Position numbers and translations under genes: made by a program. DNA of 64,000 bases from assembly GCF_004320535.1 (NCBI RefSeq), contig NZ_SIHY01000001.1:1984001-2048000 (forward strand), in the 5' to 3' direction. Below are positions 1 through 64,000 of the stretch, one piece after another. A model generated the notes under the pieces. That model did no database searches. It saw nothing but the letters and a program-made list of their open reading frames with translations, and was not told the origin of the DNA. Origin of the DNA: Arthrobacter sp. S41. Lineage in GTDB: Bacteria > Actinomycetota > Actinomycetes > Actinomycetales > Micrococcaceae. Every line of letters begins with the position of its first letter. Within the stretch, counting starts at the first letter, position 1.

Positions 1-1425
1 AAAATCGCCACCGATGGCACGGTCACCCACGGTGATAGCGCGGTAGATACCTCATTGCTCACTGGCGAATCCGTACCGCAACAGGTTCGCGTGGGCTCCG
101 AAGTTACCGGGGCAACCCTGAACACTTCTGGCCGTCTAGTAATTGAAGCCACCCGCGTAGGTGAAGAAACAACCCTGGCCCAGATGGGCAAGCTAGTCTC
201 CGAGGCACAGTCCGGCAAGGCACCCATTGCGCGGCTTGCCGACCGTATCTCGGCCGTCTTTGTGCCGATTGTTCTGGGCATCGCAGTACTCACCTTTGTT
301 ATTTGGTGGCTGGTTTCCGCTGATCCATATCAAGCATTCAGTGCAGCTGTTGCTGTGCTAGTCATTGCTTGCCCTTGTGCTTTAGGTCTTGCCACCCCCA
401 TCGGTTTGTTGGTGGGTACCGGCCGTGGAGCTCAACTGGGTATCTTGATCCGTGGCCCACAGGTTTTGGAAGACACACGCAAACTGGACACGATTGTTCT
501 AGATAAGACCGGCACCGTCACCACCGGAGTGATGACACATACGGGCACAACCACCGCCGCTGGAGTGGACGCAACTGAAGTTTTGCTGTTGACCGCAGCA
601 GTGGAACACCATTCAGAACATCCAATTGCCCAGGCTATCGCCACCGCCGGTGCCAACGTTGGCACGCTTCCCGAGGTGAGTAATTTCCGCTCGGAGCCCG
701 GTGGCGGAGTATCGGGAACCGTGGCTGGGAAGACCATTGTTGTTGGCCGGCCCAGCTGGCTTGAAGCCCAGGGAACGCTACTTGATTCCTCGGCCCGCTC
801 TTTGCTCGAAGAGGCTGAAGCAGCCGGCGCCACTGCGATTCTGGTTGCGGTCGATGCCCAGTTCCAAGCGGTGATTTCCGTTGGTGATCAAGTCAAAGAA
901 ACTTCTTCAGAAGCGATCAATGAACTGCAATCCCGTGGTCTGCGGGTAGTTTTACTTACCGGTGATAACCCATCGGTGGCCGCCAAGGTGGCAACACAAG
1001 TTGGCATCAAGTCTGACGATGTTTTTGCTGGTGTACTGCCAAGCGAAAAGGCCAAGGCTATCTCTTCGCTGCAGGAGCAGGGCAAGGTTGTGGCCATGGT
1101 GGGTGACGGTGTGAACGACGCTCCGGCGTTGGCTCAAGCCGATCTCGGCATCGCCATGGGCTCCGGCACCGACGTTGCCATTGAAGCTGCAGATATTACT
1201 CTGATGGGCAATGACCTTCATCAGGTCGCTGCCGCCATTGATCTATCGGACAAAACCTTGGCCACGATCAAGATGAACCTGTTCTGGGCTTTCGCCTACA
1301 ACACTGCGGGTATCCCGATCGCGGCCTTGGGTTTGCTCAATCCAATGATTGCTGGTGCCGCTATGGCAGCCAGCTCCGTTCTGGTGGTTGCCAACTCACT
1401 GCGCCTTCGCAGCTTTGGCAAATAG
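1..1425 (+). CDS. copA: Copper-translocating P-type ATPase (P1B), 5' end missing
   Basis: The frame is open from base 1, so the gene begins left of the window; about 474 C-terminal residues are visible. P-type ATPases of this class pump heavy-metal ions out of the cytoplasm using ATP. Seen in order: the actuator motif TGES (about nt 61-72), a membrane segment with the CPC metal site (about nt 370-378), the phosphorylation motif DKTGT (aspartate codon at nt 502), the HP motif (SEHPIA) of the nucleotide-binding domain, the hinge GDGVNDAP (about nt 1102-1125), and two last membrane segments with AYN and MAASS. CPC together with YN and MxxSS is the P1B-1 (Cu+) signature. The N-terminal metal-binding domains cannot be seen. 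The stop lies 8 bp from the convergent stop of the next gene. Confidence 0.93.
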   Translation, partial: KIATDGTVTHGDSAVDTSLLTGESVPQQVRVGSEVTGATLNTSGRLVIEATRVGEETTLAQMGKLVSEAQSGKAPIARLADRISAVFVPIVLGIAVLTFVIWWLVSADPYQAFSAAVAVLVIACPCALGLATPIGLLVGTGRGAQLGILIRGPQVLEDTRKLDTIVLDKTGTVTTGVMTHTGTTTAAGVDATEVLLLTAAVEHHSEHPIAQAIATAGANVGTLPEVSNFRSEPGGGVSGTVAGKTIVVGRPSWLEAQGTLLDSSARSLLEEAEAAGATAILVAVDAQFQAVISVGDQVKETSSEAINELQSRGLRVVLLTGDNPSVAAKVATQVGIKSDDVFAGVLPSEKAKAISSLQEQGKVVAMVGDGVNDAPALAQADLGIAMGSGTDVAIEAADITLMGNDLHQVAAAIDLSDKTLATIKMNLFWAFAYNTAGIPIAALGLLNPMIAGAAMAASSVLVVANSLRLRSFGK

Positions 1426-1433
1426 CCCGGCGG

Positions 1434-2200
1434 TTACGGAGTCTCCCTGACGCTGGTCAGGACTTTCTTCAGAGTTGAGTACTGCTCACTTGCCACGAAA
1501 GTCTTGGCCTCGTCGAGGGTGGTATCCCCGTCCTCATCAAGTCCCAGTGCGTGCAGGTACTCAGGATTCATGGCCATGATTGGGGTTTCCTCGGCACTGG
1601 TTTTGAAGTAATCAATTGCCGGTGCTTCGGTCCAGTTTTGCCATACATCATCGATGATGACGGCAACACTCAAATCCCTGTCGCCGAGGCTGGCTTCCCG
1701 GTAGTAGGAGACCACACTGGTCGGTGCGTACTGCAAATCAGGCGCTGGGGCCGAGTCGAGCACCTCGCGCTTATAGGTGTTCGGGTTGTCAGTGTCCCTG
1801 AAACTAGTCGTTTCAAGATCCAATGCGAGATTCTTCTTTGAATCCAAGATCTTGTAGACCGAATACTCGTCTTGGCATCCATATTCACAATCTTCAACGA
1901 TTTCCCAGTCTTGCGGCAGGTCAAAGGTGACGTTGTACAGCGAAACGGTACGCCAGGTACCCCCGGATCTTCGGTTGGTTCCGTTGGCTCAGGTGTCGGA
2001 GTTGGCTTGGCAGTTGGTGGTCCGGCATGCTCCGGTGCCGGCGCCCAACTCGGCGGACCTGCATGGCCCGGTGGGCCGACATGATCCGGACGTCCTGCAT
2101 GATCAGGTGGTGCTGCGATGGCAACTGCACTGCTGGTAAGCAGAAGCCTCGCTGCCAGTACTGCGCCACCCTTGGATAGCGACTTGAGAATGGGTTTCAT
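1434..2200 (-). pseudogene. Secreted Pro/Gly-rich protein with an apparent frameshift
   Basis: I do not recognise the family. The ATG at 2200 follows a good Shine-Dalgarno (GAGAGAGGA) and opens a signal peptide (MKPILKSL..., hydrophobic core, AIAA cleavage-like site). A low-complexity segment follows with repeated GHAGPP/DHAGRP-type units and a PTPTPEPTEPTEDPG linker. The frame then breaks: the C-terminal domain (TWRTVSLYNV..., ending TSVRETP at 1437) continues in another frame that is open upstream to the same place. One extra G in the five-G run at about 1961-1965 would join the two halves. The second half has coherent protein-like composition (DLPQDWEIVEDCEYG), so this was one gene of about 255 residues. 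It is either a real frameshift mutation or a homopolymer sequencing error. Predicted extracytoplasmic; function unknown. Confidence 0.7.
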
Positions 2201-2338
2201 TGTGGGGTCCTCTCTCCCGTCCACAATGATGAAACTGACCCGACCTTTAATCAAGAGTCCGGATATAAAGATACTGCCTCGGTTTGGTATCACTAATGCC
2301 TCGGTACGCCCCCCAAAGAAACCTTGCGCCATGAGACT

Positions 2339-2368
2339 TGCGTCACATTCACCGCTCAGGGCATACTG
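2339..2368 (+). promoter_or_regulatory. Possible promoter of the glycine riboswitch-cycA transcript
   Basis: TTGCGT (2339-2344) and CATACT (2363-2368) are spaced 18 bp, about 30 bp before the riboswitch. A perfect 7-bp inverted repeat, CGTCACA (2341-2347) / TGTGACG (2367-2373), brackets the spacer and could be an operator. Both assignments are by eye. Confidence 0.4.
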
Positions 2369-2398
2369 TGACGGTAATCACCACAATGCCATTGATAC

Positions 2399-2600
2399 GT
2401 GGCGGGAGAGTCCCGCCCTCAGCAAGGGCGGGCGCCGTAGGAGCAATTTCCTCCCCGGGAAACTCTCAGGCCCCCGTACCGCCACGAGAAGGCAACTCTG
2501 GAAAGCAGCGCAGAATGAACTGCGCTCACCGAAGGAGCAAGCTTCGCCCAGTAGTCGGGTTGAAGCGAAAACTCTCAGGTTCATATACAGATTGGGGAGG
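2399..2600 (+). promoter_or_regulatory. Tandem glycine riboswitch
   Basis: Two consecutive glycine aptamers are visible. Aptamer 1 (2399-2485) is closed by GTGGCGG/CCGCCAC and has the conserved cores GCCGTAGGAGCAA and GAAACTCTCAGG. Aptamer 2 (about 2490-2600) repeats the pattern with CACCGAAGGAGCAA and AAAACTCTCAGGT followed by ACAG. The paired GGAGCAA and AACTCTCAGG elements at the expected spacing are diagnostic of the gcvT-type glycine riboswitch family. It sits in the 5' leader of an amino-acid permease, one of the known gene classes under this RNA besides the glycine cleavage operon. Confidence 0.92.
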
Positions 2601-2690
2601 GACCACGAACAGTGACGTTTTGTGCGCATTAGATTCGACGGCTCTCTCCAGTGGCATAGGCAGTAGCTGCTCTTAGCGCAGCGAGCTGAC

Positions 2691-2771
2691 GTTGCCTTCC
2701 CGGAGCCGGCGAATCTGGCGTCTTGAGCAAAGCAAGTTGCTAGGCGTCACGCCACACTCCTGGAAGGCAAC
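2691..2771 (+). promoter_or_regulatory. Shine-Dalgarno-sequestering helix (riboswitch expression platform)
   Basis: GTTGCCTTCC (2691-2700) is perfectly complementary over 10 nt to GGAAGGCAAC (2762-2771). The latter contains the ribosome-binding site GGAAGG of cycA, 8 nt before its ATG. The helix would close a loop of about 61 nt and hide the Shine-Dalgarno. This gives the glycine riboswitch a translational output; which ligand state favours the helix cannot be decided by reading. Confidence 0.6.
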
Positions 2772-2775
2772 CAGC

Positions 2776-4281
2776 ATGAGTACCACCAGTTCTGATCCCA
2801 CACTTAAACGCGGACTATCAAACCGACACATCCAGCTCATCGCCATTGGCGGTGCCATCGGCACCGGCCTGTTCATGGGTTCGGGTAAAACGATCTCCGT
2901 CGCCGGCCCGTCAGTCATCTTTGTCTACATCATCATCGGCTTCATGCTCTTCTTCGTCATGCGGGCGATGGGCGAGCTACTGCTGAGCAACCTCAATTAC
3001 AAGACTTTCGCCGACTTCGCAGGAGACCTGCTGGGCCCCTGGGCGGCGTTCTTCACCGGCTGGACCTATTGGTTCTGCTGGGTGGTCACCGGCATTGCCG
3101 ACGTCGTGGCCATCGCCCACTACGTTGCTTACTGGTGGGGTGAGCTACCACTATGGATTCCCGCTCTGGGCTGCATCGCGCTACTACTCGTGCTGAATCT
3201 GGCCACCGTGAAAGCCTTCGGCGAAACCGAATTCTGGTTCGCGCTGATCAAGATCATCGCCATCGGCGCACTGATCATTATTGGGCTAGTCATGATCATC
3301 ACCGGGTTCCAACACAATGGTGCCACCGCATCGGTGAGTAATCTGTGGGCCAATGGCGGAATGTTCCCTACGGGCTTCATGGGCTTTGTCGCAGGGTTCC
3401 AAATCGCCGTATTTGCCTTTGTGGGCATCGAATTAGTGGGTACAACTGCCGCCGAAACAAAGGATCCTGAGAAGACCCTGCCCAAGGCCATCAACTCCAT
3501 CCCGATCCGCATTCTGTTCTTCTACGTCGGCGCCTTGATCATCTTGATGACTGTCCAACCATGGAAGCTGTTCTCCCCGGAAAACTCGCCATTTGTCGGG
3601 ATGTTCACCCTAGCCGGGCTGGCTGGGGCGGCCGGCATCATCAACTTTGTGGTGCTCACTTCCGCGACCTCCAGCGCCAATTCCGGCATCTACTCCACTT
3701 CCCGCATGCTGCGCGGCCTAGCCCTAGAAAACGATGCTCCAAAGAGCTTTGCCGAGCTTTCGCACCGCAAAGTTCCCAAGAACGCCCTGATGTTCTCGTG
3801 CATGTTCCTGCTGGCCGGGGTTGTCCTGCTCTACAGTGGCGATTCGGTGATGGGAGCCTTCACGTTGGTTACTACCGTTTCGGCCTTGTGCTTCATGTTT
3901 GTATGGACGATCATTCTGCTCAGTTACCTGGTGTTCCGCGCCCGCCGCCCTCACCTGCACGATGCGTCGGCCTACAAGGTTCCCGGTGGTCGAGTGATGC
4001 CGTACATAGTTCTGGGCTTCTTCGGATTTATTCTGTGGGCCTTGACCACTCAGCCAGATACTCTTGTTGCCCTACTGGTCACACCCATCTGGTTCCTGCT
4101 ACTGGGTATTGGCTACCTCGTGATCCGCCGCCACCCGAGGCACCAAGCGCTACGTATGGCGCACGTGGGCAAGGTGGCCCACGAACGCTATGAAGCCGCG
4201 GCCTACCGAGATGCTCAGGCGTTTGGCCATCGCGATATTCCAGCCACGGATAAGGTTCTGGAGCAAAAGGCGCATAAGTAG
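2776..4281 (+). CDS. cycA: D-serine/D-alanine/glycine-type amino acid permease (APC superfamily, AAT family)
   Basis: This 501-aa, about 12-TM permease should import glycine, alanine and D-amino acids with protons. Its N-terminus (LKRGLSNRHIQLIAIGG, then GTGLFMGSG) and the following EL..LNYKTFADFA and GWTYWFCWVVTGIADV segments are characteristic of CycA. The start is set at ATG 2776, because the only good ribosome-binding site (GGAAGG) is there and the family begins at this point; the frame is open further upstream to 2692, but that stretch belongs to the leader. A tandem glycine riboswitch and an SD-sequestering helix precede it, which supports glycine as substrate or signal. A strong hairpin follows. 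Confidence 0.9.
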   Translation: MSTTSSDPTLKRGLSNRHIQLIAIGGAIGTGLFMGSGKTISVAGPSVIFVYIIIGFMLFFVMRAMGELLLSNLNYKTFADFAGDLLGPWAAFFTGWTYWFCWVVTGIADVVAIAHYVAYWWGELPLWIPALGCIALLLVLNLATVKAFGETEFWFALIKIIAIGALIIIGLVMIITGFQHNGATASVSNLWANGGMFPTGFMGFVAGFQIAVFAFVGIELVGTTAAETKDPEKTLPKAINSIPIRILFFYVGALIILMTVQPWKLFSPENSPFVGMFTLAGLAGAAGIINFVVLTSATSSANSGIYSTSRMLRGLALENDAPKSFAELSHRKVPKNALMFSCMFLLAGVVLLYSGDSVMGAFTLVTTVSALCFMFVWTIILLSYLVFRARRPHLHDASAYKVPGGRVMPYIVLGFFGFILWALTTQPDTLVALLVTPIWFLLLGIGYLVIRRHPRHQALRMAHVGKVAHERYEAAAYRDAQAFGHRDIPATDKVLEQKAHK

Positions 4282-4306
4282 CCCAAGGTACCTCAGCGCG
4301 ACAGCC

Positions 4307-4344
4307 GGCTGCCCCGGACCTTAGGCCTAGGGTCCGGGGCAGCC
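4307..4344 (+). terminator. Hairpin terminator after cycA
   Basis: A perfect 14-bp inverted repeat GGCTGCCCCGGACC (4307-4320) / GGTCCGGGGCAGCC (4331-4344) with a 10-nt loop lies 26 bp after the cycA stop. There is no clear T-run, as is common in actinobacteria. Confidence 0.7.
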
Positions 4345-4453
4345 TGCGTATTCACTGTGGACGCTGTACCTCGGGACTAATTACTGCGATGATGAAATTT
4401 GGCGGCCTCTGGCCAGCACCATGGGATGACCCTCCGCCTTCAGGAGATACACC

Positions 4454-4858
4454 ATGACTGTCCTTCGACAGATTCCATTTCATGAATCACCAACAGCATT
4501 AAATCTGAAGCAGCGTTTAGCCGCTCTTGATGATTGGATAGCAGACGAGGATTCATTCAGAGCTTCCTACCGATTTGAATCCAGCAGCACCGCATTAGAA
4601 TTCATTACCCTCGTGGGCTTGCTCGCTGAGAAGGTGGACCTGCACCCGCTGGTGGATTGGCGTGCTGATGTTGTCACGCTTCGTTTGGCCCATGAATTGA
4701 ATACCGAAATTACCGAGCAGGATCTTTCACTGGCCCGCCGCATTTCCACGGACGCGCACCGACTGAGCTGCGTGGTGCTCAATCTGAATCAAGAAACCAC
4801 TGCCCAACCCAAGGGCAAACCGGAAGTACTACGCGGCGGTCTTTCGGCGACTCGCTAA
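4454..4858 (+). CDS. Pterin-4a-carbinolamine dehydratase-like protein, atypical active site
   Basis: The 134-aa protein aligns by eye with PCD/PhhB/DCoH, which dehydrates 4a-hydroxytetrahydrobiopterin after aromatic-amino-acid hydroxylation. The core is AEKVDLHPLVDW followed by VVTLRLAHELNTEITEQDLSLA, matching the family pattern EKxxHHP-W-H-D. The first histidine of the catalytic HHP is replaced by leucine (LHP), so activity may be lost or changed. No aromatic hydroxylase gene is nearby. A canonical HHP copy fused to a VOC domain is encoded at 25729-26379. The last 30 bp overlap the convergent FUSC gene. The start ATG follows GGAGATACACC. Confidence 0.75.
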   Translation: MTVLRQIPFHESPTALNLKQRLAALDDWIADEDSFRASYRFESSSTALEFITLVGLLAEKVDLHPLVDWRADVVTLRLAHELNTEITEQDLSLARRISTDAHRLSCVVLNLNQETTAQPKGKPEVLRGGLSATR

Positions 4859-5860
4859 TACTCCGATCACGATGCTCTGCACTGCGCCAACCCCGGCGCC
4901 CAGTGCGGTCATCGCGATCCGGTCAATCAGTAAGCTAGAAGCCGGTTCCGGGCTGACCATGTGAACCATCAATAGCGCGGTGACGGTCATGAAGATCATG
5001 CCAACGGCGTAGTTGCGCAAGATGACCAGCTCAATGCAGATCTGACCAATAATCGCCACCAGCAAGATGACCCAGATGGGCGGCTGGAAGGCAAAAACCG
5101 CGGCGGCCAGCAGTACACCAACGCAGGTTCCGACACTACGCTGTAGCCCTCTGGCCACCCGCGCATAGGTATCAATTCCAGTTACGGCTGCGATGGCACC
5201 AAGGCTGGCCCAGTACCAGTGCCCACCACCAACCAGCTGAGCGACGATGCCTGCCAGTAGCACGCCGGATCCCATCTGGAGTGATTCGGGCAGGGCGCGT
5301 GCCGATGGGGCCCAAGAGATCCCTCGACCCAACGTGTGGAACAGGTGCGCCCGACGCAGCGACAGACCAAGCATGAACAGCAGACTGAAGATCATCGTTC
5401 CGCCACCAACGAGCAGCACACCGATGAACGAGTTAGTTGTAGCGGGAACGGTGATGCAAGCGCCACCTGCGAAGACCGCAAAGACAGGTCCTGGTGGCAT
5501 CCATCGGGCTGCGTGAGAAACATAGTGCGCGCCAAAACCAATCAGCGCCAGCACGACGACGCAGATGAAAAATGGCGCGTGGATGTACGAGAAATAGGTT
5601 CCGAGCAGCATGGCAGCCAGCTGCACCAGACCTACGGAAAGCTGCTGCCAAAAACGTGGCGCGTAGGAATCGTAACGTCCAAAGACCGAACAGAAAGCAC
5701 CAAAGGCGGCATACATTGCCCAGTCCAGGTGGCCGGTGATGGTGACCAACACCAGCGGGACGGTCAGTGCCAGCGCTGCCTTAGCGGCCGGGATCACCGA
5801 GGGTTTAGGTGGCGCGACAACAACACTGCGTGCGAGGACTTCTTTGACATGTTGTTTCAT
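4829..5860 (-). CDS. FUSC-family membrane protein (aromatic acid/toxin exporter-like)
   Basis: The 343-aa protein has about eight to ten hydrophobic segments, including AALALTVPLVLVTI, YAAFGAFCSVFGRYDSY and GVGAVQSIVIGVL. The GAFxSVFGRY-like motif and repeat of two membrane blocks fit the FUSC (fusaric acid resistance) family, linked to efflux of aromatic acids; the substrate here is unknown. It starts with ATG at 5860, overlapping by one base the stop of the MarR gene (TAATG), so translation is probably coupled. The MarR protein is therefore the likely local regulator. Confidence 0.75.
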   Translation of the reverse strand: MKQHVKEVLARSVVVAPPKPSVIPAAKAALALTVPLVLVTITGHLDWAMYAAFGAFCSVFGRYDSYAPRFWQQLSVGLVQLAAMLLGTYFSYIHAPFFICVVVLALIGFGAHYVSHAARWMPPGPVFAVFAGGACITVPATTNSFIGVLLVGGGTMIFSLLFMLGLSLRRAHLFHTLGRGISWAPSARALPESLQMGSGVLLAGIVAQLVGGGHWYWASLGAIAAVTGIDTYARVARGLQRSVGTCVGVLLAAAVFAFQPPIWVILLVAIIGQICIELVILRNYAVGMIFMTVTALLMVHMVSPEPASSLLIDRIAMTALGAGVGAVQSIVIGVLASRRKTAA

Positions 5861-6309
5861 TAGCGTGCCTCGCCATCTTTGGTGGCTACTTGCTGAAGCA
5901 ATGAGCGCAGGGTTGCTTGTTGCTTGGCGTCAAGCGCACCAAAGACGTCAGCTTCGCTACGTTGCGCCACGGCGGTGGCCCGTGCGGTGAACTTCTTGCC
6001 GGCGTTCGTCAGTGTGACGATGTTGCGCCGGCGGTCCGCCGGGTCAACACTGCGCTCTAAGATCTTTCGTTCGGCCAGCTCGTCCAAGTAGGCCACTAGG
6101 TGCCCGCGGTTCAGGTTTGAATGCTTGGCCAAGTCATTTTGCGACATTGGCCCGAACTCGGCGAGCGCGCAAACGATCATGAAGTGGTTGCGTGTCAGTG
6201 ATTCTGATTCCATGAGCTCGGTGAGTTCTTGGGTGCCTATACGTCCAGCCCGCGAGGTCAGGTAGCTCAGGGAGTTCCATTGGAACTGAGGAATCAGAAA
6301 GTCGTTCAT
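5860..6309 (-). CDS. MarR-family transcriptional regulator
   Basis: A 149-aa winged-helix regulator. MarR features seen: an N-terminal helix region, ALAEFGPMSQNDLAKHSNLNRG (recognition helix area, split here across residues 48-70), and the wing VDPADRRRNIVTLTNAGK, whose DRR signature is typical. ATG 6309 follows GAAGGG. It is the first gene of a two-gene unit with the FUSC exporter. An imperfect AT-rich palindrome (TTCAAAATATCATTTCAA, 6312-6329) lies immediately upstream and could be its own operator. MarR/exporter pairs usually respond to the phenolic compound exported; this is inferred. Confidence 0.88.
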   Translation of the reverse strand: MNDFLIPQFQWNSLSYLTSRAGRIGTQELTELMESESLTRNHFMIVCALAEFGPMSQNDLAKHSNLNRGHLVAYLDELAERKILERSVDPADRRRNIVTLTNAGKKFTARATAVAQRSEADVFGALDAKQQATLRSLLQQVATKDGEAR

Positions 6310-6782
6310 CCCTTCAAAATATCATTTCAACCCGAAACTATTTCCGTTTGAGCCGATAATCGAATGAACGTCACATCCGCATGACGGCAACAGCAACGCT
6401 GAGGGATGAGCGCAAGGTAAAAACCCTGATGTGCAAAGAAATCTGAAAGTTAAACAGCTAGACCCCCTTGATCTCAAGAATATGAGGGGGGTCTGCGCCA
6501 TTAACTATATTCCTGCTTCACCCAGAATTTCAACGTTTCGTTGACTCACAAGAAAACCTCCGCGAAAGCACCTCTCGATTCCTGGACTCTACGGTTGCCA
6601 GACTCAGCAAGGGCAACAACGTGCCAGCAATGGTGGCAACCTCGGATCAGTGGTTTCATTCATGCCTAATGACAACTTTTGGGAAGAATTTTCCGCCCCA
6701 CACAAGGGCAACCAAACACGCGGGCATCACGATGCGGTTAGGCTTGTAAGGCAGTCAATCCACCCTTATTCAGGAACGAATT
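6310..6782. other. Intergenic region with one strong hairpin
   Basis: About 470 bp separate the MarR gene from the rightward CGNR gene. The clearest element is the hairpin AGACCCCCTT / GAGGGGGGTCT (6460-6494, loop about 14 nt), perhaps a terminator or small-RNA end. No coding signal was seen in the rest. Confidence 0.4.
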
Positions 6783-7331
6783 ATGACCTTTGCTCCAGAC
6801 ATCGAAGCCTCACTTAAGACCGTCGTGAACCTCCTGAACACCGAGGTGCAAATAATCGACATGCTCTCCACCGTGGCTGATCTGGATGAGTTCCTTGACT
6901 CTGAAAATTTTGAAGGCTCCCGCGCTCACAACCAGGCCGAACTTCGTTCCATTCGTCAGCTGCGTTCCCAGCTCAAGAGCATCTGGACTGGAGATGAGGA
7001 AGAAGCAGTATTTAGGGTCAATCAGATCCTTCGTAACGCCAACGCCCAGCCACAGTTGATCAAGAGTGAAAACCTCGGATATCACCTGCACGCCACAACC
7101 ACCAGCACTCCGCTCTACGACCGGTTGGCAGTGGACGCAGCCATGTCACTTGCTGAGGTCATTCGTGCTGGCGGTTTAGATCGACTGCGAATCTGCGCTT
7201 CTTCCGATTGCCACAACGCCCTGCTAGATCTGTCACGAAACCGCTCAAAGATCTATTGCGATATCGGCAATTGTGCCAACCGTGAGCATGTTCGCGCCTA
7301 TCGTGCGCGCAAGGCAGCAAAACACTCGTAG
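6783..7331 (+). CDS. CGNR zinc-finger (ABATE-type) putative regulator
   Basis: The 182-aa protein has a helical N-terminal domain (from DIEASLKTVVNLLNT) like the ABATE stress domain, and a C-terminal zinc finger. The finger has cysteines in the pattern CASSDC...CDIGNC, followed by ANREHVRAYRARK; this is the CGNR motif with CANR instead of CGNR. Members are stress-related probable DNA-binding regulators of actinobacteria. ATG 6783 follows CAGGAACG. The stop is directly adjacent to the convergent stop of the radical SAM gene. Targets unknown. Confidence 0.8.
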   Translation: MTFAPDIEASLKTVVNLLNTEVQIIDMLSTVADLDEFLDSENFEGSRAHNQAELRSIRQLRSQLKSIWTGDEEEAVFRVNQILRNANAQPQLIKSENLGYHLHATTTSTPLYDRLAVDAAMSLAEVIRAGGLDRLRICASSDCHNALLDLSRNRSKIYCDIGNCANREHVRAYRARKAAKHS

Positions 7332-8354
7332 TCACTGTCCGAGTGGTTGATCCGCATCATCCAGTGAATGTAACCCGTACTTGTGCGCCAAGACATGTAC
7401 CGTCTCACTAATGCGCCGGCGGTACTCAACCGGTGCATTAGAAGAGCGCCCATACAGCTTCTCAAATTGCGGGCCTAGTTCAGGGCGATGCGTGCGCACC
7501 CACGCTTGAATCGATTCGAGAGCGCCCGGTCGAAGATGCATCACCCCGTGCATGACAGCCTTGGCACCGGAGCTGGCAATCAGTTCCATAGCGCGCTCTA
7601 AGTGTTCCGCTGAATCCGAGAGAAACGGAATGATGGGCATCAAGAAGACGGTGACGTCGAATCCCGCGTTGGTCAGTAACCTGACCGTCTCTAGTCGGGC
7701 TTCGGCCTTTGGTGCGCCGGGTTCCATCAGCTCGCGCAGGCTTTCATCAAAGATCGCAATAGACATGCTGATACTAATATCTACGCGCTCCCGTGCCGCC
7801 TTGAGTAGAGGGATGTCCCGCCGAATCAAGCTGCCCTTGGTCAGGATGGAAAACGGAGTATCGTGTGCCGCTAGCGTTTGGATGATGCCCGGCATGAGTT
7901 GATAGCGTCCTTCAGCACGCTGGTACGGATCAGTGTTTGATCCCAGCGCAACCAGTTCACGCTTCCACGTACGTTTTCTTCTCAGTTCCTGGTCCAGCGC
8001 TTGAACAATATTTGTTTTCACGATGATTTGTTGGTCAAAATCTGGCCCGCTATTGAGCCCCAGGTATTCGTGGGTGCTGCGGGCAAAACAATAACGGCAG
8101 CCCATCGTGCATCCTCGGTAAGGATTGATGGTCCAGCGAAACGGCATTCGCGAGGTTTCTGGCACTTTAGTCAGTGCTGATTTGGATTCGACTTCATGAA
8201 ATTCGATTCCTGCGAACTCCGGCGTACGAACCGTGCGGGTGACTCCCGAGAGTTTTAGTACGGCAGCTCCAGTGATGACGTCTCGTTCAACGGCGTCTTT
8301 CTGAGCATCCCAGCGCATTGGTTTTGGTTCAATATTTCCGGCTGGTTTTGCCAT
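7332..8354 (-). CDS. Rv2578c-family radical SAM protein
   Basis: A 340-aa radical SAM protein. Seen: RMPFRWTINPYRGCTMGC with the cluster-binding CxxxCxxC (CTMGCRYC), then GSNTDPYQRAEGRYQL and STLTKGS-like (SILTKGSLI) segments typical of the Rv2578c / SplB-like group. Family members bind a [4Fe-4S] cluster and cleave S-adenosylmethionine; no substrate is established. ATG 8354 is preceded by AAGGACCA. It stands alone. The spore photoproduct lyase name sometimes given to this family is not justified here. Confidence 0.85.
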   Translation of the reverse strand: MAKPAGNIEPKPMRWDAQKDAVERDVITGAAVLKLSGVTRTVRTPEFAGIEFHEVESKSALTKVPETSRMPFRWTINPYRGCTMGCRYCFARSTHEYLGLNSGPDFDQQIIVKTNIVQALDQELRRKRTWKRELVALGSNTDPYQRAEGRYQLMPGIIQTLAAHDTPFSILTKGSLIRRDIPLLKAARERVDISISMSIAIFDESLRELMEPGAPKAEARLETVRLLTNAGFDVTVFLMPIIPFLSDSAEHLERAMELIASSGAKAVMHGVMHLRPGALESIQAWVRTHRPELGPQFEKLYGRSSNAPVEYRRRISETVHVLAHKYGLHSLDDADQPLGQ

Positions 8355-8474
8355 TGGTCCTTCTCACTCCTGGACGGTGACGCCAAGTTCAGGATCAGAT
8401 CCCAAGCTCGGCTCAACAGTTTCCGATACCTGACTACCGGATCACCTTTCCGGTCAAGACGGTCAGATAATTCT

Positions 8475-8508
8475 ATACCTCGTTCCGATATACCACGAAT
8501 CGAGGTAT
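8475..8508 (+). promoter_or_regulatory. Operator-like inverted repeat before the padR gene
   Basis: ATACCTCG (8475-8482) and CGAGGTAT (8501-8508) form a perfect 8-bp inverted repeat, with a third TATACC in the spacer. The right arm ends 9 bp before the GTG start of the PadR gene, a usual place for PadR autoregulation (ATAC/GTAT half-sites). Assignment to this PadR is inferred. Confidence 0.6.
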
Positions 8509-8517
8509 GATGTTCAC

Positions 8518-9045
8518 GTGATTGAGTTGATGATTCTGGGATTCTTGTCTGAAGGCCGTCTCCACGGCTATGAGCTTCGACGTCGAATGGAAGAGCTCGG
8601 TGGGCACGCCCGCAAGATCAGTGACGGCACCCTTTATCCAGCCATCACCCGACTTGCCAAAGCTGGGTACGTGACTAAAGAAAGCGAACCCGGAGTAGCG
8701 GGCGCTCAGCGGCAAACCTTAGGCCTCACCGAGGCTGGGCACGTTCGCCTTCTGGCAATTCTGCGGGACGCTTCCGGACTAGCCATCACCGACCTGACAC
8801 ATTTTTTCACCGTCCTCACTTTCCTTTCTGTCTTACCTGATGCCGAAGAAAGAAACGCAGTGCTTCAGCGACGCTTGGACTTTCTCGAAGCACCAGCCAG
8901 CTTCTACTCAAATGAGGGAGTTCGCGTGAAGATTGCAGACATGACGGATCCATACCGGAGAGGTGCTCAGCGCAGCGCCCGCGCCTTGCGCAATGAAGAA
9001 CGCAAGTGGATTCGCGAGCTTCTCAATGACAACGAAGGAAAATGA
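8518..9045 (+). CDS. PadR-family transcriptional regulator
   Basis: The 175-aa protein starts with GTG at 8518 and opens directly with the PadR winged helix: MIELMILGFLSEGRLHGYEL, then ISDGTLYPAITRLAKAGYV and the wing RQTLGLTEAGH. The C-terminal part is helical, probably for dimerisation. An inverted repeat overlaps its promoter. Its stop overlaps the start of the oxidoreductase gene (ATGA, 9042-9045), so the two form an operon. PadR proteins often sense small aromatic compounds; the ligand here is unknown. Confidence 0.9.
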   Translation: MIELMILGFLSEGRLHGYELRRRMEELGGHARKISDGTLYPAITRLAKAGYVTKESEPGVAGAQRQTLGLTEAGHVRLLAILRDASGLAITDLTHFFTVLTFLSVLPDAEERNAVLQRRLDFLEAPASFYSNEGVRVKIADMTDPYRRGAQRSARALRNEERKWIRELLNDNEGK

Positions 9046-10028
9046 TCCAAATGACCATGCGTGCAGTCGTCTTATCTCAGCCCGGACCAGTGTCCAACTT
9101 ACAGCTTCAATCCCTACCCATTCCAGAACCAACCGAGGGCTGGATTCGCATCCGCGTTCGCGCGGCGGGAATGAACCGGTCAGAACTTCACACCCGGCTT
9201 GGGTTGGCCGGCGACTCAGTGCAGATGCCTCGAGTCCTAGGCATTGAAGCGGTTGGCACAGTGGACCTTGATCCCAGCGGCACGTTTACCACCGAAACTC
9301 AGGTGGCCACCATGATGGGTGGCATGGGACGCACCTTTGACGGCGGTTACGCCGAATACACCTGCGTTCCAGTCAACCAGGTGATTCCATTTACCTCCGA
9401 GTTGCCATGGGAAGTTCTTGGCGCAGTACCGGAGATGCTTCAAACTTCCTACGGAACGTTGAGTGTAGGTCTGGATGCCCAGCCTGGACAAAGCATCCTC
9501 ATTCGGGGCGGAACATCCTCAATTGGCATGACCATTGCAGTGCTGGCTAAGTTGATGAACATGACCGTCATTTCAACCACCCGAGACAAAACCAAGGGCG
9601 ATAGGTTGCGTGAGCTTGGAGTGGACCACATCATCATTGATGATGGAAACGTTGCGGAGCAAGTACGGGAAATCTATCCGGAAGGAGTTGATGCGGCCGT
9701 TGAGCTTGTCGGCACCCCGACACTTCGCGATACGCTCTTGGCAACACGGATGCACGGGACCGTTTGTTTCACCGGCATGCTTTCTAACCAGTGGACAGTG
9801 AAGGACTTCTACCCCATCGACTACCTGCCTCGCGGTGTGCGACTCTCCGCCTATTCTGGTGAATCGAGGGATCTTCCAGCCACCGTACTGCAACGCTTCT
9901 TGGATCAGGTTGCCGCTGGTTCCGCCACCGTTCCACTAGACCGGACTTTTGAGCTCAGCGAAGTTCAGGATGCCCATGCCCTAATGGAATCAGATAAGGC
10001 TTGCGGCAAACTCGTACTCTTACCCTGA
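9042..10028 (+). CDS. Zinc-less MDR alcohol dehydrogenase/quinone oxidoreductase-like protein
   Basis: A 328-aa medium-chain dehydrogenase/reductase. Seen: an N-terminal GroES-like domain (AAGMNRSELHTRLG), then a Rossmann nucleotide-binding domain with IRGGTSSIGM (residues about 154-163), and a C-terminal HALMESDKACGKLVL tail. The cysteine/histidine zinc ligands of classical alcohol dehydrogenases are absent, and the sequence resembles NADPH:quinone reductases. The start overlaps the padR stop by 4 bp; a second ATG at 9051 is possible. Likely a redox detoxification enzyme controlled by the PadR protein. Confidence 0.85.
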   Translation: MIQMTMRAVVLSQPGPVSNLQLQSLPIPEPTEGWIRIRVRAAGMNRSELHTRLGLAGDSVQMPRVLGIEAVGTVDLDPSGTFTTETQVATMMGGMGRTFDGGYAEYTCVPVNQVIPFTSELPWEVLGAVPEMLQTSYGTLSVGLDAQPGQSILIRGGTSSIGMTIAVLAKLMNMTVISTTRDKTKGDRLRELGVDHIIIDDGNVAEQVREIYPEGVDAAVELVGTPTLRDTLLATRMHGTVCFTGMLSNQWTVKDFYPIDYLPRGVRLSAYSGESRDLPATVLQRFLDQVAAGSATVPLDRTFELSEVQDAHALMESDKACGKLVLLP

Positions 10029-10041
10029 GTACCTGACTTCT

Positions 10042-10677
10042 TCAGTCATTGGAGAGCTCTTGGTTCTGCGCGTTGTCGGCCATGCCCATTTGACCTTCGG
10101 ATTCGTTCTCGACAAGGTCCTGCGCCAGCGAACGAATCGTGTCTGCCACGATTTTCTTGTGGCCAGCCACTGATTTTTTCCCCAAGATCACTTGGTGAAC
10201 GTTGGGTGTGGCCAGCAGAGAATTGCACAGCGACACTACAACAAACAGCAGGTTCTGCGCGTCCTCTAAGTTGCTGATACCCAGAGCATTGCGAATCTCT
10301 TGAACTTTGGATTCAGCTCGCACCGAGCGTTCTTTGGCGCCAGCTGCACTGCCATGTTCAAGACCTTCCCAATGAGCAAGCCGTGCCATTTTTGAGTTCT
10401 TTGAGGAGAAGTCAAAGTATTTTTCAGCGAATGCCACGATACTTTCGATGCCCTGACCCACCACCGTGACGGCGTCAAGGGCCGTGGACAATTCGTGCAC
10501 CAAGGCCGCCTCAAAGAGTCCCTCTTTGTTGCCAAAGTAGAAGTAAATCCGCTCTGGGTTGCATCCCGATTTATTTGAAATCTCTCGAATTCGGGCGCCA
10601 GCAAACCCACGGTCTGCAAATTCTCCAACCGCAGCGGTGAGCAATTTTTGACGAGTCGCTTCCGTATCCCAGCTCAT
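10042..10677 (-). CDS. TetR-family transcriptional regulator
   Basis: The 211-aa protein has an N-terminal TetR helix-turn-helix (TRQKLLTAAVGEFADRGFAG, then IREISNKSGCNPERIYFYFGN) and a helical ligand-binding C-terminus. ATG 10677 is chosen over an in-frame start at 10746, because the family begins about here and GGAGA lies upstream. It is divergent from the small membrane protein gene at 10761. A near-perfect palindrome lies between them, so it likely represses that gene and itself. Confidence 0.87.
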   Translation of the reverse strand: MSWDTEATRQKLLTAAVGEFADRGFAGARIREISNKSGCNPERIYFYFGNKEGLFEAALVHELSTALDAVTVVGQGIESIVAFAEKYFDFSSKNSKMARLAHWEGLEHGSAAGAKERSVRAESKVQEIRNALGISNLEDAQNLLFVVVSLCNSLLATPNVHQVILGKKSVAGHKKIVADTIRSLAQDLVENESEGQMGMADNAQNQELSND

Positions 10678-10692
10678 GAGCCAATCGTATCT

Positions 10693-10708
10693 CCAAACAG
10701 TTGTTTGG
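10693..10708. promoter_or_regulatory. TetR-operator-like palindrome
   Basis: CCAAACAGTTGTTTGG is a 16-bp site with 7-bp perfect arms around GT. It lies 16 bp upstream of the TetR start and 53 bp upstream of the divergent gene, a typical arrangement for a shared TetR operator. Confidence 0.65.
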
Positions 10709-10760
10709 TAATTATTCCGCCGGACACGTAAACTGACTTCACACATATAGTTGGAGATTC

Positions 10761-11096
10761 ATGACCCCCACGAGCAACGAGCTAGCGACCGACGAGACTT
10801 ATGCAGATTTGCTGACTCCACCAAAACTCCCCTCCGTACACACCAGAGCGGCGTTAACATGGCTAGCCATTTTCCCGATGGTGTCTGCGGGAATGTTGGT
10901 GTTGGCGTGGCTTGCTCCCCCGTGGCATCCAGTTCTTCGCTCCCTGGTGCTGACGATGATTGTCGTTCCGCTGACCGTTTACATCACCGTCCCAGCGTTG
11001 CTCAAAGCGCACCACAAGACGGTGAACCGCACCTGGCGCAAGCCTCGTCCTGTGATCACTGAGGTAGACAGTGCCCTGCCTACCGAAGGCGCCTAA
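10761..11096 (+). CDS. Small membrane protein opposite the TetR gene, function unknown
   Basis: A 111-aa protein with two hydrophobic segments (AALTWLAIFPMVSAGMLVLA, about residues 30-50, and VLTMIVVPLTVYITVPALL, about 63-83) and polar ends. The layout (hydrophilic head, two TMs, basic tail KAHHKTVNRTWRK) resembles the C-terminal membrane part of some antibiotic-biosynthesis-monooxygenase-like proteins, but I do not assign it. ATG 10761 follows GGAGATTC. It is divergent from a TetR gene with a palindrome in the shared promoter, so it is probably inducible. Confidence 0.65.
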   Translation: MTPTSNELATDETYADLLTPPKLPSVHTRAALTWLAIFPMVSAGMLVLAWLAPPWHPVLRSLVLTMIVVPLTVYITVPALLKAHHKTVNRTWRKPRPVITEVDSALPTEGA

Positions 11097-11143
11097 GCAA
11101 CCACATCCAGCGACGCACCTGCGGCCCAATTTGCGCTTGTGTA

Positions 11144-11155
11144 CGGTGATCACCG
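11144..11155. repeat. 12-bp perfect palindrome in an intergenic gap
   Basis: CGGTGATCACCG lies between the small membrane protein gene and the 103-aa gene at 11253. It could be an operator or belong to the transcript end; nothing else supports either role. Confidence 0.3.
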
Positions 11156-11252
11156 GTTTTGACTCGGTGATTCCTCGCCTTTAACCCGATCAGCACCCTA
11201 TGATGAACACACCACCAGTACACCGGAGTTGTAGTAGCTGAAAGGACAGGTC

Positions 11253-11564
11253 ATGTCACAAGGAACGCACGCATCAGATGACTACGAGGCACGTCTGGAA
11301 GCCGGTCACAGCAATCCGTTGATGGCCGCTGGTCGCTGGGTAGTGGCACTGGCTTCAGCAAGTTTTGGCGACGGTGAATTCGAAGCCAATGAGCCACAGG
11401 TCGTTGTGCACTCACGTGTGGATGATTCGGTACTGTTGCGCATGACCACTTCCAGTTTGGAAGAGGCCGAACGCCTGATCGTGCAGATTCGCGAAGACTT
11501 AGAAAATCTCAGCCCGGAGGAATTCCGTAATGAGTGGGAATCCGCAGGCGACCAAGAACGCTAG
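11253..11564 (+). CDS. Conserved-looking hypothetical protein, 103 aa
   Basis: I do not recognise this protein. It is soluble and acidic with mixed helix/strand character: HSNPLMAAGRWVVALASASF, then EPQVVVHSRVDDSVLLRMT and a helical tail LEEAERLIVQIREDLENLSP. ATG 11253 follows a good Shine-Dalgarno (AAAGGACAGGTC), and codon use matches the neighbours, so it is likely real. It ends in a hairpin shared with the convergent RraA-like gene. Confidence 0.65.
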   Translation: MSQGTHASDDYEARLEAGHSNPLMAAGRWVVALASASFGDGEFEANEPQVVVHSRVDDSVLLRMTTSSLEEAERLIVQIREDLENLSPEEFRNEWESAGDQER

Positions 11565-11569
11565 CCGTG

Positions 11570-11599
11570 AGCGAGCACTAACCGAGGTTAGCGCTCGCT
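11570..11599. terminator. Bidirectional hairpin between convergent genes
   Basis: AGCGAGCACTAACC (11570-11583) and GGTTAGCGCTCGCT (11586-11599) pair over 14 bp with one A-C mismatch. The hairpin fills the gap between the stops of the 103-aa gene and the rraA-like gene. Confidence 0.65.
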
Positions 11600-11603
11600 G
11601 AGG

Positions 11604-12080
11604 TTAATGCTCAACAAGGATCCCGTCGATGTCTGCGTGGACCATCGCACCTGGACGCACCTTCACGTCCCCAATGGTGATCACTTCATCTACCGCACCA
11701 TGTGAACGTTTGACCGTCTTGCGTGGGTTGCTACCAAGCGCCTTGATGCCCAGCTCAAGCTCCGCCAGCGCTGCGCGGTCGCGCACCGCGCCGTGGATAA
11801 TGACGCCAGCCCAGCCATTAAGCTCCGCACTGGCGGCAATCATGTCGCCCATCAGTGCAAAGCGCAGGGATCCCCCACCATCAACGACCAGGACTGCACC
11901 CTCACCGGGGAAGCTCAAGAGCTCCTTGATCAGCCCGTTGTCTTCAAAGCACTTCACTGTGCGCGCTGGACCGTTAAACGATAGGCGTCCGCCGAAGTCT
12001 TGGAATTGCACACTAACGGACTGTAAAGCCTCACCATGCTGGTCATAGAGGTCTGCAGTGCTAATCGGTTCCTGCTGCAT
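11604..12080 (-). CDS. rraA: RraA-family protein (RNase E regulator / HMG-oxaloacetate aldolase-like)
   Basis: The 158-aa protein has the RraA fold signature: VVDGGGSLRFALMGDMIA (residues 66-83), then AGVIIHGAVRDRAALAEL and SNPRKTVKRSHGAVD. Family members either inhibit RNase E or act as 4-hydroxy-4-methyl-2-oxoglutarate/oxaloacetate aldolases. The residues GDMIA and GAVRD of the aldolase active site are present, so enzymatic activity is plausible. ATG 12080 follows AAGGAGCCCGA. Monocistronic. Confidence 0.88.
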   Translation of the reverse strand: MQQEPISTADLYDQHGEALQSVSVQFQDFGGRLSFNGPARTVKCFEDNGLIKELLSFPGEGAVLVVDGGGSLRFALMGDMIAASAELNGWAGVIIHGAVRDRAALAELELGIKALGSNPRKTVKRSHGAVDEVITIGDVKVRPGAMVHADIDGILVEH

Positions 12081-12160
12081 TCGGGCTCCTTAGAATCTGC
12101 GAAGGTGTTCCACAACACAGCATATCGGTGCCCCACGTACCAGCCAGTACAAGTTAGTTG

Positions 12161-13636
12161 TTACAGATCCAGTTCTGCTTGGTAGGCCTTAGCGTTCAGT
12201 GCGCCTAGGCGTGAATGGCGTCGGCCGTAACCAACGTAGATCCCGATGCCCACAAGCATCCAAATCCCAAAGACAACCCAGGTAATTCCGGCCAAGTTGA
12301 ACATCAAGAACAGGCAGGCTGCGATGCCCAGAATGGGGGTGACTGGGTAGAGCGGAACACGGAAAGTACGTGGGGTATCTGGCTGAGTTTTACGCAGGTA
12401 CATCACCGAGACACCAACCAGCGCAAAGGCAAAGAGCGTACCGATGCTGGTTGCTTCGGCCAGCTGACCCAAGGGGATCAGTGCGGCGGCAATTGCCACC
12501 ACCAATCCAGTAACCCAGGTACCAACTACCGGTGTGTGGGTCTTGGGTGAAACCTTGGCGAAGAACTTTGGCACCAGCCCATCGCGCCCCATGGAGAGCA
12601 AGATACGCGTCTGTCCGTACAGGGTGGTGAGCACTACCGAGATAATCGCGATGACCGAAGCTAACGCAAAGGCCAGCACCAGCCACTTCTGTCCTGTGAT
12701 CTCCGAAACGATCTGAACCAGCGCCGCTTCAGAAGTAGCGAACCAGTCCCACTGGCGGGCACCAATAGCGGCAACGGCTACCAGTACATAGATCGCGGTC
12801 ACCAGCACCATGGCGATCATGATGGCCCGGGGCAGATCACGCTGCGGGCTTTTTGCTTCCTCGCCCGCGGTGGAGGCAGCATCAAAACCGATGTAAGAGA
12901 AGAACACCATGGAGGCTGCACCGGTGACTCCGGCAGCGCCCATCGGTAACAACGGAGCAAAGTTTCCCGCATCAAAAGCGGTAAAAGCAACAATGACAAA
13001 GAAGATCAGGATGGCGATTTTCGCCAACACCATCACGGTGTTTGCTAGCGCAGATTCACGCGCTCCACGTACCAGCAACAGGGTTGCAAGAACCACCACG
13101 ATCAGCGCGGAGAGGTTGATAACCCCGCCTTCGCCCGGGCCGCCTGCCAAAGAATCAGGCAAGGACAGGCCAAAGATTTGCAGGGTCTGGTTGACATACG
13201 CGCCAGCGCCCACGGCAACGGCGGCCGCTGAAACTGCGTACTCCAAGACCAAGCACCAACCGCAGATCCATGCCACACCTTCACCCAAGGTGGCATAGGA
13301 GTACGAGTAGCTAGATCCGGAAACCGGAACCATGCCAGCCATCTCGGCATAGGACACTGCCGAAAGAAGCGCCGTGATGCCGGCAAGCACAAAGGCAATC
13401 CAGATCGCCGGACCAGCCACTGGAACGGCAGATCCAAGGATCACCAAGATGCCGGTTCCGAGGGTTGCACCAACGGAGATCATCACCAGCTGCAAGACGC
13501 CCAGTGAGCGCTTAAGCTGCCCGAGCCCTGCGTTGTTGGCTGCGTCGTTGCTCATCGCCTTGATGGATTTGCGTCGGCGCAACTGCTTGCCCAGAGGGGT
13601 GCTGCCTGATGGCTCGGTGGTGCTGGTGCTACTCAC
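12161..13636 (-). CDS. APC-superfamily amino acid permease (cationic amino acid transporter type)
   Basis: A 491-aa transporter with about 12 TM segments. The hallmark of the CAT group is seen: VMISVGATLGTGILVILG (TM1), SYAEMAGMVPVSGSSYSY (TM3), FFSYIGFDAASTAGEEAKSP (TM6-7 loop) and RDLPRAI. This group imports cationic or broad amino acids. The start is GTG 13636 with AAGGA eight bases upstream. A hairpin separates it from the small membrane protein gene upstream. It is a different APC branch from the CycA-like gene at 2776. Confidence 0.88.
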   Translation of the reverse strand: MSSTSTTEPSGSTPLGKQLRRRKSIKAMSNDAANNAGLGQLKRSLGVLQLVMISVGATLGTGILVILGSAVPVAGPAIWIAFVLAGITALLSAVSYAEMAGMVPVSGSSYSYSYATLGEGVAWICGWCLVLEYAVSAAAVAVGAGAYVNQTLQIFGLSLPDSLAGGPGEGGVINLSALIVVVLATLLLVRGARESALANTVMVLAKIAILIFFVIVAFTAFDAGNFAPLLPMGAAGVTGAASMVFFSYIGFDAASTAGEEAKSPQRDLPRAIMIAMVLVTAIYVLVAVAAIGARQWDWFATSEAALVQIVSEITGQKWLVLAFALASVIAIISVVLTTLYGQTRILLSMGRDGLVPKFFAKVSPKTHTPVVGTWVTGLVVAIAAALIPLGQLAEATSIGTLFAFALVGVSVMYLRKTQPDTPRTFRVPLYPVTPILGIAACLFLMFNLAGITWVVFGIWMLVGIGIYVGYGRRHSRLGALNAKAYQAELDL

Positions 13637-13669
13637 GGGGAATCCTTGAACGTGTTACGGCAAACGAGA

Positions 13670-13708
13670 ACGCGCTGAGACTATCTATGGTGGACAGTCC
13701 CAGCGCGT
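13670..13708. terminator. Hairpin between the 97-aa gene and the permease
   Basis: ACGCGCTGAGACT (13670-13682) and AGTCCCAGCGCGT (13696-13708) form a 13-bp stem with one mismatch. It lies downstream of the leftward 97-aa gene and upstream of the permease GTG. There is no T-run. Confidence 0.5.
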
Positions 13709-13730
13709 GATGCGTGGTTAAGCTTTATTA

Positions 13731-14024
13731 TCAGTCTTCAAACTTCTTGTCCGGGTTCGAGGAAGATCGGTTCACGCCGGTTCCCTTGCCCAAATCTGGA
13801 TCATTCTCCTTGCCGGCCATGGTCATCACCGAGATGACCAGCAGGCAAGCGATAAAGGCGATGCCGAAGCATGCTAGGCCGATATCAAAGCGCAAAGGAT
13901 TTTGTGATCCGCCGGTGGAGCTAACCAGGCCGACAACTCCTGCGATGAGCGCCATGACCAGCGAAAAGCTCAGTGGACCCTTGATTGACTGGCTCCACGG
14001 CTGCTTCTTCTTGTCGTTTCCCAC
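13731..14024 (-). CDS. Small two-TM membrane protein, unknown function
   Basis: About 97 residues with a basic N-terminus (VGNDKKKQPW), two hydrophobic segments (LSFSLVMALIAGVVGLV; IGLACFGIAFIACLLVISVM) and a polar tail ending PDKKFED. GTG 14024 is preferred over TTG 14027, because GGAG sits six bases before the GTG. It follows the 204-aa membrane protein gene on the same strand by 38 bp and is probably co-transcribed with it. No function is recognised. Confidence 0.6.
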   Translation of the reverse strand: MGNDKKKQPWSQSIKGPLSFSLVMALIAGVVGLVSSTGGSQNPLRFDIGLACFGIAFIACLLVISVMTMAGKENDPDLGKGTGVNRSSSNPDKKFED

Positions 14025-14062
14025 CAAGAACTCCGTTTCTACTTTTCGTGCAGGCCTTAAGA

Positions 14063-14677
14063 CTAGTTGCTTTCCGGCTCTGGTGTATCGCTTGCGTTCG
14101 CGGTTGCTGCCTTCATTTCGTGGCGATGCCCAAAGCCAGCAATCAGCTCGAAGACCGCCAGAATAATGGTGCCGCCACCAATCAGGCCGAAGAGCGCATG
14201 GGCGTCCATGCCCCCGGACAGGCTCAGTGCAATGGCCAAGATCACGCCTACTGCACCGGATACCAGCTGGTTTCTAAACGGCGGGAACTGCTCGCGCAGC
14301 TTCGTAAAGACATAAAGCTCGGCAATACCGGAGACTAGGAAAGCGAATGCAGCAATGTAGCTGATCCAGGCGACCGAATCAACAAAGATAGTCGCGATAC
14401 CTGCCAACATCATCAACCCAGCACCCAGAACGTAAGGGCTACGCGACTTTGCAGGCGCGCTTTCCACCGCTACGTATTGCCACATCAATGCGGCGGTGAC
14501 CACGAAGAACGCTGCAGTTACATAGGCCAGAGCATTCTGGTCCGCTCCGATCCAGAAGATGGAGAGCAGAGCGTAGATAACGGCAGTGACACCGCGCATA
14601 AGGACTGGGCGGAATACTTCTTGGGCTTGAACTGGGGTGGTTGTTGGTGCAGGCACAATTTCTATTCTACCGTTCAT
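14063..14677 (-). CDS. Six-TM membrane protein (DUF308/HdeD-like)
   Basis: The 204-aa protein has about six hydrophobic helices in three hairpins (for example LMRGVTAVIYALLSIFWIGA, YIAAFAFLVSGIAELYVF, LVSGAVGVILAIALSLSGG). The repeated G-A-rich helices with the SGIAEL motif in the middle resemble the HdeD/DUF308 family of acid-stress membrane proteins; the assignment is by general pattern. The tail is polar (ASDTPEPESN). It is the first gene of a probable pair with the 97-aa membrane protein. Confidence 0.6.
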   Translation of the reverse strand: MNGRIEIVPAPTTTPVQAQEVFRPVLMRGVTAVIYALLSIFWIGADQNALAYVTAAFFVVTAALMWQYVAVESAPAKSRSPYVLGAGLMMLAGIATIFVDSVAWISYIAAFAFLVSGIAELYVFTKLREQFPPFRNQLVSGAVGVILAIALSLSGGMDAHALFGLIGGGTIILAVFELIAGFGHRHEMKAATANASDTPEPESN

Positions 14678-14791
14678 AGAACTAACTGCCAGCTGGACCG
14701 GGGTTCCTCACATCCTAGGGTGATGATGCTTCTCGCCGAGGGACATCAACAGTTTCAGTTTTCGCATCTTCAAAGCTGCGAATTACCTCCG

Positions 14792-16153
14792 CTACACGCC
14801 CAAGCGCATCCAGGCCGTTCCGCGGGCGCGCACCGCGAGGGTCACCCCGCGTGAGGCCATGAACCCTAGGGCAAAGGCCACCCAGATCCACCAAATTGCC
14901 CATGTTGGTTCGGGCGCCAAAGCCAGCACAGCCCACAGCATCGGAAGGTACACCACCAGGTTCACCACGGAAGCCAACCCCAAGTAGCGGGCATCGCCAG
15001 CGCCGATCAGTACCCCATCAAGTACAAACACCAGCCCGCACAACGGCTGCGACAAGGCCAGAGCCCACAATCCCACCGTAGTTAGCTGACGGATCTGCTC
15101 ATCAGGAGTGAAGATCATCGGGAAGATCCATGAGGTGGCTAGCAGCAGAATGCCGGTGGCCGCTCCAAAGTAGATTCCCCAACGACTCATGATGCCGGTG
15201 AGTTTGCGGACGCGCTGTGCATCACCGCGGCCTAGTTCTTGGCCAATCATCGCCTGAGCAGCAATCGCCAAAGCATCAAGGGCAAAGGCGAGGAAACTGA
15301 AGATGGTAAAGACCAATTGGTGTGCGGCCAAGGTCTGCGTCCCCGAAGACGTCGCTACAAGAACCGTGAGCAGCAGGGCCGCACGCATGGTCAGATTACG
15401 CAGCATTAGCCAGGATCCAACTTGACCGGTGGAGATAAATCCTGCCCAGCTCGGCGCCAGCGAGATCCCTTGTTCACGGATCCGCGGTAGCAACATCCAC
15501 AGGTAGACGGCCGCCATCAACCACTGGGCAATTGAAGTACCTAAGCCCGCACCGGCCACCGACATGTGGGCGCCATAAACCAAGGCGAAGTTCAACACGA
15601 TATTCAGACCAAAGCCCACGGTGGCAACCACGAGTGGCGTTTTGGTGTCTTGCATTCCGCGCAATACACCGGTGGCAGCGAGCACCAACAGCATGGCGGT
15701 CAACCCCGGCAACGAGTAGTGGATGTAGTCCACCGCAAAGTCGGCAGTCACCCCATCTGAACCCATCAGCAGAACCAGCGGTCGGGCGCCGAAGTACCCG
15801 AGGACCGAAAGCAGCACACCAATGACAACCGCAAACCACATGCCGTCACGTCCGGCAGCCATGGCTTGGGCTGGTCGTCCGGCACCGATGGCACGTGCCA
15901 CCGCCGGAGTGGTGGCATAAGCCAAGAAGATCATCAGTCCCACAGCGGTCTGCAACACCGTGGTGCCCAGGGCTGCGCCGGCCAACTCGTTCACTCCAAG
16001 GTGGCCAACGATGGCAGAGTCCGCCATCAAGAACAGTGGCTCAGCAATGAGCGCACCGAGGGCGGGCACTGCTAGGGCAAGGATCTGCCGCGAGATGTTC
16101 TTCGGGGAATCGATGGGGGTTGATGAGCTCACAGACTCCACTCTACGAAGCAC
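14792..16153 (-). CDS. MATE-family efflux transporter (DinF-like)
   Basis: A 453-aa, 12-TM multidrug and toxin extrusion protein. Seen: ILALAVPALGALIAEPLFLM, DSAIVGHLGVNELAGAALG in TM1-2, and GVLRGMQDTKTPLVVATVG, which is the MATE signature at the end of the first half. The second half repeats it (PLCGLVFVLDGVLIGAGDAR). DinF-like MATE proteins export cationic drugs with Na+ or H+. The start is GTG 16153; nearby in-frame GTGs at 16141 and 16132 cannot be excluded. It is downstream of an MFS gene on the same strand. Confidence 0.9.
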   Translation of the reverse strand: MLRRVESVSSSTPIDSPKNISRQILALAVPALGALIAEPLFLMADSAIVGHLGVNELAGAALGTTVLQTAVGLMIFLAYATTPAVARAIGAGRPAQAMAAGRDGMWFAVVIGVLLSVLGYFGARPLVLLMGSDGVTADFAVDYIHYSLPGLTAMLLVLAATGVLRGMQDTKTPLVVATVGFGLNIVLNFALVYGAHMSVAGAGLGTSIAQWLMAAVYLWMLLPRIREQGISLAPSWAGFISTGQVGSWLMLRNLTMRAALLLTVLVATSSGTQTLAAHQLVFTIFSFLAFALDALAIAAQAMIGQELGRGDAQRVRKLTGIMSRWGIYFGAATGILLLATSWIFPMIFTPDEQIRQLTTVGLWALALSQPLCGLVFVLDGVLIGAGDARYLGLASVVNLVVYLPMLWAVLALAPEPTWAIWWIWVAFALGFMASRGVTLAVRARGTAWMRLGV

Positions 16154-16229
16154 CGCTAGCTTTCACCATTCATGCCCAGCTGGCAAGACAATTCTTGGTA
16201 GTGCTCGTCCGCTGGGGATCGCTGAAAAA

Positions 16230-17432
16230 CTAGGCCTTACCCAAGGATGGATCCCGCTTGGATAAGAAGGACGCCAGAAGCATGGCCAGCGCCTGCAGCG
16301 TGATGACGCTGAGGACAACGCTGCCCCAGCCCAAGTGCATGAACGGAATACCGATGAGCCATCCGAGCACCGATGAACCAACGTAGTAGAACAGGTTGTA
16401 CAGGCTGGATGCTTGGGCCCGAGCGTCCGCAGCCAAGACAGGAACCCAGCCGCTGGCCACCGCGTGCGCTGCAAAAAATCCGGCGGTGAAGATCAACAGG
16501 CCGACAACAATCACGATGAGGTTTCCGGCCAGGGTCAAGGCTAGGCCGAGCGCGCTGAGCAGGATGCTCAGGCGAAGGGTATTACGCCGTCCTATTTTGG
16601 CCACCACTTTGCCACTGGCCACCGAGGTGTAGGTGCCAGAAAGGTAAGCCAAGAATACGAGAGCTGCCAGCGAGGATGGGATCAGATACGGTGGGGCTTC
16701 CAGGCGGAAAGCGAGGTAGTTGTATACGGCGACAAAGCCACCCATCAGCAAGAAGCCTTGGGCGTAAACCAAAGCCATTTTGCCGCGCAGTGCCCGCCCA
16801 AACTTCGCGGCGATGCCCTTGAGGTTTTGGCCTCGGATTGGGGCAAAACCTCGGGCCGGCGGGGCTTTGAGCAAGAAGAACAAAGTGGCCAATCCGGCCA
16901 TAATGCTCACCGCTGCGATTCCCCAGCGCCATCCTGCGGGTTCGCCGATAAAGCTGGCTACCAGACGTCCGGCCAGCCCGCCCAGGGTGGTACCTGAAAT
17001 GTACGTGCCGCTAGCTACTGCCACTGCTTTTGGATTAACCTCATCAACGAGGAAGGCCAACGCCGATCCGGGAACGCCGGCCAGGGCAAGCCCTTCAAAG
17101 AATCGAATGGCAACTAGGGTTTCAAAATTAGGTGACTGGGTGCTGAGCAAGCCAAGTAGAACCGACGCGATCAGCGCCGCGCAGATCACCTTGCGCCGGC
17201 CAATTCGATCCGAGATGATGGCCCACGGGGTGACCGCAAGCGCTAATCCCAGGGTGGCCGAAGAGACGGCCAAGGCAGCTTGAGATGAGCTGATCTGGAA
17301 GTAGTCGGAGATGACTGGAAGCAGTCCCTGCACCGCGTATAGCTGAGAGAAAGTGGCAACACCACTAGCAAATAATGCCAGCAGCATGCCACGATAGGCC
17401 GGGGTGCGTGGAACATGTCCGGTAAAAGACAC
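16230..17432 (-). CDS. MFS transporter (YnfM/arabinose-efflux-like, DHA1)
   Basis: A 400-aa, 12-TM major facilitator. Seen: the loop 2-3 signature IISDRIGRRKV, the motif LVAIRFFEGLALAGVPGSA of TM4-5, and the central loop rich in basic residues. It resembles YnfM-type DHA1 exporters; the substrate is unknown. The start is GTG 17432, with GGAG nine bases upstream inside the end of the CPBP gene, four bases after that gene's stop, so the two are co-transcribed. Confidence 0.87.
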   Translation of the reverse strand: MSFTGHVPRTPAYRGMLLALFASGVATFSQLYAVQGLLPVISDYFQISSSQAALAVSSATLGLALAVTPWAIISDRIGRRKVICAALIASVLLGLLSTQSPNFETLVAIRFFEGLALAGVPGSALAFLVDEVNPKAVAVASGTYISGTTLGGLAGRLVASFIGEPAGWRWGIAAVSIMAGLATLFFLLKAPPARGFAPIRGQNLKGIAAKFGRALRGKMALVYAQGFLLMGGFVAVYNYLAFRLEAPPYLIPSSLAALVFLAYLSGTYTSVASGKVVAKIGRRNTLRLSILLSALGLALTLAGNLIVIVVGLLIFTAGFFAAHAVASGWVPVLAADARAQASSLYNLFYYVGSSVLGWLIGIPFMHLGWGSVVLSVITLQALAMLLASFLSKRDPSLGKA

Positions 17433-17436
17433 TTCT

Positions 17437-18207
17437 TTAGACTCCTGCAGGAAGTAATGGGTAGATCAGATACACAACTAACAAAGCCACGGTGTTATTC
17501 AGCACGTGGAACATGTAGGAATAGGCCATCGACTTACCGCTGAGGATGTAAGCAAGGCCCATCATGATTCCGAGCATGAAGTACGGAACTACTTCTAGCC
17601 ACGAACTAACGCCAGCTCCAACAAAGTGGATTCCGGCAAACAAGAGTGTGGAGATCAGTAAAGTGATCCAGACATTAAGCTTGCGAGAGAGCTTGCCGAT
17701 GAGCAGATGACGGAAGAAGTATTCCTCAACAAAGGGGCCAAAGAACGCCGTGACAACCAACATGACCGGTAATGGGACGGTTCCGGCCATGCTTTCTAGG
17801 GCAGCCTGGTTTTCGCTGGTGACCGCTTGACCGGTAAGCCCTGCCACCAGCGCGTTGAGCATGATGGTCAGCAGCCAGCCACCGGGCAGCATCAGCCATT
17901 TTGCTAACGAGTGGTAGCGCATGGTCTTGAAGGACTCGAAAAATTGCGGCCCGCACTGGATCATGGCCAGCACAAAGAACGTGACATACAGGATCAGGTT
18001 GATCCCGAACAACGCCTGATCTTGGGTGTCGAAGGCATCCATATACCCAGGGATCAGGGCGATCAGGCTCGCTGCTCCCCCGATGAAGAAAATCAGGTAG
18101 GCCAAGACGGTGAACAGGTCGCCCTTGCTGAATTTTCCAGCGTTGAAGACACGTTGTTTGGGCCTGAGCGGTGCATACTGAGTCGGGTGTTCGGGCCACT
18201 GTTGCAT
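17437..18207 (-). CDS. CPBP-family intramembrane metalloprotease
   Basis: The 256-aa membrane protein carries the CPBP (Abi/CAAX-like) motifs: motif 1 GPFVEEYFFRHLLIG with the catalytic EExxxR, motif 2 FAGIHF with the metal-binding histidine, and motif 3 HVLNN. The family includes prenyl-protein proteases and bacteriocin-immunity proteins; no substrate gene is near. The N-terminal 35 residues are cytosolic and basic. It is the first gene of an operon with the MFS gene at 16230-17432. Confidence 0.88.
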   Translation of the reverse strand: MQQWPEHPTQYAPLRPKQRVFNAGKFSKGDLFTVLAYLIFFIGGAASLIALIPGYMDAFDTQDQALFGINLILYVTFFVLAMIQCGPQFFESFKTMRYHSLAKWLMLPGGWLLTIMLNALVAGLTGQAVTSENQAALESMAGTVPLPVMLVVTAFFGPFVEEYFFRHLLIGKLSRKLNVWITLLISTLLFAGIHFVGAGVSSWLEVVPYFMLGIMMGLAYILSGKSMAYSYMFHVLNNTVALLVVYLIYPLLPAGV

Positions 18208-18298
18208 GGTACAAGCCTACTGTCGTTAGCTATGGAATTCGTAAACTGTAGGCTGTCTGGCCTATGAATCGCTTCACGTAGAACTTGCAGACATGACA

Positions 18299-18342
18299 GA
18301 CCCCGGAACTGGTGCTGTGTGCACAGCACTCATCCCGGGGTC
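18299..18342. terminator. Two-tier hairpin downstream of the aquaporin gene
   Basis: An outer stem GACCCCGG (18299-18306) / CCGGGGTC (18335-18342) encloses an inner perfect stem GTGCTGTG (18312-18319) / CACAGCAC (18322-18329). It lies 38 bp beyond the leftward aqpZ stop and before the CPBP promoter, as expected for a terminator. There is no clear T-run. Confidence 0.6.
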
Positions 18343-18380
18343 GCTTCGAGCCACGGCCGTAGCCCTAGCTCAATGCAAAA

Positions 18381-19145
18381 CTAGTTGCGGTCGAAACCTT
18401 CGCGACCCTTGTCCACAAATGCTGGGAACAGGATCTTGTAGGTTACGCCTGCGATGGCCGCACCAATAATTGGAGCGAGGATAAATAGCCACACCTGACC
18501 CAAGGCTTCTGGCCCGGCGAACCAAGCAACACCCAACGAACGCGCTGGGTTAACCGAAGTATTGGTGACCGGGATGGAAACCAAGTGGATCAACGTCAAA
18601 GATAGACCAATAGCAATTGGACCGAAGCCCTTTGGTGCACGCTCGTCGGTGGAACCCAGAATCACGTATAGGAAAATGGCGGTGAGCACGATTTCAGCAA
18701 TCAATGCTGCTACCAGCGAATAGCCATCTGGTGAGCGATCGCCATAACCGTTGGAAGCAAATCCTGATTCAACCGCACTGAAGCCGTCTTTGCCTGAGGC
18801 AATCGCGAACAGCACGGCACCTGCTACCGAAGCGGCAACAATCTGCGTAACGATGTATGGTCCAACGTCCTTCCACGGGGTACGGCCGGCGAAGGCTGTT
18901 CCGAGGGTGACCGCTGGGTTGAAGTGTCCGCCTGAAATATGGCCGACCGCGTAGGCCATGACCAGCACGGTTAGACCGAAGGCCAGTGAAACACCGACAA
19001 ATCCGATCCCCATGTTGACCGATTCATCCGCGATGACCTTTGCGGCGAAGATGGCCGAACCACAGCCACCGAAGACCAGCACAAATGTGCCCAAGAATTC
19101 TGCCGAGAGTTTTGCGCCCACAGTGGGCACGGCAATGTCTGACAT
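18381..19145 (-). CDS. aqpZ: Aquaporin Z-type water channel
   Basis: A 254-aa MIP-family channel with six TM segments and both pore loops: HFNPAVT (first NPA) and SVNPARSLG (second NPA with the selectivity arginine). A histidine in TM5 ([15 protein letters not shown]) matches the narrow ar/R filter of water-specific AqpZ rather than glycerol facilitators. The start is ATG 19145 ([10 protein letters not shown]) with an AAAGGGAAAG ribosome site; the frame is open to 19304, but that extension is hydrophilic and unlike the family. It is monocistronic and ends in a strong hairpin. Confidence 0.93.
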
Positions 19146-19354
19146 CCGTTCTTTCCCTTTCCTCGATGAATAATGCGAGTTCACTGTCAGCTTATGTCCA
19201 TCGAAGGACACCTGAATAGAGATTTCACCAATTATTCCGATGCATCTCGCGAAGTATTCTCTTGTCAGGTCGCTTGCCTGCAGTTTTGGGGTTGCTTGTG
19301 ACAAACGCTGGTAACAAAAGACAAATCCTCACTAGCGGTGGAACTAACCGACAG

Positions 19355-20413
19355 TTATGCGACTACAGGCCGACGTTCAACTATGGCTGCCGCCAGAATA
19401 CCGACCACAACGCCAAGGAGATTGCCCATAGCGCAGTCCCATAACATTTGGGATCCTGCCAACGGATTCGCTGCTTGGAGCATCAAGATGACCAACGGGG
19501 TGAAAAAACTGAGAGCAAGACCGTAGTTACGCACCATGTAGGCTTCAGTCGGGAACATCAGTCCGATAATCAGGCACCCGGCCGCGACTTCATTGGGCTG
19601 AAGATAGCTAATTCCCATCAACACCACGATGCCGGCTAGGGTTCCGGCGATGCGGTTGGCTCCTCGTTGCAGTCGACCTCGGGCGTTGCCGACGGCCAGA
19701 GGAACGGCCGCTCCAGCCAGTGTCCACTGAAGGTGCTCAACCTGGAGGAAAATCCCCAACGCCCCAGCTAGGAAAATGACTATCAGGTAGGTTCTGACCC
19801 TGCGCAGGATGCCTGGCCAATAAATATCGTGGACGGCTACTACCCGTTGCGCGGCTCGGTCGAATCGCGTCGCTTGGCCGAGCAAGACACTGAACAGCGC
19901 GGTGACCACAAACGCCATAAGTCCATCCACAGCGGGCAGGTCCTTCACCGGCAAGGTTCCCAAGGCGCCAAACGCGAAAAGCGGAAAGAAGGCGCCGCCT
20001 GGTTTGATCCCAAATCGATCGGCGACCAGCGAGCTGAAGGCAGCCCAAAACATTGCCCCGGCAAGCAACCGCCACCCATGTATTGCCATCGGGGCCACAA
20101 CGATCCCGCAGATTCCGGCGCCGAGCATCAAAGCCATGGCAATCAGCTGGTTCTTCAGCCGTTGCCAACGATGCGGATCGCGCCCGTACATTCCGACAAT
20201 TGACCCAAAGACCGCATAGGCAAGTAGATCCACCCGACCCATCAGCAACAACAAACTGCCTGGGATACCCAAGCCGAGGCCTACGCGCAGGGCCGGACGG
20301 ATCTCAGGGCTGTGCGCGATGAGGAAGAGTTGCCAGTCCACGAGTGAAGCCATCTTCGACTTGACCTTTGGAATGGCCGCAAAAACGTCGGCCGGTTTTC
20401 CCGCCGGCATCAC
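19355..20413 (-). CDS. FUSC-family membrane protein, second copy
   Basis: A 352-aa protein with about ten hydrophobic segments in two blocks. The motif AYAVFGSIVGMYGRDPHRW corresponds to the GAFCSVFGRYDSY motif of the FUSC protein at 4829-5860, so the two are paralogues. It is probably an exporter of aromatic acids or similar compounds. The start is uncertain: GTG 20413/ATG 20410, or ATG 20353 (MASLVDW). It has no adjacent regulator except the LysR gene 170 bp upstream on the same strand. Confidence 0.7.
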   Translation of the reverse strand: MMPAGKPADVFAAIPKVKSKMASLVDWQLFLIAHSPEIRPALRVGLGLGIPGSLLLLMGRVDLLAYAVFGSIVGMYGRDPHRWQRLKNQLIAMALMLGAGICGIVVAPMAIHGWRLLAGAMFWAAFSSLVADRFGIKPGGAFFPLFAFGALGTLPVKDLPAVDGLMAFVVTALFSVLLGQATRFDRAAQRVVAVHDIYWPGILRRVRTYLIVIFLAGALGIFLQVEHLQWTLAGAAVPLAVGNARGRLQRGANRIAGTLAGIVVLMGISYLQPNEVAAGCLIIGLMFPTEAYMVRNYGLALSFFTPLVILMLQAANPLAGSQMLWDCAMGNLLGVVVGILAAAIVERRPVVA

Positions 20414-20582
20414 GTAGACCTAGTCTGCACGGCACTTGGCCGCTTGTTTGAACTGACTTGTCCCACTGTACTGTCCCCGCATCTAGTTGCATGACCCGAT
20501 TCGTTTCTGGGGCTCGGGTCTGCCTCTAGGATCAAGGATCAGACTTGATCAATTCCAACAATCACAATCAATGATTCAATAA

Positions 20583-21503
20583 TCATTCATTATGATCACT
20601 AGTGGTTGACTTATCGCTCAACTCAAATGTGTCAAAAATAATCTCCTTTAACGCCTGCGTCATCAAAGTTAACGGTTTGTCATCGACCATGACCACAGAG
20701 ATTTGAGAGGTGACTTGCGGATTGTCCAGCCGAGTTAGCTCGATTCCTGGAAGGGCGCCCAATGGAGGCAGCCATTGGCGAGGGACAATGCTGGCCCAAT
20801 GCCCGGTCGACACATGCGCCAAGAGGGTCACTATCGAATCACATTCAATTCGTGGTGAAACCTCCAAAGAATGCTGGCTGAGGGTCTGGTCCAAGACTTG
20901 GCGTCCGCGAAGAGAAGAATCGAGAAGACACAGCGGCATTTCCAATGCTGTCGCCCATGACTCAACAGCATCTTTCTTACGCATGCCCGTCGCGGTGAGC
21001 AGCACATGCTCCTCTGCATACAGCGGGTACACCAGCAACCCGGCCACATCCTGTGGCTCTGCGTAGATCAGGCCCGCATCAAGCTCGTAGTTCCTGATCT
21101 GTCGGACAATCTCTTGTGAACGCAGACTCGCTTGAACATTGATGCGTGTCTCGGGATAGGCTCGCGCAAACTTGTCAGTGAGCATCGCGACCGTGGAAGA
21201 GGCGGCGGGAACAGCACCAATGCGCAGTGTGCCGTTCAGACCATGAAGATGATGAGAAACTTCCTGTTTCAGCGACTCACGGTCCTTTAAGAGTTTTCGC
21301 GCCCATTTGAGCACGGTCTGCCCTTCGGGGGTCAGGCTCTGGAACGCGTGGTTCCTCCTAACCAATGGGACACCGAGTTCTTTCTCAAGTTTTCGGATCC
21401 CCTCGGATAAGGCCGGCTGGGACACCGAGCATTCTTCAGCGGCCCGGGCAAAATGCCCTTCATTGGCCAAGGCCACCAGATATTCCAGCTGTCTAAGCAT
21501 CAT
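20583..21503 (-). CDS. LysR-family transcriptional regulator
   Basis: About 306 residues. The N-terminal winged helix is clear (LRQLEYLVALANEGHFARAA, then SVSQPALSEGIRKLEKELG, VPLVRR), followed by the co-inducer-binding domain starting at TLRIGAVPAASSTVAML. The start is among ATG 21503, ATG 21500 and GTG 21509; no strong ribosome site decides. LysR proteins usually control a divergent gene, but none is present here: upstream there is a terminator and then the end of the ABC exporter operon. Candidate targets are itself or the FUSC gene downstream. Confidence 0.9.
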   Translation of the reverse strand: MMLRQLEYLVALANEGHFARAAEECSVSQPALSEGIRKLEKELGVPLVRRNHAFQSLTPEGQTVLKWARKLLKDRESLKQEVSHHLHGLNGTLRIGAVPAASSTVAMLTDKFARAYPETRINVQASLRSQEIVRQIRNYELDAGLIYAEPQDVAGLLVYPLYAEEHVLLTATGMRKKDAVESWATALEMPLCLLDSSLRGRQVLDQTLSQHSLEVSPRIECDSIVTLLAHVSTGHWASIVPRQWLPPLGALPGIELTRLDNPQVTSQISVVMVDDKPLTLMTQALKEIIFDTFELSDKSTTSDHNE

Positions 21504-21597
21504 GATCACATTGCATCATCATCGGGATGAGAAACGCTATTGGTGACCTACTGGCGTGCCATACCAATCGAGCCCGGGACACTGTCAGATATAACAA

Positions 21598-21642
21598 AGG
21601 ACCCCGATATCTGACAGAAAATCTGTCAGATATCGGGGTCCT
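21598..21642 (-). terminator. Long perfect terminator of the ABC exporter operon
   Basis: A 20-bp perfect stem (left arm 21598-21617, right arm 21623-21642) closes a 5-nt AAAAT loop. In the leftward direction the stem is followed by TTTGTTA. It lies 15 bp past the ABC gene stop. A third copy of its CTGTCAGATAT sequence stands at 21582-21592. Confidence 0.88.
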
Positions 21643-21657
21643 AGAAGCGAAGAAAAC

Positions 21658-23742
21658 CTACTCGGTTTCTTCCTTTGCTTCCGGCGCCAACTCAGCAGCC
21701 ACCGGAGCACCAGCAGCTACTGCAGGAACGGCGGCGGTATCTGGATTTCCATCCACATCCTCAGCCGGACCAGCAAACTGCGACTGGTACAACCGGTAGT
21801 ACGCACCCTGCGTTTTCAGCAGATACTCGTGGTTGCCCTGCTCTACAATCTTTCCCGATTCCATCACCAAAATGGTGTCGGCGTCACGGATTGTTGACAG
21901 GCGGTGAGCAATCACAAAGCTAGTGCGGTCACTGCGCAAGGCGGCCATGGCCTGCTGCACCAGCAACTCGGTACGCGTATCCACCGAGCTGGTTGCCTCA
22001 TCAAGGATCAGCAAGGATGGATTGGCCACAAACGCGCGCGCGATCGTGATCAGCTGCTTCTCGCCGGCCGAGACGTTGGTACCTTCTTCATCGATAATGG
22101 TGTCGTAGCCATCAGGCAGCGCACGCACAAATCGATCAACGAACGTTGCCTTGGCTGCCTCGATGACTTCCTCATCGGTAGCATCCAGACGTCCGTAGCG
22201 GATGTTCTCCATAATGCTTCCGCCAAACAGCCACGCATCCTGAAGCACCATGCCCACCTTGGAACGCAGATCTGCACGCGAGAGCTGGGTGATGTCATGG
22301 TTATCAACCAAGATCTTCCCGGAGTTCAGCTCGTAGAAGCGCATCACCAAGTTCACCAAGGTGGTCTTGCCGGCACCGGTTGGTCCGACAATGGCCACGG
22401 TGTGCCCAGGATCAGCGTCAAAGGACAGGTCCTCAATCAGTGGCTGCTGTGGGGCGTAGGAGAAGGAGACGTTCTGGAAGGAGACGTGACCGTCGGTGCG
22501 TTCAGGCAGTGCTACCTGCGCGTCTTCCGGATCTTGTTCCTCGGCATCCAACAGCTCAAAGGTACGCTCTGCCGAAGCCACACCGGACTGCAGCATATTT
22601 GCCACACCAGCGATCTGGCCCAGTGGCTGGGTGAACTCGCGCGAGTACTGGATGAATGCCGTGGCATCACCAAGGCTCATCGCACCCGAGGCTACGCGCA
22701 ACCCGCCCACCACGGCGATGCCGACGTAGGACAGGTAGGACACGAAGTTCATCACTGGCATGATCATGCCTGAGACAAACTGTGCACCGAAGCTAGCTTT
22801 GTACAGCTCTTCGTTGCGGGTAGTGAAACGTGCAACCATGTCCTCTTCACGGCCGAAGACCTTCATAAGCTCATGTCCGGAGAAGGACTCTTCGATCTGG
22901 CCGTTCAGTGCACCGGTGTTTTTCCACTGGGCAGTGAACAGCTTCTGTGCCTTGGAACCAATGAAGCCTGCGGCCACACCGGATAGTGGCAGCGCCACCA
23001 ACGCGATCAACGCCATCTGCCAAGAGACCACAAACATCATGATGACAATGCCAATAACCGTCATGATGGACTGCACCAACTGGCTCAATGCCTGCTGCAA
23101 TGCGTTCTGAATGTTGTCCACGTCGTTGGTCACGCGAGAGAGAATGTCTCCGCGCTGGCGGGTATCAAAGTAGTTCAGTGGCAGACGGTTGATCTTGTCT
23201 TCAACATCCTTACGCAGGTTGTAAACCACGCGCATGACCAGTTTGTTCAGCAACCAACCTGAAGCCCAAGAGAAGACTGAGGCCACGAAGTACATGGACA
23301 GCACAATCAGGATGAACTGCGAGAGCTGAGTGAAGTCGATGCCCTGACCGGGGACAAAATTCACCTTAGACAGCATGTCAGCTTGGGTGTCCTGACCGGA
23401 GTCACGCAATTGCTGAACAATGACGTCGGCAGGAGTTCCGGCAGGAAGATTCTTGCCGATCAGACCAGCAAAGATCACGTCCATGGCTTTACCCAGAACG
23501 CGAGGGGCAATCACCGAAAGCACTACGTACACGGTGATCAGTGCAAAGACGAGAACCATGCCCCACTTATAGGGGGACATCAGTCCTACCAGGCGTTTGG
23601 CCGATGGCCAGAAGCGCTCAGCTTTACGCGCTGGAGCACCACCGCTCCAGTCGTCTGCACCGGCGGCGACTTCAAATTCATCAATTGCGGCGAGCTCGCT
23701 ATCAAGTTGCTCTGGTTCCACATTTTTCTGTTTTTTCGCCAC
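21658..23742 (-). CDS. ABC multidrug exporter half-transporter, catalytic subunit
   Basis: A 694-aa fusion of an N-terminal type I exporter membrane domain (six TM helices) and a C-terminal nucleotide-binding domain. Seen: Walker A GPTGAGKTT, Q-loop VLQDAWLFGG, signature VSAGEKQ, Walker B LLILDEATSSVD with the catalytic glutamate, and the H-loop IAHRLSTI. An extra acidic N-terminus (about 60 residues) and an alanine-rich tail are present. GTG 23742 directly follows the stop of the partner gene, with GGAGGTGG as ribosome site. It forms a heterodimer with the 577-aa protein; substrates are probably drugs or lipids. Confidence 0.92.
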   Translation of the reverse strand: MAKKQKNVEPEQLDSELAAIDEFEVAAGADDWSGGAPARKAERFWPSAKRLVGLMSPYKWGMVLVFALITVYVVLSVIAPRVLGKAMDVIFAGLIGKNLPAGTPADVIVQQLRDSGQDTQADMLSKVNFVPGQGIDFTQLSQFILIVLSMYFVASVFSWASGWLLNKLVMRVVYNLRKDVEDKINRLPLNYFDTRQRGDILSRVTNDVDNIQNALQQALSQLVQSIMTVIGIVIMMFVVSWQMALIALVALPLSGVAAGFIGSKAQKLFTAQWKNTGALNGQIEESFSGHELMKVFGREEDMVARFTTRNEELYKASFGAQFVSGMIMPVMNFVSYLSYVGIAVVGGLRVASGAMSLGDATAFIQYSREFTQPLGQIAGVANMLQSGVASAERTFELLDAEEQDPEDAQVALPERTDGHVSFQNVSFSYAPQQPLIEDLSFDADPGHTVAIVGPTGAGKTTLVNLVMRFYELNSGKILVDNHDITQLSRADLRSKVGMVLQDAWLFGGSIMENIRYGRLDATDEEVIEAAKATFVDRFVRALPDGYDTIIDEEGTNVSAGEKQLITIARAFVANPSLLILDEATSSVDTRTELLVQQAMAALRSDRTSFVIAHRLSTIRDADTILVMESGKIVEQGNHEYLLKTQGAYYRLYQSQFAGPAEDVDGNPDTAAVPAVAAGAPVAAELAPEAKEETE

Positions 23743-25476
23743 TTAGGCCACCTCCTCCACGCTCAGCTGGGATGTCACAATTTCTTGGTAGGTTTCCGAG
23801 GATTCCAAGAGTTCTTCATGGGTTCCTCGGGCCACAATTTCTCCGTGATCCAAGACGAGGATTTGATCCGCCTCAGTAATGGTGGAGACTCGCTGGGCCA
23901 CAATGATGACCGCTGCTTCCTTGGTTGGTTCAGCCAAGGCCGCGCGAAGCTTGGCGTCGGTGTTCACGTCCAAAGCAGAGAAGGAATCATCAAAGAGGTA
24001 GGTGTTTGGCTTGGCAGCCAAGGCACGGGCAATGCATAGTCGCTGACGCTGACCGCCAGAGACGTTGGTACCGCCCTGAGCGATGGTGGATTCCAACTGG
24101 CCATCACGTTCAGCAACAAAATCTGCTGACTGCGCGATTCTCAAGGCTTCCCAGAGCTGCTCATCGCTCGCGTCCTGAGCACCAAAGCGCAGGTTGCTGG
24201 CAATGGTTCCGGAGAACAGGTACGGGCGCTGTGGCACAGAGGAAATATTCTGCGAAATTGCCTCTCGGCCCAGTTCCGTCAGTGGCGCACCACCGATGAG
24301 GATCTCACCTTCGGTAGCGTCGTAGAGCCTAGGAATCAGGTTCAACAAGGTAGTTTTGCCAGCGCCGGTAGACCCGATAATTGCGGTGGTCTGTCCAGGC
24401 TTGGCAGTGAAGGAAACGTTGGACAGCACCGGGGCTTCTGCACCCGGGTAGCCAAAACTCACGTTTTTGAATTCAACGGTGCCCGGTTCTGGAAGAGCCA
24501 CTTCGCGATCTTCCGCGTCCTTCATCGATGGCTCGCTATCTAGGACCTCAGAAATACGGTCAGCTGAAACCATGGCGCGTGGAATCATCATGGCCATGAA
24601 GGTGCCCATCATGACGGCCATCAGGATCTGCAGCATGTACTGCAAGAAGGCGGTCAGCGCGCCAACTTCCACCTGGCCGTTATCTACACGGTGACCACCG
24701 AACCACAGCACTGCTGCGGTGGAAAGGTGAAGGATCATGGTGATGGCTGGGAACATCAGCACAAACAGGTTACCGACCTTCACACCAAGGTTGGTCAGCT
24801 TCTGGTTGGCGTCAGCATACCGTTCGGTTTCGTGCTCTTCACGGACAAAGGCGCGAACAACACGGATACCGGTGATCTGCTCGCGCAGTACCCCGTTGAT
24901 CCCATCGATTCGTACCTGCATGTCACGGAACAGCGGCATCAGTTTAATGACCAGCAGGCCAACAACGATCAGTACCATTGGCACCGAAACCCAGACCAGC
25001 CATGACAATCCGGGATCTTCGCGGATAGCCATGACGACGCCACCAATGGACATGATTGGTGCGTTGATCATGAAGTTTAATGCCATCAAGGTCAGCATTT
25101 GGATTTGCTGCACGTCGTTGGTGCCACGGGTGATCAGGGTGGCGGCACCAAACTTGTTGACGTCCTGAGCCGAGAAGGTGGAGACCTTTTCAAAAACAGA
25201 CTGTCGAATGTCACGGCCAACGCTCATGGCGGTTTTGGCTCCGAAGTACACGGCAGCCACAGCGGTGACTACCTGAACGAGAGCAACAATGAGCATCAGT
25301 CCGCCGGTACGCCAGATGTAGTCAATATCTGCGGACTGCACGCCTACGTCAATGATTTTGGCGTTCAGGCTAGGGAGATAGAGAGTGGCCATGGTGGTCG
25401 CCAACTGCAAAATGATTACGGCAATAATCCAGCCTGTATAAGGCTTGGAGTGTTTCAAGATGAGCTTGAGAAGCAT
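23743..25476 (-). CDS. ABC multidrug exporter half-transporter, degenerate-site subunit
   Basis: A 577-aa half-transporter: six TM helices, then the nucleotide-binding domain with Walker A GSTGAGKTT, Q-loop VPQRPYLFSG, signature VSGGQRQ, Walker B TYLFDDSFSALD and the switch region IVAQRVSTI. The Walker B glutamate is aspartate and the H-loop histidine is glutamine. This is the usual non-catalytic site of heterodimeric exporters such as TM287/288 or BmrCD. First gene of the operon; the promoter region contains three GCGATTG elements. Confidence 0.92.
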   Translation of the reverse strand: MLLKLILKHSKPYTGWIIAVIILQLATTMATLYLPSLNAKIIDVGVQSADIDYIWRTGGLMLIVALVQVVTAVAAVYFGAKTAMSVGRDIRQSVFEKVSTFSAQDVNKFGAATLITRGTNDVQQIQMLTLMALNFMINAPIMSIGGVVMAIREDPGLSWLVWVSVPMVLIVVGLLVIKLMPLFRDMQVRIDGINGVLREQITGIRVVRAFVREEHETERYADANQKLTNLGVKVGNLFVLMFPAITMILHLSTAAVLWFGGHRVDNGQVEVGALTAFLQYMLQILMAVMMGTFMAMMIPRAMVSADRISEVLDSEPSMKDAEDREVALPEPGTVEFKNVSFGYPGAEAPVLSNVSFTAKPGQTTAIIGSTGAGKTTLLNLIPRLYDATEGEILIGGAPLTELGREAISQNISSVPQRPYLFSGTIASNLRFGAQDASDEQLWEALRIAQSADFVAERDGQLESTIAQGGTNVSGGQRQRLCIARALAAKPNTYLFDDSFSALDVNTDAKLRAALAEPTKEAAVIIVAQRVSTITEADQILVLDHGEIVARGTHEELLESSETYQEIVTSQLSVEEVA

Positions 25477-25550
25477 GTGGAAAAATCCTCGCTGACATCA
25501 GGGTCTCCGGCACCGGGGCCACTTCGGTTTAAGGGCGCGATGATTGAAGA

Positions 25551-25618
25551 GCGATTGCCAGTCTAACCCGGTGCACCGACAAGTAGAATCATCCTTGCGA
25601 TTGTTTTTTGTCAATCGC
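25551..25618 (-). promoter_or_regulatory. Promoter region of the ABC operon with GCGATTG repeats
   Basis: GCGATTG occurs at 25551-25557 and 25597-25603, and inverted (CAATCGC) at 25612-25618. The last pair makes an inverted repeat that overlaps a perfect leftward -35 TTGACA (25614-25609); a weak -10 GATTCT lies 18 bp on. This may be an operator; the rest of the 25477-25728 gap shows nothing. Confidence 0.4.
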
Positions 25619-25728
25619 TATCTTGTCACTCAAAAGACCGCATGATCTCAGGGTCTGGTGGTGCCGATCATAGGCGCTAATCAAGCACCTGATCTTGCTT
25701 CTCTAACTATTTATGGCACCCTAGTTAG

Positions 25729-26379
25729 TTACCGGTCCTTCTCCGTGCAGATGCAGAATCTGTTGTTCTGAGCATCGGTGACCACTACAAAGCTGGGCGC
25801 ACTTTCGTGATCAAGTTTGGCTCCGGTTTGTTGCAGTTCATCAAGCACCGGCTGGCTCTCGGAATGGGCGCGCCAGACATCTAGGTGCAGACGGTTATCG
25901 TTCGGCGTTTGGGTCTCCTGGAACCAGATGGCTGGCAGTCGATGATTAGGGTCGGCCAAGCTGCCATCGCCCTTCTCTTTATATCCAAGACCGGCAGCCC
26001 ACTGAGCACTAATCTCATTCACGTCTGCAGTGTCTACCGCGATCTCCACAACACCAATCAGGTCGGTTCGTGCGAAGGCTCCCAAGGCTGCAGCGCGCTC
26101 AGAGATTTTGCTCGCCAAGGCGATATCACGGGTGGTGACTTGTGAGCCAACATCATGGGATGTTGTGGTGACAAAAAGAATGTTGTATCGCCAGTCGACG
26201 TCCGGATGATGATTATCTAGCTCCGCTGCGCTGGCAATATCTGCAAACAGCTCAATGGCTGCAGCTGCAGTCTTGGTTTGAAAAACTGCGGCGATAGCTC
26301 CGGGAACTAATCGCCATTCGGGCAGCTCCTCAAGATATTGATTTACCTGTTGCCTATCAAGAATGTCGTTGTCACTCAT
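25729..26379 (-). CDS. Pterin-4a-carbinolamine dehydratase fused to a glyoxalase-like (VOC) domain
   Basis: A 216-aa two-domain protein. Residues 1-95 are a PCD domain with the canonical catalytic NHHPDVDW and SHDVGSQVTTRDIALA. Residues 100-216 are a VOC (glyoxalase_6-like) domain with IAVDTADVNEISAQWAAGLG, LHLDVW and FVVVTDAQNNRFCI. This fusion is known in actinobacteria; whether the VOC part acts on pterins is not. ATG 26379 with AAGGAT is preferred over the in-frame start at 26430, which would overlap the terminator upstream. It complements the atypical PCD at 4454. Confidence 0.85.
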   Translation of the reverse strand: MSDNDILDRQQVNQYLEELPEWRLVPGAIAAVFQTKTAAAAIELFADIASAAELDNHHPDVDWRYNILFVTTTSHDVGSQVTTRDIALASKISERAAALGAFARTDLIGVVEIAVDTADVNEISAQWAAGLGYKEKGDGSLADPNHRLPAIWFQETQTPNDNRLHLDVWRAHSESQPVLDELQQTGAKLDHESAPSFVVVTDAQNNRFCICTEKDR

Positions 26380-26417
26380 GGTTATCCTTTCCGTGACAAA
26401 TAGCTGGAAGTTAGAAA

Positions 26418-26451
26418 GCTGATCCGCCACTGCACTAGCGGCGGATCAGCT
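26418..26451 (-). terminator. Terminator after the 86-aa gene
   Basis: AGCTGATCCGCC (26418-26429) and GGCGGATCAGCT (26440-26451) form a perfect 12-bp stem. Read leftward it is followed by TTTCTAACTT. It separates the small-protein cluster from the PCD-VOC gene. Confidence 0.8.
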
Positions 26452-26523
26452 TGGCATTCCAGAACGCTATGTTCTGGGAGCTACCTACGTACGAAACTAC
26501 CTATCCCCTACCGCCAGAGAGGG

Positions 26524-26784
26524 TTACCGCTCGTCTCGTCTGTACTGTGCCTCATCTGGAGCGTCCAGCTCGGGATCCACTCCGGTGATTGGTTCGGCGT
26601 GATCAGGGGTGACCGGTTCTGCGTCGGTCTCGGAGTATTCGGTGAGCTCTACGCCGTCCTCAGGGACATGCTCGTCATCTGGCTCCCCGGCTGGCCAGGT
26701 ATTCTCAACCAAGTTCTTGTCTGGGTCTTTCAACGTTTCTTTAGCACTGCCGAACAAATCTTTTACCTTATCCAAAAATCCCAT
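26524..26784 (-). CDS. Small acidic protein, 86 aa
   Basis: Starts MGFLDKVKDLFGSAKETL, an amphipathic helix like those that bind membranes or form small stress proteins; the rest is strongly acidic and probably disordered (repeats of EP/DAEP, ending YRRDER). ATG 26784 follows GGAGAAAG. It is third in a leftward run of small hydrophilic genes (27082, 26888, 26524) and ends in a terminator. Family not recognised. Confidence 0.65.
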   Translation of the reverse strand: MGFLDKVKDLFGSAKETLKDPDKNLVENTWPAGEPDDEHVPEDGVELTEYSETDAEPVTPDHAEPITGVDPELDAPDEAQYRRDER

Positions 26785-26887
26785 GATCTTTCTCCATTTC
26801 TGTGGGGCGTGCAGATCATCTATTTCAATGCCACAAGTGGCATCTGTGGTCGGTGTTTTCGGTGCTTACTTGTCAGAACCGTAGTGG

Positions 26888-27046
26888 CTATCCGGCATCA
26901 AACCGATCATCGTCGGTTGAGGTTGCTGATTCTGCGTTGTCGCTTTGCACTTCGCCACGACGTACAACGCGCTCGTCGCCGGGTTCTACAGATTCATCAA
27001 TTTCTGCCGTGCGTGCTGGTTCTTCTGGATTCTTGCGGTCACCCAT
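26888..27046 (-). CDS. Very small hydrophilic protein, 52 aa
   Basis: A 52-codon frame beginning MGDRKNPEEPARTAEIDESV and ending DDDRFDAG, rich in E, D and R and without hydrophobic segments; predicted disordered. ATG 27046 follows AGGAGATCGTG. It lies between two other small hydrophilic genes on the same strand with gaps of 35 and 103 bp, which supports it as real. Function unknown. Confidence 0.55.
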   Translation of the reverse strand: MGDRKNPEEPARTAEIDESVEPGDERVVRRGEVQSDNAESATSTDDDRFDAG

Positions 27047-27081
27047 CACGATCTCCTGATCTGTCTGACTAGATTCGAGAA

Positions 27082-27348
27082 TTAGGAATTGCGTAGAGCT
27101 TTGATCAATTCACTCTTGACCATTTTGGAACGACCCTTGATGCCAATCTCACCGGCCCGCTTGCGAAGTTCGGCAACGCTCCAGTCATCATAGTCGCCAG
27201 CTTCTCCACCTCGCTTACCTACCGCGGAACGTCCGTCGCGAGCTGCGGCATTAGCGATTCGTGCTGACTTCTGTTTGGAGTTGCCCTCTTCGCGCAGTTC
27301 TTCATAGAGTTCTTCGTCTTTGATAGGGCTTTGTGCTTTCCCTGCCAT
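27082..27348 (-). CDS. DUF7218-like protein with a Rho N-terminal-type motif, 88 aa
   Basis: The 88-aa basic protein has an N-terminal helical part (DEELYEELREEGNSKQKSAR, ANAAARDGRSAVGKRGG) and a C-terminal SAP/Rho_N-like unit (YDDWSVAELRKRAGEIGIKG, then RSKMVKSELIKALRNS). Such proteins are small putative nucleic-acid-binding proteins of actinobacteria. ATG 27348 follows GGAGGTTCAAG. It is the first gene of the small-protein cluster and divergent from the SDR gene. Confidence 0.75.
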   Translation of the reverse strand: MAGKAQSPIKDEELYEELREEGNSKQKSARIANAAARDGRSAVGKRGGEAGDYDDWSVAELRKRAGEIGIKGRSKMVKSELIKALRNS

Positions 27349-27556
27349 CTTGAACCTCCAATGCTGCCGATACCAACAAGTTCCCTGCGCGACCCACGCT
27401 AGCTAAGTGAGCGATCAGATGAAAGGGGTAAAGCGTGGTTTTGTGTCAGGACTCAGAATTGAGCACTAACACATTGAATTTCTTGGTGCCTGACGCTGAA
27501 TTTGAACCGGACGCATACTGGCCGTTGCCTACAAAAACAGCAGTGGAGCTGTCACT

Positions 27557-27649
27557 ATGCACCTATTAAGCCAAGACTGGGCATTGTTCGAAGATGCCTT
27601 GGGTCAAACTCCGGGCATCATCCACCAGCTGAAGGAGGACTTCTCATGA
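27557..27649 (+). CDS. Possible 30-aa leader peptide overlapping the SDR gene start
   Basis: ATG 27557, with GGAG eight bases before it, reads 30 codons (beginning MHLLSQDWALFEDALGQTPG) and ends in TGA overlapping the ATG of the SDR gene (ATGA). The peptide has natural-looking composition. It may be a translationally coupled small protein or an upstream ORF; no homologue is recognised. Confidence 0.35.
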   Translation: MHLLSQDWALFEDALGQTPGIIHQLKEDFS

Positions 27650-28536
27650 CAGATCCAGCAGCAGATACTCAGCGGGCAGGTAAAGAACGCATCAGCCCAC
27701 CTGAACAGCGCCAGCCTGAACCAGGACTTGATAGCAAGATGCAGCCCAAGGCAGATCACGGCGAGCACAGCTACAAGGGCCATGACCGGTTAAAAGGTAA
27801 GCGTGCTTTGATCACCGGTGGTGACTCAGGAATTGGGGCAGCGGTAGCCATCGCTTTTGCCCGAGAAGGTGCCGACGTTGCGCTGGCTTATCTTCCGGTT
27901 GAAACCTCTGATGCCCTCACCGTGGCACAAGTACTAGAAGACGCTGGGGTGGAAGTTAAGCATCTGCCCGGAGACTTACGGAACAGAAGCTACCGGGATT
28001 CATTGGTAGATGAAGCCGCCACCGCTTTGGGTGGCTTAGATATCTTGGTAAATAACGCCGGTAAGCAGATCAGCGTTGAGTCCCTGCAGGATCTCAGTGA
28101 TGAACAGGTCGAGGCGACTTTTGACGTGAATATCTTTGCGATGTTTGCACTGTCGCGTGCCGCGCTGAAGGTCATCGGCGAAGGAGGCTCCATTATCAAC
28201 ACCACCTCCATCCAGGCTTTTGACCCTTCGGATCATTTGATGGATTACGCGGCCACCAAGGGTGCCATCAGTAATTTCACCAAGTCCTTGGCTTCACAAG
28301 CTGCCAAACAGGGGGTGCGGGTGAACGCTGTGGCACCGGGTCCAATTTGGACTCCGCTGCAGCCAAGTGATGGTCAGCCCATCGAAGCCCTGCCCGAATT
28401 TGGGCACGATACCTGGTTGGGCAGGGCTGGACAGCCGGTGGAAGTTTCACCGGCATATGTATTCCTTGCCAGTGATGAGGCCTCCTACATGGTGGGTTCC
28501 ACCGTGCATGTTAACGGTGGCAAGAACCAGCCATAG
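27646..28536 (+). CDS. SDR-family oxidoreductase (general-stress type, YdaD/YhdF-like)
   Basis: A 296-aa classical SDR with an extra hydrophilic N-terminal arm of about 50 residues (PPEQRQPEPGLDSKMQPKAD), the hallmark of general-stress SDRs of the YdaD/YhdF/GSP39 type. Cofactor motif ITGGDSGIGAAVA, structural LVNNAG, and active-site S-Y-K (TTSIQ..., YAATKGA) are all present. The GGDSG arginine/charge context suggests NADP(H). ATG 27646 is fixed by AAGGAGGA seven bases upstream. The substrate is unknown. Confidence 0.88.
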   Translation: MTDPAADTQRAGKERISPPEQRQPEPGLDSKMQPKADHGEHSYKGHDRLKGKRALITGGDSGIGAAVAIAFAREGADVALAYLPVETSDALTVAQVLEDAGVEVKHLPGDLRNRSYRDSLVDEAATALGGLDILVNNAGKQISVESLQDLSDEQVEATFDVNIFAMFALSRAALKVIGEGGSIINTTSIQAFDPSDHLMDYAATKGAISNFTKSLASQAAKQGVRVNAVAPGPIWTPLQPSDGQPIEALPEFGHDTWLGRAGQPVEVSPAYVFLASDEASYMVGSTVHVNGGKNQP

Positions 28537-28564
28537 ATAGTGCCTTTCGAGGACTCCGTCGCAC

Positions 28565-29665
28565 TTAGGCGGAGTCCTTGTTTGTGCCATCTACACTGAA
28601 GTCCATATTGCGGCGCTCATATTCGCGCTGACTGAAGGTAGCCCTCTGCACTCGTGCCACGTCATCAAAGCTGGAGCCGACCGCACCACCCATCAAACCC
28701 AATGAGGAAGCTAGCCAGGCTAGGTTGAAGTATTCGGCCAGCCCCACTTGATGGGTCAGTTCCGAGGCGAGGTATTCCTGATCAATGACAATCAGCGAAC
28801 CAAGGAATAGCGCCAAGAAAAGCAGTATGTACATGGTGAAGGCAGCAATGGATACAGTGAGCAACGTAGCCAGGTTGTAGACCACGAGCTTTTCTCGTCG
28901 GCGGCTACCCTGAGGGCTCTCCCATAATCGGTTATGCAGTACCAGCCAGATGGTCAGCACCAGAATGCTGAAGACTGTAATCAGTGCTAGTCGAGGCGAG
29001 GACGAGTAGTCAGCCATGGACCAGATGCTCGTGTAGAACACACCAAAGGCACCGGTAGCTACGGCACCGGCCATTGCCGAAGACAACCTTGGCACTAACC
29101 GCCAAGGACGGTTGCTACGTACCATGCCACCAATGAGCAAGATCCTGCCACGTAGTCCTTCGATACTGGAGACTCGATCCTGGGACTCATCCCCGTCAGC
29201 AAGACTGCCTTGAATGCTCATCGCCTTGGCCAGCTGTGACCCACGACGGTTGGGTTCTTGACCAGTGGCGAGTTCATGGACTAGCTCTGCTAGTTGATTT
29301 GCCAAGACACTGATCCGTGCAAAACCCATGGTGGGCACACTGAGCACCGCAGAGGAGTCATTGGGACTGATCACTGAACGCACCGGGCGTTCTTGCACAT
29401 AGTGCGGTACGTCGGTGAGGTAGATAATGAAATTCCAGCCGTGCTTTTCACGTAGTTCAGGGACTTTTTCATTCAAAGCCACTCGCCCGCTCTCACCCAG
29501 CGGCAAGGTATAGGTATCAGTATTAACTTGCCAGTGGTAGTCACTGTCATAACCGTTGTTGAGCTTAATTTCTAAGCGCTTGGAGACACGGTTTGATAGG
29601 GCCCGGGCAATGCCTGGGTCCGCGATTAGCCCTACTGTGCGTATCGATGTCATGTTCTCAGTCAT
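28565..29665 (-). CDS. Unrecognised four-TM protein with a soluble N-terminal half
   Basis: The 366-aa protein begins with a cytoplasmic domain of about 190 residues (GLIADPGIARALSNRVSKRL; FIIYLTDVPHYVQ; SVISPNDSSAVLSVPTMGF). Four hydrophobic segments follow (about 195-215, 225-245, 265-290, 320-340) and a polar tail. The N-terminal half alternates strands and helices like a small nucleotide-binding fold, but no known motif is seen. ATG 29665. It is divergent from bcp. I cannot name a family. Confidence 0.6.
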   Translation of the reverse strand: MTENMTSIRTVGLIADPGIARALSNRVSKRLEIKLNNGYDSDYHWQVNTDTYTLPLGESGRVALNEKVPELREKHGWNFIIYLTDVPHYVQERPVRSVISPNDSSAVLSVPTMGFARISVLANQLAELVHELATGQEPNRRGSQLAKAMSIQGSLADGDESQDRVSSIEGLRGRILLIGGMVRSNRPWRLVPRLSSAMAGAVATGAFGVFYTSIWSMADYSSSPRLALITVFSILVLTIWLVLHNRLWESPQGSRRREKLVVYNLATLLTVSIAAFTMYILLFLALFLGSLIVIDQEYLASELTHQVGLAEYFNLAWLASSLGLMGGAVGSSFDDVARVQRATFSQREYERRNMDFSVDGTNKDSA

Positions 29666-29910
29666 CGAGCTCCCATCCGTCCTAGAGTGATCAATTGATC
29701 GCCCATTCCTGCCGATTCAGTGGAACACTTCTATCAACAGAATGTCGCCAACTGCTCGTGATTGGCAGGTAGCGCGGAGGTTTACGCAGTGCAATGCCAA
29801 GGTATCGCCTTGCTCTTGAACATAAAAACTATTCAAGCACTCCCCTCTAGCCTCGGACAGCAACAAGCCATAGGATGAGAACCAAATATCACAATCCGAA
29901 AGTTGGGATC

Positions 29911-30387
29911 ATGTCAGAGCAATCCACCGCACTGTCCGTTGGACAGCAAGCACCAGCCTTTTCGCTGCGTAACGCCGAAGGTGAGACCGTATCGCTTTCG
30001 GACTACGCGGGGCAGAACGTCATCGTGTACTTCTACCCGAAAGCAGCCACCCCTGGCTGCACCACCGAAGCCTGCGACTTCCGTGACAACCTGAATTCTC
30101 TACGTAGCTCCGGCTATGCAGTACTGGGCATTTCACCAGACGAGCCAGAAGCCTTGGCTAGTTTCTCCAGCGATGAATCATTGAATTTCCCGTTGCTCTC
30201 AGACCCAGGAAATGAAGTGGCCAAGGCCTACGGTTCTTATGGCACCAAGACGTTTGGTGAAAAGACATCGGTTGGCACCTTGCGCTCCACCGCGGTGGTT
30301 GATCCGGAAGGCAAGATTTCGCAGATTGAATACGGTGTGGACGCCAAGGGCCACGTAGCCCGACTGCGCGAAGCCTTGGGCATCTAA
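29911..30387 (+). CDS. bcp: Thioredoxin-dependent thiol peroxidase (Bcp/PrxQ)
   Basis: A 158-aa atypical 2-Cys peroxiredoxin. Seen: VGQQAPAFSLRNAEGE, then VIVYFYPKAATPGCTTEACD, where the first cysteine is peroxidatic and the second, five residues on, is resolving. It reduces H2O2 and organic peroxides with thioredoxin. ATG 29911 is chosen because the family starts there; an in-frame ATG at 29875 lacks support. It ends at a bidirectional terminator. Confidence 0.94.
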   Translation: MSEQSTALSVGQQAPAFSLRNAEGETVSLSDYAGQNVIVYFYPKAATPGCTTEACDFRDNLNSLRSSGYAVLGISPDEPEALASFSSDESLNFPLLSDPGNEVAKAYGSYGTKTFGEKTSVGTLRSTAVVDPEGKISQIEYGVDAKGHVARLREALGI

Positions 30388-30412
30388 CGACTAACCGCAA
30401 ATAAGTGCAACG

Positions 30413-30454
30413 ATGGCCCGGTCTGCAGGAAGATTTTCCTGTAGACCGGGCCAT
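30413..30454. terminator. Bidirectional terminator between bcp and the aldehyde dehydrogenase gene
   Basis: A 19-bp stem, ATGGCCCGGTCTGCAGGAA (30413-30431) with TTCCTGTAGACCGGGCCAT (30436-30454), with one G-U pair and a GATT loop, sits between convergent genes. Confidence 0.85.
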
Positions 30455-30472
30455 TGCTTATTGACGCCGAGT

Positions 30473-31849
30473 TTAGCGGCCGGCGATCTTCACCAGCTTG
30501 CGGTTGATAAATTCATCCATGCCAAACTTGCCCAGTTCACGGCCGATGCCAGAACGCTTCACGCCACCAAATGGCAGTTCAGGTGAGGTGGAGGATGGTT
30601 CATTGATGGCGACCATGCCACTGCTCAGCTGGGTGGCAATACGTTGTGCGCGCTCGGCGTCCTGCGTATGTATGGAGGCTCCCAATCCGTAGTCCGAATT
30701 ATTTGCCAGTTCTACGGCTTGTTCCTCGCCGTCAACCTTGTACAGGACGGCGACTGGGCCAAAGAGCTCTTCGGAGAAGGCACGCATTTTCTCGGTGACA
30801 CCAGCTAATACCGTTGGTTCATAGAAAGCGCCCGGACCATCAATTGGCTTGCCGCCGGTCAGTACCGTTGCTCCCTTATCGATGGCATCCTGTACCTGCT
30901 CAGCTAATCCGTCGCGAGCTGCCACCGAGGAAAGTGGGCCCACGAAGTTTTCTTCCACCGTTGGGTCTCCGACCTTGATGCCGGCAACCTGCTCAACCAG
31001 TGCAGAAGAGAAGTCTTCATACACTGAGGAATCCACGATGAATCGCTTGGCCGCGTTGCAGGCCTGACCGGTATTGCCATAACGTGCGCGCAGTCCTAGC
31101 TTGGCGGTGCGAGCGATATCAGCATCGTCAAAGACTAAGAATGGATCAGAGCCGCCCAGCTCCAGTACAACTTTCTTCAGGTTGCGTCCGGCAATCTCGG
31201 CCACGGCCGAACCTGCACGCTCGGAACCGGTCAGCGAAACACCCTGGACCCGGCGGTCAGCAATGATGTCAGCAACCTGATCATTGGTGGCATAGATATT
31301 CACGTAGGCACCTTCTGGGGCACCAGCCTCGCGGAAGATCTCTTCCATGGCGGCAGCCGATTCAGGGCACTGCGGTGCGTGCTTGAGCAGAACCGTGTTG
31401 CCGTTCATCAGGTTTGGAGCCGCAAAGCGGGCCACCTGGTAGTAAGGGAAGTTCCACGGCATGATACCCAGCAGCACACCCACGGATTCCTTGCGCACCA
31501 GGGCTCGACCGCCCGAAGCGATTTCCAGCTCTTCGTCTTCTAGGAACTTGGGACCGTTCTTGGCATAGTAGCGGTAGATGGCCACCACAATGCTAATTTC
31601 ACCGAGTGACTGCTTGATCGGTTTACCCATTTCGCGGGTGATGATCGCTGCCAGTTCATCAGCACGCGATTCATAGATGTCTGCAACACGATTGAGTAGC
31701 GTTACACGCTCATCCAAGGAAGAAGTCGACCAGCCGCGGTAAGCCTGATGAGCAGTGGTCATCGCCTGCTGGATCTGTTCGTCGGTTGCGGTGGGGAATT
31801 CTGCTTCCACCTCTCCGGTGGCTGGGTTGGTCACTGCGTAGGTGCTCAT
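30473..31849 (-). CDS. NAD(P)-dependent aldehyde dehydrogenase (succinate-semialdehyde dehydrogenase-like)
   Basis: A 458-aa ALDH with catalytic glutamate in VLELGGSDPF and catalytic cysteine in GNTGQACNAAKR, plus MPWNFPYYQVAR of the cofactor site and the C-terminal ELPFGGVKRSGIGREL. The short length (458) and the GGSDPF/NTGQACNAAKR combination fit the GabD-like SSADH subgroup (YneI/Sad type). The likely role is oxidation of succinate semialdehyde or related aldehydes. ATG 31849 follows AGGAGCAACTA. Monocistronic. Confidence 0.88.
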   Translation of the reverse strand: MSTYAVTNPATGEVEAEFPTATDEQIQQAMTTAHQAYRGWSTSSLDERVTLLNRVADIYESRADELAAIITREMGKPIKQSLGEISIVVAIYRYYAKNGPKFLEDEELEIASGGRALVRKESVGVLLGIMPWNFPYYQVARFAAPNLMNGNTVLLKHAPQCPESAAAMEEIFREAGAPEGAYVNIYATNDQVADIIADRRVQGVSLTGSERAGSAVAEIAGRNLKKVVLELGGSDPFLVFDDADIARTAKLGLRARYGNTGQACNAAKRFIVDSSVYEDFSSALVEQVAGIKVGDPTVEENFVGPLSSVAARDGLAEQVQDAIDKGATVLTGGKPIDGPGAFYEPTVLAGVTEKMRAFSEELFGPVAVLYKVDGEEQAVELANNSDYGLGASIHTQDAERAQRIATQLSSGMVAINEPSSTSPELPFGGVKRSGIGRELGKFGMDEFINRKLVKIAGR

Positions 31850-32093
31850 TAGTTGCTCCTGATCATGTAGCAGGTGTGTTGGTGGCGGCAGAGCTACTGG
31901 CTTGGTTCAGCTATGCCACTTGCATTCCACACTTTCACGTCCGGCACGTCTTCGACAGTCCCGCAGTGCAACTATCGGCAAATGTTCATGGCCAGCGAAC
32001 AGCGTGCCAAGGACCAGCCGATAGAACCGCCGCTGACCCGCTTCTGTAAAAACCAGCGACTCGCATCAGCGCTCAGCACAGCTGTCCCAACTT

Positions 32094-32993
32094 CTACTCT
32101 GCTTGCTGCTCATCTAGAGCCAGTGAGGTCTCCTCCTGCGTACTCCAGTTGTTCAAGATTTGCAGTGCGTCGTGAGTGGGCGATCCGGGTTCAACCGTAT
32201 AGATCACCAAGTTATACCCAGAACCGCCGTCCACCGTCAGCGACTGAGAGTCAGAAACCAGTTGACCTACCAGCGGATGGCGGAGACGTTTAGTTGCTCG
32301 ATGATATTTTTGGACGTCGTGTGAGGCCCATAGGGTGCGGAATAGTTCGCTTTTTGCCGAAAGCTCTCCGATCAAGGTGAATAATTCTTGATCCTCGCGA
32401 TCTCGCCCAGCGGCTTGGCGAAGCAAGGCCACCCCGCCACGAATGGACCCCTCCCAATCAACGTAGAAGTCTTGCGCCCGGGGGTCCAAGAGTTGGAAGC
32501 GCATGTGATTAAATCTGCGCTTCTCCCCTCGGTCCAGATACTGCTGCGCGTAGGGGAACAGTTTCCAACCAATTGGATTTGAGGCTACAACGTCGAGTCG
32601 CGGGTTTTGGATAAAGGCCGGCACATCAATGGCATCCACGATTCGTTGCAAAATATCCTCATGCTGCGTAGTCGCAGCTGGCTTGGTGCGTGGCGGCCAA
32701 CTTGAGCGTGGACGCAGTGCCCGCACCAGACTAAACAAGTGCTCATGCTCCACCTCGTTGAGTTTCAACGCCCGCGAGACGGCCTCGAGAATTTCTTCAG
32801 AAATCCCGGTCACTCGTCCGCGTTCCAGCCGGGTGTAGTAATCCACACTGATCCCGGCAAGATACGCCACTTCTTCACGCCTCATTCCGGCAACGCGTCG
32901 AGTTCCCGGGAACGGCTGCATTCCAGCTTCCTCGGGTGTGGTGCGTGCACGACGCGTGGTGAGAAAGCTTCTGAGCTCTGCTTGCTGGTCCAT
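32094..32993 (-). CDS. XRE-type regulator with MmyB-like ligand-binding domain (copy 1)
   Basis: About 299 residues: an N-terminal helix-turn-helix (VAGMRREEVAYLAGISVDYY, TRLERGR) followed by the MmyB-like sensor domain (FIQNPRLDVVASNPIGWKLF; FNHMRFQLLDPRAQDFYVDW; HRATKRLRHPLVGQL). ATG 32993 is chosen; an in-frame GTG 33011 has no ribosome site. Members regulate neighbouring short-chain dehydrogenases or efflux genes. It is divergent from the MFS gene at 33183, and a 19-bp palindromic motif stands 35 bp upstream of its start. Confidence 0.9.
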   Translation of the reverse strand: MDQQAELRSFLTTRRARTTPEEAGMQPFPGTRRVAGMRREEVAYLAGISVDYYTRLERGRVTGISEEILEAVSRALKLNEVEHEHLFSLVRALRPRSSWPPRTKPAATTQHEDILQRIVDAIDVPAFIQNPRLDVVASNPIGWKLFPYAQQYLDRGEKRRFNHMRFQLLDPRAQDFYVDWEGSIRGGVALLRQAAGRDREDQELFTLIGELSAKSELFRTLWASHDVQKYHRATKRLRHPLVGQLVSDSQSLTVDGGSGYNLVIYTVEPGSPTHDALQILNNWSTQEETSLALDEQQAE

Positions 32994-33027
32994 GGCCTCA
33001 AGAATACACACGGGTAAATCACGCTGG

Positions 33028-33046
33028 CAGGTACTGGCAGACCCTG
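33028..33046. promoter_or_regulatory. MmyB-associated operator-like motif, site A
   Basis: CAGGTACTGGCAGACCCTG, an imperfect 19-bp palindrome in the divergent promoter region of the XRE gene (32993) and the MFS gene (33183). It matches site B (40498-40516) in 17 of 19 positions. Confidence 0.6.
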
Positions 33047-33182
33047 GGAAAACACAGCACTGCTACCAAAACAAAATTCTCGTTTTACTAGATGATGGGC
33101 CACCAAAAGTACGGCACTTCAGGGACAGCCATGAGTAATCATTCTGGCCGGTTCCGAAGAAATTATCTGTGAAAGGATCTTC

Positions 33183-34412
33183 ATGCCAACCAATCAAACC
33201 GAGTCGAAAGAATCGACAGGTTTAGCTTCTACCCCTGCCACTGGCCGGCAACGACTGCCACTGATTGTGTGGATGCTTGGTGTTGTCACCTTCGTCATGG
33301 GCACCACCGAAATGATTGTCGCTGGCCTATTACCTGAAGTTGCTGGCGCACTAGATGTGAGCATTGCCCAAGCCGGCCTGATGATCACCATTTACGCCTT
33401 GGGGATGGTAATTGGAACACCCATCATGGCGGTGCTCACCCTGCGTCTTCCACGCAAAGCAACCCTGATCATTGCCTTGCTGGTTTTTGCTATCGCGCAC
33501 GTAGTCGCTGCATCCACCGATAGCTTCACCGTCCTATTGGTCTCGCGCTTCATAGCTGCCATCGCCACCGGAACGTTCTGGGCCATTGGCGCCGTAGTAG
33601 CAGCAAATGCCGCCGGCGAAGAGGCTGGAGCCAAAGCCATGGGCATCATGGTTGGCGGGGTTACCCTGGCCACCGTCATCGGTGTACCACTTGGCACCGC
33701 CACCGGTCAGCTCCTTGGCTGGCAGGGCCCGTTCTGGGCACTGGCAGTGCTTTCGGCCGGTTGCGCAGCACTGCTTTGGAAGGTGCTTCCTTCCTCACCT
33801 ATGGAGAAAACCAGCGCCAACGTTCGTGCTGAACTAGCTCGCCTGCGCAAGGGCCGGTTGTGGACGGTCTACGTTGCCACGGCACTGATTCAGGCAGCCT
33901 TCCTTGGTGTGTACAGCTATATCGCTCCGCAGCTCACCGAACGTGCCGGGGCAGCTGAAGGGATCGTGCCACTGATCATGATTGCCTACGGTATTGGAGC
34001 ACTGACCGGCACCACCTTTGGCGGACGCTTCGGTGACCGCAATCCGTACACCGTCATCGGTCTGTCCGTGGCAGGTCTGATCATCACCATGACCGTATTG
34101 TTCCTTTGGGGCGACAACCTGACCGTGGCCATCGTCTTCTTTACCCTCATGGGTCTCTTTGGCTTCGCAGCAAACCCCATCTTGGTTTCTGAGGCCATGC
34201 GCGTAGCTGGACCAGATGGAGTACTACCTATTGCCCTGAGCAACTCGTTCTTCAACATTGGCATCGCCCTCGGTTCGGGCTTGGGTGGAGTTGCTATCGC
34301 TTCAACGCTGGCAGAACAAGGAGTCCCTGCACTTGGCCTGGTCTTGACCATCGCTGTTGCCATCCCCTGCGTGGGTCTTGGACTGACAGCTAAAAAAGCC
34401 CTCGCGAAGTAA
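33183..34412 (+). CDS. MFS transporter (DHA1, SotB/NepI/Cmx-like)
   Basis: A 409-aa, 12-TM exporter. Seen: VTFVMGTTEMIVAGLLPEVA in TM1, the signature of the AraJ/SotB/Cmx/NepI group, then MVIGTPIMAVLTLRLPRKAT and RFIAAIATGTFWAIGA. These exporters act on sugars, nucleosides, chloramphenicol or other drugs. ATG 33183 follows GAAAGGATCTTC. It is divergent from an MmyB-type XRE regulator, its likely repressor. A hairpin follows. Confidence 0.88.
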   Translation: MPTNQTESKESTGLASTPATGRQRLPLIVWMLGVVTFVMGTTEMIVAGLLPEVAGALDVSIAQAGLMITIYALGMVIGTPIMAVLTLRLPRKATLIIALLVFAIAHVVAASTDSFTVLLVSRFIAAIATGTFWAIGAVVAANAAGEEAGAKAMGIMVGGVTLATVIGVPLGTATGQLLGWQGPFWALAVLSAGCAALLWKVLPSSPMEKTSANVRAELARLRKGRLWTVYVATALIQAAFLGVYSYIAPQLTERAGAAEGIVPLIMIAYGIGALTGTTFGGRFGDRNPYTVIGLSVAGLIITMTVLFLWGDNLTVAIVFFTLMGLFGFAANPILVSEAMRVAGPDGVLPIALSNSFFNIGIALGSGLGGVAIASTLAEQGVPALGLVLTIAVAIPCVGLGLTAKKALAK

Positions 34413-34477
34413 CTGAGGAAAATACTTCCCGCCTAAACGCGAAGCTAGGGATCTAAGATTCAACAGCTTGATGCACT

Positions 34478-34511
34478 AAAGCCGCTACCATGATTTGATG
34501 GCAGCGGCTTT
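34478..34511. terminator. Bidirectional terminator between the MFS and flavodoxin genes
   Basis: AAAGCCGCTACCAT (34478-34491) pairs with ATGGCAGCGGCTTT (34498-34511) over 14 bp with one mismatch and a 6-nt loop, between convergent genes. Confidence 0.8.
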
Positions 34512-34514
34512 CGA

Positions 34515-35186
34515 CTACTTGATCAGTTGATGTTGACGTAGCCAGCTCGTCAGCTCAGCTGACGCCTGCTCAACCTCTTCTCCACGCACCGCCAGTCCGT
34601 TCAAGACTGTGCTGGAGGGCAGCTTTGCACGATAGTCCTCGTCAATGCCGGCAAGGCCACTGACCGCATAGGTGACAAAGGGAAGCACTGTTTTCCCTGC
34701 AAGATCTACTTTCTCTAAGAATGTAGAGATGATCATTGGGGCTGCAACATTCCAGACCGGAGACCCTAGGATCACCGTGTCGTATTTGCTGATATCCGGC
34801 AACGCGCCAGCTATGGCCGGCCTTGCGTCGTCACTTTGTTCCAGCCTATTACGCTGCACCGTCTCATCATAAGAATCCGAGTAGGGTTCGGCAGCTTGGA
34901 TTTCATAGACGTCGCAGTCAACCAGTTCGCTGATCATGCCAGCGACTACCTTGGTGTTACCCGCCTGCAGCACTCGCCGTCCACCATTAAAGTAATTCTC
35001 GCCAGCCCTGGAAAAGTAAACCAGCAACGTCTTGGAGCTTTTGACCGAAGCGCTGGCAGTTGGTTGTTCCACCGGTGTGGACCGCGTGCTCTGCTCTTCC
35101 GGGGCGCACCCGGTTAGTGAAGCAACGGCGGCACCGGAAATAAGCGCGGTGGTACGTAAGGCCGTTCGACGGCTCATTGCACTCAC
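34515..35186 (-). CDS. Exported flavodoxin-like lipoprotein
   Basis: A 223-aa protein with an N-terminal signal SRRTALRTTALISGAAVASL followed by TGC: both a Tat-like twin arginine and a lipobox (LTGC) are visible. The mature part is a flavodoxin (Flavodoxin_4) domain: LLVYFSRAGENYF for FMN phosphate, VILGSPVWNVAAPM and LPFVTYAVSG for the isoalloxazine loops. Flavodoxins are normally cytosolic; Tat export would allow folding with FMN. GTG 35186 overlaps the stop of the upstream DHA2 exporter (TAGTG) and has AGGAG seven bases upstream, so the two are co-translated. Confidence 0.85.
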   Translation of the reverse strand: MSAMSRRTALRTTALISGAAVASLTGCAPEEQSTRSTPVEQPTASASVKSSKTLLVYFSRAGENYFNGGRRVLQAGNTKVVAGMISELVDCDVYEIQAAEPYSDSYDETVQRNRLEQSDDARPAIAGALPDISKYDTVILGSPVWNVAAPMIISTFLEKVDLAGKTVLPFVTYAVSGLAGIDEDYRAKLPSSTVLNGLAVRGEEVEQASAELTSWLRQHQLIK

Positions 35187-36634
35187 TACTTTTCTCCTGT
35201 CAAAACGTCTGAAGCTAATCCGGTTTCTACGCGTTGTTGTTTCTTAAGCTCGGATGGAAGAACTAGGACAATCACTGCAACTAGGGCCAGTGCGACCATG
35301 ATGCTTCCACCTAGATAGGCGTCAGTCACCCGCGCCTGTTGGGTTGTTGCCCCGGCGGCGAAGGAGGTCAGAACTGCGACGCCCAAGGTGCTGCCCAACT
35401 GATGTGCGGTGTTGACTAACCCCGAGGCTGCACCCGAATCTGCTGGCTGCACGCCGACTAATCCGGCTGACGTTAGTGGTCCGAAGGAGAACCCTTGGCC
35501 CAGCCCGATCACGAGGAGCGGACCAACAATCCCTGCGATGGGTGATGTTGCCGAATTAACTTGAGTCATCCACACCATGCCGGTGAGCACTAGCGCCAGT
35601 CCGGTGACAAGTAGGATCCCGTTGTTAAACTTTCGGGTCAGTTTTGAAACAAACAGTGATGACACAAACTGAACTAATGTCATCGGAAGAAAACCAAGGC
35701 CCGCCTGCAACGGAGTCCAACCAAAGACGTCCTGGAAGAACTGCGTGGTGAAGAAGAAAAAACCAATCATGGTGCCGGCGAACAGCAACCGGGCAATGGC
35801 TGCTCCTGCTCGCTGTCGGTGAGCAAAGAGCCGCAACGGCATGATTGGTTGTTTGGCTCGGTGCTCATTGAAGACAAAGAGCGCCAGGATCAGCAGGCCA
35901 GCAATCACCGGGCCGAGTGTCAACAGGTCGCCAAAACCGCGTTCCGAGGAGTTGATGATGCCAAAGACCAGTGCACCCATGCCAAGGGTTGAGGTCACCG
36001 CGCCGGTGAGGTCAAAGCGTCCCCGCTGAGTTGAGAACTGCGGAAGATATTTAATAGCCGCAATAATCATCAGAATCGCTAGAGGAACATTGATGAAAAA
36101 TCCTGCCCTCCACGAAACCCAACTTGCTAGGGCTCCCCCGGCCACCAATCCAAGGCTTGCACCTAGACCAGCGGTGGTTCCATAGGCTGCGATGGCCCGT
36201 GTACGTTCCGGGCCAGCTGGGAACACTGCGGTGATCAGTGACAGTGACGCCGGAGCAACAATAGCCGCACCAATGCCCTGGAACGCGCGGGCTGCAATCA
36301 TCCACGTTTCATTCTGGGCCATTCCCACCAAGAATGACGCGACGCCAAAGAGCGCAAGGCCGACCACAAAAACATGTTTACGGCCAAGTAGATCTCCGGC
36401 CCGCGCTCCCAAGAGCAGCAGACCGCCAAAGACCAGCGTGTAAGCGTTTTGCACCCACGCTAGGCCACTAGCCGAGAGGTTCATGCTCGCTTGGATTTGC
36501 GGAAGACCGGTGAAGATAATCGAATTGTCTAAGACGATCATGAAGTAACTTACGAGCACGATTGCCAACACCATGGCATTGCGGGTGGGCCGAGATTTAT
36601 CTGGACTAGTTTTTAGCTGAGTAGAGGTTTGCAT
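35186..36634 (-). CDS. MFS transporter, DHA2 (EmrB/QacA) family
   Basis: A 482-aa, 14-TM drug:proton antiporter. Seen: FMIVLDNSIIFTGLPQI (TM1, motif D1), GARAGDLLGRKHVFV (motif A), RAFQGIGAAIVAPASLSLI (motif B/C) and ERTRAIAAYGTTAGLGASLG. ATG 36634 (MQTSTQL) follows GGTGGACTTAAAG; an alternative ATG at 36655 exists. Translationally coupled to the exported flavodoxin gene. A copy of the MmyB-associated motif lies 49 bp upstream of the start. Confidence 0.9.
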   Translation of the reverse strand: MQTSTQLKTSPDKSRPTRNAMVLAIVLVSYFMIVLDNSIIFTGLPQIQASMNLSASGLAWVQNAYTLVFGGLLLLGARAGDLLGRKHVFVVGLALFGVASFLVGMAQNETWMIAARAFQGIGAAIVAPASLSLITAVFPAGPERTRAIAAYGTTAGLGASLGLVAGGALASWVSWRAGFFINVPLAILMIIAAIKYLPQFSTQRGRFDLTGAVTSTLGMGALVFGIINSSERGFGDLLTLGPVIAGLLILALFVFNEHRAKQPIMPLRLFAHRQRAGAAIARLLFAGTMIGFFFFTTQFFQDVFGWTPLQAGLGFLPMTLVQFVSSLFVSKLTRKFNNGILLVTGLALVLTGMVWMTQVNSATSPIAGIVGPLLVIGLGQGFSFGPLTSAGLVGVQPADSGAASGLVNTAHQLGSTLGVAVLTSFAAGATTQQARVTDAYLGGSIMVALALVAVIVLVLPSELKKQQRVETGLASDVLTGEK

Positions 36635-36669
36635 GTCTTTAAGTCCACCGCGCATCCGGATATTCAGGA

Positions 36670-36714
36670 AGATCCTGCCTAACAGGGTAATGCCGGTACC
36701 CCTCAGCAGGATCT
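36670..36714. promoter_or_regulatory. Hairpin plus MmyB-associated motif, site C
   Basis: AGATCCTGC (36670-36678) and GCAGGATCT (36706-36714) form a 9-bp stem, probably the terminator of the XRE gene upstream. Inside it, 36683-36700 (leftward GGTACCGGCATTACCCTG) resembles sites A and B with a one-base insertion. It stands before the DHA2 gene. Confidence 0.5.
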
Positions 36715-36728
36715 CCTAATCCACCACG

Positions 36729-37628
36729 TCAGGAACGACTATCGGCTTGCCCATGAACTTGTTGCTGTGACCTAGTGGCCGAGAGCATGGACAGCAGCTT
36801 TAGCCTTTCGCCGGTTGCTGAACCTGGCTCGGCTCCGTACACGATCAGCGCCTGACCGGGGTCAGCCGGAAGCTCTAAGACCTCATAGGAAAGTTCCATC
36901 TTTCCCACCTCTGGGTGGTTGAGCGTCTTGGTTCCGCTGTCGTGGAATCTTACGTTGTGCGCTGCCCACAGGCTGGCAAATGTAGTACTTTGCGCGTTCA
37001 ACGCACCGATGAGGTCCTGAAGCTTTTTATCGTGTGGATCCCGGCCTACCTCGGTGCGCAAGTTGGCCACAATGTCTGCGGCAGCTTGCTCCCAATGATC
37101 AAAAAACTCACGTGCACTGGGGTCAAGGAAAAGGTACTTGACGGTATTAAACGTTGGACCTGCCACGTTGCTGCTGTAGAGCACCGAATACAGTGCCTTG
37201 CCCATCGCATTGGCTGCCAACAGATCTCGGCTGTTATTCCTTACGAATGCTGGAGCGTCAACCATGCTGTCCACCACGCGCAGTACCGCGGGACGGACGT
37301 TTTGTGGTGCCACCCGGTGACGGCCCGGCTTGATCGTGGCATTGTTGGCCGCCAGATGGAATAGGTGCTCACTTTCGGCCTCGTCCAGTTGCAAGGCCTG
37401 AGCCAAACCGTGCAGCACTCCTTCGGAGATGCTGCCAAAGTTACCGCGTTCAAGTTTGGTGTAATAGTCCACGCTCACCCCGGCAAGCATTGCCACTTCT
37501 TCTCGGCGCAACCCGGCAACCCTGCGGTTACCACCGTAGGCCGGAAGCTTCGCCTGCTGTGGGGTGATTTTTGCGCGACGTGAAACTAAGAACTCACGAA
37601 TTTCTTCACGGGGATCCATAGTGTCCAA
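36729..37628 (-). CDS. XRE-type regulator with MmyB-like ligand-binding domain (copy 2)
   Basis: A 299-aa paralogue of the regulator at 32094. Helix-turn-helix: VAGLRREEVAMLAGVSVDYY, TKLERGN; sensor domain: FVRNNSRDLLAANAMGKALY, VKYLFLDPSAREFFDHWEQ and KTLNHPEVGKMELSYEVLEL. TTG 37628 has AGGAAGG at seven bases and is the better-supported start; ATG 37619 is the alternative. It is the last gene of the leftward operon adh-akr-SDR-xre, so it is probably induced with the enzymes it controls. Confidence 0.9.
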   Translation of the reverse strand: MDTMDPREEIREFLVSRRAKITPQQAKLPAYGGNRRVAGLRREEVAMLAGVSVDYYTKLERGNFGSISEGVLHGLAQALQLDEAESEHLFHLAANNATIKPGRHRVAPQNVRPAVLRVVDSMVDAPAFVRNNSRDLLAANAMGKALYSVLYSSNVAGPTFNTVKYLFLDPSAREFFDHWEQAAADIVANLRTEVGRDPHDKKLQDLIGALNAQSTTFASLWAAHNVRFHDSGTKTLNHPEVGKMELSYEVLELPADPGQALIVYGAEPGSATGERLKLLSMLSATRSQQQVHGQADSRS

Positions 37629-37664
37629 GGCTACGCCTTCCTCTTATTGAACCGAGTCCTGGGG

Positions 37665-38447
37665 CTAAGCAACATGGCCTTGAATTCTCTCTAAGTCCTG
37701 GCGCACGGAGGCTGACTCCTTGGATAAGGGCATATTTTCCGGGTCGCGAATTCCGTCCACACTGGAAGCTAGGTCTTGATCCAGTGCAGCAAAAATTGGG
37801 CCGAGATCTTCCGGTGCAGGTCCGTACTCGGCCACCAGTTCAACGGTTAGCCGCTGAGACTGTGGTGCCGAAAGGCTGTCGATAAGCACCCGGGCAATCT
37901 GGTGACGGGCAATGACCCCATCTGCCGGACTGCCCGCACGTCGGGTATCTCCCTGCAGCAAGGTGATGGCCAGCTGGTCATCTGCGTTGTAGTCAAACCA
38001 GCCAGGACGCACGATGGTGTAGGAGTTGCCGCTGGCGCGGACCAATCGTTCTCCGCGTCGTTTCCAGTCGTGGGTACCGCCGGTGACGGTCACCCCGATG
38101 GAGCTCATCAGGGCAATCCGGACCTTTCGGCCATCCAGCGCCTGCAGGACGTTTTTCACCGCTCCGTAGTCCACCGCTTCGGACGCGCCGGCGTCACCAT
38201 AGGATGCGCCGTGAGTGAAAACTACGGCGTCCACGTCGGCGAGCGCATCGGTGAGCGTTTCTGCTTTGGTGAGGTCACCAACCACGATCTGGGCACCCTT
38301 TGCGATGCGGGAGGTTGATGATCCAGAACGAACCAGTGCACGGGTGGTGTAGCCCTGAGCGATAGACTCGGCCACCGCGTACTGTCCCACGCTACCGGTG
38401 GCGCCAACCACGAGTACCGTTGTTGGCTTTGAAGAAAGTTGTCCCAT
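37665..38447 (-). CDS. NmrA-like/atypical SDR NAD(P)-binding protein
   Basis: A 260-aa atypical short-chain dehydrogenase: VLVVGATGSVGQYAVAESIA (Rossmann glycine motif), RALVRSGSS (NADP-binding arginine region), DAVVFTHGAS, then YTIVRPGWFD. The classical YxxxK is not evident, as in NmrA/HSCARG-type proteins and NAD(P)H-sensing proteins. ATG 38447 follows AAGGATCACTG. Third gene of the oxidoreductase operon, 36 bp before the XRE gene; SDR/MmyB-XRE pairs are a recurring actinobacterial arrangement. Confidence 0.85.
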   Translation of the reverse strand: MGQLSSKPTTVLVVGATGSVGQYAVAESIAQGYTTRALVRSGSSTSRIAKGAQIVVGDLTKAETLTDALADVDAVVFTHGASYGDAGASEAVDYGAVKNVLQALDGRKVRIALMSSIGVTVTGGTHDWKRRGERLVRASGNSYTIVRPGWFDYNADDQLAITLLQGDTRRAGSPADGVIARHQIARVLIDSLSAPQSQRLTVELVAEYGPAPEDLGPIFAALDQDLASSVDGIRDPENMPLSKESASVRQDLERIQGHVA

Positions 38448-38498
38448 CAGTGATCCTTTGTCTGTCTTGAGAAGTTCTTGGTCTCGGAAGATGGATGC

Positions 38499-39374
38499 TT
38501 AAGCTTCTGGGATCTCGCGGCCAAAAGTTTCAAGGGTGATCTCTTCTGGCTCTGGTCCACCGCGCACGCCAGTTTCCAATCCGGCCAGGATATTCATCTG
38601 CTCGTTAGTCAGTTCAAAATCGAAGACGTCAAAGTTCTCTTTGATGCGTTCTGGGCGAATTGATTTCGGGATGACCGAGTGGCCCAGCTGTAGCTGCCAG
38701 CGCAGCATGACCTGTGCTGTGGTTTTACCTAGCTCCTTGGCAATGCTGGTGATGGCTGGGTCGGTAAAAGTGCTCTGTTCACCAGTGCCACGGTAGGAGG
38801 TAATTCCACCCATAGGTGACCAGGCCTGGGTCAAGATTCCTTGTTCCGCGTTGGCCTCGCGCACTGCGGCCTGCGAGTAGTAGGGGTGCACTTCAATTTG
38901 GTTGACCGCCGGGACAATGCTGGTCTGTTCACGCAATGCCTGTAGGTGTTCTGGCATGAAGTTGCTGACGCCAATGGCACGGACCTTGCCGTCGGCAAGA
39001 AGCGTTTCCATGGCACGGTAGGCTGCGATGGTCTTGTCGAAGTCGCTTGGCAATGCCTGATGCAAAATGAACAAGTCAATGGTATCTAGCCCCAGCTTGC
39101 CAGCACTTTTTTTAAAGGCGTGCACGGTCTGTTCGTACCCGTAGTCGCTGATCCAGACTTTCGTCTCAACAAAGATTTCTGAGCGCGGAATTCCTGATTG
39201 ACGAATTCCCTCGCCAACTTCACGTTCGTTGCCGTAGGCGGCAGCGGTATCGATGTGACGGTAACCAGCCTTGAGTGCTTCAACTACAGCGGCGGTAGTT
39301 TCTTCCGGTGCCGTCTGGAAGACGCCGAGGCCAATCGCTGGCATGGTAACTGAGTTATTAAGGGTGAGATTCAT
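38499..39374 (-). CDS. Aldo/keto reductase (2,5-diketogluconate reductase-like)
   Basis: A 291-aa TIM-barrel AKR with the catalytic tetrad visible: D and Y in HIDTAAAYGNEREVG, K in FVETKVWISDYG, and H in DLFILHQALPSD. NADPH-binding C-terminus VIPKSIRPERIKEN. It belongs to the AKR5-like bacterial group that reduces small aldehydes and ketones. ATG 39374 follows AAGGAGAAAACTACC. Second gene of the adh-akr-SDR-xre operon. Confidence 0.9.
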   Translation of the reverse strand: MNLTLNNSVTMPAIGLGVFQTAPEETTAAVVEALKAGYRHIDTAAAYGNEREVGEGIRQSGIPRSEIFVETKVWISDYGYEQTVHAFKKSAGKLGLDTIDLFILHQALPSDFDKTIAAYRAMETLLADGKVRAIGVSNFMPEHLQALREQTSIVPAVNQIEVHPYYSQAAVREANAEQGILTQAWSPMGGITSYRGTGEQSTFTDPAITSIAKELGKTTAQVMLRWQLQLGHSVIPKSIRPERIKENFDVFDFELTNEQMNILAGLETGVRGGPEPEEITLETFGREIPEA

Positions 39375-39392
39375 GGTAGTTTTCTCCTTGAT

Positions 39393-40424
39393 TTAAGGGC
39401 GAACTAGTACTTTGAGTGCGGTGCGATCTGCCATGGCTTGGTATCCGGCAGGGACCTGATCCAAGCTGATGCTCTGGTCAAATACCTTGCCGGGGTTGAT
39501 GATTCCGTTCAGGACCAGCGGCAACAGCCGGTCAATGTAGGCACGGGCTGGGGCCACACCGCCGGTGAGGGTGACGTTGCGCATGAATTCGGTGAAGCCC
39601 AATGGGACCGTGGGGAACTGAGGTGCTCCAACGCGGCTGATGACTCCGCCATCTCGCACTACCCCGATGGCCATGTCCAAGGCTGGAGCTAGGCCCACAG
39701 CTTCGAGGACTACATGGGTACCGTCGCCACCGGTGAGTTCTCTGACCTTCTTGATGCCTTCGCTGCCACGTTCGGCCACCACGTCGGTGGCCCCGAATTC
39801 TTGTCCGAGGGCAGTGCGTGCCTCGTGGCGTCCCATCAGGATGATGCGTCCGGCACCTAGAAGTTTGGCGGAGATGACCGCGCACAGTCCGACCGAACCA
39901 TCACCAATGACGGTGACACTTTGGCCCGGCTTGATATTGGCTTTTGATGCCGCGTGGTATCCGGTGGACATCACGTCAGAGAGGGCGAGCAATGATGGGA
40001 TCAGGGATTCATCAAATCCGGCAGGTACACGCACCAGGGTTCCTGAAGCTTGCGGGACACGAGCCAGTTCGCCCTGTCCACCATCTGCGGTTCCGCCCCA
40101 GTGAGCACCGTGGCGGCAAGAGGTCTGCAATCCTTCGAGGCAGAAGTCGCAGGTTCCGCACGATGCGACAAACGGAGCGATAACAAAGTCACCAACGGCC
40201 AAGTCAGTGACTTCGGAGCCGAGAGCTTGGATCACACCAACAAATTCGTGTCCCATGCGCGAGCCCTCTAAGGAGGCTTCTTTAGAACCAAATGGCCACA
40301 GGTCACTGCCGCAAATGCAACCTGCGGTAATGCGCACAATTGCGTCGGTAGGCAGATTAATAACAGGGTCTGGGACGGTTTCTACACGTACGTCACCGGC
40401 GCAATAGATGAGCGTTGCTTTCAC
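39393..40424 (-). CDS. Zinc-dependent alcohol dehydrogenase (MDR family)
   Basis: A 343-aa MDR enzyme. Catalytic zinc ligands: C in ITAGCICGSDLWPFG and H/E in RMGHEFVGVIQALG. Structural zinc cysteines: CGTCDFCLEGLQTSC. Cofactor motif GDGSVGLCAV. Oxidises or reduces alcohols/aldehydes with NAD(P). The start is GTG 40424 (VKATLIYCAGDVRVE) with AAGGAG seven bases upstream; the frame is open to 40532, but that extension is not family-like. First gene of the oxidoreductase operon, with motif site B 74 bp upstream. Confidence 0.9.
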   Translation of the reverse strand: MKATLIYCAGDVRVETVPDPVINLPTDAIVRITAGCICGSDLWPFGSKEASLEGSRMGHEFVGVIQALGSEVTDLAVGDFVIAPFVASCGTCDFCLEGLQTSCRHGAHWGGTADGGQGELARVPQASGTLVRVPAGFDESLIPSLLALSDVMSTGYHAASKANIKPGQSVTVIGDGSVGLCAVISAKLLGAGRIILMGRHEARTALGQEFGATDVVAERGSEGIKKVRELTGGDGTHVVLEAVGLAPALDMAIGVVRDGGVISRVGAPQFPTVPLGFTEFMRNVTLTGGVAPARAYIDRLLPLVLNGIINPGKVFDQSISLDQVPAGYQAMADRTALKVLVRP

Positions 40425-40497
40425 GATGCACTCCTTAGTGGTGGGAATACATCCAAGTAAATACCTATCGACTATTTTCTGGCAGGGTCTATTGAAG

Positions 40498-40516
40498 CAG
40501 GTACTGACAGAGCCTG
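40498..40516. promoter_or_regulatory. MmyB-associated operator-like motif, site B
   Basis: CAGGTACTGACAGAGCCTG, an imperfect 19-bp palindrome 74 bp upstream of the adh start. It is 17/19 identical to site A. A second CTGGCAGGGTCT half-site stands next to it (40479-40490). Confidence 0.6.
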
Positions 40517-40682
40517 TTTCAGCAGGGCCCAACCGAGCAGGCTAGGAAATTCGAGTACACGGGCAAACAGGCGCAAATGGTATCCGTGTCTAGAGACACC
40601 GGGTGGTAACGATGCCTCTAGACATGAGACTTCTAGCTAGGCCACAACTAGCTAAGACGCAGCCGTGAGTCTTGTGCTTCGA

Positions 40683-41357
40683 CTATCCCTGGTTGTCGCG
40701 ATCATCCATGTAGATAATCCACTTCACAGCCACCGATGGACGCACTCGCGTCAGTAGGTTTGGCAGCCGTGACCACTGTTCTGGGTTCAGGTTCCAACGC
40801 GCTAGATTTCGGCTCTCAAGATCGATGTTTAGCTCGTCCAGCCGACGCGAAATGGCTGCTTGTTGTGCCTCTGATTTGTAGGCAATACGCAGATATTCGA
40901 CTGCACCGCGAACCGAAGAGCAAAGCAGCGCATAAGCTTCGGGGCTGAAGCCGAAGGCCTCCCACTCTTTGACGTATTGGTTGATTTCCGAGTCTCGATA
41001 GCTTTGACCTTGTCTAAGCTTCTGAGCACGATGGGGCAAGATGAAGGTCCATGGCAACTTCATTCCACGCAGTCTCGGTGGCGTGTACGGATAGTCCAGA
41101 AGGACCGAGTCCCAGCGCAGATCGACTAGTTCTTGCTCCGTGCGCGATGCATGGTGGGGCAACTGTGGAAGGCCAAACTCATCTTCCGGCGCGTCAAAGT
41201 CCGTGTTCGGATGCAGTCCAGGGCCGCCACTGCCAAAGATCGCAAGATTCCCTAGGTCTCGGCAAAGGTTTTGTATTGTGGTCGATTCGCTGTTGAGCTC
41301 GGCCGACCATTTTTTGAAGTCGTCGTGGGACAGGTTTTCTGAGGAATTCTCAGTCAT
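40683..41357 (-). CDS. Unrecognised 224-aa protein under a SAM riboswitch
   Basis: I do not recognise the family. The protein is soluble, aromatic and charged, without TM segments or signal. Notable parts: LAIFGSGGPGLHPNTDFDAP (residues 36-55), PQLPHHASRTEQELVDLRWD, YPYTPPRLRGMKLPWTFILP (about 90-109), and a C-terminal helical block. ATG 41357 follows AGGAG (TAGGAGAATTTCC); the frame is open to 41468, but that part lies in the riboswitch leader. Monocistronic: the next leftward gene starts 258 bp away with its own site. Control by SAM suggests a link to methionine/sulfur or methylation metabolism; this is inference only. Confidence 0.75.
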   Translation of the reverse strand: MTENSSENLSHDDFKKWSAELNSESTTIQNLCRDLGNLAIFGSGGPGLHPNTDFDAPEDEFGLPQLPHHASRTEQELVDLRWDSVLLDYPYTPPRLRGMKLPWTFILPHRAQKLRQGQSYRDSEINQYVKEWEAFGFSPEAYALLCSSVRGAVEYLRIAYKSEAQQAAISRRLDELNIDLESRNLARWNLNPEQWSRLPNLLTRVRPSVAVKWIIYMDDRDNQG

Positions 41358-41449
41358 GGAAATTCTCCTAGCGTGAGAGCGGTGCCGCCCCGTACCGAAT
41401 ACTGGACGAGGCAAACCGCTAACTGAACCGATGGTTTTTGCCTCGGAAC

Positions 41450-41532
41450 GGTTCTTCCCCTGAGGCACCCCGTGAGCCGGAGAGGGGTTGCCGTACGACT
41501 AGCCAGGTACTTTACGTCGTAACTCTTGAACC
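41450..41532 (-). promoter_or_regulatory. SAM-IV / SAM-I-IV-type riboswitch
   Basis: Read leftward, the leader shows the S-adenosylmethionine aptamer core: P1 GGTTC (41532-41528) with GAACC (41454-41450); AAGAGT next to P1; P2 TACGAC with GTCGTA; then CGGCAACCCC...GGGGTGCC (P3) and GGGGAAGAACC closing P1. The order CGGCAACCC, GGGGTGCC, GGGxGAAGA-ACC is that of the actinobacterial SAM-IV class. A further 9-bp hairpin (CGAGGCAAA / TTTGCCTCG) follows it directly. The P3 loop contains TCTCC, complementary to GGAGA of the downstream ribosome site. Confidence 0.72.
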
Positions 41533-41634
41533 TGTTTTCAACCATAGGACAATGCACCGACAGTTTGAACACAAGTGATTGACCATCCTTTAGCTAAGAT
41601 CAGACTGGTCATCATCACCGCGTCCCAGAGGACC

Positions 41635-42918
41635 ATGAAAACTCGCTCGCAACGCTTAGAAATTCCCGTGCTCCTGGGAACCCAGACGCTGTTTAATATC
41701 GGCTTCTACGCTGTAGTCCCCTTCCTTGCGGTAGTCCTCAGCAGTGATTTCCTGTTGGCATCTACCGCGGTGGGTCTGATCTTAGGAATCAGAACTTTTG
41801 CCCAGCAAGGACTGTTCTTAGCTGGTGGCACTCTGGCGGATCGCTTCGGCGCCCGCACCATGATTCTGATCGGCTGCGCGGTACGTGCCGCAGGTTTCCT
41901 CACTTTGGCCGCATCCCTATGGCCTAGTACTCCACACTTGGGAATGTTCATTTTTGGCACACTGCTCACCGGATTTGGTGGGGCACTATTCTCCCCGGGA
42001 CTAAACATCTTGGTGGCGGCTGCCCAAAGCGCGCGGGATCAAGGACAAGTCCAGCACGTGCGGCGGGCTACGCTCTTTGCGTGGCTGAGCATCACGGGTG
42101 AAATTGGCGCCGTCACCGGACCTTTGATGGGTTCGGCCCTGTGGGGCTGGGGATTTTCCACCGTGGCAGGTTTTGGCGCAGTATTCTTTGTGGCCATCGG
42201 AATCTTCTTGGCGCTCACTCTTGGCAAGACTGACACGGCGAGCGCACTGTCGGCTGCTACCGGTGCAGGAACTAAAGCATCGAAGCCTCACAGTAGCTTC
42301 CGAGAATGTCTGCGCGACCGCCAGTTCTTGGCCTTCTGTTCGCTGCATGCCGCGGACCTATTGGCCTACAACCAGCTGTATCTAGCTATTCCTTTGGAAC
42401 TTGAACGCCAAGACATGCCTACCCAGTGGTTGGGGCTGATCTTTGCGTGGATCTCCATTTTGACCCTGAGCCTGCAGATTCCCTTATCGTGGCTTGCTGC
42501 AAGAATCGGCCCAGCTGCAACGTTGCGCATGGGCTATATTCTCAGCGCCTTGGGGTTTAGTGTTTTGGCCTTCATCCCTTCATCAGCCTTTGGTGAGGAA
42601 ACCAGCTTGGTGCGAATTCTTTGCGCAGTCACCCTGATGACCCTGGGTCATATGAGTGTTCATCCCACCGCGCTCAGTCTTGTTCCAAAATTTGCCGGGC
42701 TCAACGCTACCGGCTCCTACTTCGGATTACTCTCCACCTGCGGCGGCCTAGCAGTACTTCTAGGCAACATGCTCTTTGGCTGGTTACTCTCACACACCGC
42801 AGGAGCAGCCGAGTTGTCCTTTATCCCTTGGCTAGTCATGATCATTCCGCTGTTGCTGGCTTCGTGGCTTGGTTCTCGGTTGGTTCGTGACCGCATGCTA
42901 CGCACACGCAGTGCGTGA
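41635..42918 (+). CDS. MFS transporter (MdtH/CntE-like exporter)
   Basis: A 427-aa, 12-TM exporter: LLGTQTLFNIGFYAVVPFLA (TM1), LILGIRTFAQQGLFLAGGTL then ADRFGARTMI (motif A), and GFGGALFSPGLNILVAAA. The RTFxQQGLFLxGGxLADRxG pattern is shared with MdtH and with metallophore exporters of the CntE type. ATG 41635 follows CCCAGAGGACC. It precedes a complete Dpp/Nik/Cnt-like ABC importer by 216 bp; an exporter/importer pair of this kind would fit secretion and re-uptake of a metallophore, but no biosynthesis genes are seen. Confidence 0.8.
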   Translation: MKTRSQRLEIPVLLGTQTLFNIGFYAVVPFLAVVLSSDFLLASTAVGLILGIRTFAQQGLFLAGGTLADRFGARTMILIGCAVRAAGFLTLAASLWPSTPHLGMFIFGTLLTGFGGALFSPGLNILVAAAQSARDQGQVQHVRRATLFAWLSITGEIGAVTGPLMGSALWGWGFSTVAGFGAVFFVAIGIFLALTLGKTDTASALSAATGAGTKASKPHSSFRECLRDRQFLAFCSLHAADLLAYNQLYLAIPLELERQDMPTQWLGLIFAWISILTLSLQIPLSWLAARIGPAATLRMGYILSALGFSVLAFIPSSAFGEETSLVRILCAVTLMTLGHMSVHPTALSLVPKFAGLNATGSYFGLLSTCGGLAVLLGNMLFGWLLSHTAGAAELSFIPWLVMIIPLLLASWLGSRLVRDRMLRTRSA

Positions 42919-43043
42919 ACTGCGACACATAACGCAAAATGTCCTCAGAACTTCCACGGTTGACACCAACTTTCTACTACTCAGCTAGCGTTCTATCGCA
43001 GTCCAGAATCCCGAAGTTCTAAAGGGGTTTTCATGGCCTTTTA

Positions 43044-43085
43044 TTGCTTCATGAGAAATCAAGGAATTAGGGTACGCTTACCAAG
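43044..43085 (+). promoter_or_regulatory. Promoter with DtxR/IdeR-like iron box
   Basis: TTGCTT (43044-43049) and TAGGGT (43068-43073) are spaced 18 bp. Overlapping the -10, TTAGGGTACGCTTACCAAG (43067-43085) matches about 14 of 19 positions of the DtxR/IdeR consensus TTAGGTTAGSCTAACCTAA. It lies 50 bp upstream of the substrate-binding protein gene. Iron control is inferred. Confidence 0.42.
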
Positions 43086-43134
43086 GCTCTAAGACATTGG
43101 ATGCCAATTCATCACGTATTGCCGAAGGATTTCC

Positions 43135-44676
43135 ATGAACCTTGGACGATTGAGCGTAGCTGCAAGTTTTGCAGCGGTAGCCCTCGCACTAACTGCCTGC
43201 AGTTCCACCGCCACCCCCGCTCCGGATGCAGCAGCGGATGCCGAAGCCCGCGTAGTTGTAGCGAACTTCCGTGCCCCAATTTCCAACTGGGCTTTGGAAA
43301 GCGATGACGCTTATGTGCTCTCAATCGCCGGTTGCTTGGAAACCCTGACCAAGTATGACCAGACCGAGAAGAAGGTAGAGCCAATGCTCGCCACTTCTTG
43401 GAAGCAGACCTCGGATATCGCATGGGAATTCGACCTGCGCAAGAACGTAAAGTTCCAGGACGGCACCGACTTCAACGCCAAGGCTGTTGCTAATTCACTG
43501 AACCATGTTCTTGATGCCACCGCACCAGCACGTGCAGTGAACCCTAAGACCATCAAGAAGGTAGAAGCCCTCGACGCTGATACCGTACGCGTCACTACCC
43601 CGGCAGCTGATCCGCTCTTGCCGTATCGCATGGCCAGCGTGAATGCCGGCGTGCTCTCGGGTGCTGCGTACACCGACAAGGGCATTGATCCGATGAATCA
43701 CTGCACCGGGCCTTTCGCTCCGGTTTCAGAGAAGGCCGGACAGTCCTTGACCTTGGACCGCAACAAGAATTACTGGGATGGTGAGGTGAAACTGGCCGGC
43801 GGCGAAATCCGCTACATCACCGACGGCGCCACCCGCTCCACCCAGGTACAGACCGGTGAAGCGGACATCTCCATGTCCATCCCGGCCACCAGCTTGGCTA
43901 CCTTGGAAGCAGACGAGAAGATCAGCGTGCTCAAGGCCGACTCTCCTCGCACCTCGACCCTGTACCTAAACAACTCGCGCGCACCATTCAACAAAGTGGA
44001 GCTGCGCAAGGCAGCCACCATGGCTCTGGATCTGCCAGCTATGGCCGCCAGCATCTATGAAGGTGCAGCACAGCCTGCCACCGGACCCTTTGCTCCGAGT
44101 GAGCCATGGGCCAACCCAGATCTGGCAGTACCTGCAGTGAACATCGACGAAGCCAAGAAATTGGTAGAAGCCTCCGGCTACAAGCAAGAGAAGCCTCTGG
44201 AGATCATTGCGATCACCGAACGTGCTGAATTTGCTGGTGTAGGTGCCATCATCCAGGAGCAGTTCAAGCAGATTGGTTTGAAGGCCAATGTGGTGACCAA
44301 GTCCTACGGTGCTGTAGAGCCAGATGTTTTGGCCGGCAAGTACGACATGATCCTCAGCCAGCGCAACCGCATGATTGATATTGCTGACCCGATCGGTTTC
44401 CTGCAGGCGGACTACACCTGCGAAGGTGGCTACAACCTGAGCCACTACTGCAACAAGGACTACGACAAACTGATCAGCCAGGCAATGGGTGAGAAGGACG
44501 AAACTAAGCGCCACGACATCTACCGCAAGGCCGGAGATATCTTGGCTAAGGATGCCGCCAACGTGTGGCTGGTCAATGAGCAGGCCATCGACGGTGTGGG
44601 CTCCAAGGTTCAGGGCTACGTCCAGGATCCACTGACCCGCTACGTACTGACCAAGGATCTGGCGAAAACCAAGTAA
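43135..44676 (+). CDS. ABC transporter substrate-binding lipoprotein (SBP_bac_5, peptide/nickel/opine type)
   Basis: A 513-aa lipoprotein: signal MNLGRLSVAASFAAVALAL followed by lipobox LTAC. The mature protein is an SBP_bac_5 fold: YVLSIAGCLETLTKYD, FDLRKNVKFQDGTDFNAKAV (family signature), CTGPFAPVSE and IRYITDGATRSTQVQTGEAD. Such proteins bind oligopeptides, nickel complexes, haem or opine metallophores. ATG 43135 follows GAAGGATTTCC. First gene of a four-gene importer operon with an IdeR-like box at the promoter. Confidence 0.92.
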   Translation: MNLGRLSVAASFAAVALALTACSSTATPAPDAAADAEARVVVANFRAPISNWALESDDAYVLSIAGCLETLTKYDQTEKKVEPMLATSWKQTSDIAWEFDLRKNVKFQDGTDFNAKAVANSLNHVLDATAPARAVNPKTIKKVEALDADTVRVTTPAADPLLPYRMASVNAGVLSGAAYTDKGIDPMNHCTGPFAPVSEKAGQSLTLDRNKNYWDGEVKLAGGEIRYITDGATRSTQVQTGEADISMSIPATSLATLEADEKISVLKADSPRTSTLYLNNSRAPFNKVELRKAATMALDLPAMAASIYEGAAQPATGPFAPSEPWANPDLAVPAVNIDEAKKLVEASGYKQEKPLEIIAITERAEFAGVGAIIQEQFKQIGLKANVVTKSYGAVEPDVLAGKYDMILSQRNRMIDIADPIGFLQADYTCEGGYNLSHYCNKDYDKLISQAMGEKDETKRHDIYRKAGDILAKDAANVWLVNEQAIDGVGSKVQGYVQDPLTRYVLTKDLAKTK

Positions 44677-44677
44677 C

Positions 44678-45631
44678 GTGTCCCCACTAACTGCCGTGCT
44701 GCGCCGAGTTGTAGGACTCGGCGCAGCCGTTCTGCTTTCATCCTTTGCGGTGTTTCTTGTCCCCTTCGTTTCCCCAGGGGATCCGGTGCGTGCCTTGTTG
44801 CGCGCGCGAATGGACTTCGGCGAAGCAGATGAGGCTACAGTGCAGGCCTATGCAGAGCAGTTTGGACTTCACGACCCGATGCTGGTGCAGTTCGGGCGAT
44901 GGCTTGGACGGTTCTTCACCGGAGATATGGGGCTCTCTCATATCAGTGGAACCCCAGTAGCTGACCAAGTCCTCCCGGCCATTGGCGTCACCCTATCGCT
45001 GGCCGGCAGCGCACTGCTGGTGGCGATACTTGTTTCTATTTTCTTGGGTGTCATTTCAGCTACTCATGCCGGGAAGTGGACCGATAAACTCATCACTTCA
45101 GTGACCCACGCACTAATCGCCATTCCCGAATACGCGCTGGCACCACTACTGGTCTTACTCTTCGCGGTGCGCTGGTCACTGCTTCCTTCAGCAGGCTACG
45201 ACTCCCCTGCATCGCTGGTGCTTCCAGTATTCATTTTGGCGTTGCGGCCCATCAGCTTCTTCACTGTTGCGGTGCGCTCAGGCGTGCTCCAAGCCTTGGA
45301 TTCTGAACATGTACTCGCAGCTCGCGCCCGCGGTCTAAGCCGCACTCAGGCATTGACCCGCCACGTAGTTCCCCACGGATTATTGCCAATGTGGACCATG
45401 GTGGGTGTCTGGTTTGCTGGACTGCTTGGTGGCTCAGTCATTGTTGAAGTCATCTTTGCCATCCCCGGAATGGGGCGATTGATCTTTGATTCAATTGTTG
45501 ATTCCGATATTCCCGTGGCCCAAGGTGGCGTAGTGGTCGTGGTGACCTGCGCCGTTCTGGTCACCGGAATTATTGATTTGATTCACAAGCTCAGTGATCC
45601 CACCGTGAGGATTGGAGTTCGACATGGCTAA
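44678..45631 (+). CDS. ABC transporter permease (DppB/NikB type)
   Basis: A 317-aa permease with six TM helices. Family features: FVSPGDPVRALLRARMD and YAEQFGLHDPMLVQFGRWLG (N-terminal DppB block), RPISFFTVAVRSGVLQALDSEHVLAARARGLS-type EAA loop (HVLAARARGLSRTQALTRHV seen at about residues 205-224). GTG 44678 begins one base after the SBP stop. It pairs with the next permease to form the membrane channel. Confidence 0.9.
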   Translation: MSPLTAVLRRVVGLGAAVLLSSFAVFLVPFVSPGDPVRALLRARMDFGEADEATVQAYAEQFGLHDPMLVQFGRWLGRFFTGDMGLSHISGTPVADQVLPAIGVTLSLAGSALLVAILVSIFLGVISATHAGKWTDKLITSVTHALIAIPEYALAPLLVLLFAVRWSLLPSAGYDSPASLVLPVFILALRPISFFTVAVRSGVLQALDSEHVLAARARGLSRTQALTRHVVPHGLLPMWTMVGVWFAGLLGGSVIVEVIFAIPGMGRLIFDSIVDSDIPVAQGGVVVVVTCAVLVTGIIDLIHKLSDPTVRIGVRHG

Positions 45632-46475
45632 GAGCACTGCTTCAAAGATTCTTCTTTCCGTTCCAGCGTTCATCTTGTTAGTGATAGTTCTTTTGACCAT
45701 CACAGCTCCCTTGATTTCTCCCTATGACCCTGACGTTCAGTCGCTGGCAGATAGGTTGCAGGGCCCAAGTGCAGCGCACCTCTTGGGCACCGACGCCCTG
45801 GGACGCGATACCTTGAGCCGGGTGCTGCATGGCGGACAGTTCTCCCTGTCCGTAGCACTGATCACCACGCTGTTTTCACTGTTGGTCGGCACGGTGCTGG
45901 GATTGCTCAGCGCACTGCGTGGCGGATGGCTGGACGAGATCTTCCTGCGCATCAATGACCTGCTGCTCGCGCTGCCCGAAATCGTCATTGCCCTGTTGAT
46001 TATTGCGGTCATGGGTCCTGGCTTCTTCACCATGGTGCTCTCCGTTGGCGTGGTGGCGTGGACCCCCACCGCAAGGTTGGTGCGTTCCATTGCTGCCCAA
46101 GCCTTGTCCACGCACCATGTGGAAGCCTCCAAACATGTGGGCGCTTCACGCTGGTTCATCCTGCGCCACCACGTCTTGCCCTTCGTTGCTGGACCGGTGC
46201 TAGCCCAGGCCGCATTACGTTTTGGTTTGCTCCTTGTTTTGCTCGGTTCGCTGTCCTACCTGGGCATTGGCGTACAACCACCGCAGTCCGACTGGGGATC
46301 CATGCTGGCCGAAGCCCAACCACATGCCATCCGCTCCCCCTGGGGCTTACTTGTCCCTGGAGCTGCCATTTTCTTAGTCAGCTTCTGCGTCACCTTGCTG
46401 GGCAACCGCATCACCCACGTGCTGGGCGGAAACGACGTTCTGTACATCAAAACCAAGGCGGAAGCCCATGGCTGA
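45624..46475 (+). CDS. ABC transporter permease (DppC/NikC type)
   Basis: A 283-aa permease: ISPYDPDVQSLADRLQGPS and HLLGTDALGRDTLSRVLHGG are hallmark DppC/NikC N-terminal motifs. TM domains follow, and the EAA loop HHVEASKHVGASRWFILRHH. ATG 45624 (MAKSTASK), with GGAG seven bases upstream, overlaps the preceding gene by 8 bp. Partner of the DppB-type protein. Confidence 0.92.
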   Translation: MAKSTASKILLSVPAFILLVIVLLTITAPLISPYDPDVQSLADRLQGPSAAHLLGTDALGRDTLSRVLHGGQFSLSVALITTLFSLLVGTVLGLLSALRGGWLDEIFLRINDLLLALPEIVIALLIIAVMGPGFFTMVLSVGVVAWTPTARLVRSIAAQALSTHHVEASKHVGASRWFILRHHVLPFVAGPVLAQAALRFGLLLVLLGSLSYLGIGVQPPQSDWGSMLAEAQPHAIRSPWGLLVPGAAIFLVSFCVTLLGNRITHVLGGNDVLYIKTKAEAHG

Positions 46476-48000
46476 AGAACTTGAATTCATTGATCTATCG
46501 GTCAGCTCGGGACAGAAAATGTTGCTGTCCAAGGCTCGTGGCGCACTGCGCTCCGGAGAACTGGTGGCCGTGGTGGGGCGCTCCGGTTCAGGCAAGACGC
46601 TGCTCACCAAAGCGATCATGGGACTTCTCCCAGAACAGTTGCAGGCCGAGGGTCAGATCCTGCTCGATGGCCAGCGGCTAGATCAGCTCAGCGATAAAGC
46701 CATGAACCAGGTGCGTGGGCACCGTATCAGCATGCTGTTCCAACAGCCTAAGCGCGTCATGAATCCTCGGATGACCATCCGCGCGCACTTGCTTGAGGCC
46801 ATGGGTGCCCATGGTTGGGGCAAGGCCCGAAAGCATGCGGCTGAGGTCCTAGCTCTGTTAGAAGAAGTTGGACTGTCCCCTGCCGCGCAGATTGCTGGCC
46901 AGCGCCCGGATCAACTTTCTGGCGGGATGGCTCAACGTGCCATGTTGGCCCTTGCTTTGGCCGCGGATCCAGAATTCATTCTGGCTGATGAGCCGACGTC
47001 TTCTCTGGATTCAATTCTCAAGGCTGAAGTCTTGCAGCTACTGCGCCGCAAGCAGCAAGAACGTGGCGTTGGTGTTCTTTTTATTACCCACGACATCGCC
47101 AGCGTCCAGCATATTGCTGACCGCGTAGTGGTGGTCAGTGACGGTCAGATTGTTGACCAGTGCCCCACCGCACAGATCTTCTCCAAAGACCGTCACGCAA
47201 AAACCCGTGAATTAGTTGAGGCCAGCCTGCCTGCAGTTCGTGAACCACGGTCCGAGGATTCCGGCTGCCTGCTCGAAGCAGTGGATGCGAGCAAGAATTA
47301 TTGGCGCCGAGCCAAGGGTGAAGCAGCGTTGAAGCCCACTACCCTTTGCCTCCATGGCGGGCAGGTATTGGGCGTTGTGGGACGTTCCGGCTCTGGCAAG
47401 AGCACCTTTGCCAGACTCCTTGCTGGACTGGAGCAGCCAACTACCGGACAGATCATCGATAAGCACGAGGGTGCTACGGCAACGCGAGTACAGATTATTG
47501 CGCAGGAGCCGTTCTCTTCATTTGATCCGCGGCTTTCTATCCGTACCAGCATGAGCGCCGCAGTGCACCGGCTACCTGCAGATCAGGCCCGGGAGCGCAT
47601 GGCACAAGCGATGGTTCAGGTTGGATTACCCGATGAATTATTGGACCGGTATCCGGGCCAATGCTCAGGTGGACAGCTACAAAGGTTAGCTATTGCCCGG
47701 GCGCTTCTGACCGATCCACAGGTATTGATCTGTGATGAATCAACCTCGGCGTTGGACTCGGTGGCGCAGCGCCACATCCTTGATCTGTTGCTGGATCTAC
47801 GCGAGCGCATGGGTCTGAGCCTTGTAGTCATTTCCCATGACATGGACGTGATCCGTTATGTCAGTGATGATGTGGCCGTGTTCTATGAGGGTGAGCTAGT
47901 GGAGCAGCGCCCACTCAACGAATTCTTGACCAATGCGGAACATCCGCACAGCAAGGACCTAGTGGCCGCGCTAAATATCACCGCGGCAATGCGGGCGTGA
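46468..48000 (+). CDS. ABC transporter ATP-binding protein with two fused NBDs (DppD-DppF type)
   Basis: A 510-aa protein with two ATPase domains. NBD1: Walker A GRSGSGKTLL, signature LSGGMAQRAM, Walker B FILADEPTSSLD. NBD2 (from about residue 270): Walker A GRSGSGKSTF, signature CSGGQLQRLA, Walker B VLICDESTSALD. The fused DppD-DppF arrangement powers the two permeases. ATG 46468 overlaps the previous gene by 8 bp. Last gene of the operon; an IS element stands about 200 bp downstream. Confidence 0.92.
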   Translation: MAEELEFIDLSVSSGQKMLLSKARGALRSGELVAVVGRSGSGKTLLTKAIMGLLPEQLQAEGQILLDGQRLDQLSDKAMNQVRGHRISMLFQQPKRVMNPRMTIRAHLLEAMGAHGWGKARKHAAEVLALLEEVGLSPAAQIAGQRPDQLSGGMAQRAMLALALAADPEFILADEPTSSLDSILKAEVLQLLRRKQQERGVGVLFITHDIASVQHIADRVVVVSDGQIVDQCPTAQIFSKDRHAKTRELVEASLPAVREPRSEDSGCLLEAVDASKNYWRRAKGEAALKPTTLCLHGGQVLGVVGRSGSGKSTFARLLAGLEQPTTGQIIDKHEGATATRVQIIAQEPFSSFDPRLSIRTSMSAAVHRLPADQARERMAQAMVQVGLPDELLDRYPGQCSGGQLQRLAIARALLTDPQVLICDESTSALDSVAQRHILDLLLDLRERMGLSLVVISHDMDVIRYVSDDVAVFYEGELVEQRPLNEFLTNAEHPHSKDLVAALNITAAMRA

Positions 48001-48113
48001 AGCAGCCTTCACAAAGAGAGTGGCAATGGAAACACGAGTTGGAATGCCACAGATTGGCTATCCTCAAAGCTGATTCCATGTGCCAGTGCTTCACGGTCCG
48101 GCAATTGGAGGAT

Positions 48114-48206
48114 TCATCGGTATGAGCGAGTGAGAATTATCCGGTATTCGTCACCAATCATGTCTTCGAGCTCCCTGCGAAGCTCTTCAGCTTCCACCCA
48201 ATGCAC
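48114..48206 (-). pseudogene. Possible tail of a small gene cut by the IS element
   Basis: Leftward from the IS edge a frame reads VHWVEAEELRRELEDMIGDE and YRIILTRSYR then TGA (48114). It has no start of its own. On the other flank of the IS, AGGAGGCGGT-ATG (49485-49479, leftward) begins a frame reading toward the element. The two may be halves of one small gene of about 35 codons. Confidence 0.3.
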
Positions 48207-48287
48207 TGGTTGGGTCCCGGGAAAGTAGTCCAGTGACTATGTGAGTACTCGTGTCCGACAATGGACACAGGAGGAATCACAGAAACA

Positions 48288-48566
48288 ATGGCACGCAGAC
48301 ACACACCAGACCAGGTCATCGCTAAAGTCCGCCAAGGACAAAAGATGCTCAATGAAGGCCACCCGATGATCGAGGTCATCAAGGAACTTCAGATCACCGA
48401 AGCGACCTGGTACCGCTGGATCAACCAGTACGGGTCCGAGAAAAACGCTGAAGCCAGCAAACGTACCAAAGAGCTGGAAAAGGAAAACGCCCGCCTGAAG
48501 AAGCTGCTCGCCGATCAGATGCTCGCCAACGACATCTTGACCGAGGTAGCTAAGGGAAAATTCTAA
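48288..48566 (+). CDS. IS3-family transposase OrfA
   Basis: A 92-aa DNA-binding subunit: MARRHTPDQVIAKVRQGQKM, then a helix-turn-helix (MIEVIKELQITEATWYRWIN) and a C-terminal leucine-zipper-like helix (TKELEKENARLKKLLADQM). The end of the frame contains GGAAAATTCTAA; slipping back one base on the A run (48558-48560) moves ribosomes into the orfB frame, giving the OrfAB transposase. Confidence 0.9.
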   Translation: MARRHTPDQVIAKVRQGQKMLNEGHPMIEVIKELQITEATWYRWINQYGSEKNAEASKRTKELEKENARLKKLLADQMLANDILTEVAKGKF

Positions 48567-48601
48567 ACCCTGAACCACGCCGCCGTGCCGTACGGACGGC
48601 G

Positions 48602-49435
48602 ATGGAAAAATTCGGGGCATCCGAACGCTTCGCATGCCAAGTTCTGGGCCAGAACCGTTCTGCGCTGCGTAAGAAGAAATCACCGATGAGCTTTGACGAA
48701 GCGCAGCTGAGGGCCGATTTGCGCGCCGTCGCGTCCGACTATCCGGTCTGGGGCTGGCGCAAGGCCCGCTGGCATCTATTGAGCACTGAACGACGGGCAG
48801 GCACAGCCTTGAACAGCAAGCGTGTCCGACGGTTGTGGCGCGAGGAAGGCTTGGTCTGTAAGCCCAAGCGTCGAAAGAAGCGCCATACCGGCCCAGATGC
48901 CGGGGAGCAGAAGCGACTGATCGCAACGTATCCAATGCATGTGCTCAGTTTCGACTTTCAGTCGGATGTCACCTCCTGCGGACGTCACTTCCGCTTTTTC
49001 AATGTCATTGATGAGTACACGAGAACAGCATTGGCGATTATTCCGCGGCGGTCTTTCAAGGCTGAGGACGTGGTGGCAGTTTTGGAAGGGATCATCGCCG
49101 AGACAGGGACCCAACCAACATTCGTGCGGTGTGATGACGGGCCTGAATTCACTGCCGGTGCGTTGGTGAACTGGTGCAACACTGTTGGAGTTTCTACTGC
49201 GTTCATTGATCCGGGTTCGCCTTGGCAGAACGGTTTTATTGAGTCGTTTAATGCGCAGTTCCGACGTGAACAACTCTCCGGAGAAATCATGGACACCATG
49301 GCGGAGGCGAGATATTTGGCTGATGAATGGAAGGACATTTACAATCAGGAACGTCCCCATGGCTCCTTGGATGGGTCGACGCCGTCCCGTTTTTGGGATG
49401 AATGGGTCAGAGAGAATCAGTTAGCTATCGCATAG
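48602..49435 (+). CDS. IS3-family transposase OrfB (DDE integrase domain)
   Basis: 277 aa from ATG 48602; the frame is open back to 48554, overlapping orfA, and is entered by -1 frameshifting (fusion point GK-ILNPEPRRRAVRTAMEKF). HTH_21-type region VWGWRKARWHLL, then the rve integrase core with the DDE triad: D in LSFDFQSDVT, D in VRCDDGPEFTAG and E in WQNGFIESFNAQFR. Intact and probably active. Confidence 0.92.
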   Translation: MEKFGASERFACQVLGQNRSALRKKKSPMSFDEAQLRADLRAVASDYPVWGWRKARWHLLSTERRAGTALNSKRVRRLWREEGLVCKPKRRKKRHTGPDAGEQKRLIATYPMHVLSFDFQSDVTSCGRHFRFFNVIDEYTRTALAIIPRRSFKAEDVVAVLEGIIAETGTQPTFVRCDDGPEFTAGALVNWCNTVGVSTAFIDPGSPWQNGFIESFNAQFRREQLSGEIMDTMAEARYLADEWKDIYNQERPHGSLDGSTPSRFWDEWVRENQLAIA

Positions 49436-49620
49436 TTGCTGGGCTGCTCAAAGGGACCCAACCAGTGGTAATTGCCATACCGCCTCCTAGTGGTACTAGA
49501 TATGGTACGACTTTAGTTATTCTCTCAGACCATCTTCAAGAATGAAGCGACGAGCTGAGCAAAGCTGGAGATATCCTGAACGAATGGCACAGTCTTTTCT
49601 ACAGTACGTAAAATTCAGGC

Positions 49621-50757
49621 ATGGAAATCAACAACCTAGCACCCTTCGACGCAGTCATCCTCATGTCCTTCGGCGGACCGGAGAAAGATAAAGATGTTCT
49701 TCCGTTTCTCCAGAATGTCACTGCGGGACGAGGCATCCCCGATGAGCGACTAGTCGAAGTAGGTGAACACTATTACGGGTTCGGCGGAAAGTCCCCCATC
49801 AACGACCAGAACCGCCAGCTACTAGAAGCCCTACGTCAAGAGTTCGAACAACGTGGAATCACGACGCCAGTATTGTGGGGCAACCGCAACTGGGATCCTT
49901 ATCTCACAGACACCGTGCGCGACTTCGCCAAAAGGACGCGAGGGTCGCGATTCCTTGCTATCGACACTTCCGCATATTCTTGCTACTCCTCGTGCCGCCA
50001 GTATCGCGAAGATTTCGCCCACACCCAAAATGTGCTAGCTCAAGAAGGTATCGAGGTATCTTTCGAGAAGATCCGCCAATACTATAACCATCCGGGCTTT
50101 GCTTATGCGGAATTGGATTGCGTGCATCGCGGGCTCACAGACTTGATCCAGAAAGTCGGGGTCTTGGATCCGCAGAAGCACAGCTTGCTCTATGTCACCC
50201 ATTCGATCCCTCTAGCAATGCAAGAAGCCTCGGAGCGTCAGACTGTTGGGTATCGGGAGCAGCATCTGCAGCTGATCGAATGGATCAATCAAGAACTGGG
50301 AGAAAAGCAACCGTTGAATGCTGAGCTTGTTTTTTGTTCTCGTTCTGGTTCGCCGCGAACTCCGTGGTTGGAGCCTGATATCAATGATCGACTTGAGGAG
50401 CTCGCTAGCTCAGGGGTGGAAGGTGTGGTCGTTGTTCCGTTGGGATTCGTATCCGATCATATGGAAGTAAAATACGATCTTGATACCGAGGCAGCACAGA
50501 CTGCCAAAGATCTTGGACTTGATTATGTGCGGGCCGCGACTGTTGGGGTTGACCCGATATTTGTGTCGGGGCTTGTCGATGCTACCTTGGAGCGGGCGGC
50601 TCAATATCGCGGGGAAACGGTCGATTCTCCGTCGGTCACTCCCGAAGGTCCGTTGAGCCCAGGGAGTGGTTCCTGTTCTACGACTTGCTGCATGGGAAGG
50701 GATCAGAAGCCGACAACACCTAGCTGGGATTCCTTACCGGCAAGCCACAGATCTTAG
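49621..50757 (+). CDS. cpfC: Ferrochelatase (coproporphyrin ferrochelatase, actinobacterial [2Fe-2S] type)
   Basis: A 378-aa enzyme inserting Fe2+ into coproporphyrin III (coproporphyrin-dependent haem pathway). Catalytic residues: H194 in YVTHSIPLAM and E282 in VSDHMEVKYDLD. Four cysteines fit the actinobacterial [2Fe-2S] cluster: C167 (AELDCVHRG) and the C-terminal C352, C356, C357 (GSCSTTCCMG). ATG 49621. It is alone, not next to other hem genes, which usually cluster with it. The gene follows an IS element and an iron-box-linked transporter. Confidence 0.93.
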   Translation: MEINNLAPFDAVILMSFGGPEKDKDVLPFLQNVTAGRGIPDERLVEVGEHYYGFGGKSPINDQNRQLLEALRQEFEQRGITTPVLWGNRNWDPYLTDTVRDFAKRTRGSRFLAIDTSAYSCYSSCRQYREDFAHTQNVLAQEGIEVSFEKIRQYYNHPGFAYAELDCVHRGLTDLIQKVGVLDPQKHSLLYVTHSIPLAMQEASERQTVGYREQHLQLIEWINQELGEKQPLNAELVFCSRSGSPRTPWLEPDINDRLEELASSGVEGVVVVPLGFVSDHMEVKYDLDTEAAQTAKDLGLDYVRAATVGVDPIFVSGLVDATLERAAQYRGETVDSPSVTPEGPLSPGSGSCSTTCCMGRDQKPTTPSWDSLPASHRS

Positions 50758-50882
50758 CAACCCGAAGGGTACCTGCGAATTCGAGATTTGTGAGATTTGA
50801 AGACACTACACGCCCTAAATCTTGATGGCGTGGCACGTAGCTTCATGGAAGGAAGAGCCTGAAAGAATCAACCAAATAAAGA

Positions 50883-50913
50883 TGGCGGAATGGGCTCACA
50901 GCCCATCCCGCCA
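50883..50913 (-). terminator. Terminator of the cold-shock gene
   Basis: TGGCGGAATGGGCT (50883-50896) and AGCCCATCCCGCCA (50900-50913) form a 14-bp stem with one mismatch and a 3-nt loop. Read leftward it is followed by TCTTTATTT. It ends the csp transcript 25 bp past its stop. Confidence 0.85.
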
Positions 50914-50938
50914 CTCTTCATAGAATTACTAGGCGTGC

Positions 50939-51142
50939 TTAGCGCACCTGAATCTCGGTAGCCTGAGGACCCTTAGGGCCAGCTTCAAGCTTGTATTCAA
51001 CGGTTTGGCCTTCTTCAAGGTTCTTGAAGCCGAAACTCTGGATCGCACTGTAGTGTGCGAAAACGTCTGCGGATCCGTCTGAAGGAGCGATGAAGCCGAA
51101 GCCCTTTTCGGAGTTGAACCATTTTACAGTGCCAGTAGCCAT
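50939..51142 (-). CDS. cspA: Cold-shock domain protein (CspA family)
   Basis: A 67-aa single-domain RNA chaperone: [20 protein letters not shown] with RNP1 (KGFGFI) and RNP2 (VFAHYSAI), ending [10 protein letters not shown]. It binds single-stranded RNA/DNA and melts structures, usually at low temperature or in growth. ATG 51142. The leader upstream contains a 7-bp hairpin at 51189-51206 and, beyond 51300, an ISL3 remnant. Confidence 0.95.
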
Positions 51143-51188
51143 GTGTATTCCTAAATCTTAACCAGCGAGTAAACGATGGTTTGAGCAT

Positions 51189-51206
51189 GTGCCGCCTAAG
51201 CGGCAC
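51189..51206 (-). promoter_or_regulatory. Hairpin in the cold-shock leader
   Basis: GTGCCGC (51189-51195) and GCGGCAC (51200-51206) form a perfect 7-bp stem with a CTAA loop, about 47 nt upstream of the csp ATG. Long structured leaders are typical of cold-shock mRNAs. Confidence 0.5.
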
Positions 51207-51318
51207 GAAGTAAGTCTGTGATGCATCGAATGATTCTTCATCAAGCCAGATTAGCCTCTACGTTCTGGACATCGATTTTGAGTCCGGACGTAAAGAAATA
51301 TCAATGCAGATGCATGTG

Positions 51319-51492
51319 TTAGCGGTAGTACCCTTGGGCCCCGCACCGGTGGCAGAACTTGCCATCATCAACGACTCGGCACTCGATCACTGCGCGGGTT
51401 TCGGTGATGTGCTGGCCGGTGGCGGTCAGTCCGAGGTCTTGAAGGCCGCAGAATGCCGTCAACTCCGGGGTGCAGTAGGTAGCATTGAGCAT
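51319..51492 (-). pseudogene. Truncated ISL3-family transposase, N-terminal 57 aa
   Basis: ATG 51492 reads MLNATYCTPELTAFCGLQDL and continues to ITETRAVIECRVVDDGKFC followed by HRCGAQGYYR and TAA. The VIEC...CxxCG zinc-binding pattern is that of the N-terminal domain of ISL3 transposases, which are normally over 400 aa. All catalytic residues are lost. Confidence 0.65.
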
Positions 51493-51624
51493 GGCCGGGA
51501 GCTTTCGACGGTGGTTGTGTAGGAACTTTCATTCTCGTGAAGCTCCCGGCCTTGTCCATGCCGTGACACGCTACCTGATGCCCGGGATCTGTTGAGGTTC
51601 TTACACCTTAGATTGCGAAGAGCC
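51319..51624 (-). mobile_element. Remnant of an ISL3-family insertion sequence
   Basis: Leftward, GGCTCTTCGCAATCTAAGG (starting at 51624) looks like an ISL3-type terminal repeat, whose usual start is GGCTCTTC. About 130 bp further in, a transposase start is readable (57-aa fragment at 51319-51492), as in full ISL3 elements. The rest of the transposase and the other end are missing; the cold-shock promoter region follows. Confidence 0.6.
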
Positions 51625-51743
51625 TCTAAAGCGCCTTGGATCAACTGTGCATAATGCCCGGATGAAATCCTGCGTCACTCTATCCTGACCGAGGCGGGCC
51701 CCTTTCCTGCCAGGATCCTTCTAGGCCATGAACCACCAAACTG

Positions 51744-51778
51744 AAAGTGATAGCAACACCGATCCTTACTATCACTTT
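51744..51778. repeat. 10-bp perfect inverted repeat in the 51.6-52.0 kb gap
   Basis: AAAGTGATAG (51744-51753) and CTATCACTTT (51769-51778) with a 15-nt loop. The surrounding 300 bp show no convincing gene; this stretch may be more mobile-element debris. Confidence 0.4.
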
Positions 51779-51932
51779 GGAGGGACCCATGACTGGCTCT
51801 CATGACGCCTAACCGGCTTTCAGGTTCCCTCTGCTGAAGTACCAAAAGCATTTCTGGAGGCCTTCAAATCCACACATCTGCTCCAATGCTGAAATCATCG
51901 ACGGCGATCAATTGCTTTTTAAGCAAATGAAA

Positions 51933-51986
51933 AACTCCCCAAAAGTTGGACTGACTGTTCATGTGGCAGTCCACCTTTTGAGGAGT
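51933..51986 (-). terminator. Terminator of the alkene reductase gene
   Basis: Arms 51933-51952 and 51967-51986 pair over 20 bp with two mismatches. Read leftward the stem is followed by GTTTTTCATTTGC. A second small hairpin, TTGCTT-TTT-AAGCAA (51911-51925), comes right after. Confidence 0.85.
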
Positions 51987-52031
51987 AGTTCAAGGGTGGC
52001 TTTGTCTAATCACTGTTAGACGTTTTGCAGG

Positions 52032-53105
52032 TTAGTTCTCCCAGAATGGGTAGTCGATGTAACCCTTTGGACCTTCGGTGTAGAAGGTCGCAAAGTCTGG
52101 TTCGTTCAAAGGTAGCTGTTCCTTCCAACGACGGACCAAGTCCGGGTTGGCAATTGCTGGACGTCCAACAACTACAGCGTCTCCCCAACCTTCACCAGCA
52201 ACGCGTGCCGCTTCTTCATAGGTGGTGATCTCTGCGAAGCCGGTGTTCAGCAGGACTGGACCACCGAAGGACTTACGCAGCGATTGAACTAGCTCGCCGG
52301 CTGGATCGTGGTGCAGGATGCTCAAGTTCGCTAGGTTCAGCGGAGCAATACCTTCCAACAGTGCGGTGTAAGTCGCCAACACGTCCTCGCGGTCATTTTC
52401 CACGGCGCCCTGCACGTTGTGCTCTGGCGAAATACGCAGGGCGGTCTTGCCAGCGCCAATTGCTTCAGCAACAGCGGTAACTACCTCGATGACAAAGCGG
52501 GCACGGTTTTCAGGTGATCCGCCGTAGTTGTCCGTACGAGTGTTAGCCGATGGGGCCAAGAACTCGTGCAGTAGGTAACCGTTGGCTCCGTGAAGTTCTA
52601 CGCCATCAAAGCCGGCAGCGATTGCGTTGCGTGAGCCGGTGACAAATTCCTCGATGATGGCTGGTAGCTCATCGGTAGTTGGTGCCACTGGCACTGGGTA
52701 GTCATATTTGCCGGTGTAGGTGCGGGTCTGTCCCTCAATTGCGATGGCGCTTGGGCCAACAACGTGGTCAACGCCGGTGGTCTCTGGGTGGGTTACACGT
52801 CCTGCGTGCATGACCTGAGCGACAATGAGTCCGCCTTCGGCGTGCACTGCATCGGTGACCTTCTTCCAGCCGGCAATCTGTTCTTCGGTAACCAGACCTG
52901 GCTGGCGCACAAACCCCTGGCCAACAAAGCTTGGGTAGGTGCCTTCGCTGACAATCAGGCCGAGGGTTGCGCGCTGACGGTAGTACTCAACAACGTCATC
53001 GTTTGGCACGCCGTCTACACCGGAACGCGAGCGGGTCAGTGGTGCCATGACCAAACGGTTAGAGAGCTTGAGGTCGCCAAGGGTTAGCGGGGAAAACAGA
53101 TCCAT
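52032..53105 (-). CDS. Alkene reductase / Old Yellow Enzyme-family NADH:flavin oxidoreductase (NemA-like)
   Basis: A 357-aa FMN-containing TIM barrel. Seen: LSNRLVMAPLTRSRSG (FMN site), VAQVMHAGRVTHPET, GFDGVELHGANGYLLHEFLA and SANTRTDNYGGSPENRARFV (family signatures, with the HxxN substrate pair HGAN), and VVVGRPAIANPDL phosphate site. It reduces activated C=C bonds, nitro-aromatics or N-ethylmaleimide. ATG 53105 follows AAGGAGTTCCACGC. The upstream region has a CTTGGT-GCA-ACCAAG palindrome (53145-53159), a possible operator. Confidence 0.93.
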   Translation of the reverse strand: MDLFSPLTLGDLKLSNRLVMAPLTRSRSGVDGVPNDDVVEYYRQRATLGLIVSEGTYPSFVGQGFVRQPGLVTEEQIAGWKKVTDAVHAEGGLIVAQVMHAGRVTHPETTGVDHVVGPSAIAIEGQTRTYTGKYDYPVPVAPTTDELPAIIEEFVTGSRNAIAAGFDGVELHGANGYLLHEFLAPSANTRTDNYGGSPENRARFVIEVVTAVAEAIGAGKTALRISPEHNVQGAVENDREDVLATYTALLEGIAPLNLANLSILHHDPAGELVQSLRKSFGGPVLLNTGFAEITTYEEAARVAGEGWGDAVVVGRPAIANPDLVRRWKEQLPLNEPDFATFYTEGPKGYIDYPFWEN

Positions 53106-53275
53106 GCGTGGAACTCCTTAAGTGGAATTGGAAAATTGCAGTTGCTTGGTGCAACCAAGGCAACCGCTGAGGTATTCCACTTGTGGTTAAAAATTGAGTT
53201 GACTCACGTTTGGTTGACAGCGAAGCCCCTAAGAGTGCCAACCTCATGGGAAGGCACAACAACGCTAGAGTTCCG

Positions 53276-54661
53276 CTAGTTCATCACGTGGACGCGGTCG
53301 GCAGTTCTTTGCATGAACTGCTCATCATGAGAAGACAGGACCACGGCTCCCCCACGTTCCAGCACCGAGTTAATGACTTCCTGAAGGATTGTCTCGCCAG
53401 CTTCATCCAAGGCTTCCGTTGGTTCATCTAGAAGCAGGATCTGCGGTTCGCGGACCAACACGGTGGCCAGAGCAACAAGCCTGCGGGCAGAAGCTGGCAG
53501 CTCGTACGGATGTGTATCACCAAAGTGTTCTAGACCCAGTTGGGCAAGAACCTCCGGGACGCGTTTGCGCAGAGGACTCTTCTTTGGAATTCCAAAGGAC
53601 ACCTCTCGAAGAACTGTGCGTTCAAAGAGTTGATCAGAAGAATTCTGCAGCAATAGCCCAGTTTGTCCAACGGTGTCCAGCGTTCCTGTTGTGGGTTTCA
53701 GCAATCCGGCCATAGCTTTGAGCACGGTTGTTTTGCCTGAACCATTGGCTCCGGCCAGACCCAGGCATTGCCCCGCACGCACCTGGAGATCAAGATCTTG
53801 GACTGCAGGGCGAGCAGCTCCAGGGTATGCCAATTGCACTGAAGCCATGTTCAGCAGCACGCGAGAATCGTCCGACGCCGGCTGACGCTCAACCTTCGAG
53901 GTTTTCGCCTGGTGTTGTTGATCCACAGTTGAAAGTCGTTGGAGAGTCCCCTGTTCTAAGGACCAAAGAGCGTCTGCTTCATGAGACCAGAAGTGTACTG
54001 AATCGGCAAGGACCACCAAGGCAGTTCCTTGAGCGCGCAAAAGATTGATCATCTGCGAAACCAACGCAGTAGCCTGCTTATCTAAGCCAGCCAGAGGCTC
54101 ATCAAGAACTAGGACTTCTGGTTCACTGATGGCCAATGCGGCCATCGCAACAAGTCGTTCTTGTCCGCCAGAGAGCTGTTGCGGGTGACGGTCTAGTAGA
54201 TGCTCCAAACCAAGCCGCTGGGCAAGTGCAGTGACCAGTTGATGCATCTGCTCACGGGGCATCCCTTGATTTTCTAGGCAGAAGACCAGTTCCTCAGAAA
54301 CTGTCCCGCGAATCCCGGATAGGTAGTGCCCTGCTTCCTGAGGCAGTAGACCTACATGCTTTGACCATTGCGCGATATCAACGCGAGGCTGCAACGAATC
54401 AGAAAACTCAACCTTCGTGCCGTTCACACTGACACTGCCGACAAGCTGATCCATGTCATAACGCGGAAGCAGGCCAGCCAAGACGGCGCCCAACGTTGAT
54501 TTCCCGGAACCTGAATGACCGGAAATAACAGTCAAAGAACCTGGCTGAATTTCTAGACGAATATCGCTCAGGACGGAGCTCTGTGCGTGCAAATATGTGT
54601 AGCTGTGCAGGTCCAGACCGAGGACGGTGGTCGACTGTGCGGAGAGATTACGGTCCATCAT
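53276..54661 (-). CDS. ECF transporter ATPase with two fused NBDs (EcfA-EcfA')
   Basis: A 461-aa energizing subunit. NBD1: Walker A SGHSGSGKST, signature LSGGQERLVAM, Walker B VLVLDEPLAGLD. NBD2 (from about residue 235): Walker A GANGSGKTT, a degenerate signature ELPASARRLVAL in place of LSGGQ, Walker B ILLLDEPTEALD, and SSHDEQFM. The start ATG overlaps the stop of the T-component gene by one base. Last gene of the S-T-A operon. The altered second signature should leave one functional composite ATP site. Confidence 0.87.
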   Translation of the reverse strand: MMDRNLSAQSTTVLGLDLHSYTYLHAQSSVLSDIRLEIQPGSLTVISGHSGSGKSTLGAVLAGLLPRYDMDQLVGSVSVNGTKVEFSDSLQPRVDIAQWSKHVGLLPQEAGHYLSGIRGTVSEELVFCLENQGMPREQMHQLVTALAQRLGLEHLLDRHPQQLSGGQERLVAMAALAISEPEVLVLDEPLAGLDKQATALVSQMINLLRAQGTALVVLADSVHFWSHEADALWSLEQGTLQRLSTVDQQHQAKTSKVERQPASDDSRVLLNMASVQLAYPGAARPAVQDLDLQVRAGQCLGLAGANGSGKTTVLKAMAGLLKPTTGTLDTVGQTGLLLQNSSDQLFERTVLREVSFGIPKKSPLRKRVPEVLAQLGLEHFGDTHPYELPASARRLVALATVLVREPQILLLDEPTEALDEAGETILQEVINSVLERGGAVVLSSHDEQFMQRTADRVHVMN

Positions 54662-55419
54662 TAGTTAATCCCAAACCAGGTGGGAGCCAAGATCATGACT
54701 GGACCAAGCACCGCGCAGATCACAGCAGCCCAGCGGATTCCGCGTTGGACCGAAGTATCTGGAACTTCGCGCAAGCGGGTGCGAACTCCAGTGGCTGGGA
54801 ATCCCCGGGCGGATAAGTGGACGGCTCGGTCTTGAGCGTCTTGCATAGAAGTCAGCACCAACGGCACAGCCCGTAACCGCACCCGCTGAAACCATCCTGT
54901 CAGGCCCGTACCAATGCCCGCATTGCGAAGAGTCTGGGCTTCACCAATCTGCCGTTGTTTCTCAGTCATCTGCGGCAGCAAGAACAATGTCGCCGCCAGC
55001 AGATAGCCCACCTGAGGTGGCACGGGTGATAGATCAATCGCTGCCACCAGCTGATGCTTATCAATGAGTAGCCCGCACAGCAGACCCACCACCACGAGTA
55101 CTGCGGTACGCAGCCCTAAAGACAACGCCACTTCAAGTCCATGAACAGTAACCCGCAGTGGTCCCCACTGTGCAACAGCAGGCGACGGGACTCGGGGGAT
55201 TAATCCATGAATCAACAACAGAGAAAGGAACGTTGGTAGCAACATGGCACCGCTGAGCAATGCCAGTTTTTTGGTGTGCCCCGCCCATCCCGTGATGAGA
55301 AAGCACAGTCCAATGACGGCGCAACTCAACCACCATTGGCTTGCTGCGGTAGTCATAGTTACGACTGCCACGGCAATAGCCAGAATGGTAAACGGATGAA
55401 GCTTATTTGAGCGGGGCAT
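54661..55419 (-). CDS. ECF transporter T component (EcfT)
   Basis: A 252-aa membrane protein with about five TM helices and the coupling helices of EcfT: LSPVPPQVGYLLAATLFLLP, then the ARG-type signature in VHLSARGFPATG. EcfT couples the ATPases to the substrate-specific S subunit. ATG 55419. It overlaps the downstream A gene by one base (TAATG) and follows the S gene by 11 bp. Confidence 0.85.
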   Translation of the reverse strand: MPRSNKLHPFTILAIAVAVVTMTTAASQWWLSCAVIGLCFLITGWAGHTKKLALLSGAMLLPTFLSLLLIHGLIPRVPSPAVAQWGPLRVTVHGLEVALSLGLRTAVLVVVGLLCGLLIDKHQLVAAIDLSPVPPQVGYLLAATLFLLPQMTEKQRQIGEAQTLRNAGIGTGLTGWFQRVRLRAVPLVLTSMQDAQDRAVHLSARGFPATGVRTRLREVPDTSVQRGIRWAAVICAVLGPVMILAPTWFGIN

Positions 55420-55430
55420 GGAGTTTTCGC

Positions 55431-56237
55431 TTACTTGCTGACGCGCTTTCCCAAGACCCGGTAGCGACGAACAAAGGCGAAGCTACCGCTCAGACGCTTT
55501 GGCAATGCGTAAACCAAGAGAGCTGCAACCAAGAAGACCACTGCTTTATCCCCTGGGTCAGAAATCAAGGCCTGCTTGGTGACTGCGGAGAGCAGTGAAT
55601 CACCCATAGAGCTGAAGGCAGCAACCAAGGCACCGGTGCCAACGCCGGAGGTTCCACCGTAAACAAAGGTAGCTACCGGCGAAGAGACCACACCAACTAG
55701 TACACCGGCAACAAGGCCAGCAATCGGAGCCAGGTAGACACGACGCAGCGCACCGTATCGCGCTGCGGTTCCGGCAAGGAATCCTACAAGGGCCGCTCCT
55801 GCTGCGAAAGGCAAGACAGTTGGCGCGAACAGGGACCAAACCAAAGTGCTCAATACACCGGTGGCCGCACCGGCGCGGCGGCCAGCCAAGAAGCCAACGA
55901 TGACAGTACCGATGGAGTCAATGTAGAGGGGAATCATGACCGAGCCAACAAACTGACCAAGAATGATATTCAGTGCCAAGGCGACTGGGATCAAGGTCAG
56001 GGTTGAGACTGGAAGATCAGGCAATACAGCAAGCAAAAGAAGAACAGCAGAGATGAGGTAAGCAGCGAAAGTACCAAGGGCAACGCCCTGTCCCAGTCCC
56101 TCGACGATTCCCATTGGCTGGGTAATGATCAAGGTCAGATAGGTGGCAACGAGGATTACGGTTCCTGCGACAGCCATGAGCCGGCGGCGAAGAGTTTGCG
56201 ACGAAGTTTCTTCGGGCAACAGAAGATTTGATGACAT
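55431..56237 (-). CDS. ECF transporter S component, substrate unknown (nucleoside-related?)
   Basis: A 268-aa protein with six or more TM helices (VILVATYLTLIITQPMGIV; VALGTFAAYLISAVLLLLA; MIPLYIDSIGTVIVGFLAG; VLPFAAGAALVGFLAGTAA). The GxxVGSVMIPLYIDSIGTVI stretch is typical of an uncharacterised ECF S family. The operon position just after a nucleoside hydrolase gene suggests a nucleoside, nucleobase or queuosine-like substrate; that is inference. ATG 56237. Confidence 0.78.
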   Translation of the reverse strand: MSSNLLLPEETSSQTLRRRLMAVAGTVILVATYLTLIITQPMGIVEGLGQGVALGTFAAYLISAVLLLLAVLPDLPVSTLTLIPVALALNIILGQFVGSVMIPLYIDSIGTVIVGFLAGRRAGAATGVLSTLVWSLFAPTVLPFAAGAALVGFLAGTAARYGALRRVYLAPIAGLVAGVLVGVVSSPVATFVYGGTSGVGTGALVAAFSSMGDSLLSAVTKQALISDPGDKAVVFLVAALLVYALPKRLSGSFAFVRRYRVLGKRVSK

Positions 56238-56243
56238 GATGGG

Positions 56244-56324
56244 GCAGTCCTGAGGTACGGGTATGACTGCGCACCAAAGGTCGTACTGGCGCGCGCGAGC
56301 TGCGGGTCTATGTCACCTCGACCC
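56244..56324 (-). promoter_or_regulatory. Structured leader before the ECF S gene
   Basis: Within the 128-bp gap to the nucleoside hydrolase gene, GGGTC/GACCC (56304-56308, 56320-56324) and GCAGTC/GACTGC (56244-56249, 56265-56270) can form two hairpins just before the ATG at 56237. It fits no riboswitch class I know; it could be an expression platform or an intercistronic hairpin. Confidence 0.3.
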
Positions 56325-56365
56325 AGTAGACAATTCTAGCCCACCACACTCAGCGTTCAGGAGTC

Positions 56366-57529
56366 TTAGTTCAGTTTCCGGGCCAAGGTACCAAGCCGTT
56401 TCACCAGTTCCGCAAAGCCAGCTTCTGGATCATTTCTTGAGACCACGTGCGCATTTGCTGGTTTGCCCCAAAGACCTCTGAAGTCAGCAACGGTGGTTCC
56501 AAACAGTAATTGTGATTCTGTCTCAACATCAATGGTTGCTGGACGCGTTTCGTAATCCAAGGTTCCTGCAGCAACACCGGCGGCGAAGTAGTCGTGTACG
56601 TGAGCGATATAGCCCTGGTCATAGTGACGGTGGAATTCAAAGTAAAAGCGCAATGCATCCGAGAGGTAGCGTACCAGTGGATTTGATGCTTTGCTTAGCG
56701 TTCCTTCAACATCGCTTGGCTGAACCAGTTCGGGCTCTGCGCATCCGGCTTCTTCGGCAAGCTTGGTCAGAAATTCAGGCTGCATCTCAAAGCGTTCGGT
56801 GGTGTCCAAGGAACAGAGAATGGGAAGTTTTTCAGATTCAAGGCCTTGCTCAGCAGCAGCGGTGTAGGCGGCAAAAACTTCTTTGGCAGCGTGCGGATCC
56901 ACGTGGGTGTTCCACTCTGCGGTGGGTGTGGTGTTGCCTTGGTAGTAGAAGGCGCCACCCATGATCACTACTTTGCGAAGAAGCCAAGGAAGTCTTGGTT
57001 CACGTCGGAGAGCCAACGCGAAGTTGGTCAGAGGCGCAGTCAGCATAACGGTTAGCTCACCGGGGTTCGCGCGGGCCGCTTGAATCCAGTAATCAACGGC
57101 ATCGTTGTTCGCCAGCGAATCAGGACCAGGAGCTGGAAGAGTCGCGTAACCGACGCCCTGAGGGCCATGCGTTTCCGGAGTTGTCACCAACGGAATGTCA
57201 AGTGGCTTTCGCGCACCAATGAGCACCGGAACATCAGGCTTGCTGCAGAGCTTGAGGAGTGCGCGGTTGTTGGCCGCGACCTGCTCAACATCGACGTTGC
57301 CCGGAGTACTGGTGATGGCTCGGATATGCACGTGGTCGAGCGAGCAAAGATATGCCAAGGCTAAGGCATCGTCGATGCCGGTGTCGCAGTCGATAAGAAG
57401 ACGGATCAAATCGTCTTTCGTTCCCGGCGCACCCGCGTAGTTGGTCAGAGCCAAGGTCCCTTCGTTCTCATCACCCAATCGCGTTTGAAACTTGTCGTTT
57501 CTACCTGCTTCTGTATTACGTGAGGTCAT
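56366..57529 (-). CDS. Inosine/uridine-preferring-type nucleoside hydrolase (IUNH)
   Basis: A 387-aa enzyme cleaving N-glycosidic bonds of ribonucleosides. Catalytic Ca2+-binding motif IDCDTGIDDALA (residues about 47-58) and the second-site aspartate and asparagine in AEWNTHVDPHAAKEV are present. The first 42 residues are an unusual extension; TTG starts near 57412 would give a normal N-terminus. With ATG 57529 it overlaps the end of the helicase gene by 14 bp. Transcribed toward the ECF genes; its product may feed or be fed by that transporter. Confidence 0.88.
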   Translation of the reverse strand: MTSRNTEAGRNDKFQTRLGDENEGTLALTNYAGAPGTKDDLIRLLIDCDTGIDDALALAYLCSLDHVHIRAITSTPGNVDVEQVAANNRALLKLCSKPDVPVLIGARKPLDIPLVTTPETHGPQGVGYATLPAPGPDSLANNDAVDYWIQAARANPGELTVMLTAPLTNFALALRREPRLPWLLRKVVIMGGAFYYQGNTTPTAEWNTHVDPHAAKEVFAAYTAAAEQGLESEKLPILCSLDTTERFEMQPEFLTKLAEEAGCAEPELVQPSDVEGTLSKASNPLVRYLSDALRFYFEFHRHYDQGYIAHVHDYFAAGVAAGTLDYETRPATIDVETESQLLFGTTVADFRGLWGKPANAHVVSRNDPEAGFAELVKRLGTLARKLN

Positions 57530-60503
57530 TGTTCGGACTTAGATAGTCGTACAACGCGCGGTCGATGGCCTCTTCAAAATGCAAGTCCATGATGACTACG
57601 TCCAGCGGCACGCCGTCCTTGTCGGGCATCTGCGCTTGCTGTGCATTTCTTGAGTCCGCCTTGCCGAGATAGAAGAACTCAGTACCTTCAGCATCGTCTT
57701 TCTTAACGAAGATATGAAGGTCCACTTCATTATTGACGATGCGGCGAACCTCATCACTGCGCAACGTACGACGTGATCTCGTGAACCACCTCAGGTGAGA
57801 CGGGTCCACTAATTCGTCTTGGTAGGCCGTACTAGCCGAGATGTCGTCAGACTTGTGGAGAGTCACGAAAATCGGACAGGTCTTTGAATCCATGTCGACC
57901 TTGTACCCGTACAAAGTTGAAGTCCACTTTCGCGGGACACCCAACAGTCTCGTGACCTCTTTACGCGAGTATTGACCGCCGACGATGAACGGACTGCCGC
58001 CGACATACCGGTCGCTGACCAAAGCCAAACCTGTTTGGATAAGGTCGTCGACCTCCTCGGTGAAGGATCCATGGGTGCGGTACGCATGGATGAAACCCGG
58101 GTTAGCCGAAACGGTTTCATTCTCAATTGAGGCTAGTTGAGTTCCGTACCGGGTCTGGTCCACCTGAGCGTGATTAGCCAGGTTCAGAGTCTCAACCGCG
58201 CTGCGCATTTCACGCTCGGTGGTTTCCACGCCATACTCACGCAGAGCCATCTTGAATTGGTTCAGCGTAATTGATTCGTGTGTAAGCAGTTCTCGCACCA
58301 GGACGAACTCGTGGACTCGTTTCGCGGTTAGCACTTCGTGTGAAAGCAGCGACAAGGCTCTCAGCTCATCCCGATCAAGATCATGATCGATCCGAAGGAG
58401 ACTTTTCACGAGAGTCGGATAGTTTTCCTTTTTCGTCGCGAGCAATACTGGGTCTACGGACTCAAAGCGATAGAAGTCGAACAGCCGAGGCGATTGCCCA
58501 ACACGATTCTGCATTGCTTGCATTGAACTACGTAGCTTTTGAATGCTGTCCAAGACAGTCGTGCGGATAGAGTCTAGGACTCTTTGCTGAGCGATCTTAT
58601 CGAAACGGACACTCGACAGACCTGCCATCACTCCGGCTTGCTCTGTTGCGATCAGCTTTTCCTTCAGAGACTCCTTGTTCAACGATTCATCGCCAAACAA
58701 GGCGATGGGAATCATGTAGTTATTCGCGTAATTACCAATGAAGTCAATAACAACCAGATAGTCCTTCATTGGCGCCTTGCGAAGGCCTCGACCAAGCTGC
58801 TGAACGAAGACAATCGCTGACTGCGTTTGTCGGAGCATGACCACTTGATTCACGGTCGGGATGTCCACGCCTTCGTTGAAGATATCCACGGTGAGTATGT
58901 AATCGAGTTCGCCAGCTTCCAGCTGCGCAACGACCTGTTCCCGGCGTTCAATCGAATCGTCGCCGCTCAGATTCAAAGTCCTCAGCGTCTTTCCGCGTAG
59001 TTGTTGCTGGTTCAGTGCGGCTGACAAAGCGTTGGATTCATCTTTTCGAGAACAGAAAATCAGTCCCTTTGGTGCAACGCCCGCTTGCCCGTACTTGGTC
59101 AATGCATCGACTACGTGGTGTACACGTTCCGGAGTCACCAAATGTGAAAGATCTTCGGAACTGTCACGCACCGATTCATCGTCTAGAGTCACATCTGCAA
59201 TTCCGTAATAGTGGAACGGGCTCAGCATGTTCTCTTCCAGAGCATGGCTCAGGCGAATCTCATAGGGAACGTTGTAGTCAAAAAACTCGAATACGTTGAA
59301 GCCATCGCTGCGTTCTGGGGTTGCAGTCAATCCGAGCAGGAACGACGGTTCCAGGTGAGCCAAGACTTTCTTGTAGGTCGGCGAACCGACACGATGAGCT
59401 TCATCGACAATCACATAGTCAAAGGCATCAGACTCGATAGTTTGGAGTACTGAATCTTGAGATAACGTCTGAACCGTCGCAAAAACATATTTTCGGTCGC
59501 TTTGCTTGGCTGCGCCGGCGAGCTTGCCGAACTGTTGGGCATCTCCGCCAATGACGCGTCGATACTCCTTGATCGTCTTGTCTAGAATTTGTTCGCGGTG
59601 AACAACAAACAGGAATCGTTCAGGATGGGCGGCTCGCACTTCAAGAGCAGACAGAATTGTCTTTCCCGTGCCCGTCGCCGAAATTACGATTGCCTTGGAT
59701 TCGCCGCTTAGTCGAACCGCTTCCAGGGCTTTGAGCGCTTCAGACTGCATCTGGTTGGGAAAAATCGGCATGAGCTGGTCGGCCCAATTGACGTCGCCAC
59801 CCAGTCCAGTGGATTCGGAAAGTCCTGCGGCAACTTCGTCGATGAGTTGCTCGTCTGCTTGTTTCAGTTTTCTGGCAATCTCTATCTTTTTGCGCGGTGG
59901 AGGCGGCGTGTACTGCTCAGCATAAAGATCAATCCAGTCCTGGCTCAGCGACACTGAATCGGCAAGTTGGTTACCAGCCAGTTCAGCTAGCTGACCTGCT
60001 AAGTCACTATCGGTCGCCGCAGTAACCTTCAAATTCCACTCATGGTTCTTGACGATGGCGTTGCCCGTGAGGTTCGAGCTTCCAATCATCGCCGTGACTA
60101 CGTCAGTCGACTTAAAAATGTAGCCTTTCGGATGGAAGGCATCAGCGCTATGAATTCGGACGTCAATGCCGAGTGCTTCCAGGTTCAACAGCTCGCTAAA
60201 TGCTGCGGGCGAATTGAACCCCAAGTAGTCCGAGGTGATTATTGTGCCGTGGCCAGAAAACTCCACCAATTCTTGTTTGAGCATGGCGATTGCGTTGGGA
60301 GTTACGAAAGCTACAGAGAAAATGAACTCGTCGCATCGAGCTAGTTCTTCTCGGAGAATACGCAGAACAGTATTGCCGTCAGCGTTTAGAACCACCCGTG
60401 GGTGATGATGGCGGCGAGATTGCCTCGCTCCATCCAGAAATCCATAGGTGACATCGCCAGAAAGACCGACCGCGAACGAGATATCGGGGTTGGATGACAT
60501 CAT
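57516..60503 (-). CDS. PLD-like nuclease / SF2 helicase / DUF3427 protein
   Basis: A 995-aa multidomain protein. Residues 40-165: phospholipase D-like domain with HxK (H124, K126) and GSSNLTGNA. Residues 245-600: SF2 helicase with Walker A GTGKT (278-282), DEAH (367-370), LTATP (392-396) and motif VI QQLGRGLRK (568-576). Residues 600-995: the DUF3427-type C-terminal region ending in YLGKADSRNAQ...IMDLHFEEAI. Such proteins occur as pairs with MutT-like genes and resemble restriction-like or DNA-repair helicases. ATG 60503 overlaps the mutT stop by 4 bp (ATGA). Confidence 0.88.
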   Translation of the reverse strand: MMSSNPDISFAVGLSGDVTYGFLDGARQSRRHHHPRVVLNADGNTVLRILREELARCDEFIFSVAFVTPNAIAMLKQELVEFSGHGTIITSDYLGFNSPAAFSELLNLEALGIDVRIHSADAFHPKGYIFKSTDVVTAMIGSSNLTGNAIVKNHEWNLKVTAATDSDLAGQLAELAGNQLADSVSLSQDWIDLYAEQYTPPPPRKKIEIARKLKQADEQLIDEVAAGLSESTGLGGDVNWADQLMPIFPNQMQSEALKALEAVRLSGESKAIVISATGTGKTILSALEVRAAHPERFLFVVHREQILDKTIKEYRRVIGGDAQQFGKLAGAAKQSDRKYVFATVQTLSQDSVLQTIESDAFDYVIVDEAHRVGSPTYKKVLAHLEPSFLLGLTATPERSDGFNVFEFFDYNVPYEIRLSHALEENMLSPFHYYGIADVTLDDESVRDSSEDLSHLVTPERVHHVVDALTKYGQAGVAPKGLIFCSRKDESNALSAALNQQQLRGKTLRTLNLSGDDSIERREQVVAQLEAGELDYILTVDIFNEGVDIPTVNQVVMLRQTQSAIVFVQQLGRGLRKAPMKDYLVVIDFIGNYANNYMIPIALFGDESLNKESLKEKLIATEQAGVMAGLSSVRFDKIAQQRVLDSIRTTVLDSIQKLRSSMQAMQNRVGQSPRLFDFYRFESVDPVLLATKKENYPTLVKSLLRIDHDLDRDELRALSLLSHEVLTAKRVHEFVLVRELLTHESITLNQFKMALREYGVETTEREMRSAVETLNLANHAQVDQTRYGTQLASIENETVSANPGFIHAYRTHGSFTEEVDDLIQTGLALVSDRYVGGSPFIVGGQYSRKEVTRLLGVPRKWTSTLYGYKVDMDSKTCPIFVTLHKSDDISASTAYQDELVDPSHLRWFTRSRRTLRSDEVRRIVNNEVDLHIFVKKDDAEGTEFFYLGKADSRNAQQAQMPDKDGVPLDVVIMDLHFEEAIDRALYDYLSPNNDLT

Positions 60504-60889
60504 GCAGCCTGAATAATCTCTACAGCTGGGATATCAGCTGGGGCCCACTCAAGTGTGGAGAGCTCATCTCGCTTGAGCCACTTTGCGTCTTCGTGTTCGG
60601 TGAGCTGCGGTTCACCGTCGACTAGCTCGCAGTAGAAAGTCGTAAGGGTGACGATCCCAAAGTCATATTCGTAAGTTGTGCTGGTGACCTCGTCAGCTAC
60701 CGTAACGGTGCAAAGTAGTTCTTCTTGAATTTCGCGTTCAAGGGCTTGTCGAGGAGTTTCACCGGATTCGATCTTGCCGCCCGGGAACTCCCACATTCCG
60801 CCGAGGCTGCCGCCAAGGCCACGCTGCGCGCAGAGAATTTCGTCGTTCCGAACAATTACTGCCCCGACAACATTGATCTGTTTCTTCAA
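60500..60889 (-). CDS. MutT-like (deoxy)nucleoside triphosphate pyrophosphohydrolase (Nudix)
   Basis: A 129-aa Nudix hydrolase: the full Nudix box GGKIESGETPRQALEREIQEEL (split over residues 36-57) with GE and REIQEE is intact. The strand AVIVRNDEILCAQR and C-terminal TEHEDAKWL are typical of MutT/CTP-pyrophosphohydrolases. TTG 60889 has GGGGG six bases upstream. It is the first gene of a pair with the helicase, overlapped by ATGA. It may sanitise damaged or foreign nucleotides in step with the helicase. Confidence 0.9.
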   Translation of the reverse strand: MKKQINVVGAVIVRNDEILCAQRGLGGSLGGMWEFPGGKIESGETPRQALEREIQEELLCTVTVADEVTSTTYEYDFGIVTLTTFYCELVDGEPQLTEHEDAKWLKRDELSTLEWAPADIPAVEIIQAA

Positions 60890-61044
60890 CCCAATCCCCC
60901 ATTGACGTCTCTTTTGATCAGAACCTTCCGCTACTTGCGATCATATCGGGCGAGAAGGACAGATTGCGGACTGCGCGTGAATTGGTGTCGTCCGTCGATA
61001 CCGCCACCAGCCCTGGTCGTCATTTACACCTTCGCAAAATGAAA

Positions 61045-61086
61045 AGGCCACGCTTGTTTTCCCGAATGAATAACGAAGCGTGGCCT
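61045..61086 (-). terminator. Terminator of the galactonate operon
   Basis: AGGCCACGCTT (61045-61055) and AAGCGTGGCCT (61076-61086) form a perfect 11-bp stem. Read leftward it is followed by TTTTCATTTTG. It ends the dgo operon 18 bp past its last stop. Confidence 0.85.
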
Positions 61087-61103
61087 CTACCTGATAGGAG
61101 CGA

Positions 61104-62438
61104 TTACCCCTCGACGCGCTGCACCTTACCTACCAAGAACACGTAGGAAAGAATGCCAACCGCCGCAATGACCGTCATGTAGATGAAGGCCGGACCGAAG
61201 TCAGTTGCCGAGACCAGCAGGCCAATCACGATTGGGGTGGCAATCGAGGACAGGTTGCCGATGAAGTTGAACATGCCACCGGTCAATCCAATCAGGCGCG
61301 ACGGTGCCAGCGCAGAAACCAGCGACCAGGTAATCGATGCCAGACCATTACCGAAGAAAGCAATGGACATGAACGTGATAACCAGAGCAGTGCTGTCGGT
61401 GAAGATGGCACCGATCATGCTCATGGAGAGCAACAGCCCGGTAATGATTGGTAGCTTTCGAGAAGTCCCCAGACTTACTCCACGCTTGAGCATGAAGTCA
61501 GAGAGAACACCACTAATCAATACACCCACCAACGCTGCAACAAACGGAAGCGACGTTAAGAAACCAGTCTTGATGTAGTCCATGTGGCGGTAGGTCACCA
61601 AGTAGGTTGGGAACCAGGTCAAGAAGAACCACAAGGTAGAGGTCAAGCAGAACTGACCAATGTAGATGCCCCAGAGCTTGCGTCGGCCCAGCACCAGAGC
61701 GAAGTCTGCTTTGCTCAGTTTCGCAGCAGGCGCCTTGGCCTGCGAGCTGCCCAAATCTACCAGTCCGCCACCCTCTCGGATGTACTGCAGTTCAGCAGCG
61801 TTGGTCCGCTTTGAGTCCACCGGATTGCGGTACATGAAGAACCAGATCAAGCCCCACACGATGCCAACAGCGCCGGTGACAACAAAGACCCAGTGCCAGG
61901 TCAGTGCATGCTGCAACCACAGCAGAACTGGGGTCAGCAACGCAAGACCAATGAACTGGCCCGAGGTGTAGAAGCCAATAGCTGTGGCGCGTTCACGCTC
62001 TGGGAACCAAGCAGTGACTACCTTGTTATTGATTGGGTACGCAGGTGCTTCAAAACCACCAACGGCCAAACGCAAAACGATCAAGGCAACGAAGCTTCCA
62101 GCCATGCCCATAAAGATGGTCGCTACGGACCAGAGCACGAGGCAGATTGGGTACAGCAGGCGGGGCTGTACCCGGTCTACCAACCATCCGCCAGGCAGCT
62201 GCATGGCGGCGTAGGTCCAGCCAAAGGCGGAGAGCAGCAGACCTTGCTGTGCAGTATCGAGACCGAATTCCTCGGAGATCAATGGAGCTGCAACCGAAAG
62301 GTTTGAACGGTCCATGTAGTTGATGACTACGGTTAGGAACAACATCAACGCTACGGCGTAGCGCATCTTTGTTGCTTTGTCAGTGCTCTTAAGTGTGGCA
62401 GCTGACGACACTGTCGACTGAGACATTCGATTTACCAT
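61104..62438 (-). CDS. dgoT: MFS transporter, anion:cation symporter type (probable D-galactonate importer)
   Basis: About 444 aa, 12 TMs. Seen: [20 protein letters not shown] (TM1 with the NYMDRSNLS signature of the ACS family), [20 protein letters not shown] then VDRVQPRLL, and [20 protein letters not shown]. The ACS family imports hexonates and hexarates with protons. The start is ATG 62438, overlapping the dgoD stop, or ATG 62426 (MSQSTVSS). Its operon with dgoA-dgoD points to D-galactonate. Confidence 0.88.
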
Positions 62439-63580
62439 TCTGCGAAGGATCCGTCCTTGTGACGCCAAATTGGGTTGCGCCAGCGGTGACCTTCAGCTGC
62501 GCGTTCAATGACGTACTCTTCATTTACATCAACACCCAGACCCGGGCCGTCAGGGATAGCGACCATGCCATCCTCGTAGGCGAAGACCGACGGATCATTG
62601 ACGTAATCAAGGAGATCGTTGGATTTGTTGTAATGGATTCCCAGGGATTGTTCCTGGATAAAGGCGTTGTACGCGCCGGCGTCAATCTGCAGGTTTGCTG
62701 CCAGAGCGATTGGGCCTAGTGGGCAGTGCAACGCTACGGCCACGTCATAGGCTTCAGCCATGGCCGCGATCTTGCGCGCTTCGGTGATGCCACCGCAGTG
62801 CGAAGGATCCGGCTGAATAATATCTACTGCCCCACTGGCCAGAACATCCTTGAAGTCCCAGCGTGAGAAGAGGCGTTCACCCAAGGCAATAGGAGTGCTG
62901 GAGTTACGCAGCGGTTCCAGCATTGAGTTCACGTTTTCGCTGAGCACTGGCTCTTCAATGAACATCAGCTTGTAGGGTTCTAGTTCTTTGAGCAGGACCT
63001 TGGCCATAGGCTTGTGGACTCGGCCGTGGAAGTCGACGCCGATACCTACGTTCTCACCTACGGCATCACGAACTGCCTGAACGTTTTCCAAGCAGCCCTG
63101 GACCTTGTCCCAGGTATCGATGTACTGAAGTTCTTCGGTACCGTTCATTTTCACCGCGGTGAAGCCACGATCAACAGCGGCCTTCGCTGCGGCAGCGGTG
63201 TCCGAGGGGCGGTCGCCACCAATCCATGAATACACACGGATCTTGTCGCGGACTTTGCCACCCAGCAGCTCGTAGGCAGGAACACCAAGTGCCTTGCCCT
63301 TGATGTCCCACAGCGCCTGGTCGATACCGGCCAGCGCACTCATCATGATTCCGCCACCGCGGTAGAAACCGCCACGGTACATCACGGTCCACAGGTCCTC
63401 GATGTTTCGTGGATCCTGGCCAATGAGGTAATCAGAAAGTTCTTCCACAGCCGCAGCTACGGTTGATGCACGACCTTCAAGAACTGGTTCTCCCCAGCCG
63501 GAAATTCCCTCGTCGGTTTCGATCTTCAGGAAGAGCCAACGTGGTGGCACCATGTAAGTGGTCAGTTTGGTGATTTTCAT
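62432..63580 (-). CDS. dgoD: D-galactonate dehydratase (enolase superfamily)
   Basis: A 382-aa enzyme converting D-galactonate to 2-keto-3-deoxygalactonate (De Ley-Doudoroff pathway). Metal and acid-base residues at the same numbers as in known DgoD: D183 and H185 ([12 protein letters not shown]), E209 (FIEEPVL), E235 ([11 protein letters not shown]) and H285 ([12 protein letters not shown]). N-terminal capping domain [23 protein letters not shown] 63580 overlaps the dgoA stop (ATGA). Confidence 0.95.
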
Positions 63581-64000
63581 GCAGACATCCTCATCTCATG
63601 GATCGTTTGGTAAGCGTGGACAATCTTGTCCGCTCTGGTTTTCAAATCTTCTAGGCTTCGTCCCGCTTTGTAGAGCGAGGAGCCAATACCAAATCCGGTG
63701 GCACCGGCTTCAACCCATTGCTGCATGTTCTCCTCGGTAATACCGCCTACTGGTATCAGGCGAATCTCTTTGGGGAGCACTGCGGTCCAGGCTTTGAAGC
63801 CCGCCAAGCCAACTTGCTCGGCCGGGAAAATCTTTACGTTTGTGGCGCCAGCTTCGATGGCGTCAAAGGCATTGCTCGGAGTCGCGGCTCCGGGGAATGA
63901 TTCCATCCGTAGTGCCACGGTTTCGGCGATGACCGCGACGTTGGTGTTTGGCGAAACGATGATCTGTGCGCCCGCATCGTGGCAAGCGCGAACCTGATCC
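63577..64000 (-). CDS. dgoA: 2-dehydro-3-deoxy-6-phosphogalactonate aldolase, N-terminus outside the window
   Basis: The frame is open to the right edge; 140 C-terminal residues are visible. KDPG/KDPGal aldolase features: [59 protein letters not shown] (Schiff-base lysine in VKIFPAE), and [20 protein letters not shown]. It cleaves KDPGal to pyruvate and glyceraldehyde-3-phosphate. Its stop overlaps the dgoD ATG. The kinase (DgoK) and regulator of the pathway are probably beyond the edge. Confidence 0.93.

Follow-up and report, generated by a model that had tools for sequence, protein, structure and literature searches.

A SAM-IV riboswitch behind a DNA-damage-type promoter motif at an uncharacterised gene in Arthrobacter sp. 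S41 and related actinobacteria

SAM riboswitches are usually read as labels of sulfur metabolism. The locus described here, part of a window of 64,000 nucleotides from Arthrobacter sp. S41, raises the question of what such a label means in front of a gene that belongs to no recognised family. A sequence-only reading of this DNA had proposed a SAM-IV-type riboswitch controlling one unrecognised gene, for which an undescribed role in sulfur or methyl metabolism was suggested. The gene (40683-41357, - strand, ATG at 41357, stop codon included) has a clean translation and encodes an uncharacterised protein of 224 aa, here named P0001. From the spacing of open reading frames it appears to be a single gene, as proposed, because the next long frame on the same strand begins about 150-260 nt further on, depending on the start codon.

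The assignment of the riboswitch was confirmed by an Infernal scan (cmscan) with Rfam, in which positions 41531-41415 (- strand) matched SAM-IV (RF00634) over the full length of the model (1-116) with 59.3 bits, compared to a gathering score of 38, and an E-value of 6e-08. The core strings named in the earlier reading were found in the leader as well. The aptamer (41415-41531, - strand) comprises P1, P2a/b, P3, PK-1, P5 and a tail with a weakened PK-2 strand, and by sequence it has the predicted core of the SAM pocket (P1 U, J1/2 GA, P3 GCAACC/GGUGC), as this region is listed in the accessible part of PMC6890682. Comparison of 11 related leaders, based on the structure that Rfam assigned to the window copy, revealed changes on both sides in 17 of 35 pairs, a value reached by none of 500 shuffles; in P2a this applies to all seven pairs. 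Further pair types, one of five covariation measures, were not above the shuffles (26 versus a shuffle mean of 31.2), and P1 was paired in just 77% of cells owing to a one-base shift of three rows in this helix. Score and covariation together exclude chance as an explanation for the window aptamer.

The two pseudoknots differ in their conservation. PK-1 has five pairs in all 11 rows, with one GU in the window copy. PK-2, formed between the P3 loop and the 3' tail, has at least five contiguous pairs (GU allowed) in nine of the 11 family aptamers, with differing sequences. The best contiguous PK-2 helix in the window has four pairs, two of them GU, or five pairs with a bulge when judged by eye, and the best match in genome G210 is a five-pair helix, again with two GU, at another place in the loop. 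It had also been pointed out that the P3 loop TCTCC is complementary to the ribosome site GGAGA. This is literally true, but since CTCC occurs in P3 of ten of the 11 aligned family rows, it is not special to the window leader.

Between aptamer and gene lies the expression platform (41358-41414, - strand), in which sequence and ViennaRNA folds predict a stable stem (GCGGU...ACCGC) that incorporates the end of the aptamer tail and is followed by the SD sequence AGGAGA (41369-41364). By eye, two alternative pairings are possible in the window and in G210, one of the 3' strand of P1 with a downstream segment (GAACCG/CGGUUC) and one of the PK-2 strand with the platform (GCGGU...ACCGC; in G210 GCGGC...GCCGC). 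A switch between aptamer and platform by means of these alternative pairings is plausible. ViennaRNA folding of the window leader gave no clear switch and no polarity, and each of the four computed states had the SD core paired. In G230 and G169 the SD sequence stands immediately after the PK-2 strand, a position that would fit a blocking of the ribosome by the folded aptamer.

The description of P0001 as unrecognised was borne out by the homology searches. There were no matches in Pfam (E up to 10) or NCBIfam (E up to 1) and no significant match in PHROGs, and a profile of the family found nothing significant among PDB sequences (best E 0.056). Eight family members gave no significant Pfam match; weak matches were obtained with one or two of the eight (best E 0.032 in PHROGs and 0.026 in Pfam). 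A fold search with a mediocre predicted model of P0001 returned no match. As none of these sequence searches gave a significant match, an identity as sulfur enzyme was rejected. In PADLOC, the sole match of P0001 was Csm3 at E 0.058, and an identity as anti-phage PglZ was dropped as well, being a partial match of 20.8 bits in one of eight family members. On the basis of a model with a helical core, we propose that P0001, a member of a fast-evolving family, is soluble and mostly helical.

The window site is the weakest of five SAM-IV sites in the genome (3.47 Mb, 7 contigs), which score 106.3, 84.9, 73.3, 72.4 and 59.3 bits. At three of the other four sites, the gene that comes first has known domains, namely O-acetylhomoserine sulfhydrylase, an enzyme of methionine biosynthesis, flavin reductase and OsmC. 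In 18 genomes of the same genus, called Glutamicibacter, 87 SAM-IV sites were detected at E <= 0.001, 85 of them above the cut-off. Clustering of the downstream frames of at least 100 aa, named after the copies in the window's genome, assigned 19 sites to flavin-reductase-like, 18 to O-acetylhomoserine sulfhydrylase, 18 to VIT-family, 14 to OsmC-like and ten to P0001-family frames; the remainder are three singletons and five sites without a frame of this length. Among these eight leftover sites, seven precede a small frame of 95-118 aa and the eighth is a remnant in G210. The seven small frames (L073, L083-L088, in seven Glutamicibacter genomes) end near FFRL and are only weakly similar to the proteins of L112-L115. 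Another small frame, of 88 aa (107 aa in G127) and without a family match, lies between SAM-IV and the VIT-family gene at all ten translated sites of the 18 (e.g. L004 1628-1891 (+)).

P0001 or a relative is encoded in nine of the 18 genus genomes and was not found in the other nine. Among 245 genomes of the bacterial family it was detected in eight, all of them Glutamicibacter. The link between riboswitch and gene holds, as a SAM-IV aptamer stands directly upstream in all nine gene-bearing Glutamicibacter genomes (seven relatives, G246 and the window's genome). There are nine genes for ten sites because G238 has two aptamers in a row; these tandem aptamers (L010 2079-2193 and 1878-1989 (-)) precede one P0001-family gene and the promoter motif discussed below stands at the first alone. 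A further candidate relative, L014, was dropped, having 54 aa, an internal stop and no SAM-IV nearby. In the contigs of named genomes, P0001 alone as query found no match, and the family profile found six contigs, five of Glutamicibacter and one of Arthrobacter sp. MYb213.

The protein sequences diverge fast: the seven relatives in the genus share 26-33% identity with P0001, compared to 90.5-96.1% for an ABC exporter gene among the four genomes compared. For the closest pair, G230/G169, the sequences give a pN/pS of 0.141 over 170 codons, which shows purifying selection as estimated for this pair; in all other pairs, window copy included, pS is about 0.60 or more and synonymous sites are near saturation. 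The gene neighbourhoods vary as well. With names partly given by eye, the family gene has as its neighbour a gene of two domains (carbinolamine dehydratase-like/VOC-like) in G127, G051, G023 and G238, an ABC exporter pair in G238, G112 and G246, and a purU-like gene in both G230 and G169; the window copy stands opposite an MFS gene. G210 has a 68.2-bit aptamer, with promoter and platform of the same type, before a remnant of the family gene; the same MFS gene lies about 2 kb away, with a gene for a Vsr endonuclease in the interval. The apparent frameshift of the copy in G246 and the leader without an intact gene in G210 indicate that the gene is dispensable.

A conserved element was found immediately upstream of the aptamer. 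On the - strand, a match to the RecA-NDp promoter (41541-41562) consists of the -26 element TGTCGGTG (41562-41555), an 8-nt spacer and the -10 element TATGGT (41546-41541). This promoter match, TGTCGGTG-N8-TATGGT, ends 9 nt before the aptamer. According to the available text of PMC5656591, the consensus tTGTCRgtg-8nt-TannnT belongs to LexA-independent DNA-damage genes of mycobacteria. The window sequence cTGTCGGTG-CATTGTCC-TATGGT differs from it at a single, weakly conserved position, the initial t, where it has c. Judging by where the -10 element lies, transcription would start 7-9 nt past it (41532-41534, - strand), at or just before P1. The -26 motif is contacted by PafBC, which is activated by single-stranded DNA (PMC11804915, available part), and a fused PafBC is known from Arthrobacter aurescens. 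The window's genome has an ORF of 668 aa with two WYL matches (61.5 and 66.1 bits), which is probably PafBC.

To judge such a motif, its background in the genome has to be considered. The tight pattern AANTGTCGGTG-N8/9-TAnnnT, which was modelled on the leaders of the P0001 family itself, occurs at three places in the 3.47-Mb genome and its reversed form at none. These places are the P0001 gene, recA (TIGR02012, 563 bits) and an RNase H-domain gene (PF00075; L107 442-1470 (-)). The looser form TGTCRGTG-N8/9-TAnnnT is weak when taken alone, because it has eight matches versus four for the reversed control. One of them lies in the window at 25560-25581 (- strand), upstream of an ABC exporter gene pair, and has a counterpart in G238 (L010 1151-1172 (-)); the exporter pair that adjoins the P0001 relative in G238, G112 and G246 is the same one.

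Ten family leaders were compared, those of the nine genes and of the G210 remnant, with the second G238 aptamer set aside as lacking the motif. The loose pattern [TC]GTC[AG]G-N9..12-TAnnnT was present in all ten, ending 8-9 nt before the aptamer, and the strict pattern TGTCRGTG-N8/9-TAnnnT in seven. The 76 other SAM-IV sites of the genus had two loose and no strict matches, and shuffled leaders gave 0.019 loose matches per ten.

The same arrangement recurs outside the genus. A composite pattern, TGTCRGTG-N8/9-TAnnnT-N5..12-NTCANGAG, was searched in overlapping samples of 255 family, 394 class and 396 order genomes and gave 13, 16 and 18 matches (42 distinct), with none for the reversed control in the tables. 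Rfam assigned 10 of 13, 4 of 16 and 7 of 18 of these to SAM-IV (17 of the 42 distinct ones); the others, 3, 12 and 11 (25 distinct), are not SAM-IV. One of the latter, L125, reads by eye like a UvrD-type helicase at a leaderless start. Five of the 17 SAM-IV leaders belong to Glutamicibacter and 12 to 12 genomes of nine other genera. The chance expectation for the order sample is roughly 0.015 if bases are taken as uniform and each genome as having 4.8 SAM-IV sites. The 12 leaders score 38.9-89.9 bits, L115 (38.9) and L147 (41.1) being little above the cut-off. All 12 have a spacer of 8 nt and 7-9 nt between the -10 element and P1, where the pattern allowed 8-9 and 5-12 nt, so transcription would start at P1 in these leaders, too. 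In L131, two SAM-IV aptamers (89-200 (-) and 1530-1641 (+)) lie within 1.6 kb, both preceded by TGTCRGTG, the -10 element of the first being imperfect.

Taking the first plausible frame behind the aptamer as the target, two of these leaders, L123 and L141, encode distant relatives of P0001. Both were reached via the promoter-riboswitch pattern only. Profile A1 gave 15.2 bits for L123 and 17.6 bits for L141, compared to 6.9 and 14.1 bits for the best of 5000 shuffles, which leaves a small margin for L141. In a set of 12 sequences, BLAST aligns L123 with L141 at 3e-9, and a profile including L123 gives L141 26.2 bits. In 396 order genomes, with at most eight candidates scored per genome, profile A1 had only two Glutamicibacter genomes among the matches listed and missed L141, whose genome belongs to the order sample of equal size in which the composite pattern was searched. 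The profile including L123 found only L123's own genome among 23 of its genus. The proteins of L112, L114 and L115 form another family. In Pfam, eight of nine downstream proteins searched from the 12 outside leaders had no match at E <= 0.1 and L133 had matches below the cut-off only, and none of nine proteins behind other composite leaders matched PADLOC at E 0.01.

Most likely, the leader represents an AND-type gate that combines a damage promoter with SAM-responsive translation over a lineage-specific protein. We consider it probable that the P0001 gene is a two-input gene, in which DNA damage induces transcription and SAM gates translation. Transcription would be started by the RecA-NDp promoter, which in mycobacteria is activated by the WYL-domain regulator PafBC when bound by single-stranded DNA. 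The SAM-IV aptamer at the start of the transcript would then control access of the ribosome to the gene via the P1/PK-2 region, presumably with the usual SAM-IV polarity, OFF at high SAM, and the product would be soluble and mostly helical, from a family that evolves fast. With a damage promoter and SAM-gated translation, P0001 is expected where DNA damage coincides with a low SAM level, as might occur in oxidative or genotoxic stress that affects sulfur metabolism as well.

Among other explanations, the sulfur role suggested in the sequence-only reading deserves attention first. P0001 would then act in sulfur or methyl metabolism as a hitherto undescribed enzyme or regulator, and the type of promoter would be incidental. 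The company of the other SAM-IV sites in the genome speaks for this, three of four having first genes with known domains and one belonging to methionine biosynthesis. It is opposed by the lack of significant matches in Pfam for eight members and in PDB for the profile, by the presence of the strict promoter motif at seven of ten family leaders and none of 76 other SAM-IV sites, by the fast divergence relative to the exporter gene and by the absence of detectable family members in half of the genus. We therefore regard this role as unlikely. A sulfur-metabolism reading does not follow from the riboswitch and is not supported, as no metabolic family matches and the conserved context is DNA damage, with a promoter type common to recA. 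That this motif is an ordinary promoter merely resembling RecA-NDp is somewhat less likely still; the looser form is indeed just twice as frequent as its reversed control in the genome, but the same motif stands at recA and, always with the same spacing, at 12 SAM-IV leaders from nine further genera.

Two further alternatives concern the aptamer. A SAM-IV variant for another ligand, e.g. an adenosyl compound or a nucleotide linked to DNA damage, would account for the unusual gene association. By eye, J1/2 is altered in four of the 11 family aptamers (G112, G238a and G246, and an A-to-C change in G238b), but the consensus J1/2 is kept in the other seven, window included, and GCAACC and GGTGC in all 11. 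CAACC and GGTG are likewise conserved in the 12 outside leaders, with a deviation of L141 at GAAGA, and we find a different ligand hard to favour. Equally doubtful is a decaying remnant with a non-working switch in the window, in spite of the lowest score of the five sites, the weak PK-2, the gene loss in G210 and the apparent frameshift in G246. The window has an intact frame of 224 aa, an SD sequence and a promoter match, and it shares with G210, judged by eye, both the GAACCG/CGGUUC stem near P5 and the GCGG(U/C)...(A/G)CCGC stem of the platform.

Compared to known systems, the two-input gene combines familiar parts. A SAM-IV example upstream of O-acetylhomoserine sulfhydrylase is described for Mycobacterium avium in the available part of PMC3774663. 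With SAM-IV as presented there, the window leader shares the aptamer core, PK-1, the P2/P3 architecture and the cis position before one gene, whereas the DNA-damage-type promoter, the uncharacterised target and the weak PK-2 set it apart. The window's genome resembles the mycobacterial RecA-NDp/PafBC regulon, as far as it is covered by the accessible text of PMC5656591, PMC6789036, PMC11804915 and PMC8223512, in TGTCRGTG, the 8-nt spacer, TAnnnT, the two-WYL PafBC-like ORF and the motif at recA, but here the promoter leads into a metabolite riboswitch. Tandem riboswitches such as SAM-II/SAM-V, in the partial descriptions available, also bring two regulatory inputs into one leader, and G238 has two successive SAM-IV aptamers; at P0001, however, the second input is a damage-type promoter and not a second riboswitch class. 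Among the open-licence PMC matches listed, we found no description of a SAM-IV riboswitch combined with a DNA-damage promoter.

The recurrence in other actinobacteria suggests, at the level of sequence, genes that answer both genotoxic stress and the methyl-donor level. A recurrent fusion of this kind would tie the methyl-donor pool to the genotoxic response and give context to several unannotated protein families. Phages are known to have enzymes that destroy SAM. As a speculation, which we rate as rather unlikely, the leaders might define a regulon, so far undescribed, of actinobacterial orphan genes that evolve fast and fire only when single-stranded DNA and falling SAM coincide. Such a coincidence would point to phage infection, with foreign DNA that is damaged or replicating and SAM destroyed by phage enzymes, or to a combined oxidative/genotoxic attack, and the products would then be defence or last-resort stress proteins.

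The window contains yet another riboswitch arrangement. At 2393-2600 (+), tandem glycine aptamers of 66.0 and 45.7 bits are located upstream of an ORF (2692-4281) that reads by eye like an amino-acid permease.
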